In this document: piece by piece, positions 1-64,000 of the stretch
Position numbering within the stretch: position 1 is the first letter of the stretch
Layout of the letters: each line of letters begins with the position of its first letter
Origin: Devosia sp.
GTDB lineage: Bacteria > Pseudomonadota > Alphaproteobacteria > Rhizobiales > Devosiaceae
DNA: 64,000 bases
Direction: 5' to 3'
Assembly (NCBI RefSeq): GCF_017307495.1
Contig: NZ_JAFKHE010000013.1
Coordinates: 248,001 to 312,000, forward strand
Position numbers and translations under genes: made by a program
Notes under the pieces: generated by a model
The model's database searches: none
Told to the model about the DNA's origin: nothing
What the model saw: the letters and a program-made list of their open reading frames with translations, nothing else

Positions 1-5
1 TTCAG

Positions 6-623
6 ATGCGCGCTAGCCTTGGTCCGGTGCTGGAGCCGGTCGACATTGTCTCACTCAGGCCGACCCAGATCACCGTCGGCCTGCGCGAGGTGGAGCTCAA
101 GCGCCGGCAGTGGCGCGAGCGCGGCACCAACCACGATGAGCACTATCTCGGCCGGCACATGGTGCCGGTGGCGATCGGGCCGAAGGGACACCTCTATGTC
201 GTCGACCATCACCACCTGCTGCGCGCCCTGCACGACGAGAAGGTCCCCCAGGTGCTGACCCGCACCGTCGCCGACCTCGGCAGTCTCGACAAGCCGCTGT
301 TCTGGACCGCACTCGACAAGCTCGGGCTGCTGCACCCGTTCGATGCCGCCGGCAGTCGCCGCGACTACGAGCACATCCCGGAGTCGATCGCCGACCTGGT
401 GGACGATCCCTACCGGTCGCTCGCCGGCGAACTGCGCCGCAATGGTGGCTACGCCAAGGTGCAGCTGCCCTTTGCCGAATTCCTGTGGGCCGACTACCTG
501 CGCAGCCAGTTCGCGGCCGCCGACCTCGCCGGCGATTTCGATGCCGTGCTCGAAAAGGCGCTGGTCGTGGCGCGGCAACGGGCCGCGTCCTACCTGCCGG
601 GCTGGTGCGGCGTCGACGATTGA
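6..623 (+). CDS. ParB/Srx-fold family protein (ParBc_2-like)
   Basis: This is a 205-residue protein resembling the ParB-like putative nuclease family PF08857, not the chromosome-partition ParB. The visible hallmark is a VVDHHH segment at about residues 65-70 followed by a helix ([10 protein letters not shown]), the position of the ParB/sulfiredoxin nucleotide-binding signature. An N-terminal stretch ([14 protein letters not shown]) resembles the usual family start. No helix-turn-helix follows, so DNA partition is unlikely. The role of such stand-alone proteins is unknown. Only five bases precede the ATG, so a start further upstream, outside the window, cannot be excluded. The next gene, recQ, begins 38 bases downstream on the same strand. 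Confidence 0.75.
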
Positions 624-660
624 ACTTGACCCTGCGGCCCGCCTTCCGACTCTAGGCTCC

Positions 661-2484
<1,824 letters not shown>

Positions 2485-2489
2485 TCCGA

Positions 2490-2621
2490 AAGGCCCCCTC
2501 ACCCGGCCCTTCGGGCCGACCTCTCCCCCAAAGGGAGAGGTGCGCAGTGGCGAGATCGTGCCCCTTTTTCACCTCTCCCTTGGGGGAGAGGTCGCCGCGT
2601 AGCGGCGGGTGAGGGGGCCTT
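2490..2621. repeat. MITE-like palindromic intergenic repeat (family A)
   Basis: A 132-bp element fills the gap between recQ and hrpB. Its ends are perfect 15-bp terminal inverted repeats (2490-2504, AAGGCCCCCTCACCC, and 2607-2621). Internally it has two opposing CTCTCCC..GGGAGAG hairpins. It has no coding capacity. Related single arms occur inside hrpB (about 3604-3652) and at about 11576-11625. Confidence 0.85.
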
Positions 2622-2628
2622 GCGACCC

Positions 2629-5121
2629 TCACGTCCCCCGCGGCTTCGCCCGCGCCGTCGCCGCCGCCTCGAGCGGGTTCTCCGGCCAGTAGTGCCGCGG
2701 ATACCGCCCCTTGAGGTCCTTGGCCACGTCCTTCCAGCTGCCGCGCCAGAACCCGGGCAGGTCGCGCGTCGTCTGGATCGGCCGGTGCGCGGGGCTGAGC
2801 AGCACCAGCAGCAGCGGCACCTTGCCGCCCGCGACGCTCGGGTGCCTGTCCATGCCGAACAGCTCCTGCACCCGTACCTCCAGCGCCGGCCCGTTCTCCG
2901 CCCCGTAGTCGATCGGCAGGCGCGAGCCCGAGGGCGCATCGAAATGCGACGGCAGCAGCCGCTCCATCTCCTGCCGCTTGCCCCACGGCAGCAGCCCCTC
3001 GAGTGCCCCCGCCAGGTCCTCCGCCGTGATCTCGCCCAGCGCCGTCTTCCCGACGATGCTCGGCACCAGCCAGTCGACGCTCGCAGCCAGCCCGGCATCC
3101 GACAGGTCCGGCCAGTCCTCGCCCTCCGCCGCGCGCAGGAAGCTCGCCCGCTCGCGCAGCGCCTTCTGCTCCCTTGTCCACGGCAGCTGCCCGATGCCGA
3201 GTCTGGCGATCCCCTCCGCCAGCGCCCGCGCCGCCGCCTCGGCATCGGCGATCGCCACCGGCGCCTCGTCGAGCCGCAGCGCTCCGAGCCGCCGCACCCG
3301 ACGGGCGCGCACGCTCTTCGAGCTCCGGTCGAACCCCATCACCGTCTCGTCGACGATCTGGCCGGCGAACAACTCCTCGATCGTCGCCCGCTCGATCGCC
3401 ACCGCCGAGCGGATCCGGCCGGTCGCCGCTGCCCCGGTCACATCCGCGACGACGAGATAGGGCGCTGCCGCCAGCGCATCGGTTTCATCGAGGCTCGCCT
3501 GCCGTCCATTGGCCAGCCGGAACCGGCCGCGCGCCCCGGCCTGCTGCGCCACCCGGTCCGGATAGGCCCGCGCCAGGTGCCGCCCGACCTCGCCGCGGCC
3601 TTCCCACCTCTCCCTTGGGGAGGTCGGTCGAAGACCGGGGGAGGGGGCCTTTCCCGGCCCCGCCATCTGGGCCCAGCGCCGCGCCAGGCCGCGCGCCTCG
3701 TCGGCCCGCTTGCCGCGCTCGCGCGAAAACCGCTCCAGCCGGTGGCCGAGGTCGGTCCCGTCGCCGCCGAGGCCGCGTTCGCTGAGCAGCACCGCCAGTT
3801 CCGCCGCCGTCAGCGCATCGTCCTCCTCGGCGGCGCGGTGGATCATGTGCGCCAGTCGTGGATGCAGCGGCAGCCGCGCCAGCGCCTTGCCCTCGGCCGT
3901 GATCCGTCCCGCGCCATCGAGCGCCTCGAGCCCCTTCAGCAGCCCGATTGCCTCGTTCCAGGCCGGCCCCGGCGGCGGATCGAGGAAGCGCATCTGCGCC
4001 GGATCGCTTACGCCCCAGCCGGCAAGGTCGAGCGCCAGCCCGCTGAGGTCCGCTTCCAGCATTTCCGGCGCATCGAACGGCGAGAGCGCGGCCTGCTGGC
4101 CTTCGCCCCACAGCCGGTAGCACACGCCCGGCTCGACGCGCCCTGCGCGTCCGCGTCGCTGGTCCGCCGAGGCGCGCGACACCTTTCGCGTCTCGAGCAC
4201 GGTCAGCCCCGTCGCCGGCTCATAGGCCGGCGCGCGCCTCAGGCCGCTGTCGACGACGATCCGCACCCCCTCGATGGTCAGCGAGGTCTCGGCGATCGAG
4301 GTCGCCAGCACCACCTTGCGCCGCCCCTCCGGCGCCGGCTGCACGGCGCGATCCTGCTCCTCAGGCGTCAGCTGGCCGTAGAGCGGCGCGATGTCGACAT
4401 CGCCCGGAACCCGGCCTTCCAGCCGCTCCGCCACCCGGGAGATCTCGGCCTGCCCGGGCAGGAACACCAGCGCCGAACCCGGTTGCTCCCGGAGGGCATC
4501 GAGCACCACGCCCGTCACCTGGTCCTCCATCCTGATCAGCGGATCGCGCTCGCGCCAGATCGTCTCGACCGGAAAGGCGCGGCCCTCGGACACCACCACG
4601 GGCGCGCCGTCCAGCAACGCCGCCACCCGCGCCCCGTCGATCGTCGCCGACATGACGAGGATGCGCAGGTCGTCGCGCAACGCGCTCGCATCTAGCGCCA
4701 GCGCCAGCCCGAGGTCGGCATCGAGGCTGCGCTCGTGGAACTCGTCGAACAGCACCGCCGCAACGCCCTTGAGCACGGGATCATCGAGGATCATCCGGGT
4801 GAACACGCCCTCGGTCACCACCTCGATGCGCGTCCTGCTCGTCACCTTGGCATCGAGCCGCACGCGATAGCCGACCGTCGCGCCGACCTCTTCGCCCAGC
4901 GTCTGCGCCATCCGCCGCGCCGCCGCCCGGGCCGCCAGCCGCCGCGGCTCCAGCATCACGATCCGGCCGTCACCGCGCCATTTCGCCTCGAGCAGCGCCA
5001 GCGGCACGCGCGTCGTCTTGCCCGCCCCCGGCGGCGCCACGAGGACGGCATGTGGCCCGGCTTCGAGCGCGGCCATGAGCCCCGGCAGGGCCTCGTCGAT
5101 CGGGAGGGGCGGCAGGTTCAT
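2629..5121 (-). CDS. hrpB: ATP-dependent helicase HrpB
   Basis: This is an 830-residue DEAH-family RNA helicase of the HrpB type. Walker A (PGAGKTTR) is at about residues 31-38, the DEFH box at 126-129, motif III (SAT) shortly after, and motif VI is QRRGRAGR. The C-terminal HrpB-specific region ends in FWRGSWKDVAKDLKGRYPRHYWPENP, the family signature. Residues of about 489-508 (3604-3652) are encoded by a palindromic repeat arm, giving a Pro/Arg/Gly-rich insert not expected in the family, yet the frame stays open. The cellular role of HrpB is poorly defined in bacteria. It lies convergent to recQ with a repeat element between them. Confidence 0.95.
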   Translation of the reverse strand: MNLPPLPIDEALPGLMAALEAGPHAVLVAPPGAGKTTRVPLALLEAKWRGDGRIVMLEPRRLAARAAARRMAQTLGEEVGATVGYRVRLDAKVTSRTRIEVVTEGVFTRMILDDPVLKGVAAVLFDEFHERSLDADLGLALALDASALRDDLRILVMSATIDGARVAALLDGAPVVVSEGRAFPVETIWRERDPLIRMEDQVTGVVLDALREQPGSALVFLPGQAEISRVAERLEGRVPGDVDIAPLYGQLTPEEQDRAVQPAPEGRRKVVLATSIAETSLTIEGVRIVVDSGLRRAPAYEPATGLTVLETRKVSRASADQRRGRAGRVEPGVCYRLWGEGQQAALSPFDAPEMLEADLSGLALDLAGWGVSDPAQMRFLDPPPGPAWNEAIGLLKGLEALDGAGRITAEGKALARLPLHPRLAHMIHRAAEEDDALTAAELAVLLSERGLGGDGTDLGHRLERFSRERGKRADEARGLARRWAQMAGPGKAPSPGLRPTSPRERWEGRGEVGRHLARAYPDRVAQQAGARGRFRLANGRQASLDETDALAAAPYLVVADVTGAAATGRIRSAVAIERATIEELFAGQIVDETVMGFDRSSKSVRARRVRRLGALRLDEAPVAIADAEAAARALAEGIARLGIGQLPWTREQKALRERASFLRAAEGEDWPDLSDAGLAASVDWLVPSIVGKTALGEITAEDLAGALEGLLPWGKRQEMERLLPSHFDAPSGSRLPIDYGAENGPALEVRVQELFGMDRHPSVAGGKVPLLLVLLSPAHRPIQTTRDLPGFWRGSWKDVAKDLKGRYPRHYWPENPLEAAATARAKPRGT
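3604..3652. repeat. Family A repeat arm inside hrpB coding sequence
   Basis: A single palindromic arm (CTCTCCCTTGGGGAGGTCGG then AGACCGGGGGAGGGGGCC) lies in frame within hrpB. It encodes a low-complexity insert (PSPGLRPTSPRERWE) between the helicase core and the C-terminal region. Confidence 0.8.
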
Positions 5122-5179
5122 GCCGCTTCAATCGAGGAAAATCGGACTGGCGGCAAGCGCCGGCAGTGCCAATCGTCCC

Positions 5180-5224
5180 TGCGAAGCGGGGGAGGGGGAT
5201 CAGCGAAGCTGGTGGAGGGGGCGG
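5180..5224. repeat. Degenerate palindromic repeat fragment
   Basis: A G-rich half-element (GCGGGGGAGGGGGATCAGCG followed by AAGCTGGTGGAGGGGGCG) sits between hrpB and the PAS gene. The same arm style recurs at about 36671-36715. No partner arm is visible. Confidence 0.6.
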
Positions 5225-5259
5225 GCACACGCACCGGAGTGGAGCCCGGCCAGCGCCGA

Positions 5260-6144
5260 TCAGACCACCGTCTTCAGCATGTCGAGCAGCGAGCCGTCGA
5301 AGTCATCGACGGCCTGCGGCGCCGGCGCGGCGCTTTTCACCGTCGCGATCTCCGACCAGCCGATCGCCATGGTGATGCCGCCCACCTTGCGGTCGGCCAC
5401 GAACCACGGCGCGATCACCGTCGCGAACGGTACGGCGGTGCCGCTCGTCGGGCTGATGAAGCTGCGCCTTGTCTTAATCGTCTGGCCCTTCAGTGCGGCG
5501 TCGTACTCGGCGGCCTGGTCGGCCGGCATGTCGGGGAACAGCTGCTGCAGAGTCTTGCCAACCACCTCGCGGCGCTCGACGAAGCGGTGCGCCTTCAGCC
5601 AGTGCACCGAGCAGTCCATCACCCGCAGCCTGTCGTCCAGCACCACGATCGGCGTGGGCAGACTGCCGACCAGGTCCTGCACCAGCTGCAACCGGCCCTC
5701 GTTGCGCAGCTCCAGCTCCATCGCGGCCGTCACGTCGCGGCTGAGGCCGAACAGTTCCGTCACCCGCCCGTCGCGCACCCTGAGGTCGGCGAAGGTCTCG
5801 ATCATCCGCAACTGCCCGTCGCGGCGCTCGACCCGCAGCCGGCAATGGAAGCCGCGGCGGTCCTGCAGCGCCTGAGCGATCAGGGTCAGCAGCTTGCCGC
5901 GATCGTCGGCGTGGTAGAGCCTGACCATGTCCTGCAGCGGCACCGGCGTGTCGGCGTCGAGGCCGTAGAAGTCGGCGGCGCGCGCCGACAGCATCACCGA
6001 GCCGGGGAAGATGATCTTCCATTGCCCGTAGCCCTTGCGCTGCTCGATCAGCTGCAGGGTCCGTTCCACGTCGGTCACGGCGGGCGTTGGCTCGACCTGC
6101 GCGAGCGATTCCGACGAAGTGGCAATGAGCTGTCTGTCGAACAT
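5260..6144 (-). CDS. PAS-domain protein without a recognised output domain
   Basis: The product is about 294 residues with two PAS-like regions. The first (roughly residues 25-135) has a PAC-like ending (FADLRVRDGRVTELFGLSRDVTAAMELE). The second begins near LVQDLVGSLPTPIVVLDDRLRVMDCSVHWL. No kinase, GGDEF, EAL or HTH domain follows, so it may act as a sensor or partner for another protein. The next upstream gene on the same strand encodes a PAS-GGDEF-EAL protein, a plausible partner, though that link is inferred. The ATG at 6144 was preferred over a TTG 15 bases upstream. Confidence 0.7.
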   Translation of the reverse strand: MFDRQLIATSSESLAQVEPTPAVTDVERTLQLIEQRKGYGQWKIIFPGSVMLSARAADFYGLDADTPVPLQDMVRLYHADDRGKLLTLIAQALQDRRGFHCRLRVERRDGQLRMIETFADLRVRDGRVTELFGLSRDVTAAMELELRNEGRLQLVQDLVGSLPTPIVVLDDRLRVMDCSVHWLKAHRFVERREVVGKTLQQLFPDMPADQAAEYDAALKGQTIKTRRSFISPTSGTAVPFATVIAPWFVADRKVGGITMAIGWSEIATVKSAAPAPQAVDDFDGSLLDMLKTVV

Positions 6145-6229
6145 CTGGACCCGTGGCAATCCGGGGAATATCGCCGGACGCTAGCCCGTAGGGGGTTAAG
6201 CATTGGTTCGCATCTGGGGCCGCAGCACG

Positions 6230-8707
6230 CTAGGCCTGGCGCGCGTGCGGCTCCACCGCCGGCGGTTGCGACGGCACGCCGGCCCGGGCCATGCGCCGCG
6301 CCGCCTCGGCCGACATCGGCGGACCGAACAGGTATCCCTGCGCCTCGGTGCAGCCCTCTGCCCGGAGCAGCAGCAACTGCTCCCAGGTCTCGACGCCCTC
6401 GGCCGTCACCCGCGTGTTCAGCGAGCGCCCCAGCCCGATGATGGCGGAAACGATGGCGCGCGAATCTTCGGCATCCGGCAGGTCGGCGACGAAGGAGCGG
6501 TCGACCTTGATCTTGTCGAACGGGAAGCGACGCAGGTAGCTGAGCGAGGAATAGCCGGTGCCGAAATCATCGAGCGCGACGCGAATGCCCATCCGGTGCA
6601 GTTCGTTCAGCGCGGCCAGTGCTTCGGCGCTCTCGTCGAACAGCACCGACTCGGTGATCTCGAGTTCGAGCCGCCGTGGCGCCAGCCCCGTCCGCTGCAG
6701 CGCCTCGGCCACTCGTCGGACCACGGCATGGTAGCGGAACTGCGCCGCCGAGATGTTCACCGCCACCGCGATGTCCTCGGGCCATCCGGTCGCCTCGGCG
6801 CAGGCGGCTTCGAGCACGAAGGCCCCGATCTCGTCGATCAGGCCGCTCTCCTCGGCCAGCGGGATGAACTGCGCCGGCTCCACCGCCCCACGCGTCCCGC
6901 AGTTCCAGCGCAGCAGCGCCTCGAACCCGGTGAGCCGGCTGTGCGTGATATCGACCTGCGGCTGGTAGGCCACCCACAGCTCGCCCCGCTGCAGCGCCAG
7001 CGCCAAGTCGCGCTTCATCTCCCGGCGCTGCCGCAGGGCCTCGTCCATCGCCGGCTCGAAGAAGCGATAGTCGCGGCCGTTGTCGGCCTTCACCCGATAG
7101 AGCGCCACGTCCGCCGAGTGCAGCAGGCTCTCGCCGGTCGCCCCATCGCGCGGCGCCAGCGCGATGCCGATGCTCGCCCCGACATGCACCGTCTCGCCTT
7201 CGATGGTGAACGGTTCGGCCAGCGCCGACAGGATCGACTGCGCCATCCGCGTCGCCTCGTCGGGTCGTCCGAGCTTGAGCAGCAGGGCGAATTCGTCGCC
7301 ACCCAGCCGCGCCACCAGTCCCTGCGCGCCGGCGCAGTAGCCGAGCCGGCCGGCGACCTCCCGCAACAACCTGTCGCCGGCCTGATGGCCAAGCGTATCG
7401 TTGACCTGCTTGAAGTCGTCGAGGTCGATCGACAGCACGGCGAAGCTGCCGGCGCCCAGCCCCGCCAGCCCTGCCTCGAGCGCCTCCTGGAAGTGCATGC
7501 GGTTGGGCAGTCCGGTCAGCGCGTCGTGCCGCGCCAGGTGCGCGATGGCATCCTCGTTGCGCTTGGCCTCGGTCACGTCGCGCGACGAGGTCAGCAGCCG
7601 CGCCACGCCGCCGCTGTCGTCGAGGATCGGCGATACCGAGAAATCCCACCAGCGCGGCTTGCCCTTGGCCGTCGGTCCGTACAGCGTCTTGCGCACGCTG
7701 TGGCCGGCACGGGCCAGCGCGATGGCCTGGGCCACGGCAGGCTTCACCGCGTCGGGCCAGAATGTCTCGAACGGCAGGCCGCGGATCGACTCGAAGCGTT
7801 CCACCTCCATGATCTTCATGCCCGGCCCGTTCATGAAGATCAGGCGGCCGTCGCGGTCCAGGACCTCGATCGCCATCGTGCTCGCCTCGAGGATCGAGCG
7901 CGCGAAGGCTTCGCTCTCGCGCAGCGCCGCCTCGGCCATCCTGCGGTCGTGGATGTCCTCGAGCGTACCGTACCAGCGGATGATCGCGCCCTGCCTGTTG
8001 CGGCGCGGCGCCGCGCGGGCCCGCATCCAGCGGTAGTCGCCGGACTTGAGCTTGACCCGGTACTCGACGTCGGCCGGCTCGCCCGACCGGATCGCCGCCT
8101 GCCACGCCGCGAGCGTCGGGCCGAGATCGTCGGGGTGCAGCACGCGGGCCCAGCCCTCGCCCAGCGTCTCCTCGGTGGAGATCTCCACCATCTCGAGCCA
8201 GCGCGGCCCGAACTCGATGATGTTGCCGTCCGGATCGGCGAGCCAGGGCACCTCCGGGTTGAGCGCCACGGCGTTGCGGTAGTGGTCCTCGCTCTCGCGC
8301 AGCGCCCGTTCGGCCCGGCGGGTGCGCGTCACGTCCTGGACGATGACCTGGATCTGGTTGGGCGCGACCGGGAAATAGGTGGCGTTGTACTGCCGGATGT
8401 CGTTGCCGTGCGGGGCGCCGCGAAACGCGAACGTTCCCGACCTGTCGTTGCGCGCCGCGGCCAGCAGTCGTCCGCGCACACGCGCCCGGTCGCCCGGATG
8501 CAGGCGCTGCAGCAGTTGTGCAAGAGACAAGACCTGCTCGTGGCCCGGCTCGTGCAGGCTGGTCGGCGCGTGACTGACCCGGTCCGTCGTCGCATCCCAG
8601 GTCCACACCGAGATGCCGACCCGGTCGGTGATCTGGCGCAATGTCTCGACCGCGGCCTCGGAGGCGCCGCGGCGCTGGTGGTCGTGTTCGCTCCCTGGTG
8701 TCGACAT
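6230..8707 (-). CDS. PAS-GGDEF-EAL c-di-GMP turnover protein
   Basis: This is a cyclic-di-GMP signalling enzyme of about 825 residues. Three PAS/PAC regions fill the N-terminal 400 residues. The GGDEF domain has an intact active site (RLGGDEFALLL, near residue 469) but I see no RxxD inhibitory site just before it. The EAL domain has EALLRW, VNISAAQ, LELEITES, DDFGTGYSS, KIKVDRSF, AEGVET and EAQGYLFG, so phosphodiesterase activity is likely. No membrane segment is evident. The ATG at 8707 was chosen; a GTG at 8767 would add 20 residues but would make a 13-bp perfect hairpin (8718-8752) coding. Confidence 0.92.
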   Translation of the reverse strand: MSTPGSEHDHQRRGASEAAVETLRQITDRVGISVWTWDATTDRVSHAPTSLHEPGHEQVLSLAQLLQRLHPGDRARVRGRLLAAARNDRSGTFAFRGAPHGNDIRQYNATYFPVAPNQIQVIVQDVTRTRRAERALRESEDHYRNAVALNPEVPWLADPDGNIIEFGPRWLEMVEISTEETLGEGWARVLHPDDLGPTLAAWQAAIRSGEPADVEYRVKLKSGDYRWMRARAAPRRNRQGAIIRWYGTLEDIHDRRMAEAALRESEAFARSILEASTMAIEVLDRDGRLIFMNGPGMKIMEVERFESIRGLPFETFWPDAVKPAVAQAIALARAGHSVRKTLYGPTAKGKPRWWDFSVSPILDDSGGVARLLTSSRDVTEAKRNEDAIAHLARHDALTGLPNRMHFQEALEAGLAGLGAGSFAVLSIDLDDFKQVNDTLGHQAGDRLLREVAGRLGYCAGAQGLVARLGGDEFALLLKLGRPDEATRMAQSILSALAEPFTIEGETVHVGASIGIALAPRDGATGESLLHSADVALYRVKADNGRDYRFFEPAMDEALRQRREMKRDLALALQRGELWVAYQPQVDITHSRLTGFEALLRWNCGTRGAVEPAQFIPLAEESGLIDEIGAFVLEAACAEATGWPEDIAVAVNISAAQFRYHAVVRRVAEALQRTGLAPRRLELEITESVLFDESAEALAALNELHRMGIRVALDDFGTGYSSLSYLRRFPFDKIKVDRSFVADLPDAEDSRAIVSAIIGLGRSLNTRVTAEGVETWEQLLLLRAEGCTEAQGYLFGPPMSAEAARRMARAGVPSQPPAVEPHARQA

Positions 8708-8717
8708 ACCGTCCTCA

Positions 8718-8752
8718 GCGTCGCCGGAGCATGCTACCGGCTCCGGCGACGC
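8718..8752 (-). other. Stem-loop just upstream of the GGDEF-EAL gene
   Basis: A perfect 13-bp inverted repeat (GCGTCGCCGGAGC at 8718-8730 and its complement at 8740-8752) encloses a 9-nt loop. It lies 10 bases before the chosen ATG at 8707, so it would be in the 5' untranslated leader, close to the ribosome-binding region. No T-run follows on either strand, so it is not a typical terminator. Confidence 0.5.
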
Positions 8753-8848
8753 CAAAACATTAATCACGGTACGGCGAGGCCAGGCGACCCGATGACAAAT
8801 CGGTCGATGGTTAAGACTTGCTGAGCGCCGGACCCCCGGCGAACGCCC

Positions 8849-10093
8849 TTACGCCCACTCGCCCTTGCGCATCACCGGCACCTTGCTGCCGTCCGGCTTG
8901 ATGCCGTCGATGTCGATCTTGTCCGAGCCGATCATCCAGTCGATGTGGATCAGGCTCTTGTTGCCGCCGCGTGCAGCAATCTCGTCCGGCGTCATCCTGG
9001 TGCCGTTGACGAAGCAGTCGGCATAGCACTGGCCGAGCGCGATATGGCTCGCGGCGTTTTCGTCGAACAGCGTGTTGTAGAACAGCACGCCCGATTTGCT
9101 GATCGGCGACGAATGCGGCACCAGCGCCACTTCGCCCAGCCGCCGTGCGCCCTCGTCGGTGTCGAGCACCTTGAGCAGCACCGCTTCGCCCTTCGATGCC
9201 TTGGCCTCGACGATCCGGCCGGCCTCGAACCTGACCTCGATGTCGGCGATCAGCGTGCCGTTGTGGCTCAGCGGCTTGGTCGAGCGCACGAAGCCCTCGA
9301 CGCGCTGGCTGTGCGGGGTGGTAAACACCTCCTCGGTGGGGATGTTCGGGTTGCAGGTGATGCCGTTCTTGGCCTCCGACGCGCCGCCCTTCCAGCGATG
9401 CTCGTCGGCCAGCCCGATGGTCAGGTCGGTGCCCGGCCCGGTATAGTGCAGCGCGGCGAAGCGCTGGCCGTTGAGCCAGGTCCAGCGCTCCTTGAGGCGC
9501 GCATTGTGCGCTTTCCACTCGGCGATGGGGTCCTCGCGATCGACGCGCGAGGCGGCAAAGATCGCCTCGGCCAGCTTGCCGATCGCCACCTCTTCGGTGT
9601 CATCGGGGAAGACCAGCCTGGCCCACGCCGGGTTGGGGTAGGACACGATGTTCCAGTTGATGTCGAAGCCGGTGATCTTCTCGAGCGCCGGGCGGTAGGC
9701 CATCGAGGTCGCGCGGTTGGCGCGTGCCACCTTGGCCGGGTCCTGCTGCGCCAGCATCATCGGGTTGTCGCCCGAAATCGCGAGCCGTGCCGCATTGCCG
9801 TCGAAGGCCTTGGCCATGCCCTCGAACAGCCAGGCCGGCGCCTTGTCGAAGCTCGCGTCCTGTGCATAGCGGTAGCGGTTGAGCGTGATCTCTTCGTCCG
9901 AGAAGATCGGCTGCACGATGCCGGCGCCGGCCTTGTAGGCATGCTCGGTGATCTTGCGCACCAGCGGCAGCGCCGACAGCGGCGCCGTCAGTACCAGGTC
10001 CTGTCCCGGCTGGAGCTGCAGCCCGACCTTGATCGCGACCTCCGCCAGGCGGTCGAGTTTGACGGGATCGATGGGGTTCTTGCCCTCAGCCAT
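8849..10093 (-). CDS. Aminopeptidase, peptidase family M29
   Basis: The 414-residue product resembles the M29 metallo-aminopeptidases (AmpS, PepS, aminopeptidase T), cytosolic enzymes that remove N-terminal residues from peptides. Visible family features are the NPNIPTEEVFTTPH segment, a glutamate-rich core, and the C-terminal HIDWMIGSDKIDIDG motif that supplies metal ligands. The length is normal for the family (about 410). No signal peptide is present. It starts with ATG at 10093 and is separated by 262 bases from the ppk2 remnant, whose orientation is the same. Confidence 0.9.
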   Translation of the reverse strand: MAEGKNPIDPVKLDRLAEVAIKVGLQLQPGQDLVLTAPLSALPLVRKITEHAYKAGAGIVQPIFSDEEITLNRYRYAQDASFDKAPAWLFEGMAKAFDGNAARLAISGDNPMMLAQQDPAKVARANRATSMAYRPALEKITGFDINWNIVSYPNPAWARLVFPDDTEEVAIGKLAEAIFAASRVDREDPIAEWKAHNARLKERWTWLNGQRFAALHYTGPGTDLTIGLADEHRWKGGASEAKNGITCNPNIPTEEVFTTPHSQRVEGFVRSTKPLSHNGTLIADIEVRFEAGRIVEAKASKGEAVLLKVLDTDEGARRLGEVALVPHSSPISKSGVLFYNTLFDENAASHIALGQCYADCFVNGTRMTPDEIAARGGNKSLIHIDWMIGSDKIDIDGIKPDGSKVPVMRKGEWA

Positions 10094-10355
10094 TGGAAAA
10101 CCTTCGCGAAAACAGGATGAGAACCCTTACCCCTCGCGTCCCGGCGCTTCAAGCCGACCAGGTGGCTGAGCTCGTCGTCGTGTTCGATCCGCGTCCCGGG
10201 GCCGAGGGCCCAGGCCCGCAGGAGGATTTCGACCGTGGGATCCATCGCCGCTCTCCGTGCTTGTCACGCAGATGGTCGAATGGCACCGGCCGGGATCGAC
10301 AGCCTGCCCACCGGACAGGCTCCTGCCTGGCGGGCCCCCGCTTCATCCACGGCCC

Positions 10356-11286
10356 TCAGTACACGTCCGGCACGTACAGCTCGGGCGGCACGGGATGGCG
10401 CACGTAGTCGGCATGCCGGACCCGCGCCGGCAGTTCGACGTCCTGCCTCGGGGCGTCGCCGTAGTCCACCTGGCTGAGCAGGTGCGCGATCATGTTTAGC
10501 CGCGCCCGCTTCTTGTCCACCGCCTGCACCACCCACCACGGCGCCTCCTCCGGTATGGGTGCGGTGGAACATCTCCTCCTTGGCGCGCGTGTAGTCTTCC
10601 CAGTGCACCCGGCTCTCGAGATCCATGGGGCTGAGCTTCCACTGCTTGAGCGGATCGTGCATGCGCATCTTGAAGCGGAATTCCTGCTCCTCGTCGGTGA
10701 TCGAGAACCAGTACTTGACGAGGATGATGCCGGAACGGACCAGCATGCGCTCGAATTCGGGCACCGAGCGGAAGAACTCCCCGAGCTCGTCCCTGGTGCA
10801 GAACCCCATCACCCGCTCGACGCCGGCCCGGTTGTACCAGCTGCGGTCGAACAGCACGATCTCGCCCGCCGTCGGCAGGTGCGGCACGTAGCGCTGGAAA
10901 TACCACTGGTGCCGCTCGCGCTCGGTTGGGGCCGGCAGCGCCACGACGCGCGCCACGCGCGGATTGAGCCGCTGCGTCACGCGCTTGATCGCGCCGCCCT
11001 TGCCGGCCGAGTCGCGCCCCTCGAACAGCACCACCATCTTGAGCTTCTTGTAGGCGACCCAGTCCTGCAGCCTGACCAGCTCGTGCTGCAGCCGGAACAG
11101 CTCGCGGAAATAGACCTTGCGGTCGAGCGTTTCGCCCGCCCCGCCCATCCCCTCGGCGACCAGCTCGTCGAGCCGTTCGTCCTCCAGCTGCATCTCGAGC
11201 TCCTCGTCGAAATCGTCGGCGATGGCCTGCTTGATGCGCTCGAGGTCGGGGAGAGTCTTCGGATCGGTGTCGTTCACTTCGGGCAT
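10356..11286 (-). pseudogene. ppk2: Polyphosphate kinase 2, frameshifted
   Basis: PPK2 enzymes transfer phosphate between polyphosphate and nucleotides. The first frame has Walker A (FEGRDSAGKGG), the Walker B region (LFDRSWYNRAGVERVMGFC) and the lid, then reads MFHRTHT and leaves the family pattern at about 10552. In the neighbouring frame the expected continuation resumes immediately (PEEAPWWVVQAVDKKRARLN, part of the THTPxAPW motif) and runs to a normal C-terminus ending at 10356. Restoring two bases (CC) would repair THTPEEAPW. It is therefore a decayed gene, a recoded gene, or a sequencing error. ATG 11286 gives the typical start. A second, intact ppk2 lies at 50326-51183. Confidence 0.85.
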
Positions 11287-11360
11287 CCTGTTGCTGGTGG
11301 CGAGGTGTGCCTTGCCGATGTGAAGCCATTGTGACAGGGCGATGAAGGCTAGGCACCGGC

Positions 11361-11497
11361 GCCCCTCACCCCTCACCCGTCCCGGCTTCGCCGGTCCACC
11401 TTCTCCCCGACGGGGAGAGGAACAGTGCGATCACAGCACTCTCCGAATTCTTCTCCCCGTCGGGGAGAAGGTGGCGCGTAGCGCCGGATGAGGGGTG
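11361..11497. repeat. Palindromic intergenic repeat (family D)
   Basis: This two-armed element contains facing hairpins (CTCCCCGACGGGGAG and its partner CTCCCCGTCGGGGAGAAGG), with CCCCTCACCC-type outer ends. A close relative lies at 36731-36866. It occupies most of the 353-bp gap between the cyclase and ppk2 genes, where I see no small gene. Confidence 0.8.
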
Positions 11498-11575
11498 GCA
11501 GGCACGGAGCGCAGGGTAGCTCGCGGTTGAACCGGCACTTCCGCCTCCATCTCCGTGGGCGATGAGCGTAAAGAA

Positions 11576-11625
11576 GCTCCTCTCACCCGGCCTTCGGCCG
11601 ACCTCTCCCCCAAGGGAGAGGTGAC
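11576..11625. repeat. Family A repeat arm
   Basis: A single arm (CTCACCCGGCCTTCGGCCGA then CCTCTCCCCCAAGGGAGAGG) lies just downstream of the cyclase gene. It closely matches half of the element at 2490-2621. Confidence 0.75.
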
Positions 11626-11639
11626 GCAAGCGCCGAACC

Positions 11640-13403
11640 CTACGCCTCGGCCAGTCCCGCGAGCTTCAATCCTTCCAGCACCGCCTGCAGCCGGGTCGGG
11701 TCGCGCTGCGGCTGGCCGTCCCAGATCAGCTTCACCGTCACCCCGGGCGAGAGGCGCATCAGCGTCGCCAGGTGGCGCCTCGCCTCCTCGATGCGCCCCA
11801 GGTGGGCATCGGCCGCCGCCAGCATCCAGTAGGTGCAGACGAAGCTCGCATTGGCGGTCAGGCTGCGCTTGGCCCAGGCCAGCGCCTCCTCGTAGTCGCC
11901 GCGAACCATGTGGGCGTGCGCGATCGCCGTCAGCGGCCAGTGCGCGCCGTCGAGCGCGGGCGAGAGCCGGATGGCGTGCTCGCTATAGGCGATGGCATCC
12001 TCGATCCGCCCCAGGTGCAACTGCGCGATGCCGGCAAAGATCATCACCGTCAGGTTGTTGGGGTTGAGCGCCACCGCACGCCGGCTCAGCTCGAGGCCGC
12101 GGTCATAGTCCTTGAGGTTGTGGATCAGCATCATGCTGCCCAGGCTCAGGATCACCGCGTCGTCGCGCGCATGGGCGAGGGCACGCTCCACCAGCTCGAT
12201 GCCGCGCTGCTGGTCGTCGGCACCGATCGCCGGCCAGCCCTGCGCCGCGCGGTGCAGCATGGCGTTGCCGGCGTAGACCAGGTAGGTCGGGTTGTTCGGC
12301 TCGATCTGGATCGCCTTGAGCAGCAGTCCGATCGCCTCGGCATTGGCCGCCTCGGTCTGCGCCAGGTGCATCGGCAGCGCCCTGAGATACAGGTCATAGG
12401 CCTCGACGCTGTCCGGCCGCTCGCGCCGCGAACGCTCGATCTCGGCCCAGCGGATCGCCGGCTCGACGATCGAGGCCACCGTGCCGGTGATGCGATCCTG
12501 GAAGTCGAACACGTCCTCGAGCGTGCCGTCGAACTTGTCGGCCCACAGGTGCGCGCCGGTCGTCGCGTCGATCAGCTGCGCCGTGATCCTGAGCCGCTGC
12601 CCGGCGCGCCGGACGCTGCCCTCGAGCAGGTAGCGCACCCCCAGTTCCCTCGCCACCTGGCGCACGTCGACGGCCCGGCCCTTGTAGACGAAGCTCGAAT
12701 TGCGGGCGATGACGGCGAAGTCCTTGAACCGGCTCAGCGCCGTGATGATGTCCTCCACCACCCCGTCGGCGAAGTACTCCTCCTCGCTGTCCCCGCCCAT
12801 GTTGTCGAACGGCAGCACGGCGACGGATGGCCGGCGCGGGGTCACCGGCCCGAACTCTCGGCCCTTGGGCGCCGCGGCGCCTTCGGCCAGCACCTCGTAC
12901 ACCCGCACCGGCCGGGGGATGTTCTTGAGCTCGCGCTCGCCCATGTCGAGGAAGCCGGCCTTCATGCGGTCGCGCACCTCCTCGAACACCTTGCCCGAGA
13001 TGTAGATGCCGCCCGGATCGGCGATCTGCTGCAGCCGCGCCGCGATGTTGATGCCGTCGCCGTAGATATGGGCGTCGTCATGCACCACGTCGCCCTGGTT
13101 GATGCCGATGCGGAACACCAGACGTCGGTCAGGGGCCGTGCCGGCGTTGCGCTCGGCCATCAGCGCCTGCATGGCAAGGCCCGCCTCGACGGCGGAGACG
13201 ACACTGGCGAACTCGGCGACAAGTCCGTCGCCGGCCAGGTCGACGACGCGCCCGCCGTGCTTCTGCAGCAGCTGGATGACGGCGACCTGGTGACCCTTGA
13301 GGGCAGCGACGGTCCCGGCTTCGTCGATGCTCACCAGCGCGCTGTATCCTGCGACATCAGCGCATAACACCGCCACCAGGCGACGCGACAAAACCTGTTC
13401 CAT
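11640..13403 (-). CDS. Class III adenylate/guanylate cyclase with TPR repeats
   Basis: The product is 587 residues. Its N-terminal class III cyclase domain keeps both metal-binding aspartates (LCADVAGYSALVS and DLAGDGLVAEF) and the HIYGDGINIAARLQ helix, so cyclase activity is likely. A middle region (VAVLPFDNMGGDSEEEYFADGVVEDI ... LLEGSVRRAG) is the domain usually found in these multi-domain cyclases. About five tetratricopeptide repeats follow. No membrane segment is seen, so it is probably cytosolic. The second-messenger product cannot be told from sequence alone. Many rhizobial genomes hold large paralogous sets of this architecture. Confidence 0.9.
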   Translation of the reverse strand: MEQVLSRRLVAVLCADVAGYSALVSIDEAGTVAALKGHQVAVIQLLQKHGGRVVDLAGDGLVAEFASVVSAVEAGLAMQALMAERNAGTAPDRRLVFRIGINQGDVVHDDAHIYGDGINIAARLQQIADPGGIYISGKVFEEVRDRMKAGFLDMGERELKNIPRPVRVYEVLAEGAAAPKGREFGPVTPRRPSVAVLPFDNMGGDSEEEYFADGVVEDIITALSRFKDFAVIARNSSFVYKGRAVDVRQVARELGVRYLLEGSVRRAGQRLRITAQLIDATTGAHLWADKFDGTLEDVFDFQDRITGTVASIVEPAIRWAEIERSRRERPDSVEAYDLYLRALPMHLAQTEAANAEAIGLLLKAIQIEPNNPTYLVYAGNAMLHRAAQGWPAIGADDQQRGIELVERALAHARDDAVILSLGSMMLIHNLKDYDRGLELSRRAVALNPNNLTVMIFAGIAQLHLGRIEDAIAYSEHAIRLSPALDGAHWPLTAIAHAHMVRGDYEEALAWAKRSLTANASFVCTYWMLAAADAHLGRIEEARRHLATLMRLSPGVTVKLIWDGQPQRDPTRLQAVLEGLKLAGLAEA

Positions 13404-13478
13404 GTCCGCTTCCTAGGCGGCGTCGCCGCCCACTGTCCAAGGGTAAATCCTTGCAGCGTTACTTGGAAGTGGAAACCG

Positions 13479-13889
13479 CTACTGGCCTTTCGGGATCAGG
13501 CGGAAATCCGGCAGCTCGCGCAGCACCAGTTCCGGCCCGGCCGGCGAATAGACGACGAACAGCTGCATCGGCGCCGAACCGGTGTTGAGCGTCGAGTGGA
13601 ACCGGCTTTCCGGCACGAATACCGTGCAGCCCGGCCCGACCTTCTGCGTCACCGGCACGCCCTCCGGCGTTTCCACCATCTGCTCGCCCTCACCGGAAAT
13701 GACGAAGATGATCTCCTCGGCCCCCGGATGGTTGTGCCGGCTGTGTCCCTGTCCCGGCGGCAGGTCGACCACGCCGCCCGAAAACTTCCGCGCCCCGTTC
13801 ACCTCCGGCGCCACCGTCAGCGCCAGCCGCCCCCAGTCGAACCCGAACGCGCTGACGTCGCGCGGATAGACGAAATTGTTCTCGGCCAT
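13479..13889 (-). CDS. Cupin-domain protein
   Basis: This is a 136-residue single-cupin protein. The first cupin motif is visible as GQGHSRHNHPGAEEIIFVISG, with three histidines and a glutamate that could bind metal; the second motif (VGPGCTVFVPESRFHSTLNTG) supplies the last histidine. Substrate is not predictable: members include small oxygenases, isomerases and sugar-binding proteins. It has no obvious operon partner; a repeat element separates it from the next upstream gene on the same strand. Confidence 0.8.
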   Translation of the reverse strand: MAENNFVYPRDVSAFGFDWGRLALTVAPEVNGARKFSGGVVDLPPGQGHSRHNHPGAEEIIFVISGEGEQMVETPEGVPVTQKVGPGCTVFVPESRFHSTLNTGSAPMQLFVVYSPAGPELVLRELPDFRLIPKGQ

Positions 13890-13914
13890 GTGTTCCTTCT
13901 CCCACTGTTCACTT

Positions 13915-14024
13915 GGCGCCCCTCACCCCAACTCTCCCCAGAGGGGCGAGGGGGCGATGTGGCACCGCCGGTTCCCCTCGCGCCCCCTCGCCCCTCTGGG
14001 GAGAGGGCCAGGGTGAGGGGCGCC
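13915..14024. repeat. MITE-like palindromic repeat (family C)
   Basis: A 110-bp element has perfect 14-bp terminal inverted repeats (GGCGCCCCTCACCC at 13915-13928 and its complement at 14011-14024) and internal CTCCCCAGAGGGG hairpins. Relatives lie at 25904-26012 and 39151-39255. Confidence 0.85.
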
Positions 14025-14042
14025 CCACGCATCTGCGCTCGC

Positions 14043-14879
14043 CTACGCCCCCGTCCGCAATCCCTTAAACCCTTCGACCTGGGCCTTGATCGCCACTTCC
14101 ACCGGCAGCCGCTCCATCGAGCTCGCGCCGTAGAAGCCGTGGCAGCCCTTGACCCGGTCGAGCACGTATTTCGCATCATCCGGCATGGCGATCGGCCCGC
14201 CGTGGCAGAGCACGATCACATCCGGCTTCACCGATTTCGCTGCCGCCGCGATCGCCTCGATCTCGGCGCAGCACGCATCGAGCGATTTCGCCGCCGTCGC
14301 CCCGATGGCGCCGCCCGTCGTCACCCCCATATGCGCCACGACGATGTCGGCTCCGGCGCCGGCCATCGCCTTCGCCTCGTCGGTGTTGAACACATAGGGC
14401 GTGGTCAGCAGGTCCTGCCGGTGCGCCTCGGCGATCATGTCGACCTCGAGTCCGTAGCCCATGCCGGTTTCCTCGAAACTGACCCGCATCACGCCGTCGA
14501 ACAGCCCGATGGTGGGGAAGTTCTGCACGCCCGAGAACCCCATCGCCTTCAGTTCGGAGAGGAATTGTGGCATCAGCACGAACGGGTCGGTGCCGTTCAC
14601 CCCGGCCAGCACCGGTGTCTTCTTGACCACGGGCAGCACCTCGCGCGCCATCTCCCTGACGATCTCGTTGGCGTTGCCATAGGCGAGCAGCCCCGCCGCC
14701 GAGCCGCGCCCGGCCATGCGATAGCGCCCGGAATTGTAGATGATGATCAGGTCGATGCCGCCGGCCTCCTCGGCCTTGGCGGAGATGCCGGTGCCGGCCC
14801 CGCCGCCCACGATGGGCACGTGGCGCGCCACCATGTCGTGGAATTTCCTGAGGATGTCGGCGCGCGCGATCGCTGCCAT
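14043..14879 (-). CDS. Phosphoenolpyruvate-hydrolase-like TIM-barrel protein
   Basis: The 278-residue product belongs to the TIM-barrel family named PEP_hydrolase (PF09370), seen in the start [35 protein letters not shown], the GVNGTDPF loop, [10 protein letters not shown] and the [15 protein letters not shown] end. Enzymatic function in most organisms is not established. It starts 8 bases after the stop of the Tm-1-like gene and has an AGGAGG ribosome-binding site before ATG 14879, so the two form an operon. The plant protein Tm-1 carries these same two domains fused, which supports a joint function. Confidence 0.85.
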
Positions 14880-14887
14880 GGGGCCTC

Positions 14888-16075
14888 CTATGCGGCGATT
14901 TCGGTGAACGCCGCGACGGCTGCGCCGGCGAATGCGGGGTCGTTGATGTGGCAGTCGAGCGTGATCAGCCGGCGGTTGGCGTTCCACTGCACGGTGCGCT
15001 CGATGGCGCCGAACAGCTCGGCGTCCGCCTCGGCATCGCGAAACGGGCCGCCTTCGATATCGAGCGCCGACACGCCGCGCAGGGGGATCAGCAACCGCAC
15101 CGGCCCCTCGCAGGCATTGAGCTTGGCCCCGATCCATTCGCCGATGGCGCGGCATTCGTCCGGCGTGGTGCGCATCAGCGTCACGTTGTCGTTGTGCGGA
15201 TAGAACAGCCGGCCCGCGAACCGCTCCGGCACCGTCGCCGGCGCCCAGAAATTGACCATGTCGCAGGCCCCGACCGAGCCGACATAGGGCACGCGCGTCC
15301 GCGCGATGGCATCGAGCCGCTCCGGTCCGGCCGGCAGCACGCCGCCGATCAGGTAGTCGGCCACCTCCGTCGTCGTGATGTCTATGACCCCGGTGATCAG
15401 CCCGGAATCGACCAGCATCTCCATGGTCTTGCCGCCCGTGCCGGTGGCATGGAACACCAGCGCCTCGACGCTCCCCGCCAGGTGCTCGACGATCTGCGTG
15501 ACGGCCGGCGTCGTCACCCCGAACATGGTGAGGCCGACGGCCATCTTCGTTGCCGGAGGGAGCACTTCGCCGCCGGCGCTCATGCCCACGATGGCCTGCG
15601 CCGCGTTTGACAGGATAACACGTGATATCCGATTGAGCCCGGCGAGGTCGGTGATCGACGGCACCATGACGACGTCGCTGACCCCGACATACGGGGCGAC
15701 GTCGCCCGAGGCGAGCGTCGACACCATGATTTTCGGCAGGCCGATCGGCAGCTTGCGCATGCCGGCGGTGATGATCGAGGTGCCGCCGCCTCCTCCGATG
15801 CCGATGATCCCGGCAATATCATTGCGTGTTATGATGAACGCTGCGAAGGCTGCTGCCATCCCCGCCACGGCGACGCCGCGATCCGTGCCCTCGAGCAATC
15901 CGGGCGGCCCGAAACTAGCAATCTCGGCCGCGCCCACCTCGGGCGGTATCGCCGGCGCGCGCGTTCCGACGTCCACCACCAGCGGGTCGCCGCCGAGGGC
16001 CCGGATGCGTTCGGCGAGAAAGGCGAGTTCCTCTCCCTTCGTGTCGGCCGTGCCGACCACATAGATGCGCTTCAT
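14888..16075 (-). CDS. Tm-1-like ATP-binding protein (UPF0261)
   Basis: The 395-residue product is a UPF0261/Tm-1-like protein. It opens with [20 protein letters not shown], the typical family start, followed by a glycine-rich loop ([13 protein letters not shown]) and the [18 protein letters not shown] motif. In tomato, Tm-1 inhibits replication of tomato mosaic virus and binds ATP; the bacterial role is unknown and probably metabolic. ATG 16075 has a good GGAGGAG ribosome-binding site. It precedes the TIM-barrel gene in one operon and is divergent from a TetR-family regulator 131 bases away, the likely local regulator. Confidence 0.88.
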
Positions 16076-16206
16076 CGGCGCTCCTCCCGCGCTCTTGTCG
16101 AGGCGACGTGGATGCTCCTCCATCCCGCCGCCGGCGCCCGTCGTCATGTCATGGCAGACCACGGGCGCCGTTGCAAAGCATTTTGAGATGTGCGTATCAT
16201 TTAGAT

Positions 16207-16839
16207 ATGGACGTCTCACCGACCGAAGAGATCCGGCCGACCGAACCGCGCGGCGCCAGGGCGCGTACGCGAAAGCTCATGCTGGAAACCGCCATCGGGC
16301 TGATGCAGCGGGGCCAGACCCCCTCCGTCAGCGACGTCGCCGAGGCGGCGCAGGTGTCCCGCGCCACCGCCTATCGCTACTTCCCGAGCCAGGCCGCCCT
16401 GGTGCATGCCGTGGTCGACGAGGCCCTCGGGCCGATCCTTGACTGGCGCAGCGACAGCACCGATGCCGAGGCGCGCGTCAACGAGCTGCTCACCCTCACC
16501 ATGCCCCGCGTGGTGGAGTTCGAGGCCACCTTCAAGGCCGCCCTTAAGCTGTCGCTCGAGCAGTGGGCGCAGCGCCGGGCCGGCACCCTGGGCGAGGAGC
16601 CGCCGTTCAAGCGCGGCCACCGCGTTCACATGCTGCAACTGGCGATAGCGCCGCTCAAGTCTAGGCTGCCGGAAGCCAAGTTTCAGCGCCTGGCCATGGC
16701 CCTGTCGCTCGTCTACGGCCTCGAAGTTCTTATTGTTCTCAAAGACTTGTGGGGTGCTGAGTTCGACGCGATGCAAGACGTTGCGACCTGGGCGGCCGGC
16801 GCTTTGGTGCGCGCTGCCGTTGCCGACGCAGGTACTTGA
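16207..16839 (+). CDS. TetR-family transcriptional regulator
   Basis: This is a 210-residue regulator. The N-terminal helix-turn-helix is clear (SVSDVAEAAQVSRATAYRYFPSQAALVHAVVDEAL, about residues 38-72), while the C-terminal ligand domain has no recognisable family. It could repress the divergent Tm-1-like operon, the downstream sugar ABC operon, or both. The intergenic region at 16076-16206 holds only a weak dyad (TGAGATGTGCGTATCA, about 16182-16200), while a strong 14-bp palindrome lies 50 bases downstream of the gene, before the ABC operon. ATG 16207 was chosen as the N-terminus just ahead of the HTH. Confidence 0.9.
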   Translation: MDVSPTEEIRPTEPRGARARTRKLMLETAIGLMQRGQTPSVSDVAEAAQVSRATAYRYFPSQAALVHAVVDEALGPILDWRSDSTDAEARVNELLTLTMPRVVEFEATFKAALKLSLEQWAQRRAGTLGEEPPFKRGHRVHMLQLAIAPLKSRLPEAKFQRLAMALSLVYGLEVLIVLKDLWGAEFDAMQDVATWAAGALVRAAVADAGT

Positions 16840-16889
16840 TAGCGCTGCGGGAAACGATTTTCCCAGCCGGCGTATCAACTATCGGAAAT

Positions 16890-16903
16890 GCTAGCATGTT
16901 AGC
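16890..16903. promoter_or_regulatory. Putative operator, GCTARCATGTYAGC palindrome
   Basis: GCTAGCATGTTAGC is a 14-bp palindrome with one mismatched pair. A TTGACG hexamer (16904-16909) directly abuts it and could be a -35 element for the ABC transporter operon. The same consensus occurs at 29785-29798 upstream of the MFS gene. The regulator is not proven; the TetR gene immediately upstream is the nearest candidate. Confidence 0.55.
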
Positions 16904-16909
16904 TTGACG

Positions 16910-17172
16910 AGGCCGGCAAAACGTAGAAACACTAGACGGAGATCACGTCGGTCGGAGGAGGACTTAAGTGCGACGGGCGCCGAGGGGGCGCCACCGCGGG
17001 CTGCTTTGGGAGAAGCGGGCCTGCCGATCGGGATTTCCGACGTCGCGACGAAAACGACTGGCCCTTCGTGCTTGGGAGAGCCCGGCCGGTCGCTGCTGAA
17101 TGCCCCCGGCAAGGAGGAGGGGCGCGGGGCTGGTGTCGCAGCCGGTCTCACGAGCGCTAGAGGGAGGACCAT
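16910..17172 (+). other. Long GC-rich leader before the ABC operon
   Basis: No convincing gene is seen in this stretch of about 260 bases. It contains paired GGCGCC sites around 16980-17000 and several possible short stems, and ends with a good ribosome-binding site (AGAGGGAGGACC) before ATG 17173. If transcription starts near the operator at 16890, the mRNA would carry an unusually long 5' leader. Confidence 0.4.
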
Positions 17173-18459
17173 ATGCGCGTTCTAGGGAAGGGCATGCTGG
17201 CCGGTCTCGGCCTGATGCTTGCGTCGAGCACGTCCGTGCTGGCGCAGGAGCTGACGATTTTCTGGGCCGAGTGGGACCCGGCCAACTACCTGCAGGAACT
17301 GGTCAACGATTACACCGCCGAGACGGGCGTCACCGTCACGGTGCAGACCACGCCCTGGTCGGACTTCCAGACCAAGACCTTCGCCGAGCTCAACGCCCAT
17401 GGCGACGCCTACGACATGGTCGTCGGCGACAGCCAGTGGCTGGGCGCGGCCTCGGAGGGTGGCCACTACGTCGACCTGACGAGCTTCATCACCGACAACG
17501 GCATCGACAAGTCGTTCGTGCCGGCGACGCTGCAATACTACAGCCAGTATGGCGGCAAGTACTGGTCCGTTCCGCTCGAGGGCGATGCCAACGGCTGGGC
17601 CTATCGCAAGGACTGGTTCGAGGACCCCAAGGAAAAGGAAGCGTTCAAGGCCAAGTACGGCTACGACCTCGATATCCCCAAGGACTACAAGCAGCTGACC
17701 GACATCGCCGAGTTCTTCACCCGGCCGGCCGAGAACAAGTACGGCGTGGCGCTCTACACCCAGACCGCCTACGACGCGATGGCCATGGGTGTCGAGCAGA
17801 CCATCTTCACCTGGGGCGGCGACCTCGGCGACTACGCCAGCAAGAAGGTCGACGGCATCCTCAATTCCGACAAGAACATCGCCGCGCTCGAGGCCTACCG
17901 CAAGCTCTACACCTTCACGCCGCCGAACTGGAACCAGGCCTTCTTCGTCGAGAACAACCAGGCCTTCACCGAAGGGCTGGTGGCGATGGCGATGAACTAC
18001 TTCGCCTTCTTCCCGGCGCTGGCCAACGAGGCGACCAACCCGCACGCCAAGGACACCGGCTACTTCGCCAACCCGCCGGGCCCGAACGGCGACCAGCACG
18101 CCGCCCTCGGCGGCCAGGGCATCTCGATCATCAGCTATTCCAAGAACCAGGACGAGGCGAAGAAATTCCTCCAGTGGTTCATCCGCGACGACGTGCAGCA
18201 GAAGTGGGCCGACCTCGGTGGCTATACCTGCTCGGCGGCGGTGCTGAACTCCGAGAAGTTCCTCAAGGCCACGCCCTACAACCAGGCGTTCGCCGACTCC
18301 ATGAAGATCGTCAAGGACTTCTGGGCCAACCCGGTCTTCGCGGACATGCTGTTCCAGATGAACGACCGCCTGCACCCCTACATCACCACGGGTGAAGGCA
18401 GCGCCAAGGCCGCGCTCGATGCGCTGGCCGGCGACTGGAACAAGACGCTCGGCAACTGA
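17173..18459 (+). CDS. ABC transporter extracellular sugar-binding protein
   Basis: The 428-residue periplasmic protein delivers a carbohydrate to the following ABC transporter. A signal peptide with likely cleavage after VLA (residue 24) precedes ELTIFWAEWDPANYLQEL, the start of a family 1 (MalE-like) binding fold. Acidic and tryptophan residues typical of sugar clefts are abundant. The ligand is unknown; adjacent epimerases, a dehydrogenase and a lactonase suggest a hexose derivative, polyol or keto-sugar. The gene is first of the operon, with a 10-bp hairpin (18476-18498) between it and the first permease gene. Confidence 0.93.
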   Translation: MRVLGKGMLAGLGLMLASSTSVLAQELTIFWAEWDPANYLQELVNDYTAETGVTVTVQTTPWSDFQTKTFAELNAHGDAYDMVVGDSQWLGAASEGGHYVDLTSFITDNGIDKSFVPATLQYYSQYGGKYWSVPLEGDANGWAYRKDWFEDPKEKEAFKAKYGYDLDIPKDYKQLTDIAEFFTRPAENKYGVALYTQTAYDAMAMGVEQTIFTWGGDLGDYASKKVDGILNSDKNIAALEAYRKLYTFTPPNWNQAFFVENNQAFTEGLVAMAMNYFAFFPALANEATNPHAKDTGYFANPPGPNGDQHAALGGQGISIISYSKNQDEAKKFLQWFIRDDVQQKWADLGGYTCSAAVLNSEKFLKATPYNQAFADSMKIVKDFWANPVFADMLFQMNDRLHPYITTGEGSAKAALDALAGDWNKTLGN

Positions 18460-18475
18460 GCCCGCGTGAACCAAT

Positions 18476-18498
18476 GGACCGGGGCCTCGCCCCGGTCC
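18476..18498 (+). other. Intercistronic stem-loop after the binding-protein gene
   Basis: GGACCGGGGC (18476-18485) pairs perfectly with 18489-18498 across a CTC loop. No T-run follows. Such hairpins after binding-protein genes commonly protect the upstream mRNA and raise binding-protein levels over the membrane components. Similar hairpins follow the TRAP and Pst binding-protein genes in this window. Confidence 0.6.
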
Positions 18499-18524
18499 GC
18501 ACCACTCAGCACCAGGGGGAACAA

Positions 18525-19421
18525 TTGGCTGTCCTTGCGACGCTCGATTCCGGTTCGCGGGCTGCCGCTCGCGGGTGGAGCGACCTCACCATCCGCAACG
18601 CCTTCATCCTGCCGACGATCGCGTTCCTCATCATCTTCAACATCTTCCCGCTGCTCTACTCGCTCGGCTTTTCCTTCACCCAGTTCCGCGTCTCGCTGAA
18701 CAAGCCGGCCGAGTTCGTCGGCATCCAGAACTATGCCGACCTGCTCGCCGATCCGGCCATCTGGCGCAGCTTCACCACCACCGCGCAGTACGTGATCGTC
18801 TCGGTCGGCGGCCAGATGATCGTCGGCTTCGGCCTCGCCCTGCTGCTCAACCGCCCGTTCAAGTTCAAGGGCCTCGTCACGACGCTGCTGATGCTGCCCA
18901 TGATGCTGTCGCCGGCCGTGGTCGGGCTGTTCTGGAAGCTGCTCTACGATCCGAGCTGGGGCCCGATCAACTACGCCCTCGGGCTGGGCAAGTTCGAGTG
19001 GCTGTCCAACCGCGTCAACGCGCTGTTCGCCGTCGCCATCACCGATATCTGGATGTGGTCGCCCTTCGTCATGCTGCTGTCGCTGGCCGGGCTCTCCGCC
19101 ATCCCCAAGAGCCTCTACGAGGCCGCTGCCATCGATCGCGCCGGCTGGTGGTACACCTTCCGCCGCATCACCCTGCCACTGGTCTCCCCGCTGCTGCTGA
19201 TCGCGCTGATCTTCCGCACCATGGAAGCGTTCAAGGCCTTCGACCTGCCCTTCATCATGTCGACAGCCAGCGTCGAGACCATCGCCATCAAGCTCTACCA
19301 GATGGCCTTCCAGGGCTGGGACACCGGCCGCGCCTCGGCGCTCGCCTACATCGTGCTGATCGTCGTGCTGTGCATCACCAACATCTACGTGAAGTACCTC
19401 AACCGGGTGAAGGAGCGCTGA
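18525..19421 (+). CDS. Carbohydrate ABC transporter permease (MalF-type)
   Basis: The product is about 298 residues with six predicted membrane segments, starting IRNAFILPTIAFLIIFNIFPLLYSLGFSF. The cytoplasmic EAA loop that contacts the ATPase is visible as YEAAAIDRAGWWYTFRRITLPL. A TTG start at 18525 was chosen because a GGGGGA ribosome-binding site lies a few bases upstream; the frame is open for 17 further codons upstream but those overlap the hairpin. It pairs with the MalG-type permease at 20017, from which it is separated by the inserted DUF559 gene. Confidence 0.92.
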   Translation: MAVLATLDSGSRAAARGWSDLTIRNAFILPTIAFLIIFNIFPLLYSLGFSFTQFRVSLNKPAEFVGIQNYADLLADPAIWRSFTTTAQYVIVSVGGQMIVGFGLALLLNRPFKFKGLVTTLLMLPMMLSPAVVGLFWKLLYDPSWGPINYALGLGKFEWLSNRVNALFAVAITDIWMWSPFVMLLSLAGLSAIPKSLYEAAAIDRAGWWYTFRRITLPLVSPLLLIALIFRTMEAFKAFDLPFIMSTASVETIAIKLYQMAFQGWDTGRASALAYIVLIVVLCITNIYVKYLNRVKER

Positions 19422-19422
19422 G

Positions 19423-20016
19423 ATGGCTCATCGTCAATACTCGCGGCCATCGCCTCCCTCCCCCTTGAGGGGAGGGATTGAGGGAGGGGGTGGTGCAGTC
19501 GGCACTGACGAGACGGCAGACGCAATCTTCGCCAATGCCCGCCACCTCCGCAGCCGAAACGTCACTCGTGCCCGCCAACTGCGAACGGTAGCCACACCGC
19601 CCGAACGACACATGTGGAAGCTGCTCCGCTCGTTCACGGACCACAAGTTCCGCCGCCAGGTTCCGATCGGCGCATACATCGTCGATTTCGCCTGCCATCA
19701 GGCGAAGCTGATCGTTGAGCTCGACGGCGAGACCCATTTCACCGCGCAAGCCATCGAGCGAGACCGGGCCCGAACAGCATGGCTGAACGCAGCCGGCTAT
19801 CGCGTCATCCGCTTCACCAACAGCGACATCATTACCAAACCGGACGGAGTGTGGACAACCATTGACGCCATCCTCGCCGGCCTGCCCCCCTCCCCCCTGA
19901 GGGGAGGGGTTGGGGGTGGGGGTCCATCGGCGATCACCGCACCACCCCCACCCTCGATCCCTCCCCTCAGGGGGGAGGGAGGCGACAGCGCCGCAACATC
20001 GGAAAGGGAGGCGTAG
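19423..20016 (+). CDS. DUF559 (PD-(D/E)XK-like) endonuclease-family protein, repeat-bounded
   Basis: The 197-residue product contains a DUF559 core of about residues 35-145, related to Vsr-like and restriction-endonuclease folds. The probable catalytic motif is YIVDFACHQAKLIVELDGETH. The first ~20 codons and last ~38 codons are translated palindromic repeat arms (PPSPLRGGIEGGGG and PPSPLRGGVGGGGP), so the gene is framed by family B repeats. It begins 2 bases after the upstream permease stop, using that gene's AGGAG region, and its stop abuts the ATG of the next permease. It thus looks like a cassette inserted into an ABC operon while keeping translation coupled. Biological role is unknown. 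Confidence 0.85.
   Translation: MAHRQYSRPSPPSPLRGGIEGGGGAVGTDETADAIFANARHLRSRNVTRARQLRTVATPPERHMWKLLRSFTDHKFRRQVPIGAYIVDFACHQAKLIVELDGETHFTAQAIERDRARTAWLNAAGYRVIRFTNSDIITKPDGVWTTIDAILAGLPPSPLRGGVGGGGPSAITAPPPPSIPPLRGEGGDSAATSEREA
19455..19495. repeat. Family B repeat arm at the 5' end of the DUF559 gene
   Basis: A single arm (CCTCCCTCCCCCTTGAGGGG and GAGGGATTGAGGGAGGGGGT) lies within codons 11-24 of the DUF559 gene. Confidence 0.85.
19885..19985. repeat. Family B two-armed repeat at the 3' end of the DUF559 gene
   Basis: Two facing CTCCCC..GGGGAG hairpins are joined by the family linker (GGGGGTCCATCGGCGATCAC). The whole element is translated as the C-terminus of the DUF559 protein. The stop codon lies about 30 bases further on. 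Confidence 0.85.
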
Positions 20017-20973
20017 ATGGCCGCCGTAACCTCGCGCGGCCAGCGCTTCGGCCGACCCGTCGCCATCCTCGCCATTCTCGCGGTGACGCTGGTGTTCCTC
20101 TCGCCGATCCTGTGGATCGGGGCCACCGCCTTCAAGCCGCGCAACGTCGCGACCTCCGTGCCGCCCACCGTGTTCTTCCAGCCGGAGGTCACGCCCTTCG
20201 TGAAGCTGTTCACCAAGCGCGTGCAGGCCAAGGAGAAGCCGACAGCCGAGGTCTATGCCGCCGCCCCGTGGTGGGAGAAGGCGATCTACGACGGCGGCGA
20301 GCGCGTGCTGCGCGTCGGCGACGAAGTGCAGCTATCGCAATACCCCAACCGCTTCCTCAACAGCCTCATCGTCTCGATCGTCTCGACGCTGCTCGCGGTT
20401 TCGATGGGCACCATCACCGCCTATGGCTTCTCGCGCTTCAGGATCAAGGGCGAGCAGGACCTCCTATTCTTCATCCTCTCGACCCGCATGCTGCCGCCGG
20501 TGGTCGTCGCCATCCCGATGTTCCTGATGTACCGGCAGTTCGACCTGACCGACACGCATCTCGGCCTCATCATCCTCTACACCGCCTTCAATCTGAGCTT
20601 CTCGGTCTGGCTGATGAAGGGCTTCATCGACGAGATTCCGAAGGAATACGAGGAAGCGGCGCTGGTCGACGGCTATACGCGCATGCAGGCCTTCTGGAAG
20701 ATCGTGCTGCCCGAAGCCGCTACCGGCATCGCTGCTACGGCCGTGTTCTGCTTCATCACCGCCTGGAACGAATACGCCTTCGCGCTGATCATGACCAACC
20801 GGCGGGCCCAGACCGCGCCGCCCTTCATCCCGTCGCAGATCGGCTCGGGCCTCCCCGAATGGACGGTGATCGCCGCCGGCACGGTGCTGTTCCTGCTCCC
20901 GGTCGCCATCTTCACCTTCCTCCTGCGCAATCACCTGCTGCGCGGCGTCACCTTCGGAGCGATCCGCAAATGA
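20017..20973 (+). CDS. Carbohydrate ABC transporter permease (MalG-type)
   Basis: The 318-residue permease has six membrane segments; the EAA loop is EYEEAALVDGYTRMQAFWKIVLPEA. Compared with many MalG proteins it has a long periplasmic segment (about residues 45-110) between the first two helices. ATG 20017 follows the DUF559 stop directly and has a GGGAGG ribosome-binding site. The stop overlaps the ATG of the next gene (ATGA). It partners the MalF-type permease at 18525. Confidence 0.92.
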   Translation: MAAVTSRGQRFGRPVAILAILAVTLVFLSPILWIGATAFKPRNVATSVPPTVFFQPEVTPFVKLFTKRVQAKEKPTAEVYAAAPWWEKAIYDGGERVLRVGDEVQLSQYPNRFLNSLIVSIVSTLLAVSMGTITAYGFSRFRIKGEQDLLFFILSTRMLPPVVVAIPMFLMYRQFDLTDTHLGLIILYTAFNLSFSVWLMKGFIDEIPKEYEEAALVDGYTRMQAFWKIVLPEAATGIAATAVFCFITAWNEYAFALIMTNRRAQTAPPFIPSQIGSGLPEWTVIAAGTVLFLLPVAIFTFLLRNHLLRGVTFGAIRK

Positions 20974-21191
20974 ACCTGCGTCAATTCAACCAGCGCTTCC
21001 TCGAGCCCGGCTCGCAGCTGTTCATGGTCGGCGGCATCGTCTTCCTGTGCCAGCCCTGGGTGCCGTTGCTGCATGAGTGGAGCGTCTTGATCATGCTGCT
21101 CGGCATCATCGGCTTCAACGTCGCCGTCCATATCCCGGCTCCCGAGCCCGTCGACCGGCCCGAAGCCTCCGAGGGGCCCGCCCATGGCTGA
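20970..21191 (+). CDS. Small two-helix membrane protein of the ABC operon
   Basis: This 73-residue protein has two hydrophobic segments (LFMVGGIVFLCQPWVPLL and SVLIMLLGIIGFNVAVHI) and a proline/glutamate-rich C-terminus. It overlaps the permease stop by 4 bases and the ATPase start by 8, so it is certainly translated within the operon. I do not recognise a family. Small membrane proteins also occur in some rhizobial glycerol/polyol ABC operons with two ATPases, so an accessory role in the transporter is plausible. Confidence 0.75.
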   Translation: MNLRQFNQRFLEPGSQLFMVGGIVFLCQPWVPLLHEWSVLIMLLGIIGFNVAVHIPAPEPVDRPEASEGPAHG

Positions 21192-22284
21192 GATCGAGCT
21201 CAGGCACATCCAGAAGTACTTTGGCGCCGTGCACGTGATCCGCGACGTCAACCTCACCGTGCGCGACAAGGAGTTCGTCGTGCTGCTCGGCCCCTCGGGC
21301 TGCGGCAAGACCACGACGCTCCGCGCCATCGCCGGCCTCGAGGAGATCAGCTCCGGCGACATCCTCATCGACGGCAAGCCGGTGCAGAACCTGCATGCCT
21401 CCGACCGCGACATCGCCTTCGTGTTCCAGCTCTATGCGCTCTACCCGCACCTGAGCGTCTACGAGAACATCGCCTTTCCGCTGCGCGCCACCGGCATGTC
21501 GAATGCCGAAGTGACGCGGAGCGTCGGGGACATTGCCGACGCGCTCGCCATCAACCACCTGCTCAGGCTCAAGCCGTCGGCGCTCTCTGGTGGCGACATG
21601 CAGCGCGTCGCCATCGGCCGGGCGCTGGTGCGTCGGCCCAAGGCGCTGCTGCTCGACGAGCCGATCGGCGCCCTCGACGCCAAGTTGCGCGAGGACATGC
21701 GCGTCGAGCTCAAGCGCTTGCACCTCGAGAACGGCTCGACCTCGATCTATGTCACCCACGACCAGGTCGAGGCCATGTCGCTGGCCGACCGCATCGTCGT
21801 CATGCACGACGGCATCCTGCAGCAGGTCGGCACCCCGTCGGAGGTCTACCAGAACCCGGCCAACCTGTTCGTCGCCCAGTTCATCGGCTCGCCGGTGATG
21901 AACGTCACCGAGGCCGCCGTCACCCAGTCCGGCGACGACGTGGCGGTGGACGTTGATGGCGAGAGCTTCGCCATGCCGCGCGAGCTCGTCGGCCTGCTGC
22001 AGCAGAAGGGGGCCGACCAGATCGCCCTCGGCGTGCGGCCCGAGGGCGTGCTGCTCAGCCACGGCCAGCAGCCCGGCTATCGTCCGGTCGAGGCCCACCT
22101 GATCCAGCCTTACGGCCCGTTCGACATCATCGACCTCAAGGTCGGCAACCAGGTGCTGCGCGCCCGGACCCAGACCGGCTTCGTCGGCAAGCCCGGCGAC
22201 CGTGTCTGGGCCCGCATCGATCCGGCGCAGGCGCATTTCTTCGATACCCGGTCGGGCAATTCGCTCGGCATTGAGCTCAAGTGA
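21184..22284 (+). CDS. Sugar ABC transporter ATPase 1 (UgpC/MalK-like)
   Basis: The 366-residue ATPase has Walker A (GPSGCGKTTT), Q-loop (FQLYALYPHL), Walker B (LLLDEPIGALD), H-loop (VTHDQVEA), and a C-terminal TOBE-type regulatory domain. Its ABC signature reads LSGGDMQR rather than the usual LSGGQ. A second ATPase with LSGGEMQR follows 8 bases downstream, so the transporter probably uses a heterodimer, as reported for GlpST-type glycerol transporters. It overlaps the small membrane protein gene. Confidence 0.93.
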   Translation: MAEIELRHIQKYFGAVHVIRDVNLTVRDKEFVVLLGPSGCGKTTTLRAIAGLEEISSGDILIDGKPVQNLHASDRDIAFVFQLYALYPHLSVYENIAFPLRATGMSNAEVTRSVGDIADALAINHLLRLKPSALSGGDMQRVAIGRALVRRPKALLLDEPIGALDAKLREDMRVELKRLHLENGSTSIYVTHDQVEAMSLADRIVVMHDGILQQVGTPSEVYQNPANLFVAQFIGSPVMNVTEAAVTQSGDDVAVDVDGESFAMPRELVGLLQQKGADQIALGVRPEGVLLSHGQQPGYRPVEAHLIQPYGPFDIIDLKVGNQVLRARTQTGFVGKPGDRVWARIDPAQAHFFDTRSGNSLGIELK

Positions 22285-22292
22285 GTTAGCCG

Positions 22293-23366
<1,074 letters not shown>

Positions 23367-23381
23367 GGATGGGGCTAGTGT

Positions 23382-23499
23382 GCGTGGCCACCCCCACCCC
23401 GGCCCTCCCCACAAGGGGGAGGGCGTTCTGTGGCACCGCTCGCGCAACCTCGTCTCCCTCCCCCTTGTGGGGAGGGATCAAGGGTGGGGGTGGCCACGC
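23382..23499. repeat. MITE-like palindromic repeat with 18-bp perfect ends
   Basis: The element has perfect 18-bp terminal inverted repeats (GCGTGGCCACCCCCACCC at 23382-23399, complement at 23482-23499) and internal arms CCCTCCCCACAAGGGGGAGG / CCTCCCCCTTGTGGGGAGG. It lies between the ATPase gene and the first catabolic gene. Confidence 0.85.
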
Positions 23500-23548
23500 G
23501 CACCGGCATCAGCGTTTGAACAGAGCATAATCCCCGGGGGAGGGGGCC

Positions 23549-24598
23549 ATGTCAGACAACAACTACCCGAAACTGCATAACGCCGCCTGGCCCGGCATCG
23601 TCGGCAAGGGCGCCCCTGATTCCGAGCCGATCATCGCGCTCGACACGCTCTTGAAGCTCACCGCCAATGCCGAGGTGGACGGCCAGAAGTTCGACGGCAT
23701 CGACCTGTTCGTCACCGCCCCGCACTTCTCGATCGACTCCGACCCCGGCGAAGTCCGCCGCATGTCCGATCACATCGCCAGCTACGGCCTCAAGGTCGGC
23801 TCGTTCGTCGCGCCGATCTGGGGCGGCGCCGGCGGCGGCTCGGCCATGGGCGATGCCGATGACGTCAAGCGCTTCCTGAGCCAGGTAAAGAAGGCCTGCG
23901 CCATCGGGAAACAGATGCGCGAGATCGGCATCCGCCCCACCGGCGGCATCCGCGTCGACAGTTCCGTCGGCGTCGAAGCCTGGGACAAGGACCCCGAGGG
24001 CAACACCAGGAAGATCGCCGACACTTTTCGCGAGGCCGGCCGCATCGCCCAGGACCATGGCGAGTACATCGTCGCCGAGGGCGAGATCTGCTGGGGCGGC
24101 ATGCACTCCTGGCGCGAGAACGTGAAACTGCTCGAGATGGTCGGCATGCCCGGCATCGTCGGCTACCAGGCCGACATGGCGCATTCCATGCTCTTCGTGC
24201 TCGGCGCAAATGCCGAGAAGGACCGCATCCTGCCAAAGGATTTCGAGTGGAGCGACAAGGCCGCGCTCGACGCCGCCTATCACAAGGTCGCCGACGCGCT
24301 CCGCCCGTGGACGCTCGATTTCCACGTCGCCCAGAACGACGGCACCACCTTCGGCTCGGGCGACCACGAAAAGACCGGCCGCCACTGCCAGATCGACGAT
24401 CCCAACGGCCGCCTCGATGTGGTGAAGCACGCCGGCTACTGGCTGCGCGACGAAAAGGGCAACCTCACCAAGAAGATGCGCCACATCTGCTGGGACGGCT
24501 GCATGTTCCCCAACGCCGTGATGGAAAAGCAGGAGACCTGGAACAAGGTCCTCGGCGCCATGCTCAAGGTCCGGCAAGCCCACGGCTGGGTTGAGTAG
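23549..24598 (+). CDS. Sugar phosphate isomerase/epimerase-family TIM-barrel protein
   Basis: The 349-residue product belongs to the xylose-isomerase-like TIM-barrel superfamily. Candidate metal-binding acids and histidines appear in VAEGEICWGGMHS, GYQADMAHSM, DFHVAQNDGTTFGSGDHEKTGRH and RHICWDGCMF. The substrate is unknown. In recently described keto-sugar pathways, related proteins act as epimerases or 1,2-eliminating lyases on 3-keto-glycosides, and the neighbouring Gfo/Idh dehydrogenase fits that scheme; this is an inference. The ATG follows a GGGGGAGGGGG ribosome-binding tract. Confidence 0.82.
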   Translation: MSDNNYPKLHNAAWPGIVGKGAPDSEPIIALDTLLKLTANAEVDGQKFDGIDLFVTAPHFSIDSDPGEVRRMSDHIASYGLKVGSFVAPIWGGAGGGSAMGDADDVKRFLSQVKKACAIGKQMREIGIRPTGGIRVDSSVGVEAWDKDPEGNTRKIADTFREAGRIAQDHGEYIVAEGEICWGGMHSWRENVKLLEMVGMPGIVGYQADMAHSMLFVLGANAEKDRILPKDFEWSDKAALDAAYHKVADALRPWTLDFHVAQNDGTTFGSGDHEKTGRHCQIDDPNGRLDVVKHAGYWLRDEKGNLTKKMRHICWDGCMFPNAVMEKQETWNKVLGAMLKVRQAHGWVE

Positions 24599-24605
24599 TT
24601 CGCAG

Positions 24606-24705
24606 CTCCCCTCCCCCTTGAGGGGAGGGGTCGGGGGGAGGGGGTGGTTCGGTGATCGCCGCTGGACCCCCACCCTCGTTCCCTCCCCTCAAGGGGGAGG
24701 GAGGC
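24606..24705. repeat. Family B two-armed palindromic repeat
   Basis: Arms CCTCCCCCTTGAGGGGAGGG and CCCTCCCCTCAAGGGGGAGG face each other around the linker GTGATCGCCGCTGGACCCCC. It fills the gap before the Gfo/Idh gene. Confidence 0.85.
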
Positions 24706-24755
24706 CCCACCACCGATGTCCCTGACGTGTCGACCGCCCTCTCAAGGAACACCCT

Positions 24756-25889
24756 ATGACCAAACTCCTCAACATCGGCATGATCGGCTACGGCTTCATG
24801 GCCCGCTGCCATTCCCATGCCTGGGCCTCCGTCTCCCACTTCTTCGACACCGGCTACCGCCCCGTGCTCAAGGCCGTCGCCGCGCGCAACGACAGCAAGG
24901 TGCGGCGCTTCGCCGAGCAGTGGGGTTACGAGAGCGTCGAGCATGACTGGCGCGCGCTGATCGAACGCAAGGACATCGACGCCATCGACATCTGCGTGCC
25001 CAACGACCTGCACGCCGAGATCGCCATCGCCGCGGCGAAGGCCGGCAAGATGGTGCTCACCGAAAAGCCGCTGGCCCGCACCGCCGCCGAAGGCCTGCCC
25101 ATGGTCGAGGCGGTGGAGAAGGCCGGCGTACCCAACCTCGTCTGGTACAATTACCGCCGCATCCCGGCGGTGACGCTGATCCGCAACCTCGTCGCCGACG
25201 GCAAGCTCGGCCGTATCTTTCACTATCGTGCCAAATTCCTGCAGGACTGGACCATCTCGCCGGACGTGCCGCAGGGCGGGCAGGGCACCTGGCGCCTCGA
25301 TGTCGAAGCCGCCGGCTCCGGCGTCACCGGTGACCTCATCTCCCACTGCCTCGACAGCGCCATCTGGATCAACGGCGGCATCTCATCGCTCACCGCCATG
25401 ACCGAGACCTTCGTCAAGGAGCGCACCCACGCCGACACCGGCAAGAAGCAGGCGGTGGGCATCGACGATGCCGCGGCCGTGCTGACCCGCTTCGCCAACG
25501 GCTCGCTCGGCACCTTCGAGTCGACCCGCTACGCCCGCGGCCACAAGGCCGCCTACACGCTCGAGATCAACGGCGAGAAGGGCTCGCTGAGCTGGGACCT
25601 GCACGACCTGAACCGCGTGCAGTATTTCGACCACTCGGTCGAAGGCCAGCTGCGCGGCTGGACCAACATCCTCGTCACCGACGGCGAGCATCCGTATCTC
25701 GGCAAATGGTGGGTTCCCGGCCTCATCATCGGCTTCGAGCACAGCTTCACCCACACCGCCGCCGATTTCCTCGACGGCCTGAGGACCGGCAAGCCCGCCG
25801 CCCCCACCTTCCGCGACGCCCTCGAAACCAACAAGCTCTGCGACGCCATCATCGCCTCGGGACACTCGGGGCAGTGGGTGAAGATGTAG
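24756..25889 (+). CDS. Gfo/Idh/MocA-family oxidoreductase
   Basis: This 377-residue NAD(P)-dependent dehydrogenase starts with a Rossmann fold ([17 protein letters not shown]) and has the family's conserved [11 protein letters not shown] motif, with the lysine that takes part in catalysis, at about residues 100-110. The C-terminal domain includes [14 protein letters not shown] with a histidine suited to catalysis. Members oxidise sugars or inositols, often at C3. Context with a binding-protein ABC transporter and two epimerases suggests oxidation of an imported sugar or of its keto derivative. Confidence 0.9.
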
Positions 25890-25903
25890 CAACTGAGCGC
25901 GAG

Positions 25904-26012
25904 GCGCCCCTCACCCCGACCCTCTCCCCAGAGGGGAGCGGGGGCGATGGGCTTACGGGTGGTGCAAGGTGCGTCCCCTCTCCCCTCTGGGGAGAGGGTT
26001 AGGGTGAGGGGC
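25904..26012. repeat. Family C palindromic repeat
   Basis: A two-armed element (CCCCTCACCCCGACCCTCTC ... GAGAGGGTTAGGGTGAGGGG) like those at 13915-14024 and 39151-39255. It lies between the dehydrogenase and epimerase genes. Confidence 0.8.
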
Positions 26013-26062
26013 AGCCAAGCGCTCGAATCCGTCGTCGGGCCGCCAATCAACGGGACAGTCAA

Positions 26063-26914
26063 ATGAAACTCGGCTTCAACCTCCTGCTCTGGACCACCCA
26101 CGTCACCGACGCGCACTGGCCCGTCATCGAGCGCCTGAAAGCCACCGGCTATGACGGCGTCGAAGTCCCCATGTTCGAGGGCACGCCCGATCACTACGAG
26201 AAACTGGGGCGCCGCCTGCGTGCGCTCGGCCTCGGCGCCACCGGCATCGGCGTCATGCCCGGCGGCGGCAAGTCCGCCGTCTCGGCCGACTACGCCGAGC
26301 GCGCCGCCGCGCTGGCCCATCTCAACTGGCTGATCGATTGCACCGCCGCGCTCGGCGGCACCCTCGCCGCTGGCCCGTTCCACCAGCCGCTCGGCGAGTT
26401 CACCGGCCGCGGCCCCACCGCCGACGAACAGGCCCGCGTCCGCGACGTGCACAAGCAGGCGGCGCAATATGCCGCCAAGCAGGGCGTCGCCCTCTCGGTC
26501 GAGCCGCTCAACCGCTTCGAGTGCTACTTCCTCAATTCCGCCGCCCAGGCCGCCGAACTGGTCGGGGCCGTCGACGAGCCGAACTACGGCTATCTCTACG
26601 ACACCTTCCACTTCAACATCGAGGAGAACTCGATCACCGACGTGATCCCGGCGACCATCCGTCAGATCAACCACGTCCACATTTCCGAGAACAATCGCGG
26701 CGTCCCCGGTGCCGGCCACATCGACTTCCAGTCGGTGTTCAATGCGCTCAAGCGCGCCGGCTACGACGGCTGGATGACCATCGAGGCCTTCGGCTCCGCC
26801 CTCCCGGACCTCGCCGCCGCCACCAAGATCTGGCGCCCCCTGTTCGCGTCCGAGGTGGACGTCTACGAGAAGGGCTTCAAGCTGATGCGCGACGGCTGGG
26901 ACAGGGCGGGCTGA
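26063..26914 (+). CDS. D-tagatose 3-epimerase-like sugar epimerase
   Basis: The 283-residue TIM-barrel protein closely follows the ketose 3-epimerase pattern: SVEPLNRFECYFLN (first catalytic glutamate), YDTFHFNIEE, INHVHISENNRGVPGAGHI (metal ligands) and MTIEAFG (second catalytic glutamate). A ketose or related keto-sugar substrate is likely. The C-terminus reads LMRDGWDRAG; nearly the same nine codons plus stop recur twice 1.3 kb downstream (28235 and 28388) as relics inside a repeat array. It lies between the Gfo/Idh and lactonase genes. Confidence 0.88.
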   Translation: MKLGFNLLLWTTHVTDAHWPVIERLKATGYDGVEVPMFEGTPDHYEKLGRRLRALGLGATGIGVMPGGGKSAVSADYAERAAALAHLNWLIDCTAALGGTLAAGPFHQPLGEFTGRGPTADEQARVRDVHKQAAQYAAKQGVALSVEPLNRFECYFLNSAAQAAELVGAVDEPNYGYLYDTFHFNIEENSITDVIPATIRQINHVHISENNRGVPGAGHIDFQSVFNALKRAGYDGWMTIEAFGSALPDLAAATKIWRPLFASEVDVYEKGFKLMRDGWDRAG

Positions 26915-26920
26915 GCCCCG

Positions 26921-27030
26921 CCTCCCCCCCCCTTGAGGGGAGGGATCGAGGGAGGGGGTGGTGCGGTGCTCTCCGATGGACCCCCACCCCCAACCCCTCC
27001 CCTCAAGGGGGAGGGGAGCCGTCCCCCTTC
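26921..27030. repeat. Family B two-armed palindromic repeat
   Basis: The element follows the epimerase stop codon and ends with GAGCCGTCCCCCTTC, a tail shared with the array at 28126-28500. Its linker is GGTGCTCTCCGATGGACCCC. Confidence 0.85.
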
Positions 27031-27086
27031 CCCTAACCCCCTCTCTCGCCTAAACCTTCCTCGCGAAACCTGAGGAGGACCCCCGC

Positions 27087-28100
27087 ATGCCCAAGCTCAA
27101 CCTGCTGTCCGGCTCCTACACCGGCCCCGGCGGCGCCGGCCTGAAGCTGTTGAGCTTCGATACCGCAACCGGCAGCTTCGAGCTTGTCCGCGAGTATCCC
27201 GGCACGCCCGACGTCTCCTGGATCGCCTTCGCCCCCACTACCCGCACCGTCTATGTCACCGACGAGATGGCCGAAAAAGTCGGCGCCTTCGCCCTCGCGC
27301 CTGACCTCGGCGCCGCAGCCCCGCTCGGCTATCAGCCGACCGGCGCCAAGTATCCCTGCTACATCCGGTTGAGCCCCAAGGGCACCAAGCTCGCCACCGC
27401 CAATTACGGCGACGACTCCGTCCCCGTCTTCAACCTCGACGCCGCCACCGGGGCGCTGAAGGCCGACCCGACCGTCCTGCGCAGCGCCCATGCGCACGCG
27501 GCCGGCCACGCCCACTGGACGCAGTGGTCGCCCGAGGCCGATCGCCTCTACGCCGTCGATCTCGGCCACGACGAAGTGCGCTTCTTCCCCTATGCCGGCG
27601 GCAGCTTCACCGGCGGGCCGGTCACCGCCTATTCGACGCCCAGGGGCGCCGGCCCGCGCCACCTCGCCTTCCACCCAAACGGCAGGTTCGCCTACCTGTT
27701 CACCGAATACGCCGAGACCGTCACCGCCCTCAGGCGCGAGGCCGACGGCACCCTCACCGAGATCAACACCCTCTCGGCGCTCCCCGCCGATTTCAAGGGC
27801 AGCTCGACCGGCGCGCACATCCAGCTCAATCCGGCCGGCACCGTGGCCTATGTCAGCAACCGCGGCCACAACTCGATCACGTCCTTCGCCATCGCCGCCG
27901 ACGGCAGCATCAGCCTCAAGCAGAACATCGCCTGCGGCGGCAACTGGCCCCGCTTCTTCCTCCTGCTCGGCGATCACCTGATCGTCGCCAACCAGGAGAG
28001 CGAGGACCTGGTGACATTCGACGTGGCATCGGACGGCACGCTCAGCGCCACCGGCACGGTGTTCAAACTGCAAAAGCCCGTGGCTCTGCTGCCGGTGTAG
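27087..28100 (+). CDS. Lactonase-family beta-propeller (6-phosphogluconolactonase-like)
   Basis: The 337-residue product resembles the YbhE/Pgl-type seven-bladed lactonases (PF10282). Blade motifs such as PCYIRLSPKGTKLATANYGDDSVPVF, GAGPRHLAFHPNGRFAYLFTE and AHIQLNPAGTVAYVSNRGHNSI are typical. No signal peptide is seen, so it acts in the cytosol, probably hydrolysing an aldonolactone made by the neighbouring dehydrogenase. It closes the sugar gene cluster on the plus strand. Confidence 0.9.
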   Translation: MPKLNLLSGSYTGPGGAGLKLLSFDTATGSFELVREYPGTPDVSWIAFAPTTRTVYVTDEMAEKVGAFALAPDLGAAAPLGYQPTGAKYPCYIRLSPKGTKLATANYGDDSVPVFNLDAATGALKADPTVLRSAHAHAAGHAHWTQWSPEADRLYAVDLGHDEVRFFPYAGGSFTGGPVTAYSTPRGAGPRHLAFHPNGRFAYLFTEYAETVTALRREADGTLTEINTLSALPADFKGSSTGAHIQLNPAGTVAYVSNRGHNSITSFAIAADGSISLKQNIACGGNWPRFFLLLGDHLIVANQESEDLVTFDVASDGTLSATGTVFKLQKPVALLPV

Positions 28101-28125
28101 CCACCCCACCAAGATCGCAGTCGGG

Positions 28126-28500
28126 CCTCCCTCCCCCCTGAGGGGAGGGATGGAGGGAGGGGGTGGTCCGGCGATCACGGATGGACCCCCACCCCCTGCC
28201 CCTCCCCTCAAGGGGGGGGGAGCCGTCCCCCTTCATGCGCGAAGGCTGGGATCGGGCGGGTTGATGTCCCAGTCAGGCTTCCCTCCCTCCTGAGGGGAGG
28301 GATAGAGGGAGGGGGTGGTCCGGCGATCACCGATGGACCCCCACCCCCTGCCCCTCCCCTCAAGGGGGAGGGGAGCCGTCCCCCTTCATGCGCGAAGGCT
28401 GGGATCGGGCGGGTTGATGTCCCAGTCAGGCTTCCCTCCCCCCTGAGGGGAGGGATCGAGGGAGGGGGTGGTCCGGCGATCTCCGATGGACCCCCTCAGG
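28126..28500. repeat. Tandem array of family B repeats with coding relics
   Basis: Three family B elements are arranged in tandem with a period of 153 bp (for example TTGATGTCCCAGTCAGG at 28261 and 28414). Between elements lie two identical 30-nt segments, 28235-28264 and 28388-28417, reading MREGWDRAG followed by stop. They match the last ten codons of the epimerase gene ending at 26914 in 26 of 30 bases, with three synonymous changes and one Asp-to-Glu change. The third element is truncated. The whole 425-bp gap between the lactonase and MFS genes is explained by this array. Confidence 0.85.
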
Positions 28501-28525
28501 GAGAGGCGCAGCAGCGCCCGCGCCC

Positions 28526-29728
28526 CTACCGCACCTTCCCCATGTCGGGCAAGAACACCGTCAGCAGCCCGGCAAGCGGCATGAACGAGCACAGCCAGTA
28601 GACGTACTCGACGCTGGTGACGTCCGCGAGCGCCCCGAGCGCCGCCGCGGCAATGCCGCCGGCGCCGAAGGCGAAGCCGAAGAAGATGCCCGCGATCATC
28701 CCTATGCGGCCCGGCATCAGCTCCTGCGCGAACACCACGATGGCCGAGAATGCCGACGAGAAGATCAGCCCGATGATTACCGTCAGCACCACCGTCCAGG
28801 TCAGGTCGGCATAGGGCAGGGCGAGGGTGAACGGCAGGGCGCCGAGGATCGAGAACCAGATCACGAACTTGGCCCCGAACCGGTCGCCGATCGGCCCGCC
28901 GAGGAACACGCCCAGCGCCGAGGCGCCGAGATAGACGAACAGCAGCAGCTGGCTGTCCTGCACCCCGACCCGGAACTTGTCGATCAGGAAGAACGTGTAG
29001 TAGCTCGACAGGCTGGCCATGTAGGCGTTCTTGGTCAGCGTCAGGATGGTCAGCACGATGAGTGCGATCAGCGTGGTGCGCCGGTCGAAGGGCAGGGCCC
29101 GGCTCATCGCCGGCCGACCGGCATTGGCGCGGCGATGCTCGGCGTACCAGCGCCCGACACGCGTCAGGATCACGATGCCGACCAGCGAGCCGACGGCGAA
29201 CAGGCTCACGCTCCACTGCCCGCGCGGCAAGACGATGAAGGCTGCGAGCAGCGGTCCCAGCGCCGAGCCGGCATTGCCGCCCACCTGGAACAGCGCCTGC
29301 GCCAGGCCATGCCGCCCGCCCGACGCCAGCCGCGCCACGCGGCTCGATTCCGGGTGGAACACGGCCGAACCCAGCCCGACGAACGCCGAGCCGATCAGCA
29401 ACATCGGGTAGTTGTTGGCAAAGCCGAGGATGATCAGCCCGACAAGGCTCGATCCCATGCCCACCGGCAGCGAATAGGGCAGGGGCCGCTTGTCGGTGTA
29501 CATGCCGATCGCCGGCTGCAGCAGCGACGCCGTCACCTGGAAGGTGAAGGTCAACAGCCCGATCTGCACGTAGTCGAGCCCGTAGTTCGTCTTGAGGATC
29601 GGGTAGATCGCCGACAGCAGCGACTGCATCACGTCGTTGATCAGGTGGCACACGCTCACCGCGACGATGATCGAGAGCGTGGTCTTGCCGGCGGCGGAGT
29701 GCGCCGATGCCGTGGCTGCGACGGTCAC
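28526..29728 (-). CDS. MFS transporter, fosmidomycin-resistance (Fsr) type
   Basis: The 400-residue protein has about twelve membrane segments and the Fsr-type N-terminus (VCHLINDVMQSLLSAIYPILKTNYGLDYVQIGLLTF) plus HPESSRVARLASGGRHGLAQALFQVGGNAGSA. Such proteins export fosmidomycin-like compounds or other small molecules; the native substrate here is unknown. A GTG start at 29728 is used. A 14-bp palindrome 57 bases upstream (29785-29798) matches the one before the sugar ABC operon, implying shared control. Confidence 0.88.
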   Translation of the reverse strand: MTVAATASAHSAAGKTTLSIIVAVSVCHLINDVMQSLLSAIYPILKTNYGLDYVQIGLLTFTFQVTASLLQPAIGMYTDKRPLPYSLPVGMGSSLVGLIILGFANNYPMLLIGSAFVGLGSAVFHPESSRVARLASGGRHGLAQALFQVGGNAGSALGPLLAAFIVLPRGQWSVSLFAVGSLVGIVILTRVGRWYAEHRRANAGRPAMSRALPFDRRTTLIALIVLTILTLTKNAYMASLSSYYTFFLIDKFRVGVQDSQLLLFVYLGASALGVFLGGPIGDRFGAKFVIWFSILGALPFTLALPYADLTWTVVLTVIIGLIFSSAFSAIVVFAQELMPGRIGMIAGIFFGFAFGAGGIAAAALGALADVTSVEYVYWLCSFMPLAGLLTVFLPDMGKVR

Positions 29729-29784
29729 TGGGTCAGGTCCGGAAATGGGCTGGTCGGCGCAAGCCCGACCGAAGGATGCCGAGA

Positions 29785-29798
29785 GCTAACATGTCAGC
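29785..29798. promoter_or_regulatory. Putative operator, GCTARCATGTYAGC palindrome
   Basis: GCTAACATGTCAGC lies upstream of the MFS gene, and with flanking A and T forms a 16-bp palindrome with one mismatched pair. It is the second copy of the motif at 16890-16903. A further half-site (GTTAGCAC) follows at about 29810. Confidence 0.55.
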
Positions 29799-29915
29799 TG
29801 GGGCGTGTCGTTAGCACCAAAGGCTATTTCCGTTCGGCCAAGGGTTCAATTCGCACCCCGGGTAGGCAGGCCAGGGTGCGGGCAGGGAGGCGCATCGAGG
29901 CGAAGGCGCCCGCCC

Positions 29916-30908
29916 TCATGCCCCCCGCCACCCCCGCCACCATTCGATGAAGGCCCGAACCCCGTCCTCCACCGACGTCTCCGGCACATCCCCGACCAGC
30001 GTGCGCAGCAGCGCCACCTCCGCTGCCGTGTCGGTCACGTCCCCGGCCTGCATTGGCAGCATGTTCTTCTGCGCTGCACGCCCGATCGCCGCCTCGATCG
30101 CCGAAATGAAGCGCATCAGTTCCACCGGCCGTCCGCCCGCGACGTTGATGACCCGCCAAGGGGCCACCGGCGAAAGCGAATCCCTCGCGACCGGCTGACC
30201 CTGCACCGGCGCCTTGCCGATCAGGCGCGTCACCGCCGTCACCGTGTCCTCGACGAAGGTGAAGTCGCGCCGCATCCGGCCCTCGCCATAGACGTCGATC
30301 GGGCGCCCCTCGGCGATCGCCTCGGTAAAGCGGAACAGCGCCATGTCCGGCCGGCCCCACGGCCCGTACACGGTGAAGAAGCGCAGGCAGGTCGTGGGGA
30401 TGCCGAACAGGTGCGCATAGGAATGCGTCATCGCCTCGGTGGCCTTCTTGGTCGCCGCATAGAGCGAGACCGGATGGTCGGTGCCGTCCGTTTCGCGCGA
30501 GGCCTGTCGTGCCATGCCGTAGACCGAGCTCGACGAGGCGGCCAGCAGGTGCTTCACCGGCCTCGACCGCACCGCCTCGAGCAGCGCCAGGGTCCCGGTG
30601 ATATTGGACTCCGTGTAGCTGAACGGCGCCTCGATCGAGTACCGCACCCCGGCCTGCGCCGCGAGATGCACCACGACCTCGGGGGCATCGGCGAACGCGG
30701 CCGCGAGCGCGCCGGCATCCTCGAGCCGGCCCGACACGGCACGGAATCCGGGCATGGCTTCGAGCAGCACCTGCCGCTGCTGCTTCAGGCGCACGTCGTA
30801 ATACGGCGTCAGCGCGTCGAGTCCGACGACCTCGTGGCCTTCACCCAGCAGCCGTCGCGCCAGGTGGAAGCCGATGAATCCGGCGCTGCCGGTGACGAGG
30901 ATACGCAA
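29916..30908 (-). CDS. NAD-dependent sugar-nucleotide epimerase (UDP-glucuronate 4-epimerase-like)
   Basis: This 330-residue short-chain dehydrogenase/epimerase begins LRILVTGSAGFIGFHLARRL with the GxxGxxG NAD site. The catalytic triad appears as the serine of AASSSSVYG with YAATKKATE (Tyr and Lys). DALTPYYDVRLKQQR is typical of UDP-glucuronate 4-epimerases, which supply galacturonate for surface polysaccharides. A TTG start at 30908 has a GGGAG ribosome-binding site; the frame continues 33 codons upstream without a family-like sequence. It is divergent from the YtrA-type regulator. Confidence 0.87.
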   Translation of the reverse strand: MRILVTGSAGFIGFHLARRLLGEGHEVVGLDALTPYYDVRLKQQRQVLLEAMPGFRAVSGRLEDAGALAAAFADAPEVVVHLAAQAGVRYSIEAPFSYTESNITGTLALLEAVRSRPVKHLLAASSSSVYGMARQASRETDGTDHPVSLYAATKKATEAMTHSYAHLFGIPTTCLRFFTVYGPWGRPDMALFRFTEAIAEGRPIDVYGEGRMRRDFTFVEDTVTAVTRLIGKAPVQGQPVARDSLSPVAPWRVINVAGGRPVELMRFISAIEAAIGRAAQKNMLPMQAGDVTDTAAEVALLRTLVGDVPETSVEDGVRAFIEWWRGWRGA

Positions 30909-31030
30909 GGCGATAGGCTCCCGGAGTTCGGCCCTGCCAGACCGGCCTGCCGCGAAATCGATCGAAACTACCCGCCCTCGTACGACAATGCCAAGCCGGC
31001 GCGCCACAAAACCGGCTCCCGAGATTTCGC

Positions 31031-31058
31031 TTGCATGGCAGAATTGGTGTGCTACATA
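31031..31058 (+). promoter_or_regulatory. Promoter of the YtrA-type regulator operon
   Basis: A -35 (TTGCAT, 31031-31036) and -10 (TACATA, 31053-31058) separated by 16 bases precede the GntR/YtrA-type gene. The -10 overlaps the inverted repeat at 31047-31068. Confidence 0.5.
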
Positions 31059-31068
31059 ACTAGCACAC
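31047..31068. promoter_or_regulatory. Operator-like inverted repeat of the YtrA-type regulator
   Basis: GTGTGCTA (31047-31054) and TAGCACAC (31061-31068) form a perfect 8-bp inverted repeat with a 6-base spacer, 17 bases before the GntR gene. It covers the -10 element, so binding by the product of the first gene would repress its own operon. Confidence 0.7.
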
Positions 31069-31084
31069 TACGAAGGCATGACGC

Positions 31085-31444
31085 ATGAGCCAGTTCAATG
31101 ACAGCCAGCCGATCTTCGTTCAGATCAGCGAAAGGATAGCCCAGATGATCCTCACCGAGGCAGCCGGGGAGGGGGAAGCCCTGCCCTCCGTGCGCCAGAT
31201 TGCCGCCGAGCTTTCGGTCAACCCCCTTACCGTCACGCGCGCCTTTCAGTCGCTTGTCGACATCGGGGCGGTCGAGTCGCGCCGCGGCATGGGCATGTTC
31301 GTCGCCCAGGGCGGCCGCGAGCGCCTGCTCGCCCATGCCCGCGAGCAGTTTCTCACCCAGGAATGGCCGCGCGTTCTCACCCGCATCCAGGCCCTCGGCC
31401 TCGACCCCGAACACCTGCTCAAGCAAGGCGGCAAAGATGAATGA
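31085..31444 (+). CDS. GntR-family regulator, YtrA subfamily
   Basis: The 119-residue protein has a GntR winged helix (PIFVQISERIAQMILTEAAGEGEALPSVRQIAAELSVNPLTVTRAFQSL) and a short C-terminal helix, no ligand domain, which defines the YtrA subfamily. Such regulators control the ABC exporters encoded beside them. The stop overlaps the ATPase start (ATG 31437). A GAAGG ribosome-binding site is 8 bases before ATG 31085. It probably binds the inverted repeat at 31047-31068. Confidence 0.92.
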   Translation: MSQFNDSQPIFVQISERIAQMILTEAAGEGEALPSVRQIAAELSVNPLTVTRAFQSLVDIGAVESRRGMGMFVAQGGRERLLAHAREQFLTQEWPRVLTRIQALGLDPEHLLKQGGKDE

Positions 31445-32318
31445 TCTGGCTCAATCCACGACTGCTCCGATCGTCTCGGCGCGCGGCCTGCGCAAGCGCT
31501 TCGGCCGCAACGAGATCCTCCACGGGCTCGATTTCGACATTCCCGCCGGGCGCATCTACGGGCTCGTCGGCCACAACGGCGCCGGCAAGACCACGACGCT
31601 GAACGCGCTGCTCGGGCTTACCTCCTACGAGGGCACCGTGCGCGTCCTCGGCGAGGATCCCTACCAGAAGCGCGCCCAGCTGATGGAGAACGTCGCCTTC
31701 ATCTCCGACGTCGCCAGCCTGCCGCGCTTCCTGCGCGTCCGCGAACTCTTTGCGCTGCTCACCAATATCCATCCCAGCTTCGACCCCCAGAAGGCCCGCG
31801 GCTTCCTCGAGGGCACCGACGTGAAGATGGAAGCGAGGATCAAGAACCTTTCGAAGGGCATGATCGCCCAGCTCCACCTTGCCGTGGTCATGGCCATCAA
31901 CGCCCGCCTGCTCGTTCTCGACGAGCCGACGCTCGGCCTCGACATCACCTACCGCAAGCGCTTCTACCGGCGGCTGCTCGAAGACTACATGACCGAGGAG
32001 CGCACGCTGCTGATCACCACCCACCAGGTCGACGAGATCGAGTTCATGCTCTCCGACATCATGTTCATCCGCGAGGGCGAGCTGATCCTCCACATGCAGA
32101 TGGAGACCGTCTCGACCAAGTTCGCCCAGGTCATCGTCAAGCCCGACCAGCTCGCCGCCGCCACGGCGCTGGGACCGATCTATTCCGAAACCCGCTTCGG
32201 CCAGACCGCCATGGTCTTCGACGGCGTCGAGCGCGACCGCCTCGCCGAACTGGGCGAGGTCTCCACTCCTACCCTGAGCGACCTGTTCGTCGCCCTGATG
32301 CAGCGCGGTGCCAAATGA
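31437..32318 (+). CDS. ABC exporter ATPase of the YtrA-regulated operon
   Basis: The 293-residue ATPase has Walker A (GHNGAGKTTT), a signature (LSKGMIAQLHLAVVMAI, degenerate from LSGGQ), Walker B (LLVLDEPTLGLD) and the H-loop (LLITTHQVDE). The LSKGM signature is common in the YtrB/CcmA-type subclass. It starts at ATG 31437 within the regulator gene and its stop overlaps the permease ATG. The system probably exports or detoxifies a compound such as a cell-wall-active agent; this is inferred from the family. Confidence 0.9.
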   Translation: MNDLAQSTTAPIVSARGLRKRFGRNEILHGLDFDIPAGRIYGLVGHNGAGKTTTLNALLGLTSYEGTVRVLGEDPYQKRAQLMENVAFISDVASLPRFLRVRELFALLTNIHPSFDPQKARGFLEGTDVKMEARIKNLSKGMIAQLHLAVVMAINARLLVLDEPTLGLDITYRKRFYRRLLEDYMTEERTLLITTHQVDEIEFMLSDIMFIREGELILHMQMETVSTKFAQVIVKPDQLAAATALGPIYSETRFGQTAMVFDGVERDRLAELGEVSTPTLSDLFVALMQRGAK

Positions 32319-33199
32319 AGTCCCTGGTTGCCCTCATCAAGCGTGAGTTCATCGAGCACAAGGGCGCGTTCCTGTACGCGCCGGCGATCATCCTCGCCGT
32401 GCTGTCCGTCGTCATGCTGTCCGGCGTCTCCTTCGGCCGCTTCAGCGCGGTGCAGCAGGTCGGCATCATCTCGGGCGCGAAAGGCTTCGAGTTCGGCTTC
32501 CTCGCGCTCAGCGGCCTGTGGTTCGCCTACCTGCTGTTCGCGCTGTTCTTCTACTTCGCCGATGCCTTCAGCGCCGACAGCCGCAACAACTCGATGCTGT
32601 TCTGGAAGTCCATGCCGGTCTCGGACTTCAAGATGCTGGCCTCAAAGATGACTGCCGGACTCACGCTGTTCCCGGCCCTCATCTTCGGCGCTGCGCTGGT
32701 CAGCGGCGTGGTGGTCTTCGTCGGCACGCTCATCATGGTCTACACCGTGCCCGGTTTCCACCTGTCCGACCCGGTGAGCTACCTCGCGACCGGTGCCAAC
32801 ATCGCCGGCTTCAGCCTCGGCTACCTGGTGCTCGCGCTGCTCTGGTACGCACCGTTCTTCGGCTGGGTCGGGCTGCTGTCGACGCTGTTCCGGCGCTGGT
32901 CGATCCCGCTCGCCTTCCTCGTCCCCGGCCTCGTCGGCCTCGCCGAGAACCTGCTGCTGCGCGACGCCGGACCGGACGGTGGCTACGTCCTGAGCTACCT
33001 GCGCCGCCGGGCCGATTTCGAGATCGACGGCGACGACCTGCGCCTCGCCCTGTTCTCCGACGCGCCCTTCGACATCGCCACCGTTCTCGGCCGCTTCGTC
33101 GCCTCCATCGACTGGACCCAGATGGTCGGCGGCCTCGTCGTCGCGGCCCTGTTCGTCTACGTCGCCAGCGAAGTGAGGCGTCGGGCCGTGGCCGGCTGA
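32315..33199 (+). CDS. ABC exporter membrane protein
   Basis: This 294-residue protein has about six hydrophobic segments (for example YAPAIILAVLSVVMLSGVSF and LWFAYLLFALFFYFADAF). An early FYFADAFSADSRNNSMLFWKSMPVSD region resembles the ABC-2-type permeases of YtrC/D systems. It is translationally coupled to the ATPase gene (ATGA overlap). A charged stretch near residues 225-250 is probably cytoplasmic or periplasmic. Confidence 0.85.
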   Translation: MKSLVALIKREFIEHKGAFLYAPAIILAVLSVVMLSGVSFGRFSAVQQVGIISGAKGFEFGFLALSGLWFAYLLFALFFYFADAFSADSRNNSMLFWKSMPVSDFKMLASKMTAGLTLFPALIFGAALVSGVVVFVGTLIMVYTVPGFHLSDPVSYLATGANIAGFSLGYLVLALLWYAPFFGWVGLLSTLFRRWSIPLAFLVPGLVGLAENLLLRDAGPDGGYVLSYLRRRADFEIDGDDLRLALFSDAPFDIATVLGRFVASIDWTQMVGGLVVAALFVYVASEVRRRAVAG

Positions 33200-33406
33200 A
33201 GATGGATGAAGGGGCGACGCAGTCGCCTCTTCACTTCCCCGTTGATTGGAGGCCGGGAGGGTGGCCCCAGGCGAGTATGTATCCAATCCTGCCAGGCGCC
33301 CGCCACATTCCCGCATATTCGTATCGACTAACCACCCCGCACCCGCCATGGTCGCCCGCGTGCTGCCGGCCTATATCTGGCTCACCACGTTCAGGGACCC
33401 CGCACC

Positions 33407-34327
33407 ATGATCACCGTTGAATCCCAGGCCGCCGTGCGTTCCGCGCCCACGCTGCCGCTGACCACCAGGCTCGGCGCCGCCCGCATCGGCGTTACCAGTC
33501 GCGACAACGCGCTGGCCATCTGGCGCGACGTCGTCGGCCTCGAACTCATGTCCGAGGATGCCGAGGCGCTCCACCTCGGCGCCGGCGGGCAGGAACTCAT
33601 CACCCTCGAGCTCGGCGCCACCAAGCCGTTCCCCGATCGCTCGCTCGGCCTCTATCACGTCGCCGTCCACGTCCCCACCCGCCAGGCGCTGGCCGAGATG
33701 GCGGTGCGCGCGCTCATGCGCCGCGTCCGCATTTCCCCCACCGACCACCTCGTGTCCGAGGCGATCTACCTGTGGGACTTCGACAACAACGGCATCGAGA
33801 TCACCTTCGAGACCCCGTGGCGCGGCCATATTGGCAACGGCGAGGACGGCTTCTACGTCAAGACGGTCGACGGCTCGCCGCATTCCGGCCGCGAGGCCAT
33901 CGACATCGACGACCTGCTCGGCGAACTGGACGACCTCAAGAATGTCCCGCCGCTGATGCCGGCCGGCACCCGCATCGGCCACATCCACCTGCATGTGAAC
34001 GACCTCGAGCGCGCCATGCGCTTCTATCGCGACGGCCTCGGCTTCGGCGGCCTGTTCATCATGCGCCGCTTCGGCATGGGCGACCTCGGGCTCGACTACA
34101 CGCCGCACACCATCGCCTTCAACATCTGGTCCGGCCCCAACGCCGCCCAGGCCCCGAAGGGCTCGGCCGGCCTGCGCTGGTTCCACATCGTCGTCCCCGA
34201 TCAGGCCGCGCTCGATGCCATGAAGGCCCGCCTGACCAGCATCGGCGCGCCCTACACCGGCACCAACGAGGGCCTCGAGGTCCGCGACCCGGCCGACAAC
34301 CTGGTCAAGGTGGCAGTGGCCACCTGA
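33407..34327 (+). CDS. VOC-family ring-cleavage dioxygenase-like protein (CatE-like)
   Basis: The 306-residue product has two vicinal-oxygen-chelate modules. The second retains the iron-ligand pattern of type I extradiol dioxygenases: His in GHIHLHVND, His in RWFHIVVP, and Glu in GLEVRDPADN. It resembles Bacillus CatE (catechol 2,3-dioxygenase). No other aromatic-degradation genes are nearby, so the substrate is uncertain. It stands alone between the YtrA exporter operon and a convergent threonine aldolase gene. Confidence 0.85.
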   Translation: MITVESQAAVRSAPTLPLTTRLGAARIGVTSRDNALAIWRDVVGLELMSEDAEALHLGAGGQELITLELGATKPFPDRSLGLYHVAVHVPTRQALAEMAVRALMRRVRISPTDHLVSEAIYLWDFDNNGIEITFETPWRGHIGNGEDGFYVKTVDGSPHSGREAIDIDDLLGELDDLKNVPPLMPAGTRIGHIHLHVNDLERAMRFYRDGLGFGGLFIMRRFGMGDLGLDYTPHTIAFNIWSGPNAAQAPKGSAGLRWFHIVVPDQAALDAMKARLTSIGAPYTGTNEGLEVRDPADNLVKVAVAT

Positions 34328-34383
34328 CCCTCCCAGGGGGCAGGGAGAGCGCTCACGTCGCGCTCGCCCACCCACCGGGCCAT

Positions 34384-34448
34384 CCCCGCGAAAGCGGGGA
34401 TCTCCGTTTGGCCCACGGACCAAGACCAGAGGTTCCCGCTTTCGCGGG
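34384..34448. repeat. Palindromic intergenic repeat (family E)
   Basis: Two facing hairpins, CCCCGCGAAAGCGGGG (34384-34399) and CCCGCTTTCGCGGG (34435-34448), form a different family from the CTCCCC-type repeats. It lies between the VOC gene and the threonine aldolase gene. Confidence 0.8.
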
Positions 34449-34485
34449 AATGACACCGTGCCTGGTGGCAACGTCAGTCAGGCAC

Positions 34486-35529
34486 TCATCCAACGAGCGA
34501 CAAGAACCGCTCCACCTCGTCCGCCGTCGTCGCCCAGCTCGTCACCAGCCGCACCAGGTCCTCGTCCGGCCCGAGCTGCCCGCCCATCGCCTCGGCCGGC
34601 CATTCGTAGAGCGTGCCGCCGGCCGCCCGCACCGCCGCGATTGCCGCCCTGGGCAGCACGGCGAACACTTCGTTCGCCTCGCTCTCCCAGCCGAGCCACG
34701 CCGGTCCGGTGCCGCGCAGGCCGGCGCGCAACTGCTCGGCGCGCGCATTCGCCGCCCGCGCCCAGCGCAGCCAGTTCCCATCCGTCAGGTATGCCTCGAA
34801 CTGCGCCGCGACGAAGCGCGCCTTGCTGAACGTGTGCCCGGCCCGCTGCCGCCGCGCCGCGAGGTCATGGAGCCTGTCGGGCGCAAATACCACGATCGCC
34901 TCCGCCGCCCAGCAGCCGTTCTTGGTGCCGCCAAAGCTCAGGAAGTCCACCCCGGCCTTCCAGGTCAGCTCGGCCGGCGTGGCCCCGCTTGCCGCCACCG
35001 CGTTGCCGAACCGCGCCCCGTCCATGTGCACGGCGAGGCCGCGCGCCCTGGCGAGCCCCGTCAGCGCCTGCACCCCGGCCGGCGCATAGACCGTGCCCAG
35101 TTCCGTCGCGTTGGTGAGGCTGAGCGCCACCGGCACGCCGTAGCGGCTGCCCTCCGGATAGCGCGCCATCATCTCGGCCAACGCCTCCGGCGCCATCCGC
35201 CCCGCCGCCTGCGGCACCGCGACGAGCTTCATGCCCTGGCTCTGGAACTCGGTGGCGCCCCACTCGTCGACATGGATATGCGCCTCGCTCGAGCAGAACA
35301 CCAAGCCGCCCGGCCGGCTCAGCGCCGCCAGTCCCAGCGAATTCGACGCCGTGCCGGTGCCGGTGAACCACACCTGCACGTCCGTCTCGAAGACCTCCGA
35401 GAACAATCCCGTCACCCGCCGGGTCAGCGCGTCGTTGCCATAGGCGGGGGCCGCCCCGTCATTGGCCCGGTGCAGCGCCGCCATCACCTCCGGCGTCGCC
35501 CCGGCCCAGTTGTCGCTCGCGAAATTCAT
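34486..35529 (-). CDS. ltaE: Low-specificity L-threonine aldolase
   Basis: The 347-residue PLP enzyme cleaves threonine and allo-threonine to glycine and acetaldehyde. The start MNFASDNWAGATPEV is family-typical, and the PLP lysine is in DFLSFGGTKNGCWAAEA. HMDGARFGNAVAASG is a conserved fold motif that includes the PLP-binding aspartate. ATG 35529 was preferred over one 27 bases upstream because only it gives the typical start. Its upstream region is shared with the divergent alcohol dehydrogenase gene. Confidence 0.92.
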   Translation of the reverse strand: MNFASDNWAGATPEVMAALHRANDGAAPAYGNDALTRRVTGLFSEVFETDVQVWFTGTGTASNSLGLAALSRPGGLVFCSSEAHIHVDEWGATEFQSQGMKLVAVPQAAGRMAPEALAEMMARYPEGSRYGVPVALSLTNATELGTVYAPAGVQALTGLARARGLAVHMDGARFGNAVAASGATPAELTWKAGVDFLSFGGTKNGCWAAEAIVVFAPDRLHDLAARRQRAGHTFSKARFVAAQFEAYLTDGNWLRWARAANARAEQLRAGLRGTGPAWLGWESEANEVFAVLPRAAIAAVRAAGGTLYEWPAEAMGGQLGPDEDLVRLVTSWATTADEVERFLSLVG

Positions 35530-35661
35530 TTGATGGTCTCGATTGGTAGGAAGCATGCTCCTAGCACGCCTCCGCCACCCTCTGTCATCCCGGCGGTAGC
35601 CGAAAGCCCACTTCCATGCCAGCCAGCGCCACCGCTATGATCCGGCCTGGAGGAGACCCCG

Positions 35662-36663
35662 ATGCGAGCCATATCCTGCGTGGCGCCGAACCAGCTGGCG
35701 CTTGTCGAAATTCCGCGTCCCGAACTGAAGCCGGGCTGGGTGCGCGTCGCCATCCGCCACATCGGCATCTGCGGCACCGACTATCACATCTTCGAAGGCA
35801 ACTTTCCGTACTTCGAGTATCCGCGCGTCATCGGCCACGAGCTGTCCGGCACCGTGGTCGATGCCAACGGCGCCGACTTCAGCGTCGGCCAGCCGGTGGT
35901 CATCAACCCCTATCTCACCTGCGGTACCTGTCCGGCCTGCCGCGAGGGCAAGACCAACTGCTGCGAGACGCTGAAAGTCGTCGGCGTCCACGCTCCGGGT
36001 GGCATGGCCGAAGAGATCGTCATGCCGGCCGCCAACCTTTATCCGGCCGGTGAGCTCAGCCTGCGCGATGCTGCCATGGTCGAGTTCCTCGCCATCGGCG
36101 CGCACGCCATCCGGCGCACCGCCGAGCTCAAGCCGGGCGCGCGCGCCCTCGTCGTCGGCTCCGGCCCGATCGGCCTGGGCGTTGCCCACTTCGCCCGGAT
36201 CGCCGGTGCCGAGGTCACCGTCGTCGATGCCGCCCCGGACAAGATCGCCGCCACCCGCGAGCTGGGCTTTGCCACCTTCTCGCCCGATCAGCTCGACGGC
36301 GCCGAGTTCGCCGGCCGCCGGCTGTCCGGCTTCGACGCGGTCTTCGATTCCACCGGCTCGATCCGGGCGATGAACGCCTCGCTCTTTCACACCCGCAACG
36401 GCGGGGCCTACACGCTGGTCGGCGTCATCAAGGGCGACCTCGTCTTCCCCGACAGCGAGGTGCACCGGCGCGAACTCACCATCCGCGCTTCCCGCAATGC
36501 CCAGAAGGCCGATTTCGAGGACGTCATGGCCGCGATGCGGGCCGGCAGGATCCCGACCGACCGCCTCGCCACCCATGCCACCAGCATGGACGACGTCCCC
36601 TCCAGCATGCCCGCCTGGGCCCACGACCGCACCGGCCTGATCAAGGCGATCGTCACGGTGTGA
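35662..36663 (+). CDS. Zinc-dependent alcohol dehydrogenase (MDR family)
   Basis: The 333-residue enzyme has the catalytic zinc site (CGTDYHIFEG and GHELSGTV), the four-cysteine structural zinc lobe (CGTCPACREGKTNCC) and the NAD loop (VVGSGPIGLGVA). It resembles polyol and L-idonate/galactonate oxidoreductases. The ATG is preceded by GGAGGAGACCCCG. It is divergent from threonine aldolase; a threonine dehydrogenase-like role is possible but not evident. Confidence 0.88.
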   Translation: MRAISCVAPNQLALVEIPRPELKPGWVRVAIRHIGICGTDYHIFEGNFPYFEYPRVIGHELSGTVVDANGADFSVGQPVVINPYLTCGTCPACREGKTNCCETLKVVGVHAPGGMAEEIVMPAANLYPAGELSLRDAAMVEFLAIGAHAIRRTAELKPGARALVVGSGPIGLGVAHFARIAGAEVTVVDAAPDKIAATRELGFATFSPDQLDGAEFAGRRLSGFDAVFDSTGSIRAMNASLFHTRNGGAYTLVGVIKGDLVFPDSEVHRRELTIRASRNAQKADFEDVMAAMRAGRIPTDRLATHATSMDDVPSSMPAWAHDRTGLIKAIVTV

Positions 36664-36730
36664 CCCTACCCCGCACGGGGAGGGAGACCAGCGAAGCCGG
36701 TTGAGGGGGCGACTACGTCCTCCGGTGGCT

Positions 36731-36866
36731 GCAGCCCCTCATCCGGCGCTACGCGCCACCTTCTCCCCGACGGGGAGAAGAACAGCGCAGTATCGGTAAT
36801 CACCTCTGTTCCTCTCCCCGTCGGGGAGAGGGTGGACCGGCGCAGCCGGGACGGGTGAGGGGTGCC
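36731..36866. repeat. Palindromic intergenic repeat (family D)
   Basis: Hairpins CTCCCCGACGGGGAG and CTCCCCGTCGGGGAG face each other within CCCCTCATCC / GGGTGAGGGG ends. It is related to the element at 11361-11497. A degenerate arm (36671-36715) precedes it. Confidence 0.8.
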
Positions 36867-36883
36867 GGGCCACTGGGGCCATC

Positions 36884-37096
36884 CTACCCCCGGCCGAGCA
36901 TCCGGTTCGGCGTCACGTCGAGCTCGATCTCTTCCATGCCGAGCAGCCGCGCCACCACCTCGGGCGGGTCCTTGACCACATGCGTGCCCGACACCGTATC
37001 GATCTTGGTGTCGCGCAATCCCTTGACGATCGCCACCACGTGATCGGGGTTGATGTACATGAACCCTTCGGGCGTATCGAGCTTGACCAGCCGCAT
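36884..37096 (-). CDS. Small FlbD-like protein of unknown function
   Basis: The 70-residue protein reads MRLVKLDTPEGFMYINPDHVVAIVKGL ... THVVKDPPEVVARLLG. The pattern (short strand, NPDxV, T-I, HVVKDPPEEV) weakly resembles the FlbD family of flagellar operons, but no flagellar genes are near. AGGAG lies 8 bases before the ATG. It is divergent from the DUF924 gene. I would treat it as hypothetical. Confidence 0.6.
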   Translation of the reverse strand: MRLVKLDTPEGFMYINPDHVVAIVKGLRDTKIDTVSGTHVVKDPPEVVARLLGMEEIELDVTPNRMLGRG

Positions 37097-37174
37097 GCGT
37101 CTCTCCTGTTGCTGCGGACATAACCGAACGAACGCCGCCGGGTGACATTCTGCCCGCCCCATGGGAAAGGAAGG

Positions 37175-37750
37175 ATGAACCGCATTCTCCACCGGAGTCG
37201 CCCGTTGCGCAGCGCCGATGACATCCTTGCCTTCTGGTTCGTCGAGCACGATCGCAGCCACTGGTTCGGCGGCGGCCCGGAATTCGATGCCGAACTCAGA
37301 GAAAAGTTCGCCGATACCCACGCCGCCGTGGCTCGCGGCGAGGCCTGGACCTGGCGCCGCACCCCGCTCGGCCGCCTCGCCGAAGTCATCGTCCTCGACC
37401 AGTTCTCGCGCCAGATCCACCGCGGCACGGCGCAGGCCTTCGCCGCCGATGCCATGGCGCTCGCCCTCGCGCAGGAGGCGGTAGCGGCCGGCCACGACAA
37501 GGCGCTCGAGCCGGTGCCGGAGCGCCAGTTCCTCTACATGCCCTACATGCACTCGGAATCGCTGCTGATCCACGACGAGGCCATGCACCTGTTCGCCTCG
37601 CTCGGCAGCGAGGACGTCCTCGCCTACGAGGTCTCGCACCGCGACCTGCTGCGTCGCTTCGGCCGCTATCCGCGCCGCAACGAGGTGCTTGGCCGCGTCT
37701 CCACGGCGGAGGAGATCGACTATTGCGCCAGCGAGGAGGGCAAGTGGTGA
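37175..37750 (+). CDS. DUF924-family protein
   Basis: The 191-residue protein matches DUF924: ILAFWF, WFGGGPEFDAELREKF, LAEVIVLDQFSRQIHRGTAQAFAAD and FLYMPYMHSESLLIHDEAM. The family is all-helical and of unknown function. ATG 37175 has an AAGGAAGG ribosome-binding site; an earlier ATG at 37142 lacks one. The stop overlaps the LysE start (TGATG), so the two genes are co-translated. Confidence 0.88.
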   Translation: MNRILHRSRPLRSADDILAFWFVEHDRSHWFGGGPEFDAELREKFADTHAAVARGEAWTWRRTPLGRLAEVIVLDQFSRQIHRGTAQAFAADAMALALAQEAVAAGHDKALEPVPERQFLYMPYMHSESLLIHDEAMHLFASLGSEDVLAYEVSHRDLLRRFGRYPRRNEVLGRVSTAEEIDYCASEEGKW

Positions 37751-38373
37751 TGGATCATTTCCTGCCGCTCTTCGCCATCCTGGGCGCCCTGCTGCTGGGC
37801 GCCATCAGCCCCGGTCCGAGCTTCGTCTTCGTCGTTCGCACCGCCGTCGCCCAGTCGCGGGGCGAGGGGCTCGCCGCTGCGCTCGGCATGGGCGTCGGCG
37901 CGATGCTCTACGGCGCCCTTGCCGTGCTCGGCCTGCGCACCCTGATGCAGGATGGCGGGCTGCTGTTCACCGCGCTCAAGGTCGCCGGCGGGCTCTACCT
38001 CGTCTATCTCGCCTGGCAGATCTGGCGCCACGCCGCCCAACCGATCACCGTCGAGACGGGCGGCGCCGGCGCCGCCAACCCCGGGAAGGCCTTCACCCTC
38101 GGCCTTCTCACCCAGCTCTCCAATCCCAAGATCGTGGCGGTGTTCGGCGCCGTCTTCGCCGCGCTGCTGCCCGCCGATCCCGCGCCCTGGCTGTACTGGG
38201 CCCTGCCGCCGTTGATCTTCCTGCAGGAAACCCTGTGGTACGGCATCGTCGCCGTGGCCTTCTCCGCGAGCCGCCCCCGCGCCCTCTACCTCAACGCCAA
38301 GCTCTGGGTCGACCGCGCCGCCGCCACCTTCATCGGCGTCCTCGGCGTGCGGCTGATCCTCGAGGCGCGCTAG
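37750..38373 (+). CDS. LysE-family translocator
   Basis: This 207-residue inner-membrane protein has about six helices and the LysE/RhtB start GALLLGAISPGPSFVFVVRTAVAQSRGEGLAAALG. Such proteins export amino acids or their analogues; the substrate is unknown. It is translationally coupled to the DUF924 gene. A palindromic stem (GATGCATTTGTGCATC, 38388-38403) follows the stop. Confidence 0.9.
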   Translation: MDHFLPLFAILGALLLGAISPGPSFVFVVRTAVAQSRGEGLAAALGMGVGAMLYGALAVLGLRTLMQDGGLLFTALKVAGGLYLVYLAWQIWRHAAQPITVETGGAGAANPGKAFTLGLLTQLSNPKIVAVFGAVFAALLPADPAPWLYWALPPLIFLQETLWYGIVAVAFSASRPRALYLNAKLWVDRAAATFIGVLGVRLILEAR

Positions 38374-38387
38374 AGGTCCCCTTGCGT

Positions 38388-38403
38388 GATGCATTTGTGC
38401 ATC
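38388..38403. other. Short palindrome between lysE and the outer-membrane gene
   Basis: GATGCA (38388-38393) and TGCATC (38398-38403) form a 6-bp stem with loop TTTG. It could be an operator for the next gene or part of a terminator; there is no clear T-run. Confidence 0.35.
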
Positions 38404-38508
38404 GCTCGGCATGAAACCGCTCAGCCGACTGGCGAAGGGATCAATTGGTCATTCCATCTTAAGCGCTGCCGCGTAAGTAATGGGGCAGTCTTGCTTGGGG
38501 TGCAAAAG

Positions 38509-39057
38509 ATGATTCTCCGTTCCCTTGTTACTGCTGCCGGACTTTCCTTGCTGGCCGGCACCGCCTTCGCCGCCGACCTCACCATGCCTGCCGGCGAAGT
38601 GCCGGTCGTCGACAATGGCTTCGACTGGGCCCGCCCGTATGTCGGCGCTTCCGTGAGCAGCGAGTTCTCGCTCGACGACGGCGATGACTATTTCGGCGGG
38701 GGTGTGTTTGCCGGCATCAACTTCCTCGCCTCCGAGAGCTTCCTGCTCGGCGTCCAGGTGACCGCCGACGCGGTTTCCGACGGCGACGCCAGCTATGGGG
38801 AACTCTTCGTGTTGGGCCGCGCTGGCATCCTGCTTACGCCCGACATGCTGCTCTACGGCATCGGCGGCGTCGGCTTCGACTGGGAACTCGACGATCCTGA
38901 CAACAACAGCACCGCGTACCAGCTCGGTGCCGGCATCGAAGTCGCGGTCAGCGACAGCGTCACTGTCCGCGGTCAGCTGACCGGCTACGGCTACTTCGAC
39001 GACAGCGATCTGTTCGACTATGCCCGCGCCACCGTCGGCGTCGCCTTCCACTTCTGA
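38509..39057 (+). CDS. Small outer-membrane beta-barrel protein
   Basis: The 182-residue protein has a signal peptide (cleavage near AFAA, residue 22) and an OmpA/Omp25-like eight-stranded barrel pattern, beginning RPYVGASVSSEF and ending YARATVGVAFHF with a terminal phenylalanine as in outer-membrane proteins. The mature protein is unusually rich in aspartate (DDGDDYFGGG and DDPDNN). The ATG at 38509 fits the signal peptide. A strong terminator follows at 39080-39103. Confidence 0.85.
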   Translation: MILRSLVTAAGLSLLAGTAFAADLTMPAGEVPVVDNGFDWARPYVGASVSSEFSLDDGDDYFGGGVFAGINFLASESFLLGVQVTADAVSDGDASYGELFVLGRAGILLTPDMLLYGIGGVGFDWELDDPDNNSTAYQLGAGIEVAVSDSVTVRGQLTGYGYFDDSDLFDYARATVGVAFHF

Positions 39058-39079
39058 TCGCCGCCAGCGTAGCGCCTTT

Positions 39080-39103
39080 AATCGGGCCCCTCGGGGCCCG
39101 ATT
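39080..39103 (+). terminator. Rho-independent terminator of the outer-membrane protein gene
   Basis: A long GC-rich stem (ATCGGGCCCC, 39081-39090, paired with 39093-39102) with a tight loop is followed by a short T-run (ATTTG). It begins 23 bases after the stop codon. Confidence 0.75.
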
Positions 39104-39150
39104 TGCTGTGTGCTAATGACGTTCACGATTCATTTGAAACGGCGCATCTT

Positions 39151-39255
39151 TCCCTCACCCTGACCCTCCCCCCGAAGGGGAGAGGGTACGCAAGGCCATT
39201 AAGCGGTGCCACACCGCCCCCTCTCCCCTCCGGGGAAAGGGCTGGGGTGAGGGGC
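39151..39255. repeat. Family C palindromic repeat
   Basis: The element (CCCTCACCCTGACCCTCCCC ... GGGCTGGGGTGAGGGG) sits between the convergent outer-membrane and kdgK genes. It closely matches 13915-14024 and 25904-26012. Confidence 0.8.
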
Positions 39256-39289
39256 AGGTCGAGGTGATTCCGATACCAGCTGCAGCGGT

Positions 39290-40213
39290 CTATGCGACGA
39301 TGCCCTGCACCAACCCGGGATCGACCAGCGCGCCCTTGTGCCCGATCACCACGCCGGCCACCCGGTGTGCCCGTTCGACCGCTTCGACCGGCGACAATCC
39401 CCGTGCCCGCCCGCTGAGATATCCGCCGTTGAACGAGTCGCCGGCGCCGGTCGCGTCCACCACATGCTCGGCCTTCGGCGCCGGCACGTACTGGCGCACC
39501 CCGTCGGCGGTCGCGACGAAGGCCGGCTTGGCCCCGTCCTTGGCCACCACCTCCTGCGCCCCCAGCGCGAGGTAGCGCTCCGCCGTCGCCTCGGGCGAGG
39601 CATCGCCGAACAGCGGCGCCTCGTCGGTATGGGTCGGCAGCACGATGTCGGCGATCGTCGCCGCCGCCGTCAGGATGCACGCCATGATGCGCGGGCTGGT
39701 CCACAGCGCCGGCCGGAGGTTCGTGTCGAACACCACCGTCGCGCCGGCATCGCGCGCCTTGACGATCGTCCGCATCAGCTTGCCGCGTGCCTTGGGCGCA
39801 AGGATCGCCATGGTGATGCCGGAAAAGTACACCGTGTCGGCCCCGACCACCGCCGCCTCCAGCGCCTCGACGTCGTCGGCCAGTTGCTTGGCTGCCGATT
39901 GCCCGCGCCAGTAGGTGAAATGCCGGTCGCCTTTCTCCTGGTGGATCAGGTAGAGGCCGGGCCGCCGGTTGGCGATCGTCTGGATGCGGTCGGTGCCGAT
40001 CTCCGCCTTGCCGATGAAGGCGCGCATCTGGGCCGAATACATGTCGTCGCCCAGCGCCGTCACGTAGTCGACCTGCCAGTCCGCAGGCAGCAGCGCCTTG
40101 GCGTACCAGGCCGTGTTCAGCGTGTCCCCGGCATAGCCCAGGCGGTACATCCCACCCTCGCCGCCAGACATCTCGATCATGGCTTCGCCGATGCTCACGA
40201 ACCGCTTGGTCAC
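39290..40213 (-). CDS. kdgK: 2-dehydro-3-deoxygluconokinase (PfkB family)
   Basis: The 307-residue sugar kinase phosphorylates KDG in hexuronate and gluconate catabolism. It begins FVSIGEAMIEMS, has GYAGDTLNTAWYAK near residue 25, and the PfkB motif VVDATGAGDSFNGGYLSGRA with catalytic aspartate. A GTG start is used. It is divergent from a mannitol/fructuronate dehydrogenase, consistent with a role in uronate metabolism. Other 2-keto-sugar kinases of this family cannot be excluded. Confidence 0.9.
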   Translation of the reverse strand: MTKRFVSIGEAMIEMSGGEGGMYRLGYAGDTLNTAWYAKALLPADWQVDYVTALGDDMYSAQMRAFIGKAEIGTDRIQTIANRRPGLYLIHQEKGDRHFTYWRGQSAAKQLADDVEALEAAVVGADTVYFSGITMAILAPKARGKLMRTIVKARDAGATVVFDTNLRPALWTSPRIMACILTAAATIADIVLPTHTDEAPLFGDASPEATAERYLALGAQEVVAKDGAKPAFVATADGVRQYVPAPKAEHVVDATGAGDSFNGGYLSGRARGLSPVEAVERAHRVAGVVIGHKGALVDPGLVQGIVA

Positions 40214-40336
40214 GCCGCTTGTCCCCTCAACTATCCGATGCTTATGCCGAGGATATCGGCCTTAGGCAACAGGCTGGTATGGCAGTCAGCGGTGCGCTTC
40301 GGTATGGTCCTGATCCTCCAATGGAAGTTCATGCAG

Positions 40337-41806
<1,470 letters not shown>

Positions 41807-41843
41807 CCCCGCCCACCGTCCGCGTTTAGCGCACGGTAGCGGC

Positions 41844-42998
41844 CTAGAGCCGCCCCTCCATCGCCCGGTCGAAGATTTCGAGGGCCAGCGCCTTGGTCAG
41901 TTCCACCGGATTGCCGCCCGCCGTCGGGTCGACGATCGCCATGTCGGCGATCAACTCACGCTTCTCGCCCGTCACTTTGAAGTCCTTCAAGGTGTTGGGA
42001 ACGTTGAGCTTTGCGCGCAGCCCGTTGATCGCGTGCAGGAACGCATCGAAGCTCGGCGGCATGCCGCAATAGGCCGCGAGGCGCGCGATCTTGGCCTCGA
42101 TGGCATCGCGGTTGGCGACCAGCACGTAGGGCATGAACATCGCATTGGTCATGCCGTGATGCGTGTCGTACAGCGCGCCGACCGGGTGGCTCAGCGAGTG
42201 GATGGCGCCGAGCCCCTTCTGGAACGCCGTCGCGCCCATCGCGGCGGCGCTCATCATGTGCCCGCGCGCCTCGATATCGTTGGGGTTGGCCGCGACCTTG
42301 GGCAGGTTCTCGAGCGCCAGCCGCACGCCCTCGACCGCGATGCCGTCGGCCAGCGGGTGGTAGCCCTTGGCGCAGTAGGCCTCGAGGCAGTGCGCCAGCG
42401 CGTCGAACCCTGTCCCCACGGTGATGAAGGCCGGCATGCCGACCGTCAGCTCGGGGTCGGCGATGACCACCTTGGGCATCATCAGCGGGTGGAAGATCAC
42501 CTTCTTGGTGTGCGTCGCCTCGTCGGTGATGACGCCGGCGCGGCCCACTTCGGAACCGGTGCCCGCCGTGGTCGGCACCGCGACGATCGGGAAGATCCCC
42601 TTGGGGTCGGCGCGGGTCCACCAGTCGCCGATATCTTCGAAGTCCCACATCGGCCGCGTCTGCCCGGCCATGAAGGCGATGACCTTGCCGGTGTCGAGCC
42701 CCGAGCCGCCGCCGAAGGCGATCACCCCGTCATGCCCGCCCTTGCGCAGCACGTCGATGCCGGCGGCGACGTTGGCCGATATCGGGTTCGGCTTCACGTC
42801 GGCGAACACTCCGACCCCGTAGCCCGCATCGCGCAGCAGCTTCAGCGTATTCTGCGTCACCGGCAGGTTGACCAGCCCGGCATCGGTCACCAGCAGGGGC
42901 TTGGTGATCCCCGCCGTCTTCAGCGCCTCCGGCAGCTCGGCAATCCGCCCCGCCCCGAACTTGATCGCCGTCGGGTAGTTCCAGTTGGCCTTGGTCAT
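41844..42998 (-). CDS. Iron-containing alcohol dehydrogenase
   Basis: The 384-residue enzyme belongs to the Fe-ADH family: GGGSGLDTGKVIAFMAG is the NAD site, and metal ligands occur in GTGFDALAHCLEAY and SLSHPVGALYDTHHGMTNA. It oxidises a primary alcohol to the aldehyde, which the nearby aldehyde dehydrogenase could oxidise further. It is the last gene of the minus-strand cluster that starts with an N-formylglutamate amidohydrolase-like gene at 50198. Confidence 0.92.
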   Translation of the reverse strand: MTKANWNYPTAIKFGAGRIAELPEALKTAGITKPLLVTDAGLVNLPVTQNTLKLLRDAGYGVGVFADVKPNPISANVAAGIDVLRKGGHDGVIAFGGGSGLDTGKVIAFMAGQTRPMWDFEDIGDWWTRADPKGIFPIVAVPTTAGTGSEVGRAGVITDEATHTKKVIFHPLMMPKVVIADPELTVGMPAFITVGTGFDALAHCLEAYCAKGYHPLADGIAVEGVRLALENLPKVAANPNDIEARGHMMSAAAMGATAFQKGLGAIHSLSHPVGALYDTHHGMTNAMFMPYVLVANRDAIEAKIARLAAYCGMPPSFDAFLHAINGLRAKLNVPNTLKDFKVTGEKRELIADMAIVDPTAGGNPVELTKALALEIFDRAMEGRL

Positions 42999-43038
42999 TG
43001 CGCCATTTCCTTTGTGGTCGTGTAGCCGGCGGGCAAAG

Positions 43039-43527
43039 TCAGTTTGTGAACGTGTTCTTCACCCGAACCGATCGGGCCATGTAGGGTATCCAGATTGCTG
43101 CACCGACTATTGCCTGACTGAGCGACCTGACGGTCTCCCGGTCGAAGAGTTCGGCGGCCCCTGACGCGAAGACGTCATGGAAAACCACGTAGGCAACTGC
43201 GAGATCGAGAACCAGCCAGCTGAGGTTGGCGCCGAGCCAGTATTGATAGAGGCGGGGGAAGGTCGATCGCCTCTGCAGCATTTGAACGAGAAGGTAGATC
43301 GGCGCAACAAACTGCACGAGCAGATTAACGAGAGTCTCGATGGCTATGAAGGCGGCCTGATGAAAAGGAAACTGCCCCAGCATGCCGAGGGCTTCCCATG
43401 AGTTCCAAAGGTTCCAGGCCCCCACAAAAGGGGTCAGGCAGATCCCAAGCAGCGGCAGGAGCAACCACCCGCCGATACCCGAAACCGTCTTGCCAGGGCT
43501 GCTCGCCAGTCCATCTGCGTTCGTCAT
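43039..43527 (-). CDS. DUF2569-family membrane protein
   Basis: The 162-residue protein has four hydrophobic segments and the DUF2569 opening GIGGWLLLPLLGICLTPF and closing IPYMARSVRVKNTFTN. Function is unknown. It lies between the aldehyde dehydrogenase and alcohol dehydrogenase genes with the same orientation; a GGGGGAAC ribosome-binding site precedes ATG 43527. Its GC content is visibly lower than its neighbours, which suggests a later insertion into the cluster. Confidence 0.8.
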   Translation of the reverse strand: MTNADGLASSPGKTVSGIGGWLLLPLLGICLTPFVGAWNLWNSWEALGMLGQFPFHQAAFIAIETLVNLLVQFVAPIYLLVQMLQRRSTFPRLYQYWLGANLSWLVLDLAVAYVVFHDVFASGAAELFDRETVRSLSQAIVGAAIWIPYMARSVRVKNTFTN

Positions 43528-43556
43528 TCCGTTCCCCCAAACAGTACTTGCGAGTA

Positions 43557-44939
<1,383 letters not shown>

Positions 44940-44967
44940 TTGTCACCTATCTGTTGTGGGCGCTGTT

Positions 44968-46329
44968 CTAGCTGCGCTCGAACCCGCGCTTCAACTCCCA
45001 ATCGGTGACGCGCCGGTCATACTCGAACTGCTCCCACTCGGCCGTATGGACGTAGTGGCTCACCACCTGCTCGCCGAAGGCCGCCTTCAGCATCTCGGAG
45101 CCCCTGAGCGAACTGATCGCATCACGCAGCGTCTTGGGCACTTCGCGCAGCTTCTCGCCCACGTAGGCGTCGCCCGAGAAGGGCGCCTCGAGGCTGAGCT
45201 TGTCCTCGATGCCCTTGAGCCCGGCGGCGATCAGCGCGGCGAACGCCAGGTACGGGTTGAGGTCGGCCCCGCCAATGCGGCACTCGATGCGCACGCCCTT
45301 GCTGTTCTCGCCGCACAGCCGGAAGCCGGCCGTCCGGTTGTCGGGGCTCCAGATCGCCTTGGTCGGTGCGAACGTGCCGACCTGGAAGCGCTTGTAGGAG
45401 TTGATGTAGGGCGCAAGGAAGTAGGTGACGTCGTGCGCGTAGGTGAGCAGGCCGGCCACGTAGTGGCGCATCATCTCGCTCATCCCCAACTCGGCCCCGG
45501 GCGCGAAGAAGACGTTGCCCTTCTTGTCGGCCAGCGACATGTGGATATGGCTCGACGAGCCGGCGAGGCCGTAGTCCCACTTGGCCATGAAGGTGATCGA
45601 CTTGCCGTGGTTGTGCGCGATTTCCTTCATCGCGTTCTTCATCACCACGTGCCGGTCGGCCATGGTGAGCGCGTCGGCGTAGCGCACGTTCAGCTCTTCC
45701 TGCCCGGGTCCCCATTCGCCCTTGGAGTTCTCGATCGGGATGCCCGAGGCCTGCAGCAGCCGGCGCATGTCGCGCAGCACGCCCTCTTCCTTGGTGGTCT
45801 GGAAGATATTGTAGTCCTGGATGTAGTAGCCGGCGGTGGCGAGGTTCTTGTAACCCTTGTCCCAGGCGGAGCGGAAACTCTCGTCGAACAGGTAGAACTC
45901 GAGCTCGGAGGCGAAGTTCGCCGTCAGCCCGAGCTTCTCGAGCCGCGCCAGCTGCCCCTTGAGGATGGCGCGCGGGCTGTGCGGGATCGGTTCGTGGTGA
46001 TGATGGTCGACGAGGTCGGCGAGGATGATCGCCGTGCCCTCGAGCCAGGCCGCCTTCATCAGCGTGTCGAGGTCCGGCTTCATCACGAAGTCGCCGTAGC
46101 CCCGGCCCCAGTTGGCCGCCTCGTAGCCCGGCACCGGCTCCATGTCGATGTCATTGGCCAGCAGGTAGTCGCAACCATGCGTCTCGTCGATCGCGCCGTC
46201 GAGGAAGAACTCGGCCTGGAAGCGCTTGCCGATCAGCCGCCCCTGCATGTCGGGGAAGGCGACCAGCACGGTGTCGATGGTCCCGGCCTTCACGTCGGCT
46301 TTGAGCTGGTCGAGCGAATAAGCGGCCAT
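44968..46329 (-). CDS. Glutamine synthetase-family gamma-glutamyl-amine ligase (PuuA-like)
   Basis: The 453-residue enzyme has glutamine synthetase motifs (EFYLFDESF, GSSSHIHMSL, FAPTKAIWSPDNRTAGFR, RIECRIGGADLNPYLAFAALIAAGL) but lacks the adenylylation site and N-terminal pattern of GlnA. It resembles PuuA/IpuC-type ligases that attach glutamate to an amine. Together with the TRAP transporter, dehydrogenases and amidohydrolase it suggests amine or amino-alcohol catabolism. A GGGAGG ribosome-binding site precedes ATG 46329. Confidence 0.9.
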   Translation of the reverse strand: MAAYSLDQLKADVKAGTIDTVLVAFPDMQGRLIGKRFQAEFFLDGAIDETHGCDYLLANDIDMEPVPGYEAANWGRGYGDFVMKPDLDTLMKAAWLEGTAIILADLVDHHHHEPIPHSPRAILKGQLARLEKLGLTANFASELEFYLFDESFRSAWDKGYKNLATAGYYIQDYNIFQTTKEEGVLRDMRRLLQASGIPIENSKGEWGPGQEELNVRYADALTMADRHVVMKNAMKEIAHNHGKSITFMAKWDYGLAGSSSHIHMSLADKKGNVFFAPGAELGMSEMMRHYVAGLLTYAHDVTYFLAPYINSYKRFQVGTFAPTKAIWSPDNRTAGFRLCGENSKGVRIECRIGGADLNPYLAFAALIAAGLKGIEDKLSLEAPFSGDAYVGEKLREVPKTLRDAISSLRGSEMLKAAFGEQVVSHYVHTAEWEQFEYDRRVTDWELKRGFERS

Positions 46330-46365
46330 CGCCGCCTCCCATTGTTCGTTTTCTTGTCGTTGGGA

Positions 46366-46389
46366 CCCGGCCGCGAGGGTGCGGCCGGG
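46366..46389 (-). other. Intercistronic stem-loop after the TRAP binding-protein gene
   Basis: CCCGGCCGC (46366-46374) pairs perfectly with 46381-46389 across a 6-base loop, 15 bases past the dctP stop. There is no T-run downstream, so it is more likely an mRNA-protecting or pausing hairpin than a terminator. Confidence 0.55.
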
Positions 46390-46403
46390 CCGATGTCGAA
46401 ACG

Positions 46404-47468
46404 TCAGCTGTAGCGGTACGGGGCGCCGGCCTTTGCCATGTCGGCGTTGTACTGCTTGATGATCTCGACCACCTTGGCGCTGCGCGGGCTCTGTCCGGCG
46501 ATCTGGTCCCAGAACGCCTGCGCGTCGGCTTCTACGGTCTTCCACTCCTCTTCCGGGATTGTGGTCAGTTCCAGCTTGCCGTTGATGCGGAAGTTCGCCT
46601 CGCCGTTCCAGTACCAGTGCTGCCGGTAGTAGTGCGAAGAGTCGATCATCAGGCGGTAGAGCTGCTGCAGGTGCGGCGGCACCGCGTTCCACTTCGCCGT
46701 GTTGACGAAGTACGAGCCGGCCCAGGCGCCCGACAGCGGGTTGGTGAGGTAGTATTTGAGCACATTGGCCCAGCCCACCGTGTGCAGCTCGGTGGTGCCG
46801 CTCCAGCAGATGCCGTCGAGTTCGCCCGTCTGCAGGGCCGGCTCGACGTCTTCATACGGCAGCGACACCGGCACCACGCCGTACTTGGCGAGGAACTGCC
46901 CGGCCGTCGGGAAGGTGTAGACGCGCAGCCCGTTGAGGTCGGCGAGGCTGCGCACGGGTTTGGTCGTGCCGAAGTTGCATGGGTCCCACGCGCCGGTCGA
47001 AAGCCAGGTGACGTCGGGGATCTCGGCATAGGCCTCTTCCCAGATCTCCTTGAGCCCGCGCCAGTGCCACAGCGCCGGCACATCCAGCGAATAGCGCGAG
47101 GCGAGCGGGAAATAGGCGCCAAACACCTTCACGTCCACCGGCGCCGCCGCCGAGTCGTCGTCGCTCTGGGCCGCGTCGATCGTGCCGGTCTGCACGGCGC
47201 GGAACAGCTCGCCGTGCGGCACCAGCTGGTCGGCCGTGTAGAGCTCGATCTCCATCTCGCCATTGGCGGCGGTGTTGAACCATTCGATCGCGTTGCCGAC
47301 CACGTGTTCGGCCAGCGCCGGCCCGGCATAGGTCTGCAGCCGCCACTTGATCGGCGACTGAGCCTTCACATGCGGCATCGCCAGGGCCGTTGCGCCCATC
47401 GCGGTGGCGGTGGCGAGGCCGGCCTTCTTCAAGAAGTCGCGCTTGTTGAGTTTTTCAGTCTCACTCAT
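46404..47468 (-). CDS. dctP: TRAP transporter solute-binding protein (DctP family)
   Basis: The 354-residue periplasmic protein begins with a Tat-like signal (NKRDFLKKAGLATATAMGA; a KR variant of the twin-arginine) and has a DctP-type fold with the TKPVRSLADLNGLRVYTFPTA arginine region that usually contacts a carboxylate. The ligand is unknown; a carboxylate or amino-acid-like compound is expected. It is upstream of the ligase gene and downstream of the two membrane components. Confidence 0.92.
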   Translation of the reverse strand: MSETEKLNKRDFLKKAGLATATAMGATALAMPHVKAQSPIKWRLQTYAGPALAEHVVGNAIEWFNTAANGEMEIELYTADQLVPHGELFRAVQTGTIDAAQSDDDSAAAPVDVKVFGAYFPLASRYSLDVPALWHWRGLKEIWEEAYAEIPDVTWLSTGAWDPCNFGTTKPVRSLADLNGLRVYTFPTAGQFLAKYGVVPVSLPYEDVEPALQTGELDGICWSGTTELHTVGWANVLKYYLTNPLSGAWAGSYFVNTAKWNAVPPHLQQLYRLMIDSSHYYRQHWYWNGEANFRINGKLELTTIPEEEWKTVEADAQAFWDQIAGQSPRSAKVVEIIKQYNADMAKAGAPYRYS

Positions 47469-47525
47469 TGGTCGTCCCTTTCCCTGGTTGAGCCGTCATT
47501 GGTGCCGCAGCACTTTCGCCAGTGC

Positions 47526-48851
47526 CTAGCGCCCCGTGTACATTTGCGGGAGCCACAGTGCGATCTGCGGGAAGAGCATCAGGATGATGATGGTCAGGAT
47601 CATCATCAGCGCGAACGGCAGGATCGACCTGTAGATGTCGCCCAGCGTGATCTCGGGCGGCGCCATGGCGCGCATCAGGAACAGGTTGTAGCCGAACGGA
47701 GGCGTGATGTACGCGACCTGGCAGGTGATGGTGTAAAGGATGCCGAACCAGATCAGGTTGAAATCCAGCTCCTTGACCAGCGGGATATAGAGCGGCGCCA
47801 CGATCACCAGCATGGCGGTGTCGTCGAGGAACATGCCCATCACCACGAAGCTCAGCAGCATCAGGATAAGGATGCCCCACGGATCGAGGCCGAAGGTGTT
47901 GAGCAGCAGGTGCTCGATCGCCTTGACCGCTCCGAGCCCGTCATAAACGGCCGAAAAGCACAGCGCGCCGAGGATGATCCACAGGAACATCGAGCTGATC
48001 ACCAGCGTGCTGCGCGTCGTCGTCTCCAGCACCTGCCAGGTGAGCCGGCGGGACACGAGGGCCGCGAGGGTGGCCAGCACTGCCCCGACGACCGAGCTTT
48101 CGACGAGGCTGGTGACGCCGGTCATGAACAGCCCCATCATGATGCCGAACACGGCCAGCGGCAGGAATCCGGCGCGCAGCAGCGCCAATTTCTCGGCCCA
48201 AGTGATCTGGTCGCGCTCCTCCTTGGGCATCGCCGGGGCGATCTCCGGCTGCAGCCGGGCGCGGACATAGATGTAGACAATGAAGATCGCCGCCATCATC
48301 AGCCCGGGCAGGATGCCGGCCAGCCACAGCTGCAGGATCGGCTGCCGCGCGATCATGGCGTAGAGCACGAGCACCACGCTGGGCGGGATCAGGATGCCCA
48401 GCGTCGAGCCGCCCTGGATGACGCCAGTGACCATCACCTTGTCGTAGCCGCGCCGCAGCAGTTCCGGCAGCGCCACGGTGGCGCCGATCGCCATTCCGGC
48501 GACGCTCAGGCCGTTCATTGCGGAGATCAGCACCATCAGGCCGATCGTGCCGATGGCTAGCCCGCCGCGGACCGGGCCGAACCAGACGTGGAACATGCGA
48601 TAGAGGTTGGACGCGATGCCGCTCTCGCTCAGCATGTAGCCCATGAACACGAAGAACGGCACCGTGATCAGCGGGTACCAGTTCAGCACCTGGAACGCAG
48701 CGTTGAACGGCAGTTCGGCCGAGCCCTGGCCCCACAGCCACAGCGCCGCCACCGAACCCACGAAGCCGATGACGCCGAAGACGCGCTGCCCCGTGAACAG
48801 CAGCACCATCATGCTGGCGAACATGAAAAGGGTAATCAGTTCCGAGCTCAT
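47526..48851 (-). CDS. dctM: TRAP transporter large permease (DctM family)
   Basis: The 441-residue membrane protein has about twelve helices with DctM landmarks (GLSVAGMAIGATVALPELLRRGYDK, GSTLGILIPPSVVLVLYAMIA and TPPFGYNLFLMRA). It forms the channel of the TRAP system with the small subunit. ATG 48851 overlaps the dctQ stop, so the two are co-translated. Confidence 0.95.
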   Translation of the reverse strand: MSSELITLFMFASMMVLLFTGQRVFGVIGFVGSVAALWLWGQGSAELPFNAAFQVLNWYPLITVPFFVFMGYMLSESGIASNLYRMFHVWFGPVRGGLAIGTIGLMVLISAMNGLSVAGMAIGATVALPELLRRGYDKVMVTGVIQGGSTLGILIPPSVVLVLYAMIARQPILQLWLAGILPGLMMAAIFIVYIYVRARLQPEIAPAMPKEERDQITWAEKLALLRAGFLPLAVFGIMMGLFMTGVTSLVESSVVGAVLATLAALVSRRLTWQVLETTTRSTLVISSMFLWIILGALCFSAVYDGLGAVKAIEHLLLNTFGLDPWGILILMLLSFVVMGMFLDDTAMLVIVAPLYIPLVKELDFNLIWFGILYTITCQVAYITPPFGYNLFLMRAMAPPEITLGDIYRSILPFALMMILTIIILMLFPQIALWLPQMYTGR

Positions 48852-49360
48852 CAGATCTTGGTCCCGCGTGCCGCGGCGATATCGCGGAAGAAATTGGCAA
48901 TGAACTGCAGGAGCATCAGGACCAGACCGATGGTCATGATCGTCTTGATCGGCCACAGCAGCGGCGACCAGGCCGAATAGTTCTTCTGTCCATAGATGAC
49001 GGCGTAGCTCGTGCTGGAGATGCCGCCCCAGATCATCACGCCGAGGTAGAACATCACGAACAGCGCCGTGAACGCGTCGAGGCCCGCCCGCCGCTCCGGC
49101 GGCAGCCGGTTCCAGAACAGGTCCATCCGCACATGGCCGCCCTGCTGCAGCGTGTAGGCGCCACCCAGCAGGTAGTAGGCCGACAGGATGAACTGGCTCA
49201 TCTCCAGCGCCCAGTTGACCGGCGCGCCGAGGAACAGCCGCGACAGCGTGGAGGCAAGCAGCACACCGGCGAGGACGAAGAACAGCAGCATCGCGAACCG
49301 CCCGACCCAAAGGTTCAGGCGATCGACGAAATGGACGAAGACTCGGATGGGTTTAGGCAC
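48851..49360 (-). CDS. dctQ: TRAP transporter small permease (DctQ family)
   Basis: The 169-residue protein has four membrane segments (FAMLLFFVLAGVLLAS, ALEMSQFILSAYYLLGGAYTL and others) and the DctQ spacing. It starts with GTG, overlaps the amidohydrolase gene by 8 bases and the dctM gene by one, so the order amidohydrolase-dctQ-dctM-dctP is a single operon. Confidence 0.92.
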   Translation of the reverse strand: MPKPIRVFVHFVDRLNLWVGRFAMLLFFVLAGVLLASTLSRLFLGAPVNWALEMSQFILSAYYLLGGAYTLQQGGHVRMDLFWNRLPPERRAGLDAFTALFVMFYLGVMIWGGISSTSYAVIYGQKNYSAWSPLLWPIKTIMTIGLVLMLLQFIANFFRDIAAARGTKI

Positions 49361-50198
49361 GCGGCAAGTTCTCCGCCGGTGTTGTGATGGGTGGCTGTGG
49401 GTGCGACCCCGCAGCGTTGTCGCGTGCCCCGAGAGCAGCTTCGAGGCACCGGGCCAGCCGGGCGGCCCACTCGGCCACGCCTTCCGGTTCGAGAATCTCG
49501 TCGTGTCGGATTTCGATCATCGTCGCCTCGAGCCCGCGTTCCTCGCCGTGATGCTCAAGCGTGTAGGTCACGCCGTTGAGGGCCGAGTAGGGCTCGTTCC
49601 AGCCCACGTTGAGCCCTGCATCCTCTTCGAGCAGCGCGTCGCGCAGCGCGGCGGTGAAGCGGGCGTCACGCGCATGGATCAGCCCGATCGGCCACGGCCG
49701 CGGCACGTCCTTGTAGACCGGGGTGAACGAGTGCACGGTGACGAGGATGGTCCGCAGCCCGGCCGCCCGGCGCGCGTCCAGCACCTCTTGCAGCGCCGCA
49801 TGGAACGGCTCGTGATAGGCCCCGATCCGCCGCGCCCGCTCGTTGTCGCCGACGTCCTTGTTGCCGGGGATCTCGGTGCGCTCGGAAATGATCGGGATCA
49901 GGTCCGGCGCGTCATGCCGCCGGTTGCAGTCGATGATCAGCCGGCTGACGGTCGAGGCGACGAGCGCTGCGTCGAGCCGTTCGCTCAATTGCAGCGCCAC
50001 GCCGAGCGCGCCGGGGTCCCAGGCGATGTGCATCAGGCGCTGGTGCGGCGTCAGGCCCAGGTCGCCATACGGTTCCGGGAAGCGGTTGGAGGCGTGGTCG
50101 CAGGCCAGCACGAAGGGCGAATGCCCTTCGGCGTTGAACACCTGTACCGGCGGCACGACGCTGGCCTCGCGCCGCGGATCGAAGTGATGCCCCGACAT
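49353..50198 (-). CDS. N-formylglutamate amidohydrolase-family protein
   Basis: The 281-residue product has family motifs FVLACDHASNRFP, DPGALGVALQLSERLDA, RLIIDCNRRHDAPDLIP and TILVTVHSFTPVYKDVPRPW. Family members hydrolyse N-formylglutamate; here a role in releasing glutamate from a gamma-glutamyl or N-acyl intermediate of the adjacent pathway is proposed. It is the first gene of the operon, with a GGGGGAG ribosome-binding site before ATG 50198 and an operator-like palindrome about 100 bases upstream. Confidence 0.88.
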   Translation of the reverse strand: MSGHHFDPRREASVVPPVQVFNAEGHSPFVLACDHASNRFPEPYGDLGLTPHQRLMHIAWDPGALGVALQLSERLDAALVASTVSRLIIDCNRRHDAPDLIPIISERTEIPGNKDVGDNERARRIGAYHEPFHAALQEVLDARRAAGLRTILVTVHSFTPVYKDVPRPWPIGLIHARDARFTAALRDALLEEDAGLNVGWNEPYSALNGVTYTLEHHGEERGLEATMIEIRHDEILEPEGVAEWAARLARCLEAALGARDNAAGSHPQPPITTPAENLPRA

Positions 50199-50300
50199 CT
50201 TGCTCCCCCAAGCAACGGTCACGCACCCCCCTCGGGCCACGTCACCGCTTTCACGTCCGCCGATCCCCCGTGCGAACGCTGACGGTAAACTGACGGGTTT

Positions 50301-50316
50301 TTGACCGTTTGGTCAA
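50301..50316. promoter_or_regulatory. Operator-like palindrome before the amidohydrolase-TRAP operon
   Basis: TTGACCGTTTGGTCAA is a perfect 6-bp inverted repeat with a 4-base spacer, 103 bases upstream of ATG 50198. Its size and form fit a TetR- or GntR-type operator. No regulator gene lies next to the operon in this window. Confidence 0.6.
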
Positions 50317-50325
50317 TCCACCCCG

Positions 50326-51183
50326 TTACAACTCGCTGTGGGTCTTCATGAACGCCTTGGGCGTCAGCAGGATCTTGTCGTCGACCTCGCCGATCAGGCC
50401 GGTGTCCTTGCCCTCGTAGTCGAGTGCGTTCAGCACGGAGCGCATGATGGCGAGTCGGCCGCGCTTCTTGTCGTTGTTGAACACGATGCGCCAGGGCGCG
50501 TGGGGTGTGTGCGTGGTCTGCAGCATGCGATTGCGCGCCTTGGTGTAGTCGTCGAAGCGTTTGAGCGCCTCCATGTCGACAGGCGACAACTTCCAGATCT
50601 TCAGCGGGTCGTGCCGCCGGTCGTGGAAGCGCTTGAGCTGCATCTCGCGGCCGATGGTCAGCCAGAACTTGAACAGGTGGATGCCGTCGCGCACCAGCAT
50701 CTTCTCGAAATCCGGCACTTCCTCGAGGAACTTGTCGGTCTCGGCGGGGGTGCAGAAGCCCATCACCGGTTCAACGCCGGCGCGGTTGTACCAGGAGCGG
50801 TCGAACAGCACCTGTTCGCCGGCGGCCGGCATCCAGTCGACATAGCGCTGGAAGTACCACTGCGTCTTTTCCCGGTCCGACGGCTTGGGCAGCGCCACGT
50901 CCATGTTGAAGCGCGGATTGAGGTTTTCCAGGTAGCTGGCGATCGATCCGCCCTTGCCCGCGGCGTCGCGTCCCTCGAACACGATGACTATGCGCTTGCC
51001 GGTCTTGGCCTGGTCGTGTTGCAGCAGGGCCAGCTGGCGCTGCACCTGCAGCATCTGCGTGGCGTAGGCGTCGCCGTCGATCTTCTCGTCGTATGGATAG
51101 CCGCCCGAGGTCAGCGCCTTCTTCTTGATCCATCGGGGCAGCACCGGGTCTTCGAGGTCGAAGTTCTCGAGCGCGTCGGACAT
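50326..51183 (-). CDS. ppk2: Polyphosphate kinase 2
   Basis: The 285-residue kinase is intact: Walker A FEGRDAAGKGG, Walker B region LFDRSWYNRAGVEPVMGFC, and the THTPHAPWRIV segment followed by KKRGRLAIMRSVL. It interconverts polyphosphate and nucleoside diphosphates. ATG 51183 (GGAG 9 bases upstream) was chosen. It is divergent from phoR with a PHO box between them, which suggests a link between phosphate supply and polyphosphate use. Confidence 0.93.
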   Translation of the reverse strand: MSDALENFDLEDPVLPRWIKKKALTSGGYPYDEKIDGDAYATQMLQVQRQLALLQHDQAKTGKRIVIVFEGRDAAGKGGSIASYLENLNPRFNMDVALPKPSDREKTQWYFQRYVDWMPAAGEQVLFDRSWYNRAGVEPVMGFCTPAETDKFLEEVPDFEKMLVRDGIHLFKFWLTIGREMQLKRFHDRRHDPLKIWKLSPVDMEALKRFDDYTKARNRMLQTTHTPHAPWRIVFNNDKKRGRLAIMRSVLNALDYEGKDTGLIGEVDDKILLTPKAFMKTHSEL

Positions 51184-51201
51184 TCTACTCAACTCCGCAT
51201 C

Positions 51202-51219
51202 CTGTCATGACCGTGTCAC
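51202..51219 (+). promoter_or_regulatory. PHO box before phoR
   Basis: CTGTCATGACCGTGTCAC consists of two 7-bp direct repeats separated by four bases, close to the CTGTCAT-N4-CTGTCAT PhoB site. A TATGAA -10 element (51228-51233) lies 8 bases beyond, as in PhoB-activated promoters. It is oriented toward phoR; the site is only 18 bases from the ppk2 ATG on the other strand. Confidence 0.8.
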
Positions 51220-51285
51220 AACCGTGCTATGAACACCCCTGTCTGACAAGGTGCCGAATCGTTCCGGCACCGAGGGAAACGACTG

Positions 51286-52566
51286 ATGGTTGACGAGCCG
51301 CCGCGCGGTGTGACCGGATTGGGCTGGCTCGAGACACTGCGCGGCCGGCTGTATGGCCGCCTTCTCCTGCTGCTGGCGGTCGGGCTGGTGTTCATGACAC
51401 TGGCCGGCCTCGATATCCTGTCGCCCGGGATCGGCGCGCTCGCCTATGGCGCGATCGTTGCCCTCGCCGCCCTCGTGCCGGAAACGGCGGAGTCCGCCGC
51501 GGGCGTCGTCTCCGGCGGTAGCCAGGGCGAGCTGGCTTTCGCCGACGCGGTCCGCCACTTCGCCGACGCGCTGCCCGATCCGGCCGTCGTGCTCGATGCG
51601 CGCAGCGTCATCATTCACCTCAATCGCGAGGCGCGGCACCACTTCCCCGGCGTCGTCGCCGGCACCCCGATCGCCTTCACGCTGCGCTCCCCCCAGTTGC
51701 TCTCCGCCATCGAGGCGGCGCGGCTGGGCCCGGCCCAGACCATCGAGTTGCACCAGACCGTGCCCACCGAGACCTGGTACAAGGCGACCATCGCTCCGCT
51801 GCTGCCGGGGGCGCAGGGCAAGGACGGCATCCTCGTCATCACTTTGCAGAGCCTCACCGAAGCCAAGCGCCTCGAGTCGCTGCGCACCGATTTCATTGCC
51901 AATGCCAGCCACGAGCTGCGCACCCCGCTCACGTCGCTGGTCGGCTTCATCGACACGCTGCTCGGTCCTGCCGCCAACGACAAGGTGGCGCGCGAGCGGT
52001 TCCTCGGCCTGATGCGCGGCCAGGCCGCGCGCATGAGCAAGCTGATCGACGATCTGCTCTCGCTTAGCCGCATCGAGATGCGCCAGCACGTGCGGCCGAT
52101 CACCCCGGTCGACCTGGGCCCGCTGCTGCGCGAGGTGGCCGAAGGCCTGCAGGTACAGGCGGCCGAGACCCGGACCCGGCTCGATGTGCGCCTCCCCGAG
52201 GGATCGGTGGTCGTCAGCGGCGATCGGGACGAACTCTACGAGGTGTTCGAGAACCTGATCGAGAACGCGATCAAGTACGGCGCCGACGGCGACAACATCG
52301 AGATCACGCTCACTCCCGACACCGGCCGCACCGGCTTTGCCGCCCTGGTCTCGGTGGTCGACCACGGCGTCGGTGTCGCCGAGGAGCACGTCCCCCGCCT
52401 CACCGAGCGGTTTTATCGCGTCGACGCGGAATCGAGCCGCAAGAAGAAGGGCACGGGCCTGGGGCTCGCCATCGTCAAGCACATCGTCACCCGCCACCAC
52501 GGCCTGCTCGCCATCAGGAGCCAGCCGGGGCAGGGGACCCGCGTCGAGGTGCTGCTGCGCAAGTAG
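51286..52566 (+). CDS. phoR: Phosphate-regulon sensor histidine kinase PhoR
   Basis: The 426-residue kinase has two N-terminal membrane segments (LLLLLAVGLVFMTLAGLDIL and ALAYGAIVALAALVP), a PAS-like region, H-box FIANASHELRTPLTSLVGF with the phosphorylated His near residue 210, N-box NLIENAIKYG, and G-boxes DHGVGV and GTGLGLAIV. It phosphorylates PhoB when phosphate is scarce; the signal probably comes through PstSCAB and PhoU. It is first in the Pho locus. Confidence 0.95.
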   Translation: MVDEPPRGVTGLGWLETLRGRLYGRLLLLLAVGLVFMTLAGLDILSPGIGALAYGAIVALAALVPETAESAAGVVSGGSQGELAFADAVRHFADALPDPAVVLDARSVIIHLNREARHHFPGVVAGTPIAFTLRSPQLLSAIEAARLGPAQTIELHQTVPTETWYKATIAPLLPGAQGKDGILVITLQSLTEAKRLESLRTDFIANASHELRTPLTSLVGFIDTLLGPAANDKVARERFLGLMRGQAARMSKLIDDLLSLSRIEMRQHVRPITPVDLGPLLREVAEGLQVQAAETRTRLDVRLPEGSVVVSGDRDELYEVFENLIENAIKYGADGDNIEITLTPDTGRTGFAALVSVVDHGVGVAEEHVPRLTERFYRVDAESSRKKKGTGLGLAIVKHIVTRHHGLLAIRSQPGQGTRVEVLLRK

Positions 52567-52695
52567 CGGTCCATGGCGGTAGGCGGGCAGGGCCCCGTGC
52601 TGGCTTTGCACCGCCGGTCCTCGCATGACGGTCGCCCGACCCGTCCCAGTGTCATTCCCGTTCGCCCAGGTGTGCGTGTTTCCACAGAAACGGCG

Positions 52696-52778
52696 CTGTC
52701 ATGCGGCGCAAAGTGATGCGAAATCAAGGTATTAGGCCGTCATAAAAGTGCAACGCCGCTGTCATAAAACGTTGTGAC
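52696..52778 (+). promoter_or_regulatory. Degenerate PHO-like repeats before pstS
   Basis: Half-sites CTGTCAT (52696-52702), CCGTCAT (52737-52743) and CTGTCAT (52759-52765) occur in this 307-base gap. The last two start 22 bases apart (two helical turns) and both extend into GTCATAAAA. No canonical double box with 4-base spacing is evident. Together they make PhoB control of pstS plausible. Confidence 0.55.
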
Positions 52779-52873
52779 AACGGCCATAGGTTCCGCCTTG
52801 CAGACAGGGCGGCCGGAAGACCGGGCCCGCCGACAGGGCCTTAGGGTCATCCTTCCGGAAGGGAAAAGACATC

Positions 52874-53896
52874 ATGAAGATTGCAGTTTTCGCGAGCGCC
52901 GCGGTTATCGCGCTTGCCGCTGGCCTCGGTGCCGCCGCCGCGCGCGACCAGATCCAGGTCGCCGGTTCGTCCACCGTGCTCCCCTACGCCAAGATCGTCG
53001 CCGAGTCGTTCGGCGAGGCCTTCCCGGACTTCAAGACCCCGGTCGTTGAGTCCGGTGGTTCGGGCGCCGGCATCAAGCAGTTCTGCGAAGGCGTCGGCGA
53101 AGACAAGATCGACATCGCCAATTCCTCGCGTGCGATGAAGAAGGAAGAGCTCGAGACCTGCAAGGCCAACGGCGTCGCCGACGTCGAGGAAGTCAAGATC
53201 GGCTACGACGGCATCGTATTCGCCTCTGACATTGCCGGTCCGGACTTCGCCTTCACCCCGGCCGACCTCTACAAGGCGCTCGCCGCCAAGGTCGTGGTCG
53301 ATGGCAAGCTCGTCGACAACCCCTACACCAAGTGGTCCGAAGTGAACGCTGCGTTCCCCGCGTGGGATATCGCCGCCTATATCCCGGGCGAAAAGCACGG
53401 CACCCGTGAAGTGTTCGAGACGAAGCTCCTCGACGCTGGCTGCGACAAGGACGCCCTCAAGGCCGCCGGCGTCGCCGATGCCGACGTTGCCAAGACCTGC
53501 GTCGCGGTCCGCAAGGACGGCAAGGCGGTCGACATCGACGGTGACTACACCGAGACCCTCGCCCGCATCGACAGCAACAAGACCGGCATCGGCGTGTTCG
53601 GCCTCGCCTTCTACGAGAACAACGCCGACAAGCTGAAGGTCGCGACCGTCGGTGGCGTCGCCCCGTCGACCGAGACCATCTCCTCGGGTGAATACCCCGT
53701 GTCGCGCCCGCTGTTCTTCTACGTCAAGAAGGCTCACATCGGCGTCATCCCGGGCCTCAAGGAGTATGTCGAGTTCTTCCTGTCCGACGACATGATCGGG
53801 CCGGACTCGCCGCTCGCCCAGTATGGCCTGGTCGCGGCTCCCGACGCCGAGCGCGACGAGATCCGTGCCAAGTTCGAAGCCGGCACCACGATGTAA
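52874..53896 (+). CDS. pstS: Phosphate ABC transporter substrate-binding protein PstS
   Basis: The 340-residue periplasmic phosphate receptor has a signal peptide (cleavage near residue 23) and the phosphate loops VAGSSTVLPYAKIV and VESGGSGAGIKQFCEG, with the NSSRAMKKEE and HGTREVFE segments. It delivers phosphate to PstCA. A GGAAGGGAAAAG ribosome-binding site precedes the ATG. Expression is probably high, helped by a hairpin after its stop. Confidence 0.95.
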   Translation: MKIAVFASAAVIALAAGLGAAAARDQIQVAGSSTVLPYAKIVAESFGEAFPDFKTPVVESGGSGAGIKQFCEGVGEDKIDIANSSRAMKKEELETCKANGVADVEEVKIGYDGIVFASDIAGPDFAFTPADLYKALAAKVVVDGKLVDNPYTKWSEVNAAFPAWDIAAYIPGEKHGTREVFETKLLDAGCDKDALKAAGVADADVAKTCVAVRKDGKAVDIDGDYTETLARIDSNKTGIGVFGLAFYENNADKLKVATVGGVAPSTETISSGEYPVSRPLFFYVKKAHIGVIPGLKEYVEFFLSDDMIGPDSPLAQYGLVAAPDAERDEIRAKFEAGTTM

Positions 53897-53902
53897 TCTG
53901 AT

Positions 53903-53926
53903 CGGCGCGGGCTACGGCCCGCGCCG
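53903..53926 (+). other. Intercistronic stem-loop after pstS
   Basis: CGGCGCGGGC (53903-53912) pairs perfectly with 53917-53926 across loop TACG, 7 bases after the pstS stop. No T-run follows. It could protect pstS mRNA and attenuate pstCAB expression. Confidence 0.6.
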
Positions 53927-54013
53927 CCCCGCCTTCGGGCAAACCAGAGACCTGGGGCCTGCACCGCGCGACGAAGCGGCACACGGCCCCAGTACGTTGC
54001 AAACGAGGCATAG

Positions 54014-55479
<1,466 letters not shown>

Positions 55480-55483
<4 letters not shown>

Positions 55484-56817
55484 CCGACGCCGCCCTGCCG
55501 AACAGCGCCGTCGCCCCGGCCGCACCGGCCGCACCGGCCGCACCGGCCCGCCGCGATTTCGGGCTGAGACGCCGGCACGCCGCCGAGCGCCGCTTCCGCT
55601 TCTATGGCCTCGCTGCCATCGTCATCGGCCTCGGCTTCCTCGCCGTGTTGCTCTTCTCCATCGTTTCCAAGGGCTACACCTCGTTCGTCCAGACCTCGAT
55701 CACCGTGCCGGTCGAGTTCTCCGCCGATATCATCGACAAGGACAACAAGCGCGCCACCGACCCGCGCGTGCTGGTCTCCGCCAACTATCCGGTGGTCGCC
55801 CGCAACGCCGTCGCCCGGGCCCTCGGCATCTCGCCCGACGACAAGGCCGCGATGCGCGACGTCGCCAAGTTCGTCTCCGACGGCAGCCGCGCCACCCTGC
55901 GCCAGATCGTGCTGGCCGATCCCTCGGTCGTGGGCACCACCCGCCCGGTGACGTTGCTCGCCACCGCCGACATCGACAGCGCCAACAAGGGCCAGATCGA
56001 CCTTTCGGTCCCCGAGGCCAAGCGCAAGGTCTCCGACCAGCAGCTCGCCTGGCTCGATCAGCTCCGCCAGCAGGGCGCCATCTCCACCCCGTTCAACTGG
56101 GGCCTGCTCACCTTCGGCGCGTCCTCCCGCCCCGAGACCGCGGGCCTCGGCGTGGCGCTGATCGGCTCGCTCTACATGATGGGCATCGTGCTGCTCTGTG
56201 CGCTCCCCATCGGCGTCGCCGCCTCGATCTACCTTGAGGAATTCGCCAGGAAGAACCGCTTCACCGACTTCATCGAGGTGAACATCAACAACCTCGCCGC
56301 GGTGCCTTCCATCGTCTTCGGCCTGCTCGGGCTGGCGGTGTTCATCAACTTCTTCGGCCTGCCGCGCTCGGCGCCGATCGTCGGCGGGTTCGTGCTCACC
56401 CTGATGACGCTGCCCACCATCATAATCGCGACGCGTGCGGCGCTCCGCGCCGTGCCGCCCTCGATCCGCTCGGCCGCGCTGGGCATCGGGGCCAGCAAGA
56501 TGCAGATGGTGTTCGACCACGTGCTGCCGCTCGCCACCCCCGGCATCCTCACCGGCACCATCATCGGGCTGGCCCGCGCACTGGGCGAAACCGCGCCGCT
56601 GCTGCTCATCGGCATGGTCGCCTTCGTCGCCGACGCCCCGGCCACCCCGCTCGATCCGGCCACGGCGCTACCCGTCCAGATCTACATGTGGTCCAATGAG
56701 GCCGAACGCGCCTTCGTCGAGCGCACCTCGGGCGCCATCATCGTGCTGCTCGCCTTCCTTGCCCTCATGAACATCGCCGCCATTCTGCTGCGCCGCCGCT
56801 TCGAGCGCCGCTGGTAA
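55480..56817 (+). CDS. pstA: Phosphate ABC transporter permease PstA
   Basis: The 445-residue permease has a large periplasmic domain of about 160 residues (about residues 65-225) between the first and second helices, then the PstA core ([30 protein letters not shown] and [25 protein letters not shown]). The N-terminus contains an [12 protein letters not shown] tract from 9-bp tandem repeats at 55516-55549. It is coupled to pstC. Confidence 0.94.
55516..55549 (+). repeat. 9-bp tandem repeat in pstA
   Basis: The unit CCGGCCGCA is repeated 3.6 times and encodes Ala-Ala-Pro repeats in the cytoplasmic N-terminus of PstA. Units are perfect, so the number may vary between strains. Confidence 0.85.
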
Positions 56818-56827
56818 GCCAACCCGG

Positions 56828-57646
56828 ATGAACGACATGACCACCGAAGCCTTCGCTACCGGCCCGGCCGCCGCTCCGACCCCCAACGCCCCGCCCAAGA
56901 TGCAGGGCGAGAAGGTCTGTGTCTTTTACGGCGACAAGCAGGCCCTGTTCGACGTCGACCTCAAGATCGAGCCGTTCAGCGTCACCTCGCTGATCGGTCC
57001 CTCGGGCTGCGGCAAGTCCACGTTCCTGCGTTCGCTCAACCGCATGAACGACACCATCGACGGTTGCCGCGTCGCCGGTCGCATCAGCCTCGACGACGAC
57101 GACATCTACGATCCCTCGATCGACGTGGTCGAACTGCGCGCCCGCGTCGGCATGGTGTTCCAGAAGCCCAATCCGTTCCCCAAGTCGATCTACGAGAACG
57201 TCGCCTACGGCCCGCGCATCCACGGTATTGCCCGCAACAAGGCCGACATGGACGAGATCGTCCACTCGTCCCTGCGCCGGGCCGGCCTGTGGAACGAGGT
57301 CAAGGATCGGCTGACCGAGCCCGGCACCGGCCTCTCCGGCGGCCAGCAGCAGCGGCTGTGCATCGCGCGCGCCATCGCCACGCGCCCGGAAGTGCTGCTG
57401 ATGGACGAGCCATGCTCGGCCCTCGACCCCATCGCCACGGCCGTCATCGAGGAACTGATCGATGAGCTGCGCGAGAACTTCACCATCGTCATCGTCACCC
57501 ACTCCATGCAGCAGGCGGCCCGCGTCAGCCAGAAGACGGCGTTCTTCCACCTCGGTAAGCTGATCGAGGAAGGCAGGACCGAGGACATCTTCACCAATCC
57601 CCGGAACAAGCAGACGCAGGACTACATCACCGGCCGTATCGGCTGA
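56828..57646 (+). CDS. pstB: Phosphate ABC transporter ATPase PstB
   Basis: The 272-residue ATPase has Walker A ([19 protein letters not shown]), Q-loop, signature [15 protein letters not shown], Walker B ([15 protein letters not shown]) and H-loop ([11 protein letters not shown]). The length matches the family (about 260), plus a short N-terminal extension. It drives phosphate import and takes part in PhoU/PhoR signalling. Confidence 0.96.
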
Positions 57647-57768
57647 CCTCGGGAGCGCGTGCAGGAAAGGACGGCAACGGCTTTCCGGTTCGCAAGCGCG
57701 ACCAGACAACAACTTGGAGCCGCCCGGCGGCGACCGGCCGACGAACGGCTCCAGAAGAGGATTCGACC

Positions 57769-58467
57769 ATGGCGACTACGCTGAACGAGCACATCGTCAC
57801 CTCCTACGAGGACGAGCTCACCAATCTCAACACCACCATCTCCGAGATGGGCGGCATGGTCGAGCAGGCGATCACCGAGGCGGCGCGGGCGCTGCTCCGG
57901 CTCGATCACCAGCAGGCCCAGGACGTGCGCCTGTTCGACAAGAAGATCGATGAGATGCAGCAGCGCATCAACGATGCCGCGGTCTCCATCATTGCGCGCC
58001 GCCAGCCCATGGCCGCCGACCTGCGCATGGTCGTGACGGCCATCCAGGTCGCCAACGATCTCGAGCGCACCGGCGACATGGCCAAGCAGCTGGCCAAGCG
58101 TGCCCTGCAGATCGAGACGCTCAGCCTCGCGCCCAAGTTCTACAACGGCGTCAAGCACATGAAGGACCTGGTCGCCCAGCAGCTGCAGACGGCACTCGAT
58201 GCCTACCTGACGCGCAATTCCAAGGCCGCAATCGAAGTCTGCTCGCGCGACGACGAGGTCGACGCCATCTACAACTCGCTGTTCCGCGAGCTCCTGACCT
58301 ACATGATGGAAGACCCCCGCAACATTACGCAGTGCACGCACCTGCTGTTCTGCGCCAAGAGCCTCGAGCGCGTCGGCGACCACGCCACCAACATCGCCGA
58401 GGCCGCCTACTACCTCGAAACCGGCCGGCACCTGGGTGCCGACGAACAACAGCGCCAGCCACGCTAG
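57769..58467 (+). CDS. phoU: Phosphate signalling protein PhoU
   Basis: The 232-residue all-helical protein has the two PhoU metal-binding repeats (DKKIDEMQQRINDAAVSIIARRQPMAADLR and RDDEVDAIYNSLFRELLTYMMEDPRNI). It links PstSCAB activity to PhoR. It ends 12 bases before phoB. The pstB-phoU gap of about 120 bases contains no gene. Confidence 0.95.
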   Translation: MATTLNEHIVTSYEDELTNLNTTISEMGGMVEQAITEAARALLRLDHQQAQDVRLFDKKIDEMQQRINDAAVSIIARRQPMAADLRMVVTAIQVANDLERTGDMAKQLAKRALQIETLSLAPKFYNGVKHMKDLVAQQLQTALDAYLTRNSKAAIEVCSRDDEVDAIYNSLFRELLTYMMEDPRNITQCTHLLFCAKSLERVGDHATNIAEAAYYLETGRHLGADEQQRQPR

Positions 58468-58478
58468 GATAGTCCAAG

Positions 58479-59180
58479 ATGAGTGCAACCATCCTGATCG
58501 TCGAGGACGAGGAAGATGTCGCGGTCCTGCTGCGCTACAACCTCGAGGCCGAGGGGTTTCGCGTCGCGACCGCGGCGTCGGGCGACGAGGCGGTCGAGCG
58601 CATCCGCGACGGCGTGCCGGACCTGATCCTGCTCGACTGGATGCTACCGGGCCTCAGCGGCATCGAACTGTGCCGCCGCTGGCGCGCCAGGGAAGAGACC
58701 GCGCGCACGCCGATCATCATGATCACCGCCCGCGGCGAGGAGGAAGAGCGCGTCCGTGGCCTCGCCACCGGCGCCGACGACTATGTCGTCAAGCCGTTCT
58801 CCATCCCCGAGCTCCTCGCCCGCATCAACGCGCTGCTGCGCCGCTCGAGTCCCCAGCTCGTCACCGCCGTGCTCAAGGCCGGCGACCTCGAGCTCGATCG
58901 CACCAGCCATCGCGTCCGCCGCGGCGGACGCGAGGTGCATCTCGGCCCCACCGAGTACCGCCTGCTCGAATACCTGATGCGCCATCCCGGGCGCGTGTAC
59001 TCGCGCGAGCAGCTGCTCGATGGTGTCTGGGGCAACGACGTCTATGTCGACGAGCGCACTGTCGACGTCCATGTCGGCCGCCTGCGCAAGGCCATCAACC
59101 GCCACCGCGACGCCGATCCCATCCGCACCGTCCGCGGCGCCGGCTACGCCTTCGACGAGCGCTTCGCCGCCCTCAGCTAA
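58479..59180 (+). CDS. phoB: Phosphate regulon response regulator PhoB
   Basis: The 233-residue regulator has the receiver domain (phospho-acceptor Asp in LILLDWMLPG; Lys in DDYVVKPFS) and an OmpR-type winged helix (LLEYLMRHPGRVYSREQLLDGVWG, VDVHVGRLRKAIN). It activates genes with PHO boxes under phosphate limitation, including phoR through the site at 51202-51219. Confidence 0.96.
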   Translation: MSATILIVEDEEDVAVLLRYNLEAEGFRVATAASGDEAVERIRDGVPDLILLDWMLPGLSGIELCRRWRAREETARTPIIMITARGEEEERVRGLATGADDYVVKPFSIPELLARINALLRRSSPQLVTAVLKAGDLELDRTSHRVRRGGREVHLGPTEYRLLEYLMRHPGRVYSREQLLDGVWGNDVYVDERTVDVHVGRLRKAINRHRDADPIRTVRGAGYAFDERFAALS

Positions 59181-59321
59181 CCCGCCGCTTGGCAGCCCTG
59201 CTGCCTGGCGAGGCCGGAGCTTGGCCCGGCCCCCCGACCCCCAAAGCCAATTGCCCCCTTGCCCCGTCGTCCGGCATTTGTTGAACTTGCCCCGCCGGTT
59301 CTCGGCAGGGAAGCCAATTCA

Positions 59322-59963
59322 ATGAAGTCAGCGTTGGTCGTGTGGGGCGGGCTCGAACTGCATGAGCCCGAGAAGGGCGCGCATGTCGTGCGCGAGATTC
59401 TCGCGGCGGAGGGCTTCCGCGTCACCGTCACCGACGACTACACCGCGCTCGGCGGCGCCGAGGTCGGCGGCTACGACCTGATCGTGCCGCAGGTCACCGG
59501 CGGCGAACTCGACCGCGAGAATTCGATCCGCCTGTGCGCCGCCATCGAGGCCGGCACCGGCCTCGCCGGCTTCCACCATGGCCTTGCCACCAGCTTTCCG
59601 GGCAACCCGCGCATGCGGTTTCTCGGCGGCTGCACCTTTGCCACCCATCCCGGCGACATCATCACCTATCGCGTTGATCCGAAGGTGAAGGACGATCCCG
59701 TCATGCAGGGCATCGCCAGCTTCGAGCACACTTCGGAGCAGTACTACATGCATGTCGATCCGACCGTTCGGGTGCTGGCCACCACCACCTTCAGCGGCGA
59801 GCACGCGTTCTGGAAGAAGGGCGTCGAGATGCCGGTCGTCTACAAGTCGGCCTATGGCCATGGCCGCGTCTTCTACTCCGCCCTCGGCCACAAGCCGGCC
59901 GAGCTCGACAAGCCCGAGATCCGCACCATCCTGACCCGGGGCCTGCTGTGGGCGGCGCGCTGA
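59322..59963 (+). CDS. ThuA-family (class I glutamine amidotransferase-like) protein
   Basis: The 213-residue protein belongs to the ThuA family (ALVVWGGLELHEPEKGA and AGFHHGLATSFPGNPRMRFLGG, HTSEQYYMHVDP and YGHGRVFYSALGH). In rhizobia, ThuA/ThuB convert the disaccharide trehalose through keto-intermediates; the exact reaction of this ThuA is not clear. ATG 59322 gives the typical start. The stop overlaps the aldo/keto reductase gene, so both are one operon. Confidence 0.87.
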   Translation: MKSALVVWGGLELHEPEKGAHVVREILAAEGFRVTVTDDYTALGGAEVGGYDLIVPQVTGGELDRENSIRLCAAIEAGTGLAGFHHGLATSFPGNPRMRFLGGCTFATHPGDIITYRVDPKVKDDPVMQGIASFEHTSEQYYMHVDPTVRVLATTTFSGEHAFWKKGVEMPVVYKSAYGHGRVFYSALGHKPAELDKPEIRTILTRGLLWAAR

Positions 59964-60988
59964 TCGAGACGCGTCCCGTCGGAACGACCGGCATCGAACT
60001 GAGCCGCATCGGATTCGGCGGCGCGCCCCTCGGCGACCTCAGGCGAGCCCCGTCCGATGCCGCTTCCCGCGAACTGCTGCAGGCCGCCTGGGACGCGGGC
60101 ATCCGCTACTTCGACACCGCCCCGTTCTACGGCTCCGGGCTTTCGGAGCGGCGGATCGGCGATTTCCTGCGCGACAGGCCGCGCGACGCCTATGTGCTCT
60201 CCACCAAGGTCGGTCGGCTGCTCGTCCCCGATCGCGCCTGGGCCATGCAGCGCCACGGCGATGCGCGCGCGCTGCCGTTCCGCCCGGTGTTCGATTTCAC
60301 CCATGCCGGGGTGATGAAGAGCTACGAGCACTCGCTGCAGCGGCTGGGCCTCGAGCGTATCGACATCCTGTTCCTGCACGACCTCGGCCGGTTCAGCCAG
60401 AAGGACCGCCACGAGGAGACGATGCGGCAGGCCCTCGAAGGCGGCGGCATCCGCGCGCTCGAGGAGCTGCGTGCCTCGGGCGCGGTCCGCGCCATCGGCG
60501 CCGGCGTCAACGAGTGGCAGGTCATCGACGAGCTGATGAACCATGCCCGTTTCGACGTCTTCCTCCTCGCCAACCGCTACACCCTGCTCGACCAGGCGGT
60601 GATTGATACCCTTTTCGCCCGCATCCTGCGCGAAGGCGTCGCCATCGTCGCCGGCGCCCCGCTCAACAGCGGCATCCTCGCTACCGGCCCGATCCCGGCC
60701 GCGACCTACGACTATGCCCCGGCCAGCCCCGAGATGATCGAGAAGACCCGTCGCATCAAGACGCTGACCGACCGTCACGGCACCACCCTGATCCGCGCCG
60801 CGCTCAGTTTCCCGCTTGGCCATCCGGCCGTCACCGCCATCATTCCGGGCTTTTCCAACCCGGCCGAATTCGCCGACAATCTCGCCGGCTATCGCAAGGC
60901 CATCCCGGCCACGCTGTGGACCGAGCTCAAGGCCGAGGGGCTGCTGCATCCCGAGGCGCCGCCGCCGGTGACGCCTGTCCTCGACTGA
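59948..60988 (+). CDS. Aldo/keto reductase
   Basis: The 346-residue oxidoreductase has the catalytic tetrad visible as Asp and Tyr in FDTAPFYGSGLSE, Lys in STKVGR and His in LFLHDLGR. It resembles the aldose 1-dehydrogenases (D-threo-aldose or L-fucose dehydrogenase-like) and pyridoxal dehydrogenases. A GTG start at 59948 overlaps the end of the ThuA gene by 16 bases, so it is translated with it. Sugar or keto-sugar is the likely substrate. Confidence 0.87.
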   Translation: MGGALIETRPVGTTGIELSRIGFGGAPLGDLRRAPSDAASRELLQAAWDAGIRYFDTAPFYGSGLSERRIGDFLRDRPRDAYVLSTKVGRLLVPDRAWAMQRHGDARALPFRPVFDFTHAGVMKSYEHSLQRLGLERIDILFLHDLGRFSQKDRHEETMRQALEGGGIRALEELRASGAVRAIGAGVNEWQVIDELMNHARFDVFLLANRYTLLDQAVIDTLFARILREGVAIVAGAPLNSGILATGPIPAATYDYAPASPEMIEKTRRIKTLTDRHGTTLIRAALSFPLGHPAVTAIIPGFSNPAEFADNLAGYRKAIPATLWTELKAEGLLHPEAPPPVTPVLD

Positions 60989-61049
60989 CTGCCGCAACGA
61001 CCCGGCCGATCCGGGCGTTGCCAACAAGCAAACAACAGGAGACCGCATC

Positions 61050-61724
61050 ATGGGTGAACGCTTCAAGCTTACGGCTTCGGACGGCTTCGTCTTCGGGGCC
61101 TACCGCGCCCGGCCCGAAGGCAAGGTGCGCGGCGGCGTCGTGCTGATCCAGGAGGTCTGGGGCCTCAACAACTGGATCCGCTCCGTCGCCGACCGCTGGG
61201 CCCGGCACGGTTACCTCACCATCGCCCCCTCCCTGTTCGATCGCGTCGAGCCCGGCTTCGAGAGCGAGAACTACGGTCCCGATCACTTCGCCCGCGTCGG
61301 TGAGCTGATGAAGACGTTCTCCATGGACAAGGCCGTGCTCGACGTCGAGGCGGCGATCAAGTCGGCGTCCGAGGGCGGCAAGGTCGGCATCACCGGCTAC
61401 TGCTTCGGCGGCCGCGTCACCTGGATCGCCGCCAGCCGGCTACCGGGCCTCGCTGCCGCTTCGGGCTACTACGGCGGCGGCGTGCCCAACTACATCGACC
61501 TCGCCCCCAGGGTCCCGATCGAGATGCATTTCGGCGACAAGGACCAGGGCATTCCCCTCGAGCAGGTCGAGCAGCTCAAGGCACGCCATCCGGAGGCCGA
61601 CATCCACGTCTACCATGCCGACCACGGCTTCTGTAACAGCGACCGCCCCGAGAAGTTCGACGAAGCCGCCTGCACCAGGGCCTCGGCCCGCTCGCTGGAG
61701 TTCTTCCATAAGCACCTCGGCTGA
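61050..61724 (+). CDS. Dienelactone hydrolase-family protein
   Basis: The 224-residue alpha/beta hydrolase has the Cys nucleophile in GITGYCFGGRV, Asp in HFGDKDQGI and His in ADHGFCNS, the DLH catalytic triad. The physiological ester or lactone is unknown. It has a clear ribosome-binding site (CAGGAGACC) before ATG 61050 and follows the aldo/keto reductase gene by 61 bases. Confidence 0.9.
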   Translation: MGERFKLTASDGFVFGAYRARPEGKVRGGVVLIQEVWGLNNWIRSVADRWARHGYLTIAPSLFDRVEPGFESENYGPDHFARVGELMKTFSMDKAVLDVEAAIKSASEGGKVGITGYCFGGRVTWIAASRLPGLAAASGYYGGGVPNYIDLAPRVPIEMHFGDKDQGIPLEQVEQLKARHPEADIHVYHADHGFCNSDRPEKFDEAACTRASARSLEFFHKHLG

Positions 61725-61779
61725 TCTCGCCCGGCACTTCGCCTATCTCGAGGAGGCGGTCGACGATGCGCGGCGGCTT

Positions 61780-62139
61780 ATGCTGTCGCGCCGCCGCGCC
61801 ATGCTGGCCGCGCACCTGGCTGACGCCTACGCCGACCGCCTGTTCGCCGCCCGCGGCGAGACGGCCTCCGACGTCCTGGAGTTCCGGGCCCGACTTGCCC
61901 GCGCCCACCCGGCGCTGTCCCTCGTCTTCGACCTCGTCGCGGGCCGGGCGGAACTCATCACCGAGGCGGTGGAGGTCCCGATCGCCGAGTATGGCAGCCT
62001 CCGCGTCGAGGATTTCATGGTGAGCCTCTACAACCACAATACCGTGCAGCGCATCCGCCTCGTCACAGCGGATGGCCGCCACCGGGACGTGCACGAGGTC
62101 CTGGCGGAAGCGGTGAAGGCACTTTCGAGTGCGAGCTGA
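61780..62139 (+). CDS. Hypothetical protein, N-terminus uncertain
   Basis: The frame reads MLSRRRAMLAAHLADAYADRLFAARGETASDVLEFRARL ... VLAEAVKALSSAS. It has a helical N-terminal part and a short strand-rich C-terminal part; I do not recognise a family. The coherent sequence SADLARHFAYLEEAVDDARRL lies in frame upstream of ATG 61780, with no ATG or GTG there except far upstream, inside the hydrolase gene (61615). A GGAG at 61697-61700 sits 7 bases before an ATA at 61708, which could be a non-standard start. Overlap with the hydrolase end would indicate translation coupling. Confidence 0.55.
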   Translation: MLSRRRAMLAAHLADAYADRLFAARGETASDVLEFRARLARAHPALSLVFDLVAGRAELITEAVEVPIAEYGSLRVEDFMVSLYNHNTVQRIRLVTADGRHRDVHEVLAEAVKALSSAS

Positions 62140-62153
62140 ACCTGCCGGCAATC

Positions 62154-62245
62154 GCCTCCCTCCCCCTTGAGGGGAGGGATCGAGGGAGGGGGTGGTGCGG
62201 TGATCGCCGACACTCTTACCCCTCCCTACATGGGGGGGAGGGGAG
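62154..62245. repeat. Family B two-armed palindromic repeat (partly degenerate)
   Basis: The first arm (CCTCCCCCTTGAGGGGAGGG) is normal; the second (CCCCTCCCTACATGGGGGGG) is degenerate. It lies between the hypothetical gene and the convergent DUF1697 gene. Confidence 0.8.
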
Positions 62246-62261
62246 CCCAACCGGCAGCCGG

Positions 62262-62819
62262 CTACTTCTCGGCCATCAGTTCGAGCAACTTCAGCGTCGT
62301 CTGCCAACTGCGGATGGTCATCGACTTGTACAGCGGTGACGCCACGATGCTGCTCAGCCGGCTCCTGGTGCGCTCGGCACTGAGCCGTTGCGAGTAGATT
62401 ACGCCGTTGCCGGGCCAGACCTTGTCGACGCCCTCGCGCGGCTTGAACACCGCGAAGGCCTCGTCCCGGTCGATGTCGATCAGGAAGATGGCGTCGCTGT
62501 GGTAGCGGTCCGGCTGGTCCCCGAACCCCTCCGGCCGGTTGTCGATCACCGCCTGCAGTTCGCCACGTCTGACCACCAGCACCTTGACCAGCTCGTCATC
62601 GAGCCGGAACGCCGTCGTCAGCGTCTGCTCGATCCGCCGCGCCAGGGTCCCGGCGGCGAGGTTCGATCGGAACATCGCATTGCCGCTCTGGATATACGTG
62701 CTCACCTCGGTCAGCCCGATGTCCTCGAGCATCCCCTTCAGCCCCGCCATCGGCACCTTGTTCTTGCCGCCCACATTGATGCCGCGCAGCAGGGCCAGGT
62801 ACTTCGTCTTGGCGGTCAT
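62262..62819 (-). CDS. DUF1697-family protein
   Basis: The 185-residue protein starts KTKYLALLRGINVGGKNKVPMAGLKGMLEDIGLTEVSTYIQSGNAMFRS, the DUF1697 signature. Function is unknown; members are small alpha/beta proteins found widely in bacteria. It is separated from gcrA by a terminator and has no close partner. Confidence 0.9.
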   Translation of the reverse strand: MTAKTKYLALLRGINVGGKNKVPMAGLKGMLEDIGLTEVSTYIQSGNAMFRSNLAAGTLARRIEQTLTTAFRLDDELVKVLVVRRGELQAVIDNRPEGFGDQPDRYHSDAIFLIDIDRDEAFAVFKPREGVDKVWPGNGVIYSQRLSAERTRSRLSSIVASPLYKSMTIRSWQTTLKLLELMAEK

Positions 62820-62937
62820 GCTGTCCCCCTGCGTCTAGGTGGGCCTATGATCCAGAGTGTGCCGGCACGCGATCGCCACCCGATGGCTTGGGAGCCGGGA
62901 TGGAAGCTCAGGAGGTGCGGCCTGCCGAGAGAACAAG

Positions 62938-62963
62938 AAAGGCCGGGATCACTCCCGGCCCTT
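62938..62963. terminator. Terminator downstream of gcrA
   Basis: GGCCGGG (62941-62947) pairs with CCCGGCC (62954-62960), with A-run before and T-run after, in both directions. On the minus strand it comes 22 bases after the gcrA stop and ends in TTTCTTGTT, so it terminates gcrA. Confidence 0.8.
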
Positions 62964-62981
62964 TGGCTGCTCAGTCTCGGT

Positions 62982-63539
62982 TCAGCGTTTCTTCCTGTCG
63001 AGCTGGTGGTAGGCCCGGCGCGAGTGGAACTCGCAATAGGGCTTGCCCTCGTCGGAATGCTGGCCGCAGAAGTAGAAATCCGGCGTCAGCGGGTCCCCGA
63101 TCGGCCACTTGCAGGTGTGCTCGCTGAGCTGCAGCAGGGTCAACCGCTGCTCGACCGGGATGAACAACTCCTGCGCCTGCGGAGCCATCTCCATCTCGAC
63201 TGCGTATTCCTGCTCCATCTTGAGCGCCGTGGCGCCCTGGATGGCGCCGCCGCCACCCGTGCTGATGGTGTTGCGGGTCTTCATCACCGTGCCCAGGCCG
63301 CTCGAGCGCGAGGCGCTGGCGGGCGAGGAGACGCGGCGGGGAGCCGGACGCGGAGCGCTGCGCACGCGCGGCGCCGAAGTCGCCGGCTTGGCGCGGCCCG
63401 AGAGCTTCAGGCGGTGTACCTTGCCGATCACTGCGTTGCGGGTGACGCCCTCGCCAAGCACGCCCGCGATCTGACTGGCGCTCAGCCCCTCAAGCCAAAG
63501 CTTCTTGAGCAGCTCGACGCGTTCTTCAGTCCAGCCCAT
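62982..63539 (-). CDS. gcrA: Cell cycle regulator GcrA
   Basis: The 185-residue protein matches GcrA: MGWTEERVELLKKLWLEGLSASQIAGVLGEGVTRNAVIGKVHRLKLSGRAK is the DNA-binding helix-turn-helix domain, and the C-terminal cysteine/histidine region is HTCKWPIGDPLTPDFYFCGQHSDEGKPYCEFHSRRAY. GcrA recruits RNA polymerase to promoters methylated at GANTC by CcrM and drives S-phase transcription. Four GANTC sites lie in its upstream region (63575-63767). ATG 63539 has an AGGAG about 11 bases upstream. Confidence 0.96.
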   Translation of the reverse strand: MGWTEERVELLKKLWLEGLSASQIAGVLGEGVTRNAVIGKVHRLKLSGRAKPATSAPRVRSAPRPAPRRVSSPASASRSSGLGTVMKTRNTISTGGGGAIQGATALKMEQEYAVEMEMAPQAQELFIPVEQRLTLLQLSEHTCKWPIGDPLTPDFYFCGQHSDEGKPYCEFHSRRAYHQLDRKKR

Positions 63540-63574
63540 CAAATCAATTGCTCCTAATCGCAGGGGCGTGGACG

Positions 63575-63767
63575 GACTCACCGACCGTGCCGTTACCGCA
63601 GCAACAGCTCAACACACTACGCATCGTAGGTCTGAAGGGTCCGCCACACGAGATATCGTGTCCCAACGCCTTGATACTACACGGGTCGCTGAATCCGGTG
63701 CAAGCGTCGGGGCGGTTTTACACGGGGAAAACACGGCAGGAATCGGGCGTCACGCAAAGCCCGAGTC
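63575..63767. promoter_or_regulatory. Cluster of four GANTC (CcrM) sites upstream of gcrA
   Basis: GANTC occurs at 63575-63579 (GACTC), 63691-63695 (GAATC), 63740-63744 (GAATC) and 63763-63767 (GAGTC). Methylation state of such sites governs GcrA-dependent promoters in alphaproteobacteria. No coding gene is seen in 63540-63925. Confidence 0.6.
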
Positions 63768-63814
63768 AAATCAGGCACTTGGCCCCGCAACGCCCGTGTC
63801 CGTTGACTTAACTA

Positions 63815-63883
63815 CTCCACAAAGGCATATGGAATGCCTGCAACGCGCCGCCCAAACGCAGCGCGTTTTTGGTTTTTGTGGGG
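63815..63883 (+). ncRNA. Putative structured leader or small RNA before argD (three-way junction)
   Basis: An outer stem pairs 63815-63823 (CTCCACAAA) with 63875-63883 with one wobble. Inside it two hairpins sit side by side: GGCAT (63824-63828) with ATGCC (63834-63838), and AACGCGC (63842-63848) with GCGCGTT (63861-63867), the last followed by a T-run, like a terminator. A TTGACT hexamer at 63803-63808 could be the -35 of a promoter. It may be the argD leader or a short stable RNA; no Rfam family is recognised by eye. Confidence 0.45.
63842..63870 (+). terminator. Terminator-like hairpin before argD
   Basis: A 7-bp GC-rich stem (AACGCGC/GCGCGTT) with a 12-base loop is followed by TTTTT and GGTTTTT. 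It is oriented with argD, 56 bases before its ATG, so it could attenuate argD or end an upstream plus-strand RNA. Confidence 0.55.
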
Positions 63884-63925
63884 CTTTTGCAACAGTCCCG
63901 TCCCCGAGCCCTGAAAGGTGCGAAA

Positions 63926-64000
63926 ATGTCTGCGCTATACGGTACGTATGCCCGGTCCAACCTCGCTTTCGAGCGGGGCGAGGGCGTGCGATTGTATGCT
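63926..64000 (+). CDS. argD: Acetylornithine/succinyldiaminopimelate aminotransferase, N-terminal part
   Basis: Only the first 25 codons are present, cut by the window end. The start reads MSALYGTYARSNLAFERGEG then VRLYA, which matches the ArgD N-terminus of rhizobial species (TYARxxLAFERGEG). ArgD works in arginine and lysine biosynthesis as a PLP-dependent aminotransferase. A GAAAGG ribosome-binding site precedes the ATG. The gcrA-argD neighbourhood is common in Hyphomicrobiales. Confidence 0.85.
   Translation, partial: MSALYGTYARSNLAFERGEGVRLYA

Follow-up and report, generated by a model that had tools for sequence, protein, structure and literature searches.

Introduction

BoxC/PIT/TM repeats are intergenic elements with the consensus CCCTCNCCCN3-6GGGNGAGGGN3GGGNGAGGG, i.e., a hairpin followed by a mirror third strand (PMC4666352). 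The hairpin has a pyrimidine arm, the mirror strand is purine-rich and the units also occur as inverted pairs. A stable triplex has been shown in vitro for the E. coli repeat, and the TM loci of E. coli are unusually variable (PMC4666352). Structure-induced instability was proposed for these repeats, no nuclease partner was named, and Holder et al. (2015) found no mobility functions beside the E. coli TM sites (PMC4666352). REP/REPIN elements are the closest described arrangement in which palindromes do have an enzyme. A single nuclease gene, encoding the RAYT (TnpA-REP), is flanked by palindromes, several types share a genome, each enzyme lineage has its own palindrome subtype, and gene-less inverted pairs of approximately 100-150 bp are dispersed in intergenic DNA. 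Likewise, insertion sequences with MITE derivatives combine a gene-bearing element with gene-less copies that have the same ends.

DUF559 proteins come from a different enzymatic background. YcjD, the E. coli member, was placed in the PD-(D/E)XK superfamily in 2005 or earlier (PMC1189080), and the family shares its fold with the Vsr mismatch endonuclease and both fold and active site with the Vsr-like (EDxHD) homing endonucleases such as I-Bth0305I. A DUF559 protein of Caulobacter, named VsrA, elicits an SOS/DNA damage response when the cytosine methyltransferase ScmA is missing (PMC12907096), which implies that a DUF559 protein is able to damage DNA in vivo. Here, we analyze a DUF559 gene of a Devosia sp. 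that is bracketed by BoxC/PIT/TM-like palindromes, and propose, with a probability of roughly 0.7, that the gene moves together with its palindromes as a cassette and encodes the cognate nuclease by which this repeat subtype is spread or converted.

Results

The window, i.e., the whole stretch of 64,000 nucleotides that was analyzed, carries the DUF559 open reading frame between two permease genes (Table 1). Its start lies one base past the TGA of the first permease gene, and its stop codon, TAG, is followed immediately by the ATG of the second at 20017. The preliminary description had stressed this coupled spacing, correctly so for the stop codon directly before the next ATG; the gap from the preceding stop is one base instead of the two given there, a trivial difference. 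Its reading that the protein is translated through repeat arms at both ends is borne out: translated palindrome arms make up most of the first ~35 and the last ~45 residues (SPPSPLRGGIEGGGG..., PPSPLRGGVGGGG...PPPPSIPPLRGEGG). The stretches 19450-19499 and 19936-19985 are 92% complementary across 50 nt.

Table 1. Coordinates of the DUF559 cassette, its neighbors and related repeats in the window.
Feature	Position	Strand	Basis or comparison
Dispersed repeat, exact E. coli BoxC/TM consensus CCCTCGCCC-CTCTG-GGGAGAGGG-CCA-GGGTGAGGG	13980..14021	+	Consensus from PMC4666352
Permease gene 1, BPD_transp_1, left neighbor	18474..19421	+	Profile match
AGATGGC, left copy of a 7-bp duplication, single in the empty site (G017)	19421..19427	+	Possible target-site duplication; start codon is an uncertainty
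DUF559 open reading frame, 197 aa, read through repeat arms at both ends	19423..20016	+	Open reading frame, profile match
Left repeat unit: hairpin 19455-19477 (TCCCTCCCC-5 nt-GGGGAGGGA) and mirror purine strand toward the gene	19450..19499	+	
DUF559/Vsr-like PD-(D/E)XK nuclease domain; conserved E, D, E-x-D-G-x-x-H, D, R	19561..19872	+	Profile, alignment, model
Right repeat pair: hairpins 19887-19909 and 19958-19980; make-up as in gene-less inverted pairs elsewhere	19884..19994	.	
AGATGGC, right copy of the 7-bp duplication	20015..20021	+	Comparison with G017 empty site
Permease gene 2, BPD_transp_1, right neighbor	20017..20973	+	Profile match
Repeat pair, subtype D; subtype C at the same site in G015	23402..23477	.	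Comparison with G015
Gene-less inverted repeat pair, subtype D (that of the window cassette)	24608..24702	.	
Array of four subtype D units	28128..28455	.	
Single subtype D hairpin; 59-nt surroundings 97% complementary to the right end of the cassette	62157..62179	.	

Residues 47-150 of the protein match DUF559 (PF04480) in Pfam with 113 bits (cut-off 20.6); a match to MTES_1575 lies barely above its cut-off. In an alignment of 15 sequences, E17, D44, E55, D57, G58, H61, D70 and R73 (alignment numbering) are invariant, and these are the residues typical of a Vsr-like active site. An AlphaFold2 model of DUF559 (pLDDT 90) is matched by Foldseek to a solved DUF559 protein (PDB 3hrl), to I-Bth0305I (3r3p; probability 1.00, TM 0.70, E 5e-6) and to Vsr (1cw0 and 1vsr). 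The sequence profile also retrieves 3hrl and 3r3p, the latter with E 4e-5. Whereas the conservation of the active-site residues can be read from the alignment, catalysis at the repeats is inferred. One divergent DUF559-like protein (L099; G054:C1:2109776-2120078) is without the ExDGxxH motif, its active site having decayed, and has no flanking palindromes.

The repeat family is already known under the name BoxC/PIT/TM, a point that the preliminary description missed. The window repeat at 13985 fits the BoxC/PIT/TM consensus exactly, and the cassette's own repeats carry a variant arm, TCCCTCCCC, in the same architecture with a mirror identity of 0.89-1.0. Judged from their sequence, the DUF559-flanking repeats are BoxC/PIT/TM intrastrand-triplex repeats, the formation of the triplex being inferred here. 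The mirror third strand is not placed at random with respect to the gene: of 155 flanking units, 121 have the better mirror match toward the gene and 24 have it away from the gene (p = 5e-16). Repeats of this class are scattered through the window, as had been described, with about ten further sites. Eight sites outside the cassette could be mapped onto the related genome G015; seven of these carry repeats there, six of which are of another subtype, as though the sites stayed constant while their repeats were exchanged. At the orthologous intergenic sites 2519, 23402, 24608, 26994, 28128 and 36760, compared with four G015 loci (L264-L267), both species have repeats, but the subtypes differ.

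The association is not confined to this locus. Four DUF559 genes are encoded in the 4.09-Mb host genome, and each has palindromes on both sides, of differing subtypes. Among 61 genomes (the host and its relatives), 41 encode DUF559, copy numbers range from 0 to 11, and the flanks of nearly all copies were examined. With a hairpin defined as perfect, with a pyrimidine arm of at least 8, 97 of the 113 copies have a hairpin flank, 58 of them on both sides. Each side has on average 0.69 hairpins in the first 100 bp from the domain, compared with ~0.015 per 100 bp farther out than 500 bp, so that the density near the gene is about 45 times the background. Five loci that appeared to be repeat-free (L071, L072, L074, L080 and L061) have a different palindrome on both sides. 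Other genes of the same genomes are rarely bracketed in this way: none of 17 Vsr genes, none of 23 PIN domain genes and none of five Y1_Tnp genes is repeat-flanked, and permease controls are so in 2 of 19 cases, on one flank only. Repeat arms are therefore strongly enriched near the ends of DUF559 genes compared with other genes (97/113 versus 0/17 for Vsr, 0/23 for PIN and 0/600 for random positions), which at sequence level establishes both the association and its specificity. Chance or a GC-content artefact is ruled out by the reversed-pattern and random-position controls. In the hydantoinase/amidase region of four loci (L114, L058, L069 and L062), two DUF559 genes of different clades lie ~1.7-1.9 kb apart; this arrangement around the same enzymes recurs in several genomes of the genus, and most of the DUF559 genes concerned have a repeat subtype of their own.

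A family-agnostic score, in which the left flank is compared with the reverse complement of the right flank (threshold 18), extends the association beyond the genus. Scores of at least 18 are reached by 68% of the copies in the order, 48% of the alphaproteobacterial loci and 48% of the phylum-wide loci, and by none of the random positions (0/600 and 0/336). In named genomes, the nearest of which is Devosia, 62% of 79 DUF559 loci pass with inverted flanks; this sample was drawn from a narrower clade alignment and is biased to one DUF559 clade. In other phyla or in beta/gamma classes, 11 of 16 loci (69%) pass in either orientation, compared with 1 of 480 random positions (0.2%). Passing loci include Phycisphaerales, Prevotella, Kapabacteria, WS1, Myxococcales, Dethiobacter and Nitrospinae, and the link thereby reaches Planctomycetes. 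As judged by eye, the DUF559 flanks of Neisseria gonorrhoeae, Synechocystis, Deinococcus and E. coli KE47 have a similar palindrome. Correia/NEMIS repeats were considered for the Neisseria gene and rejected, as their terminal sequence was not found there and a BoxC-like palindrome is present instead.

DUF559 and the palindromes also vary together. Matches to a degenerate hairpin pattern number 70 in the host genome (reversed control: 0) and 0-359 per genome across the 61 genomes, in which the reversed control almost never matches. DUF559 number and palindrome number are correlated with rho = 0.78 over the 61 genomes, 0.73 within the genus and 0.70 as a partial correlation on genome size. Among 299 Pseudomonadota genomes, at least four palindromes are found in 58 of the 77 with a strong DUF559 match versus 15 of the 222 without (Fisher p = 5e-31), an association that persists under permutation within 16 families (p = 5e-5). 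Exceptions exist in both directions. G468, G392 and G032 have many repeats (111, 63 and 42, respectively) without detectable DUF559; conversely, G009, G205 and G034 encode DUF559 and have few pattern matches. With G585, these repeat-rich genomes without detectable DUF559 span 34-111 palindromes; they may have lost the gene recently, encode an enzyme too divergent to be recognized or rely on another partner. Repeat subtype follows the DUF559 tree as well, requiring 19 changes compared with 48 when shuffled (0/200 shuffles), with the provisos that the tree rests on ~107 columns, that half its forks are open and that the division into subtypes was made with knowledge of the data. Since agreement between subtype and clade is also expected from orthologous loci, we compared paralogues at non-homologous sites within single genomes. 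Protein identity and flank similarity remain correlated there (rho = 0.46, permutation p = 0.001), which reduces the case for orthology as the only cause. Repeat family and DUF559 are thus correlated in copy number, in presence across the phylum and in subtype versus clade.

Some DUF559 paralogues are discrete cassettes at unrelated sites. Three paralogues in G014 (L071, L072 and L074) and two in G009 (L214 and L236), with 78-93% identity among them, each sit at unrelated sites in a common block that ends in CAGTCGG...CCGACTG, a cassette-like boundary visible in the sequences themselves. Gene-less counterparts are found for subtype F of G014, among them inverted pairs of ~150 bp whose inner parts and hairpins are those of the gene-bearing F element. 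A RAYT/Y1 transposase as hidden partner was ruled out, as no Y1/RAYT gene (PF01797) is present in the 19 genomes of the genus.

Comparison with orthologous operons defines the junction in the window. The permease genes that the DUF559 gene separates, described beforehand as normally adjoining, are directly adjacent in eight cassette-less relatives (L036, L037, L039, L040 and L042-L045), whose second permease is ~76-93% identical to that of the window. G015 has the same cassette (protein identity 72%), G014 has a gene-less repeat pair at this junction, and the close relative G017 has an empty site without any repeat. AGATGGC lies on both sides of the cassette and occurs once in the empty site of G017; the counterparts in G014 and G015 are partly similar to this heptamer. 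As the duplication spans the start codon, selection could have put it there, and we regard it as no more than a possible target-site duplication.

In E. coli K-12, which has 23 of the repeats and the DUF559 gene ycjD (1351407-1351760), BoxC/TM no. 9 (1351204-1351239; PMC4666352) lies 168 bp from the gene, and an eroded second TM copy overlaps the ycjD stop codon. With 18 TM loci in a genome of 4.64 Mb, we estimate that the two would lie this close by chance with a probability of ~0.003. We find the gene in 3365 of 5426 complete E. coli genomes; at its site between fabI and sapF, the eefRABCD operon is the alternative (PMC12817139). No simple empty site was found at E. coli ycjD, as strains without the gene carry eefRABCD there. 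In the three fabI-sapF loci that we inspected (L351, L357 and L358), the ycjD/BoxC cassette and this efflux operon are alternatives at one locus. An empty-site comparison of an E. coli TM pair gave no clean target-site duplication. In strain MB20 (L364), compared with L355, a TM pair is cut down to one hairpin by a deletion between the units, an instance of repeat-mediated instability.

Discussion

The DUF559 cassettes share with REP/REPIN systems all the traits listed above, and the comparison drawn in the preliminary description holds as a matter of logic, in the clade-specific subtypes and the dispersed gene-less pairs. It does not hold for the enzyme: RAYTs are HUH Y1 enzymes and the genus has none, whereas DUF559 has a Vsr-like PD-(D/E)XK fold. 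By analogy, the arrangement would work like RAYT/REPIN while being unrelated to it and failing its defining enzyme test; the likeness is one of function only. Compared with BoxC/PIT/TM repeats as described (PMC4666352), with which the elements agree in architecture, pairing and intergenic location, the difference is that every subtype here goes with a particular DUF559 clade, where no mobility gene was reported. Vsr shares the fold, yet Vsr genes of the same genomes lack the repeats. I-Bth0305I is intron-encoded, unlike the free-standing, repeat-flanked DUF559. Finally, insertion sequences resemble the cassettes in having gene-less derivatives, but here the sole protein is a Vsr-like nuclease of no known transposase type, and a target-site duplication is unproven.

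In the mechanism that we favor, DUF559 would recognize the hairpin or triplex ends of its own palindrome subtype and nick or break the DNA at the repeat ends, which would let the cassette spread between intergenic sites or replace resident repeats; gene-less inverted pairs may be mobilized by DUF559 in trans. It is an inference that DUF559 cuts at the repeat and that it acts in trans, and so is the route of strand transfer, whether transposition-like insertion or homing-like conversion by repair. A clue for the former is the window cassette itself, which lies in a junction that is repeat-free in G017 and shows the 7-bp repetition; a clue for the latter is the repeat occupancy in G015, with its differing subtypes. 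The repeat-mobilizing or repeat-maintaining partnership suggested beforehand is therefore supported as far as association, specificity and co-variation go, while enzymatic mobilization remains an inference, no activity or completed transposition having been seen. A more far-reaching version, which we put forward only tentatively, would see DUF559, with its Vsr fold, as the only enzyme of a class of mobile elements spread throughout the bacteria, recognizing triplex hairpin ends and moving itself and gene-less BoxC/TM copies by an undescribed transposition mechanism without DDE, HUH, serine or tyrosine chemistry.

Homing offers a different account of the same loci, possible in our view though not probable, in which a free-standing DUF559 endonuclease breaks the DNA at a repeat or close to one and homologous recombination copies the cassette or repeat into the break, the repeats serving as arms for recombination instead of as ends of a transposon. 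The nearest solved folds (I-Bth0305I and DUF559 3hrl) would suit such an enzyme, and so would the gene-less pair of G014 at the window's insertion junction. The seven of eight mapped sites with repeats in G015, six with another subtype, are what is expected if repeats replace repeats, although these may merely be tolerated intergenic sites, which would lead to site sharing too. Empty alleles do exist, as in G017, but their cutting and the copying-in are only inferred, and the cassette entered a junction that has no repeat in that genome, which speaks against this account.

Two further explanations deny DUF559 any part in mobility, as it could instead be a passenger or a repair enzyme. As a repair or structure-specific nuclease of Vsr type, it would remove repeat hairpins or triplexes, repeat-rich genomes would retain it and the flanking repeats would serve autoregulation. 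We consider this unlikely: the parallel between DUF559 copy number and repeat number and the SOS response to Caulobacter VsrA in the absence of ScmA (PMC12907096) would fit, but a maintenance function does not need subtype-matched inverted flanks, nor does it explain a copy number varying from 0 to 11 at differing sites, with discrete cassettes at unrelated positions. We give still less credence to the notion that the repeats recombine on their own and DUF559 is one of many small genes trapped between copies, with nearby repeats as terminators or buffers. The repeats are indeed numerous and recombinogenic, as the variability of E. coli TM loci (PMC4666352) and the reduction from two units to one in MB20 illustrate. 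Yet no such bracketing is seen for other accessory genes (Vsr 0/17, PIN 0/23), protein clade and repeat subtype co-vary even inside one genome, the mirror strand is oriented preferentially toward the gene and the link recurs in distant phyla.

That a role of this kind for DUF559 is undescribed, as stated at the outset, agrees with the literature searched, from which most subscription journals were missing: we found no paper in it that links DUF559 or ycjD to BoxC/PIT/TM repeats. Within that limit, the repeats are known and an enzymatic partner for them is not. The bracketing of DUF559 genes by repeats in many phyla points to DUF559 as the long-missing enzyme of a widespread bacterial repeat family. 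The link provides a concrete enzyme to test for the origin and spread of BoxC/PIT/TM repeats and gives the uncharacterized DUF559/YcjD family a candidate substrate. It would also mean that the RAYT/REPIN arrangement was invented a second time, with an unrelated enzyme.
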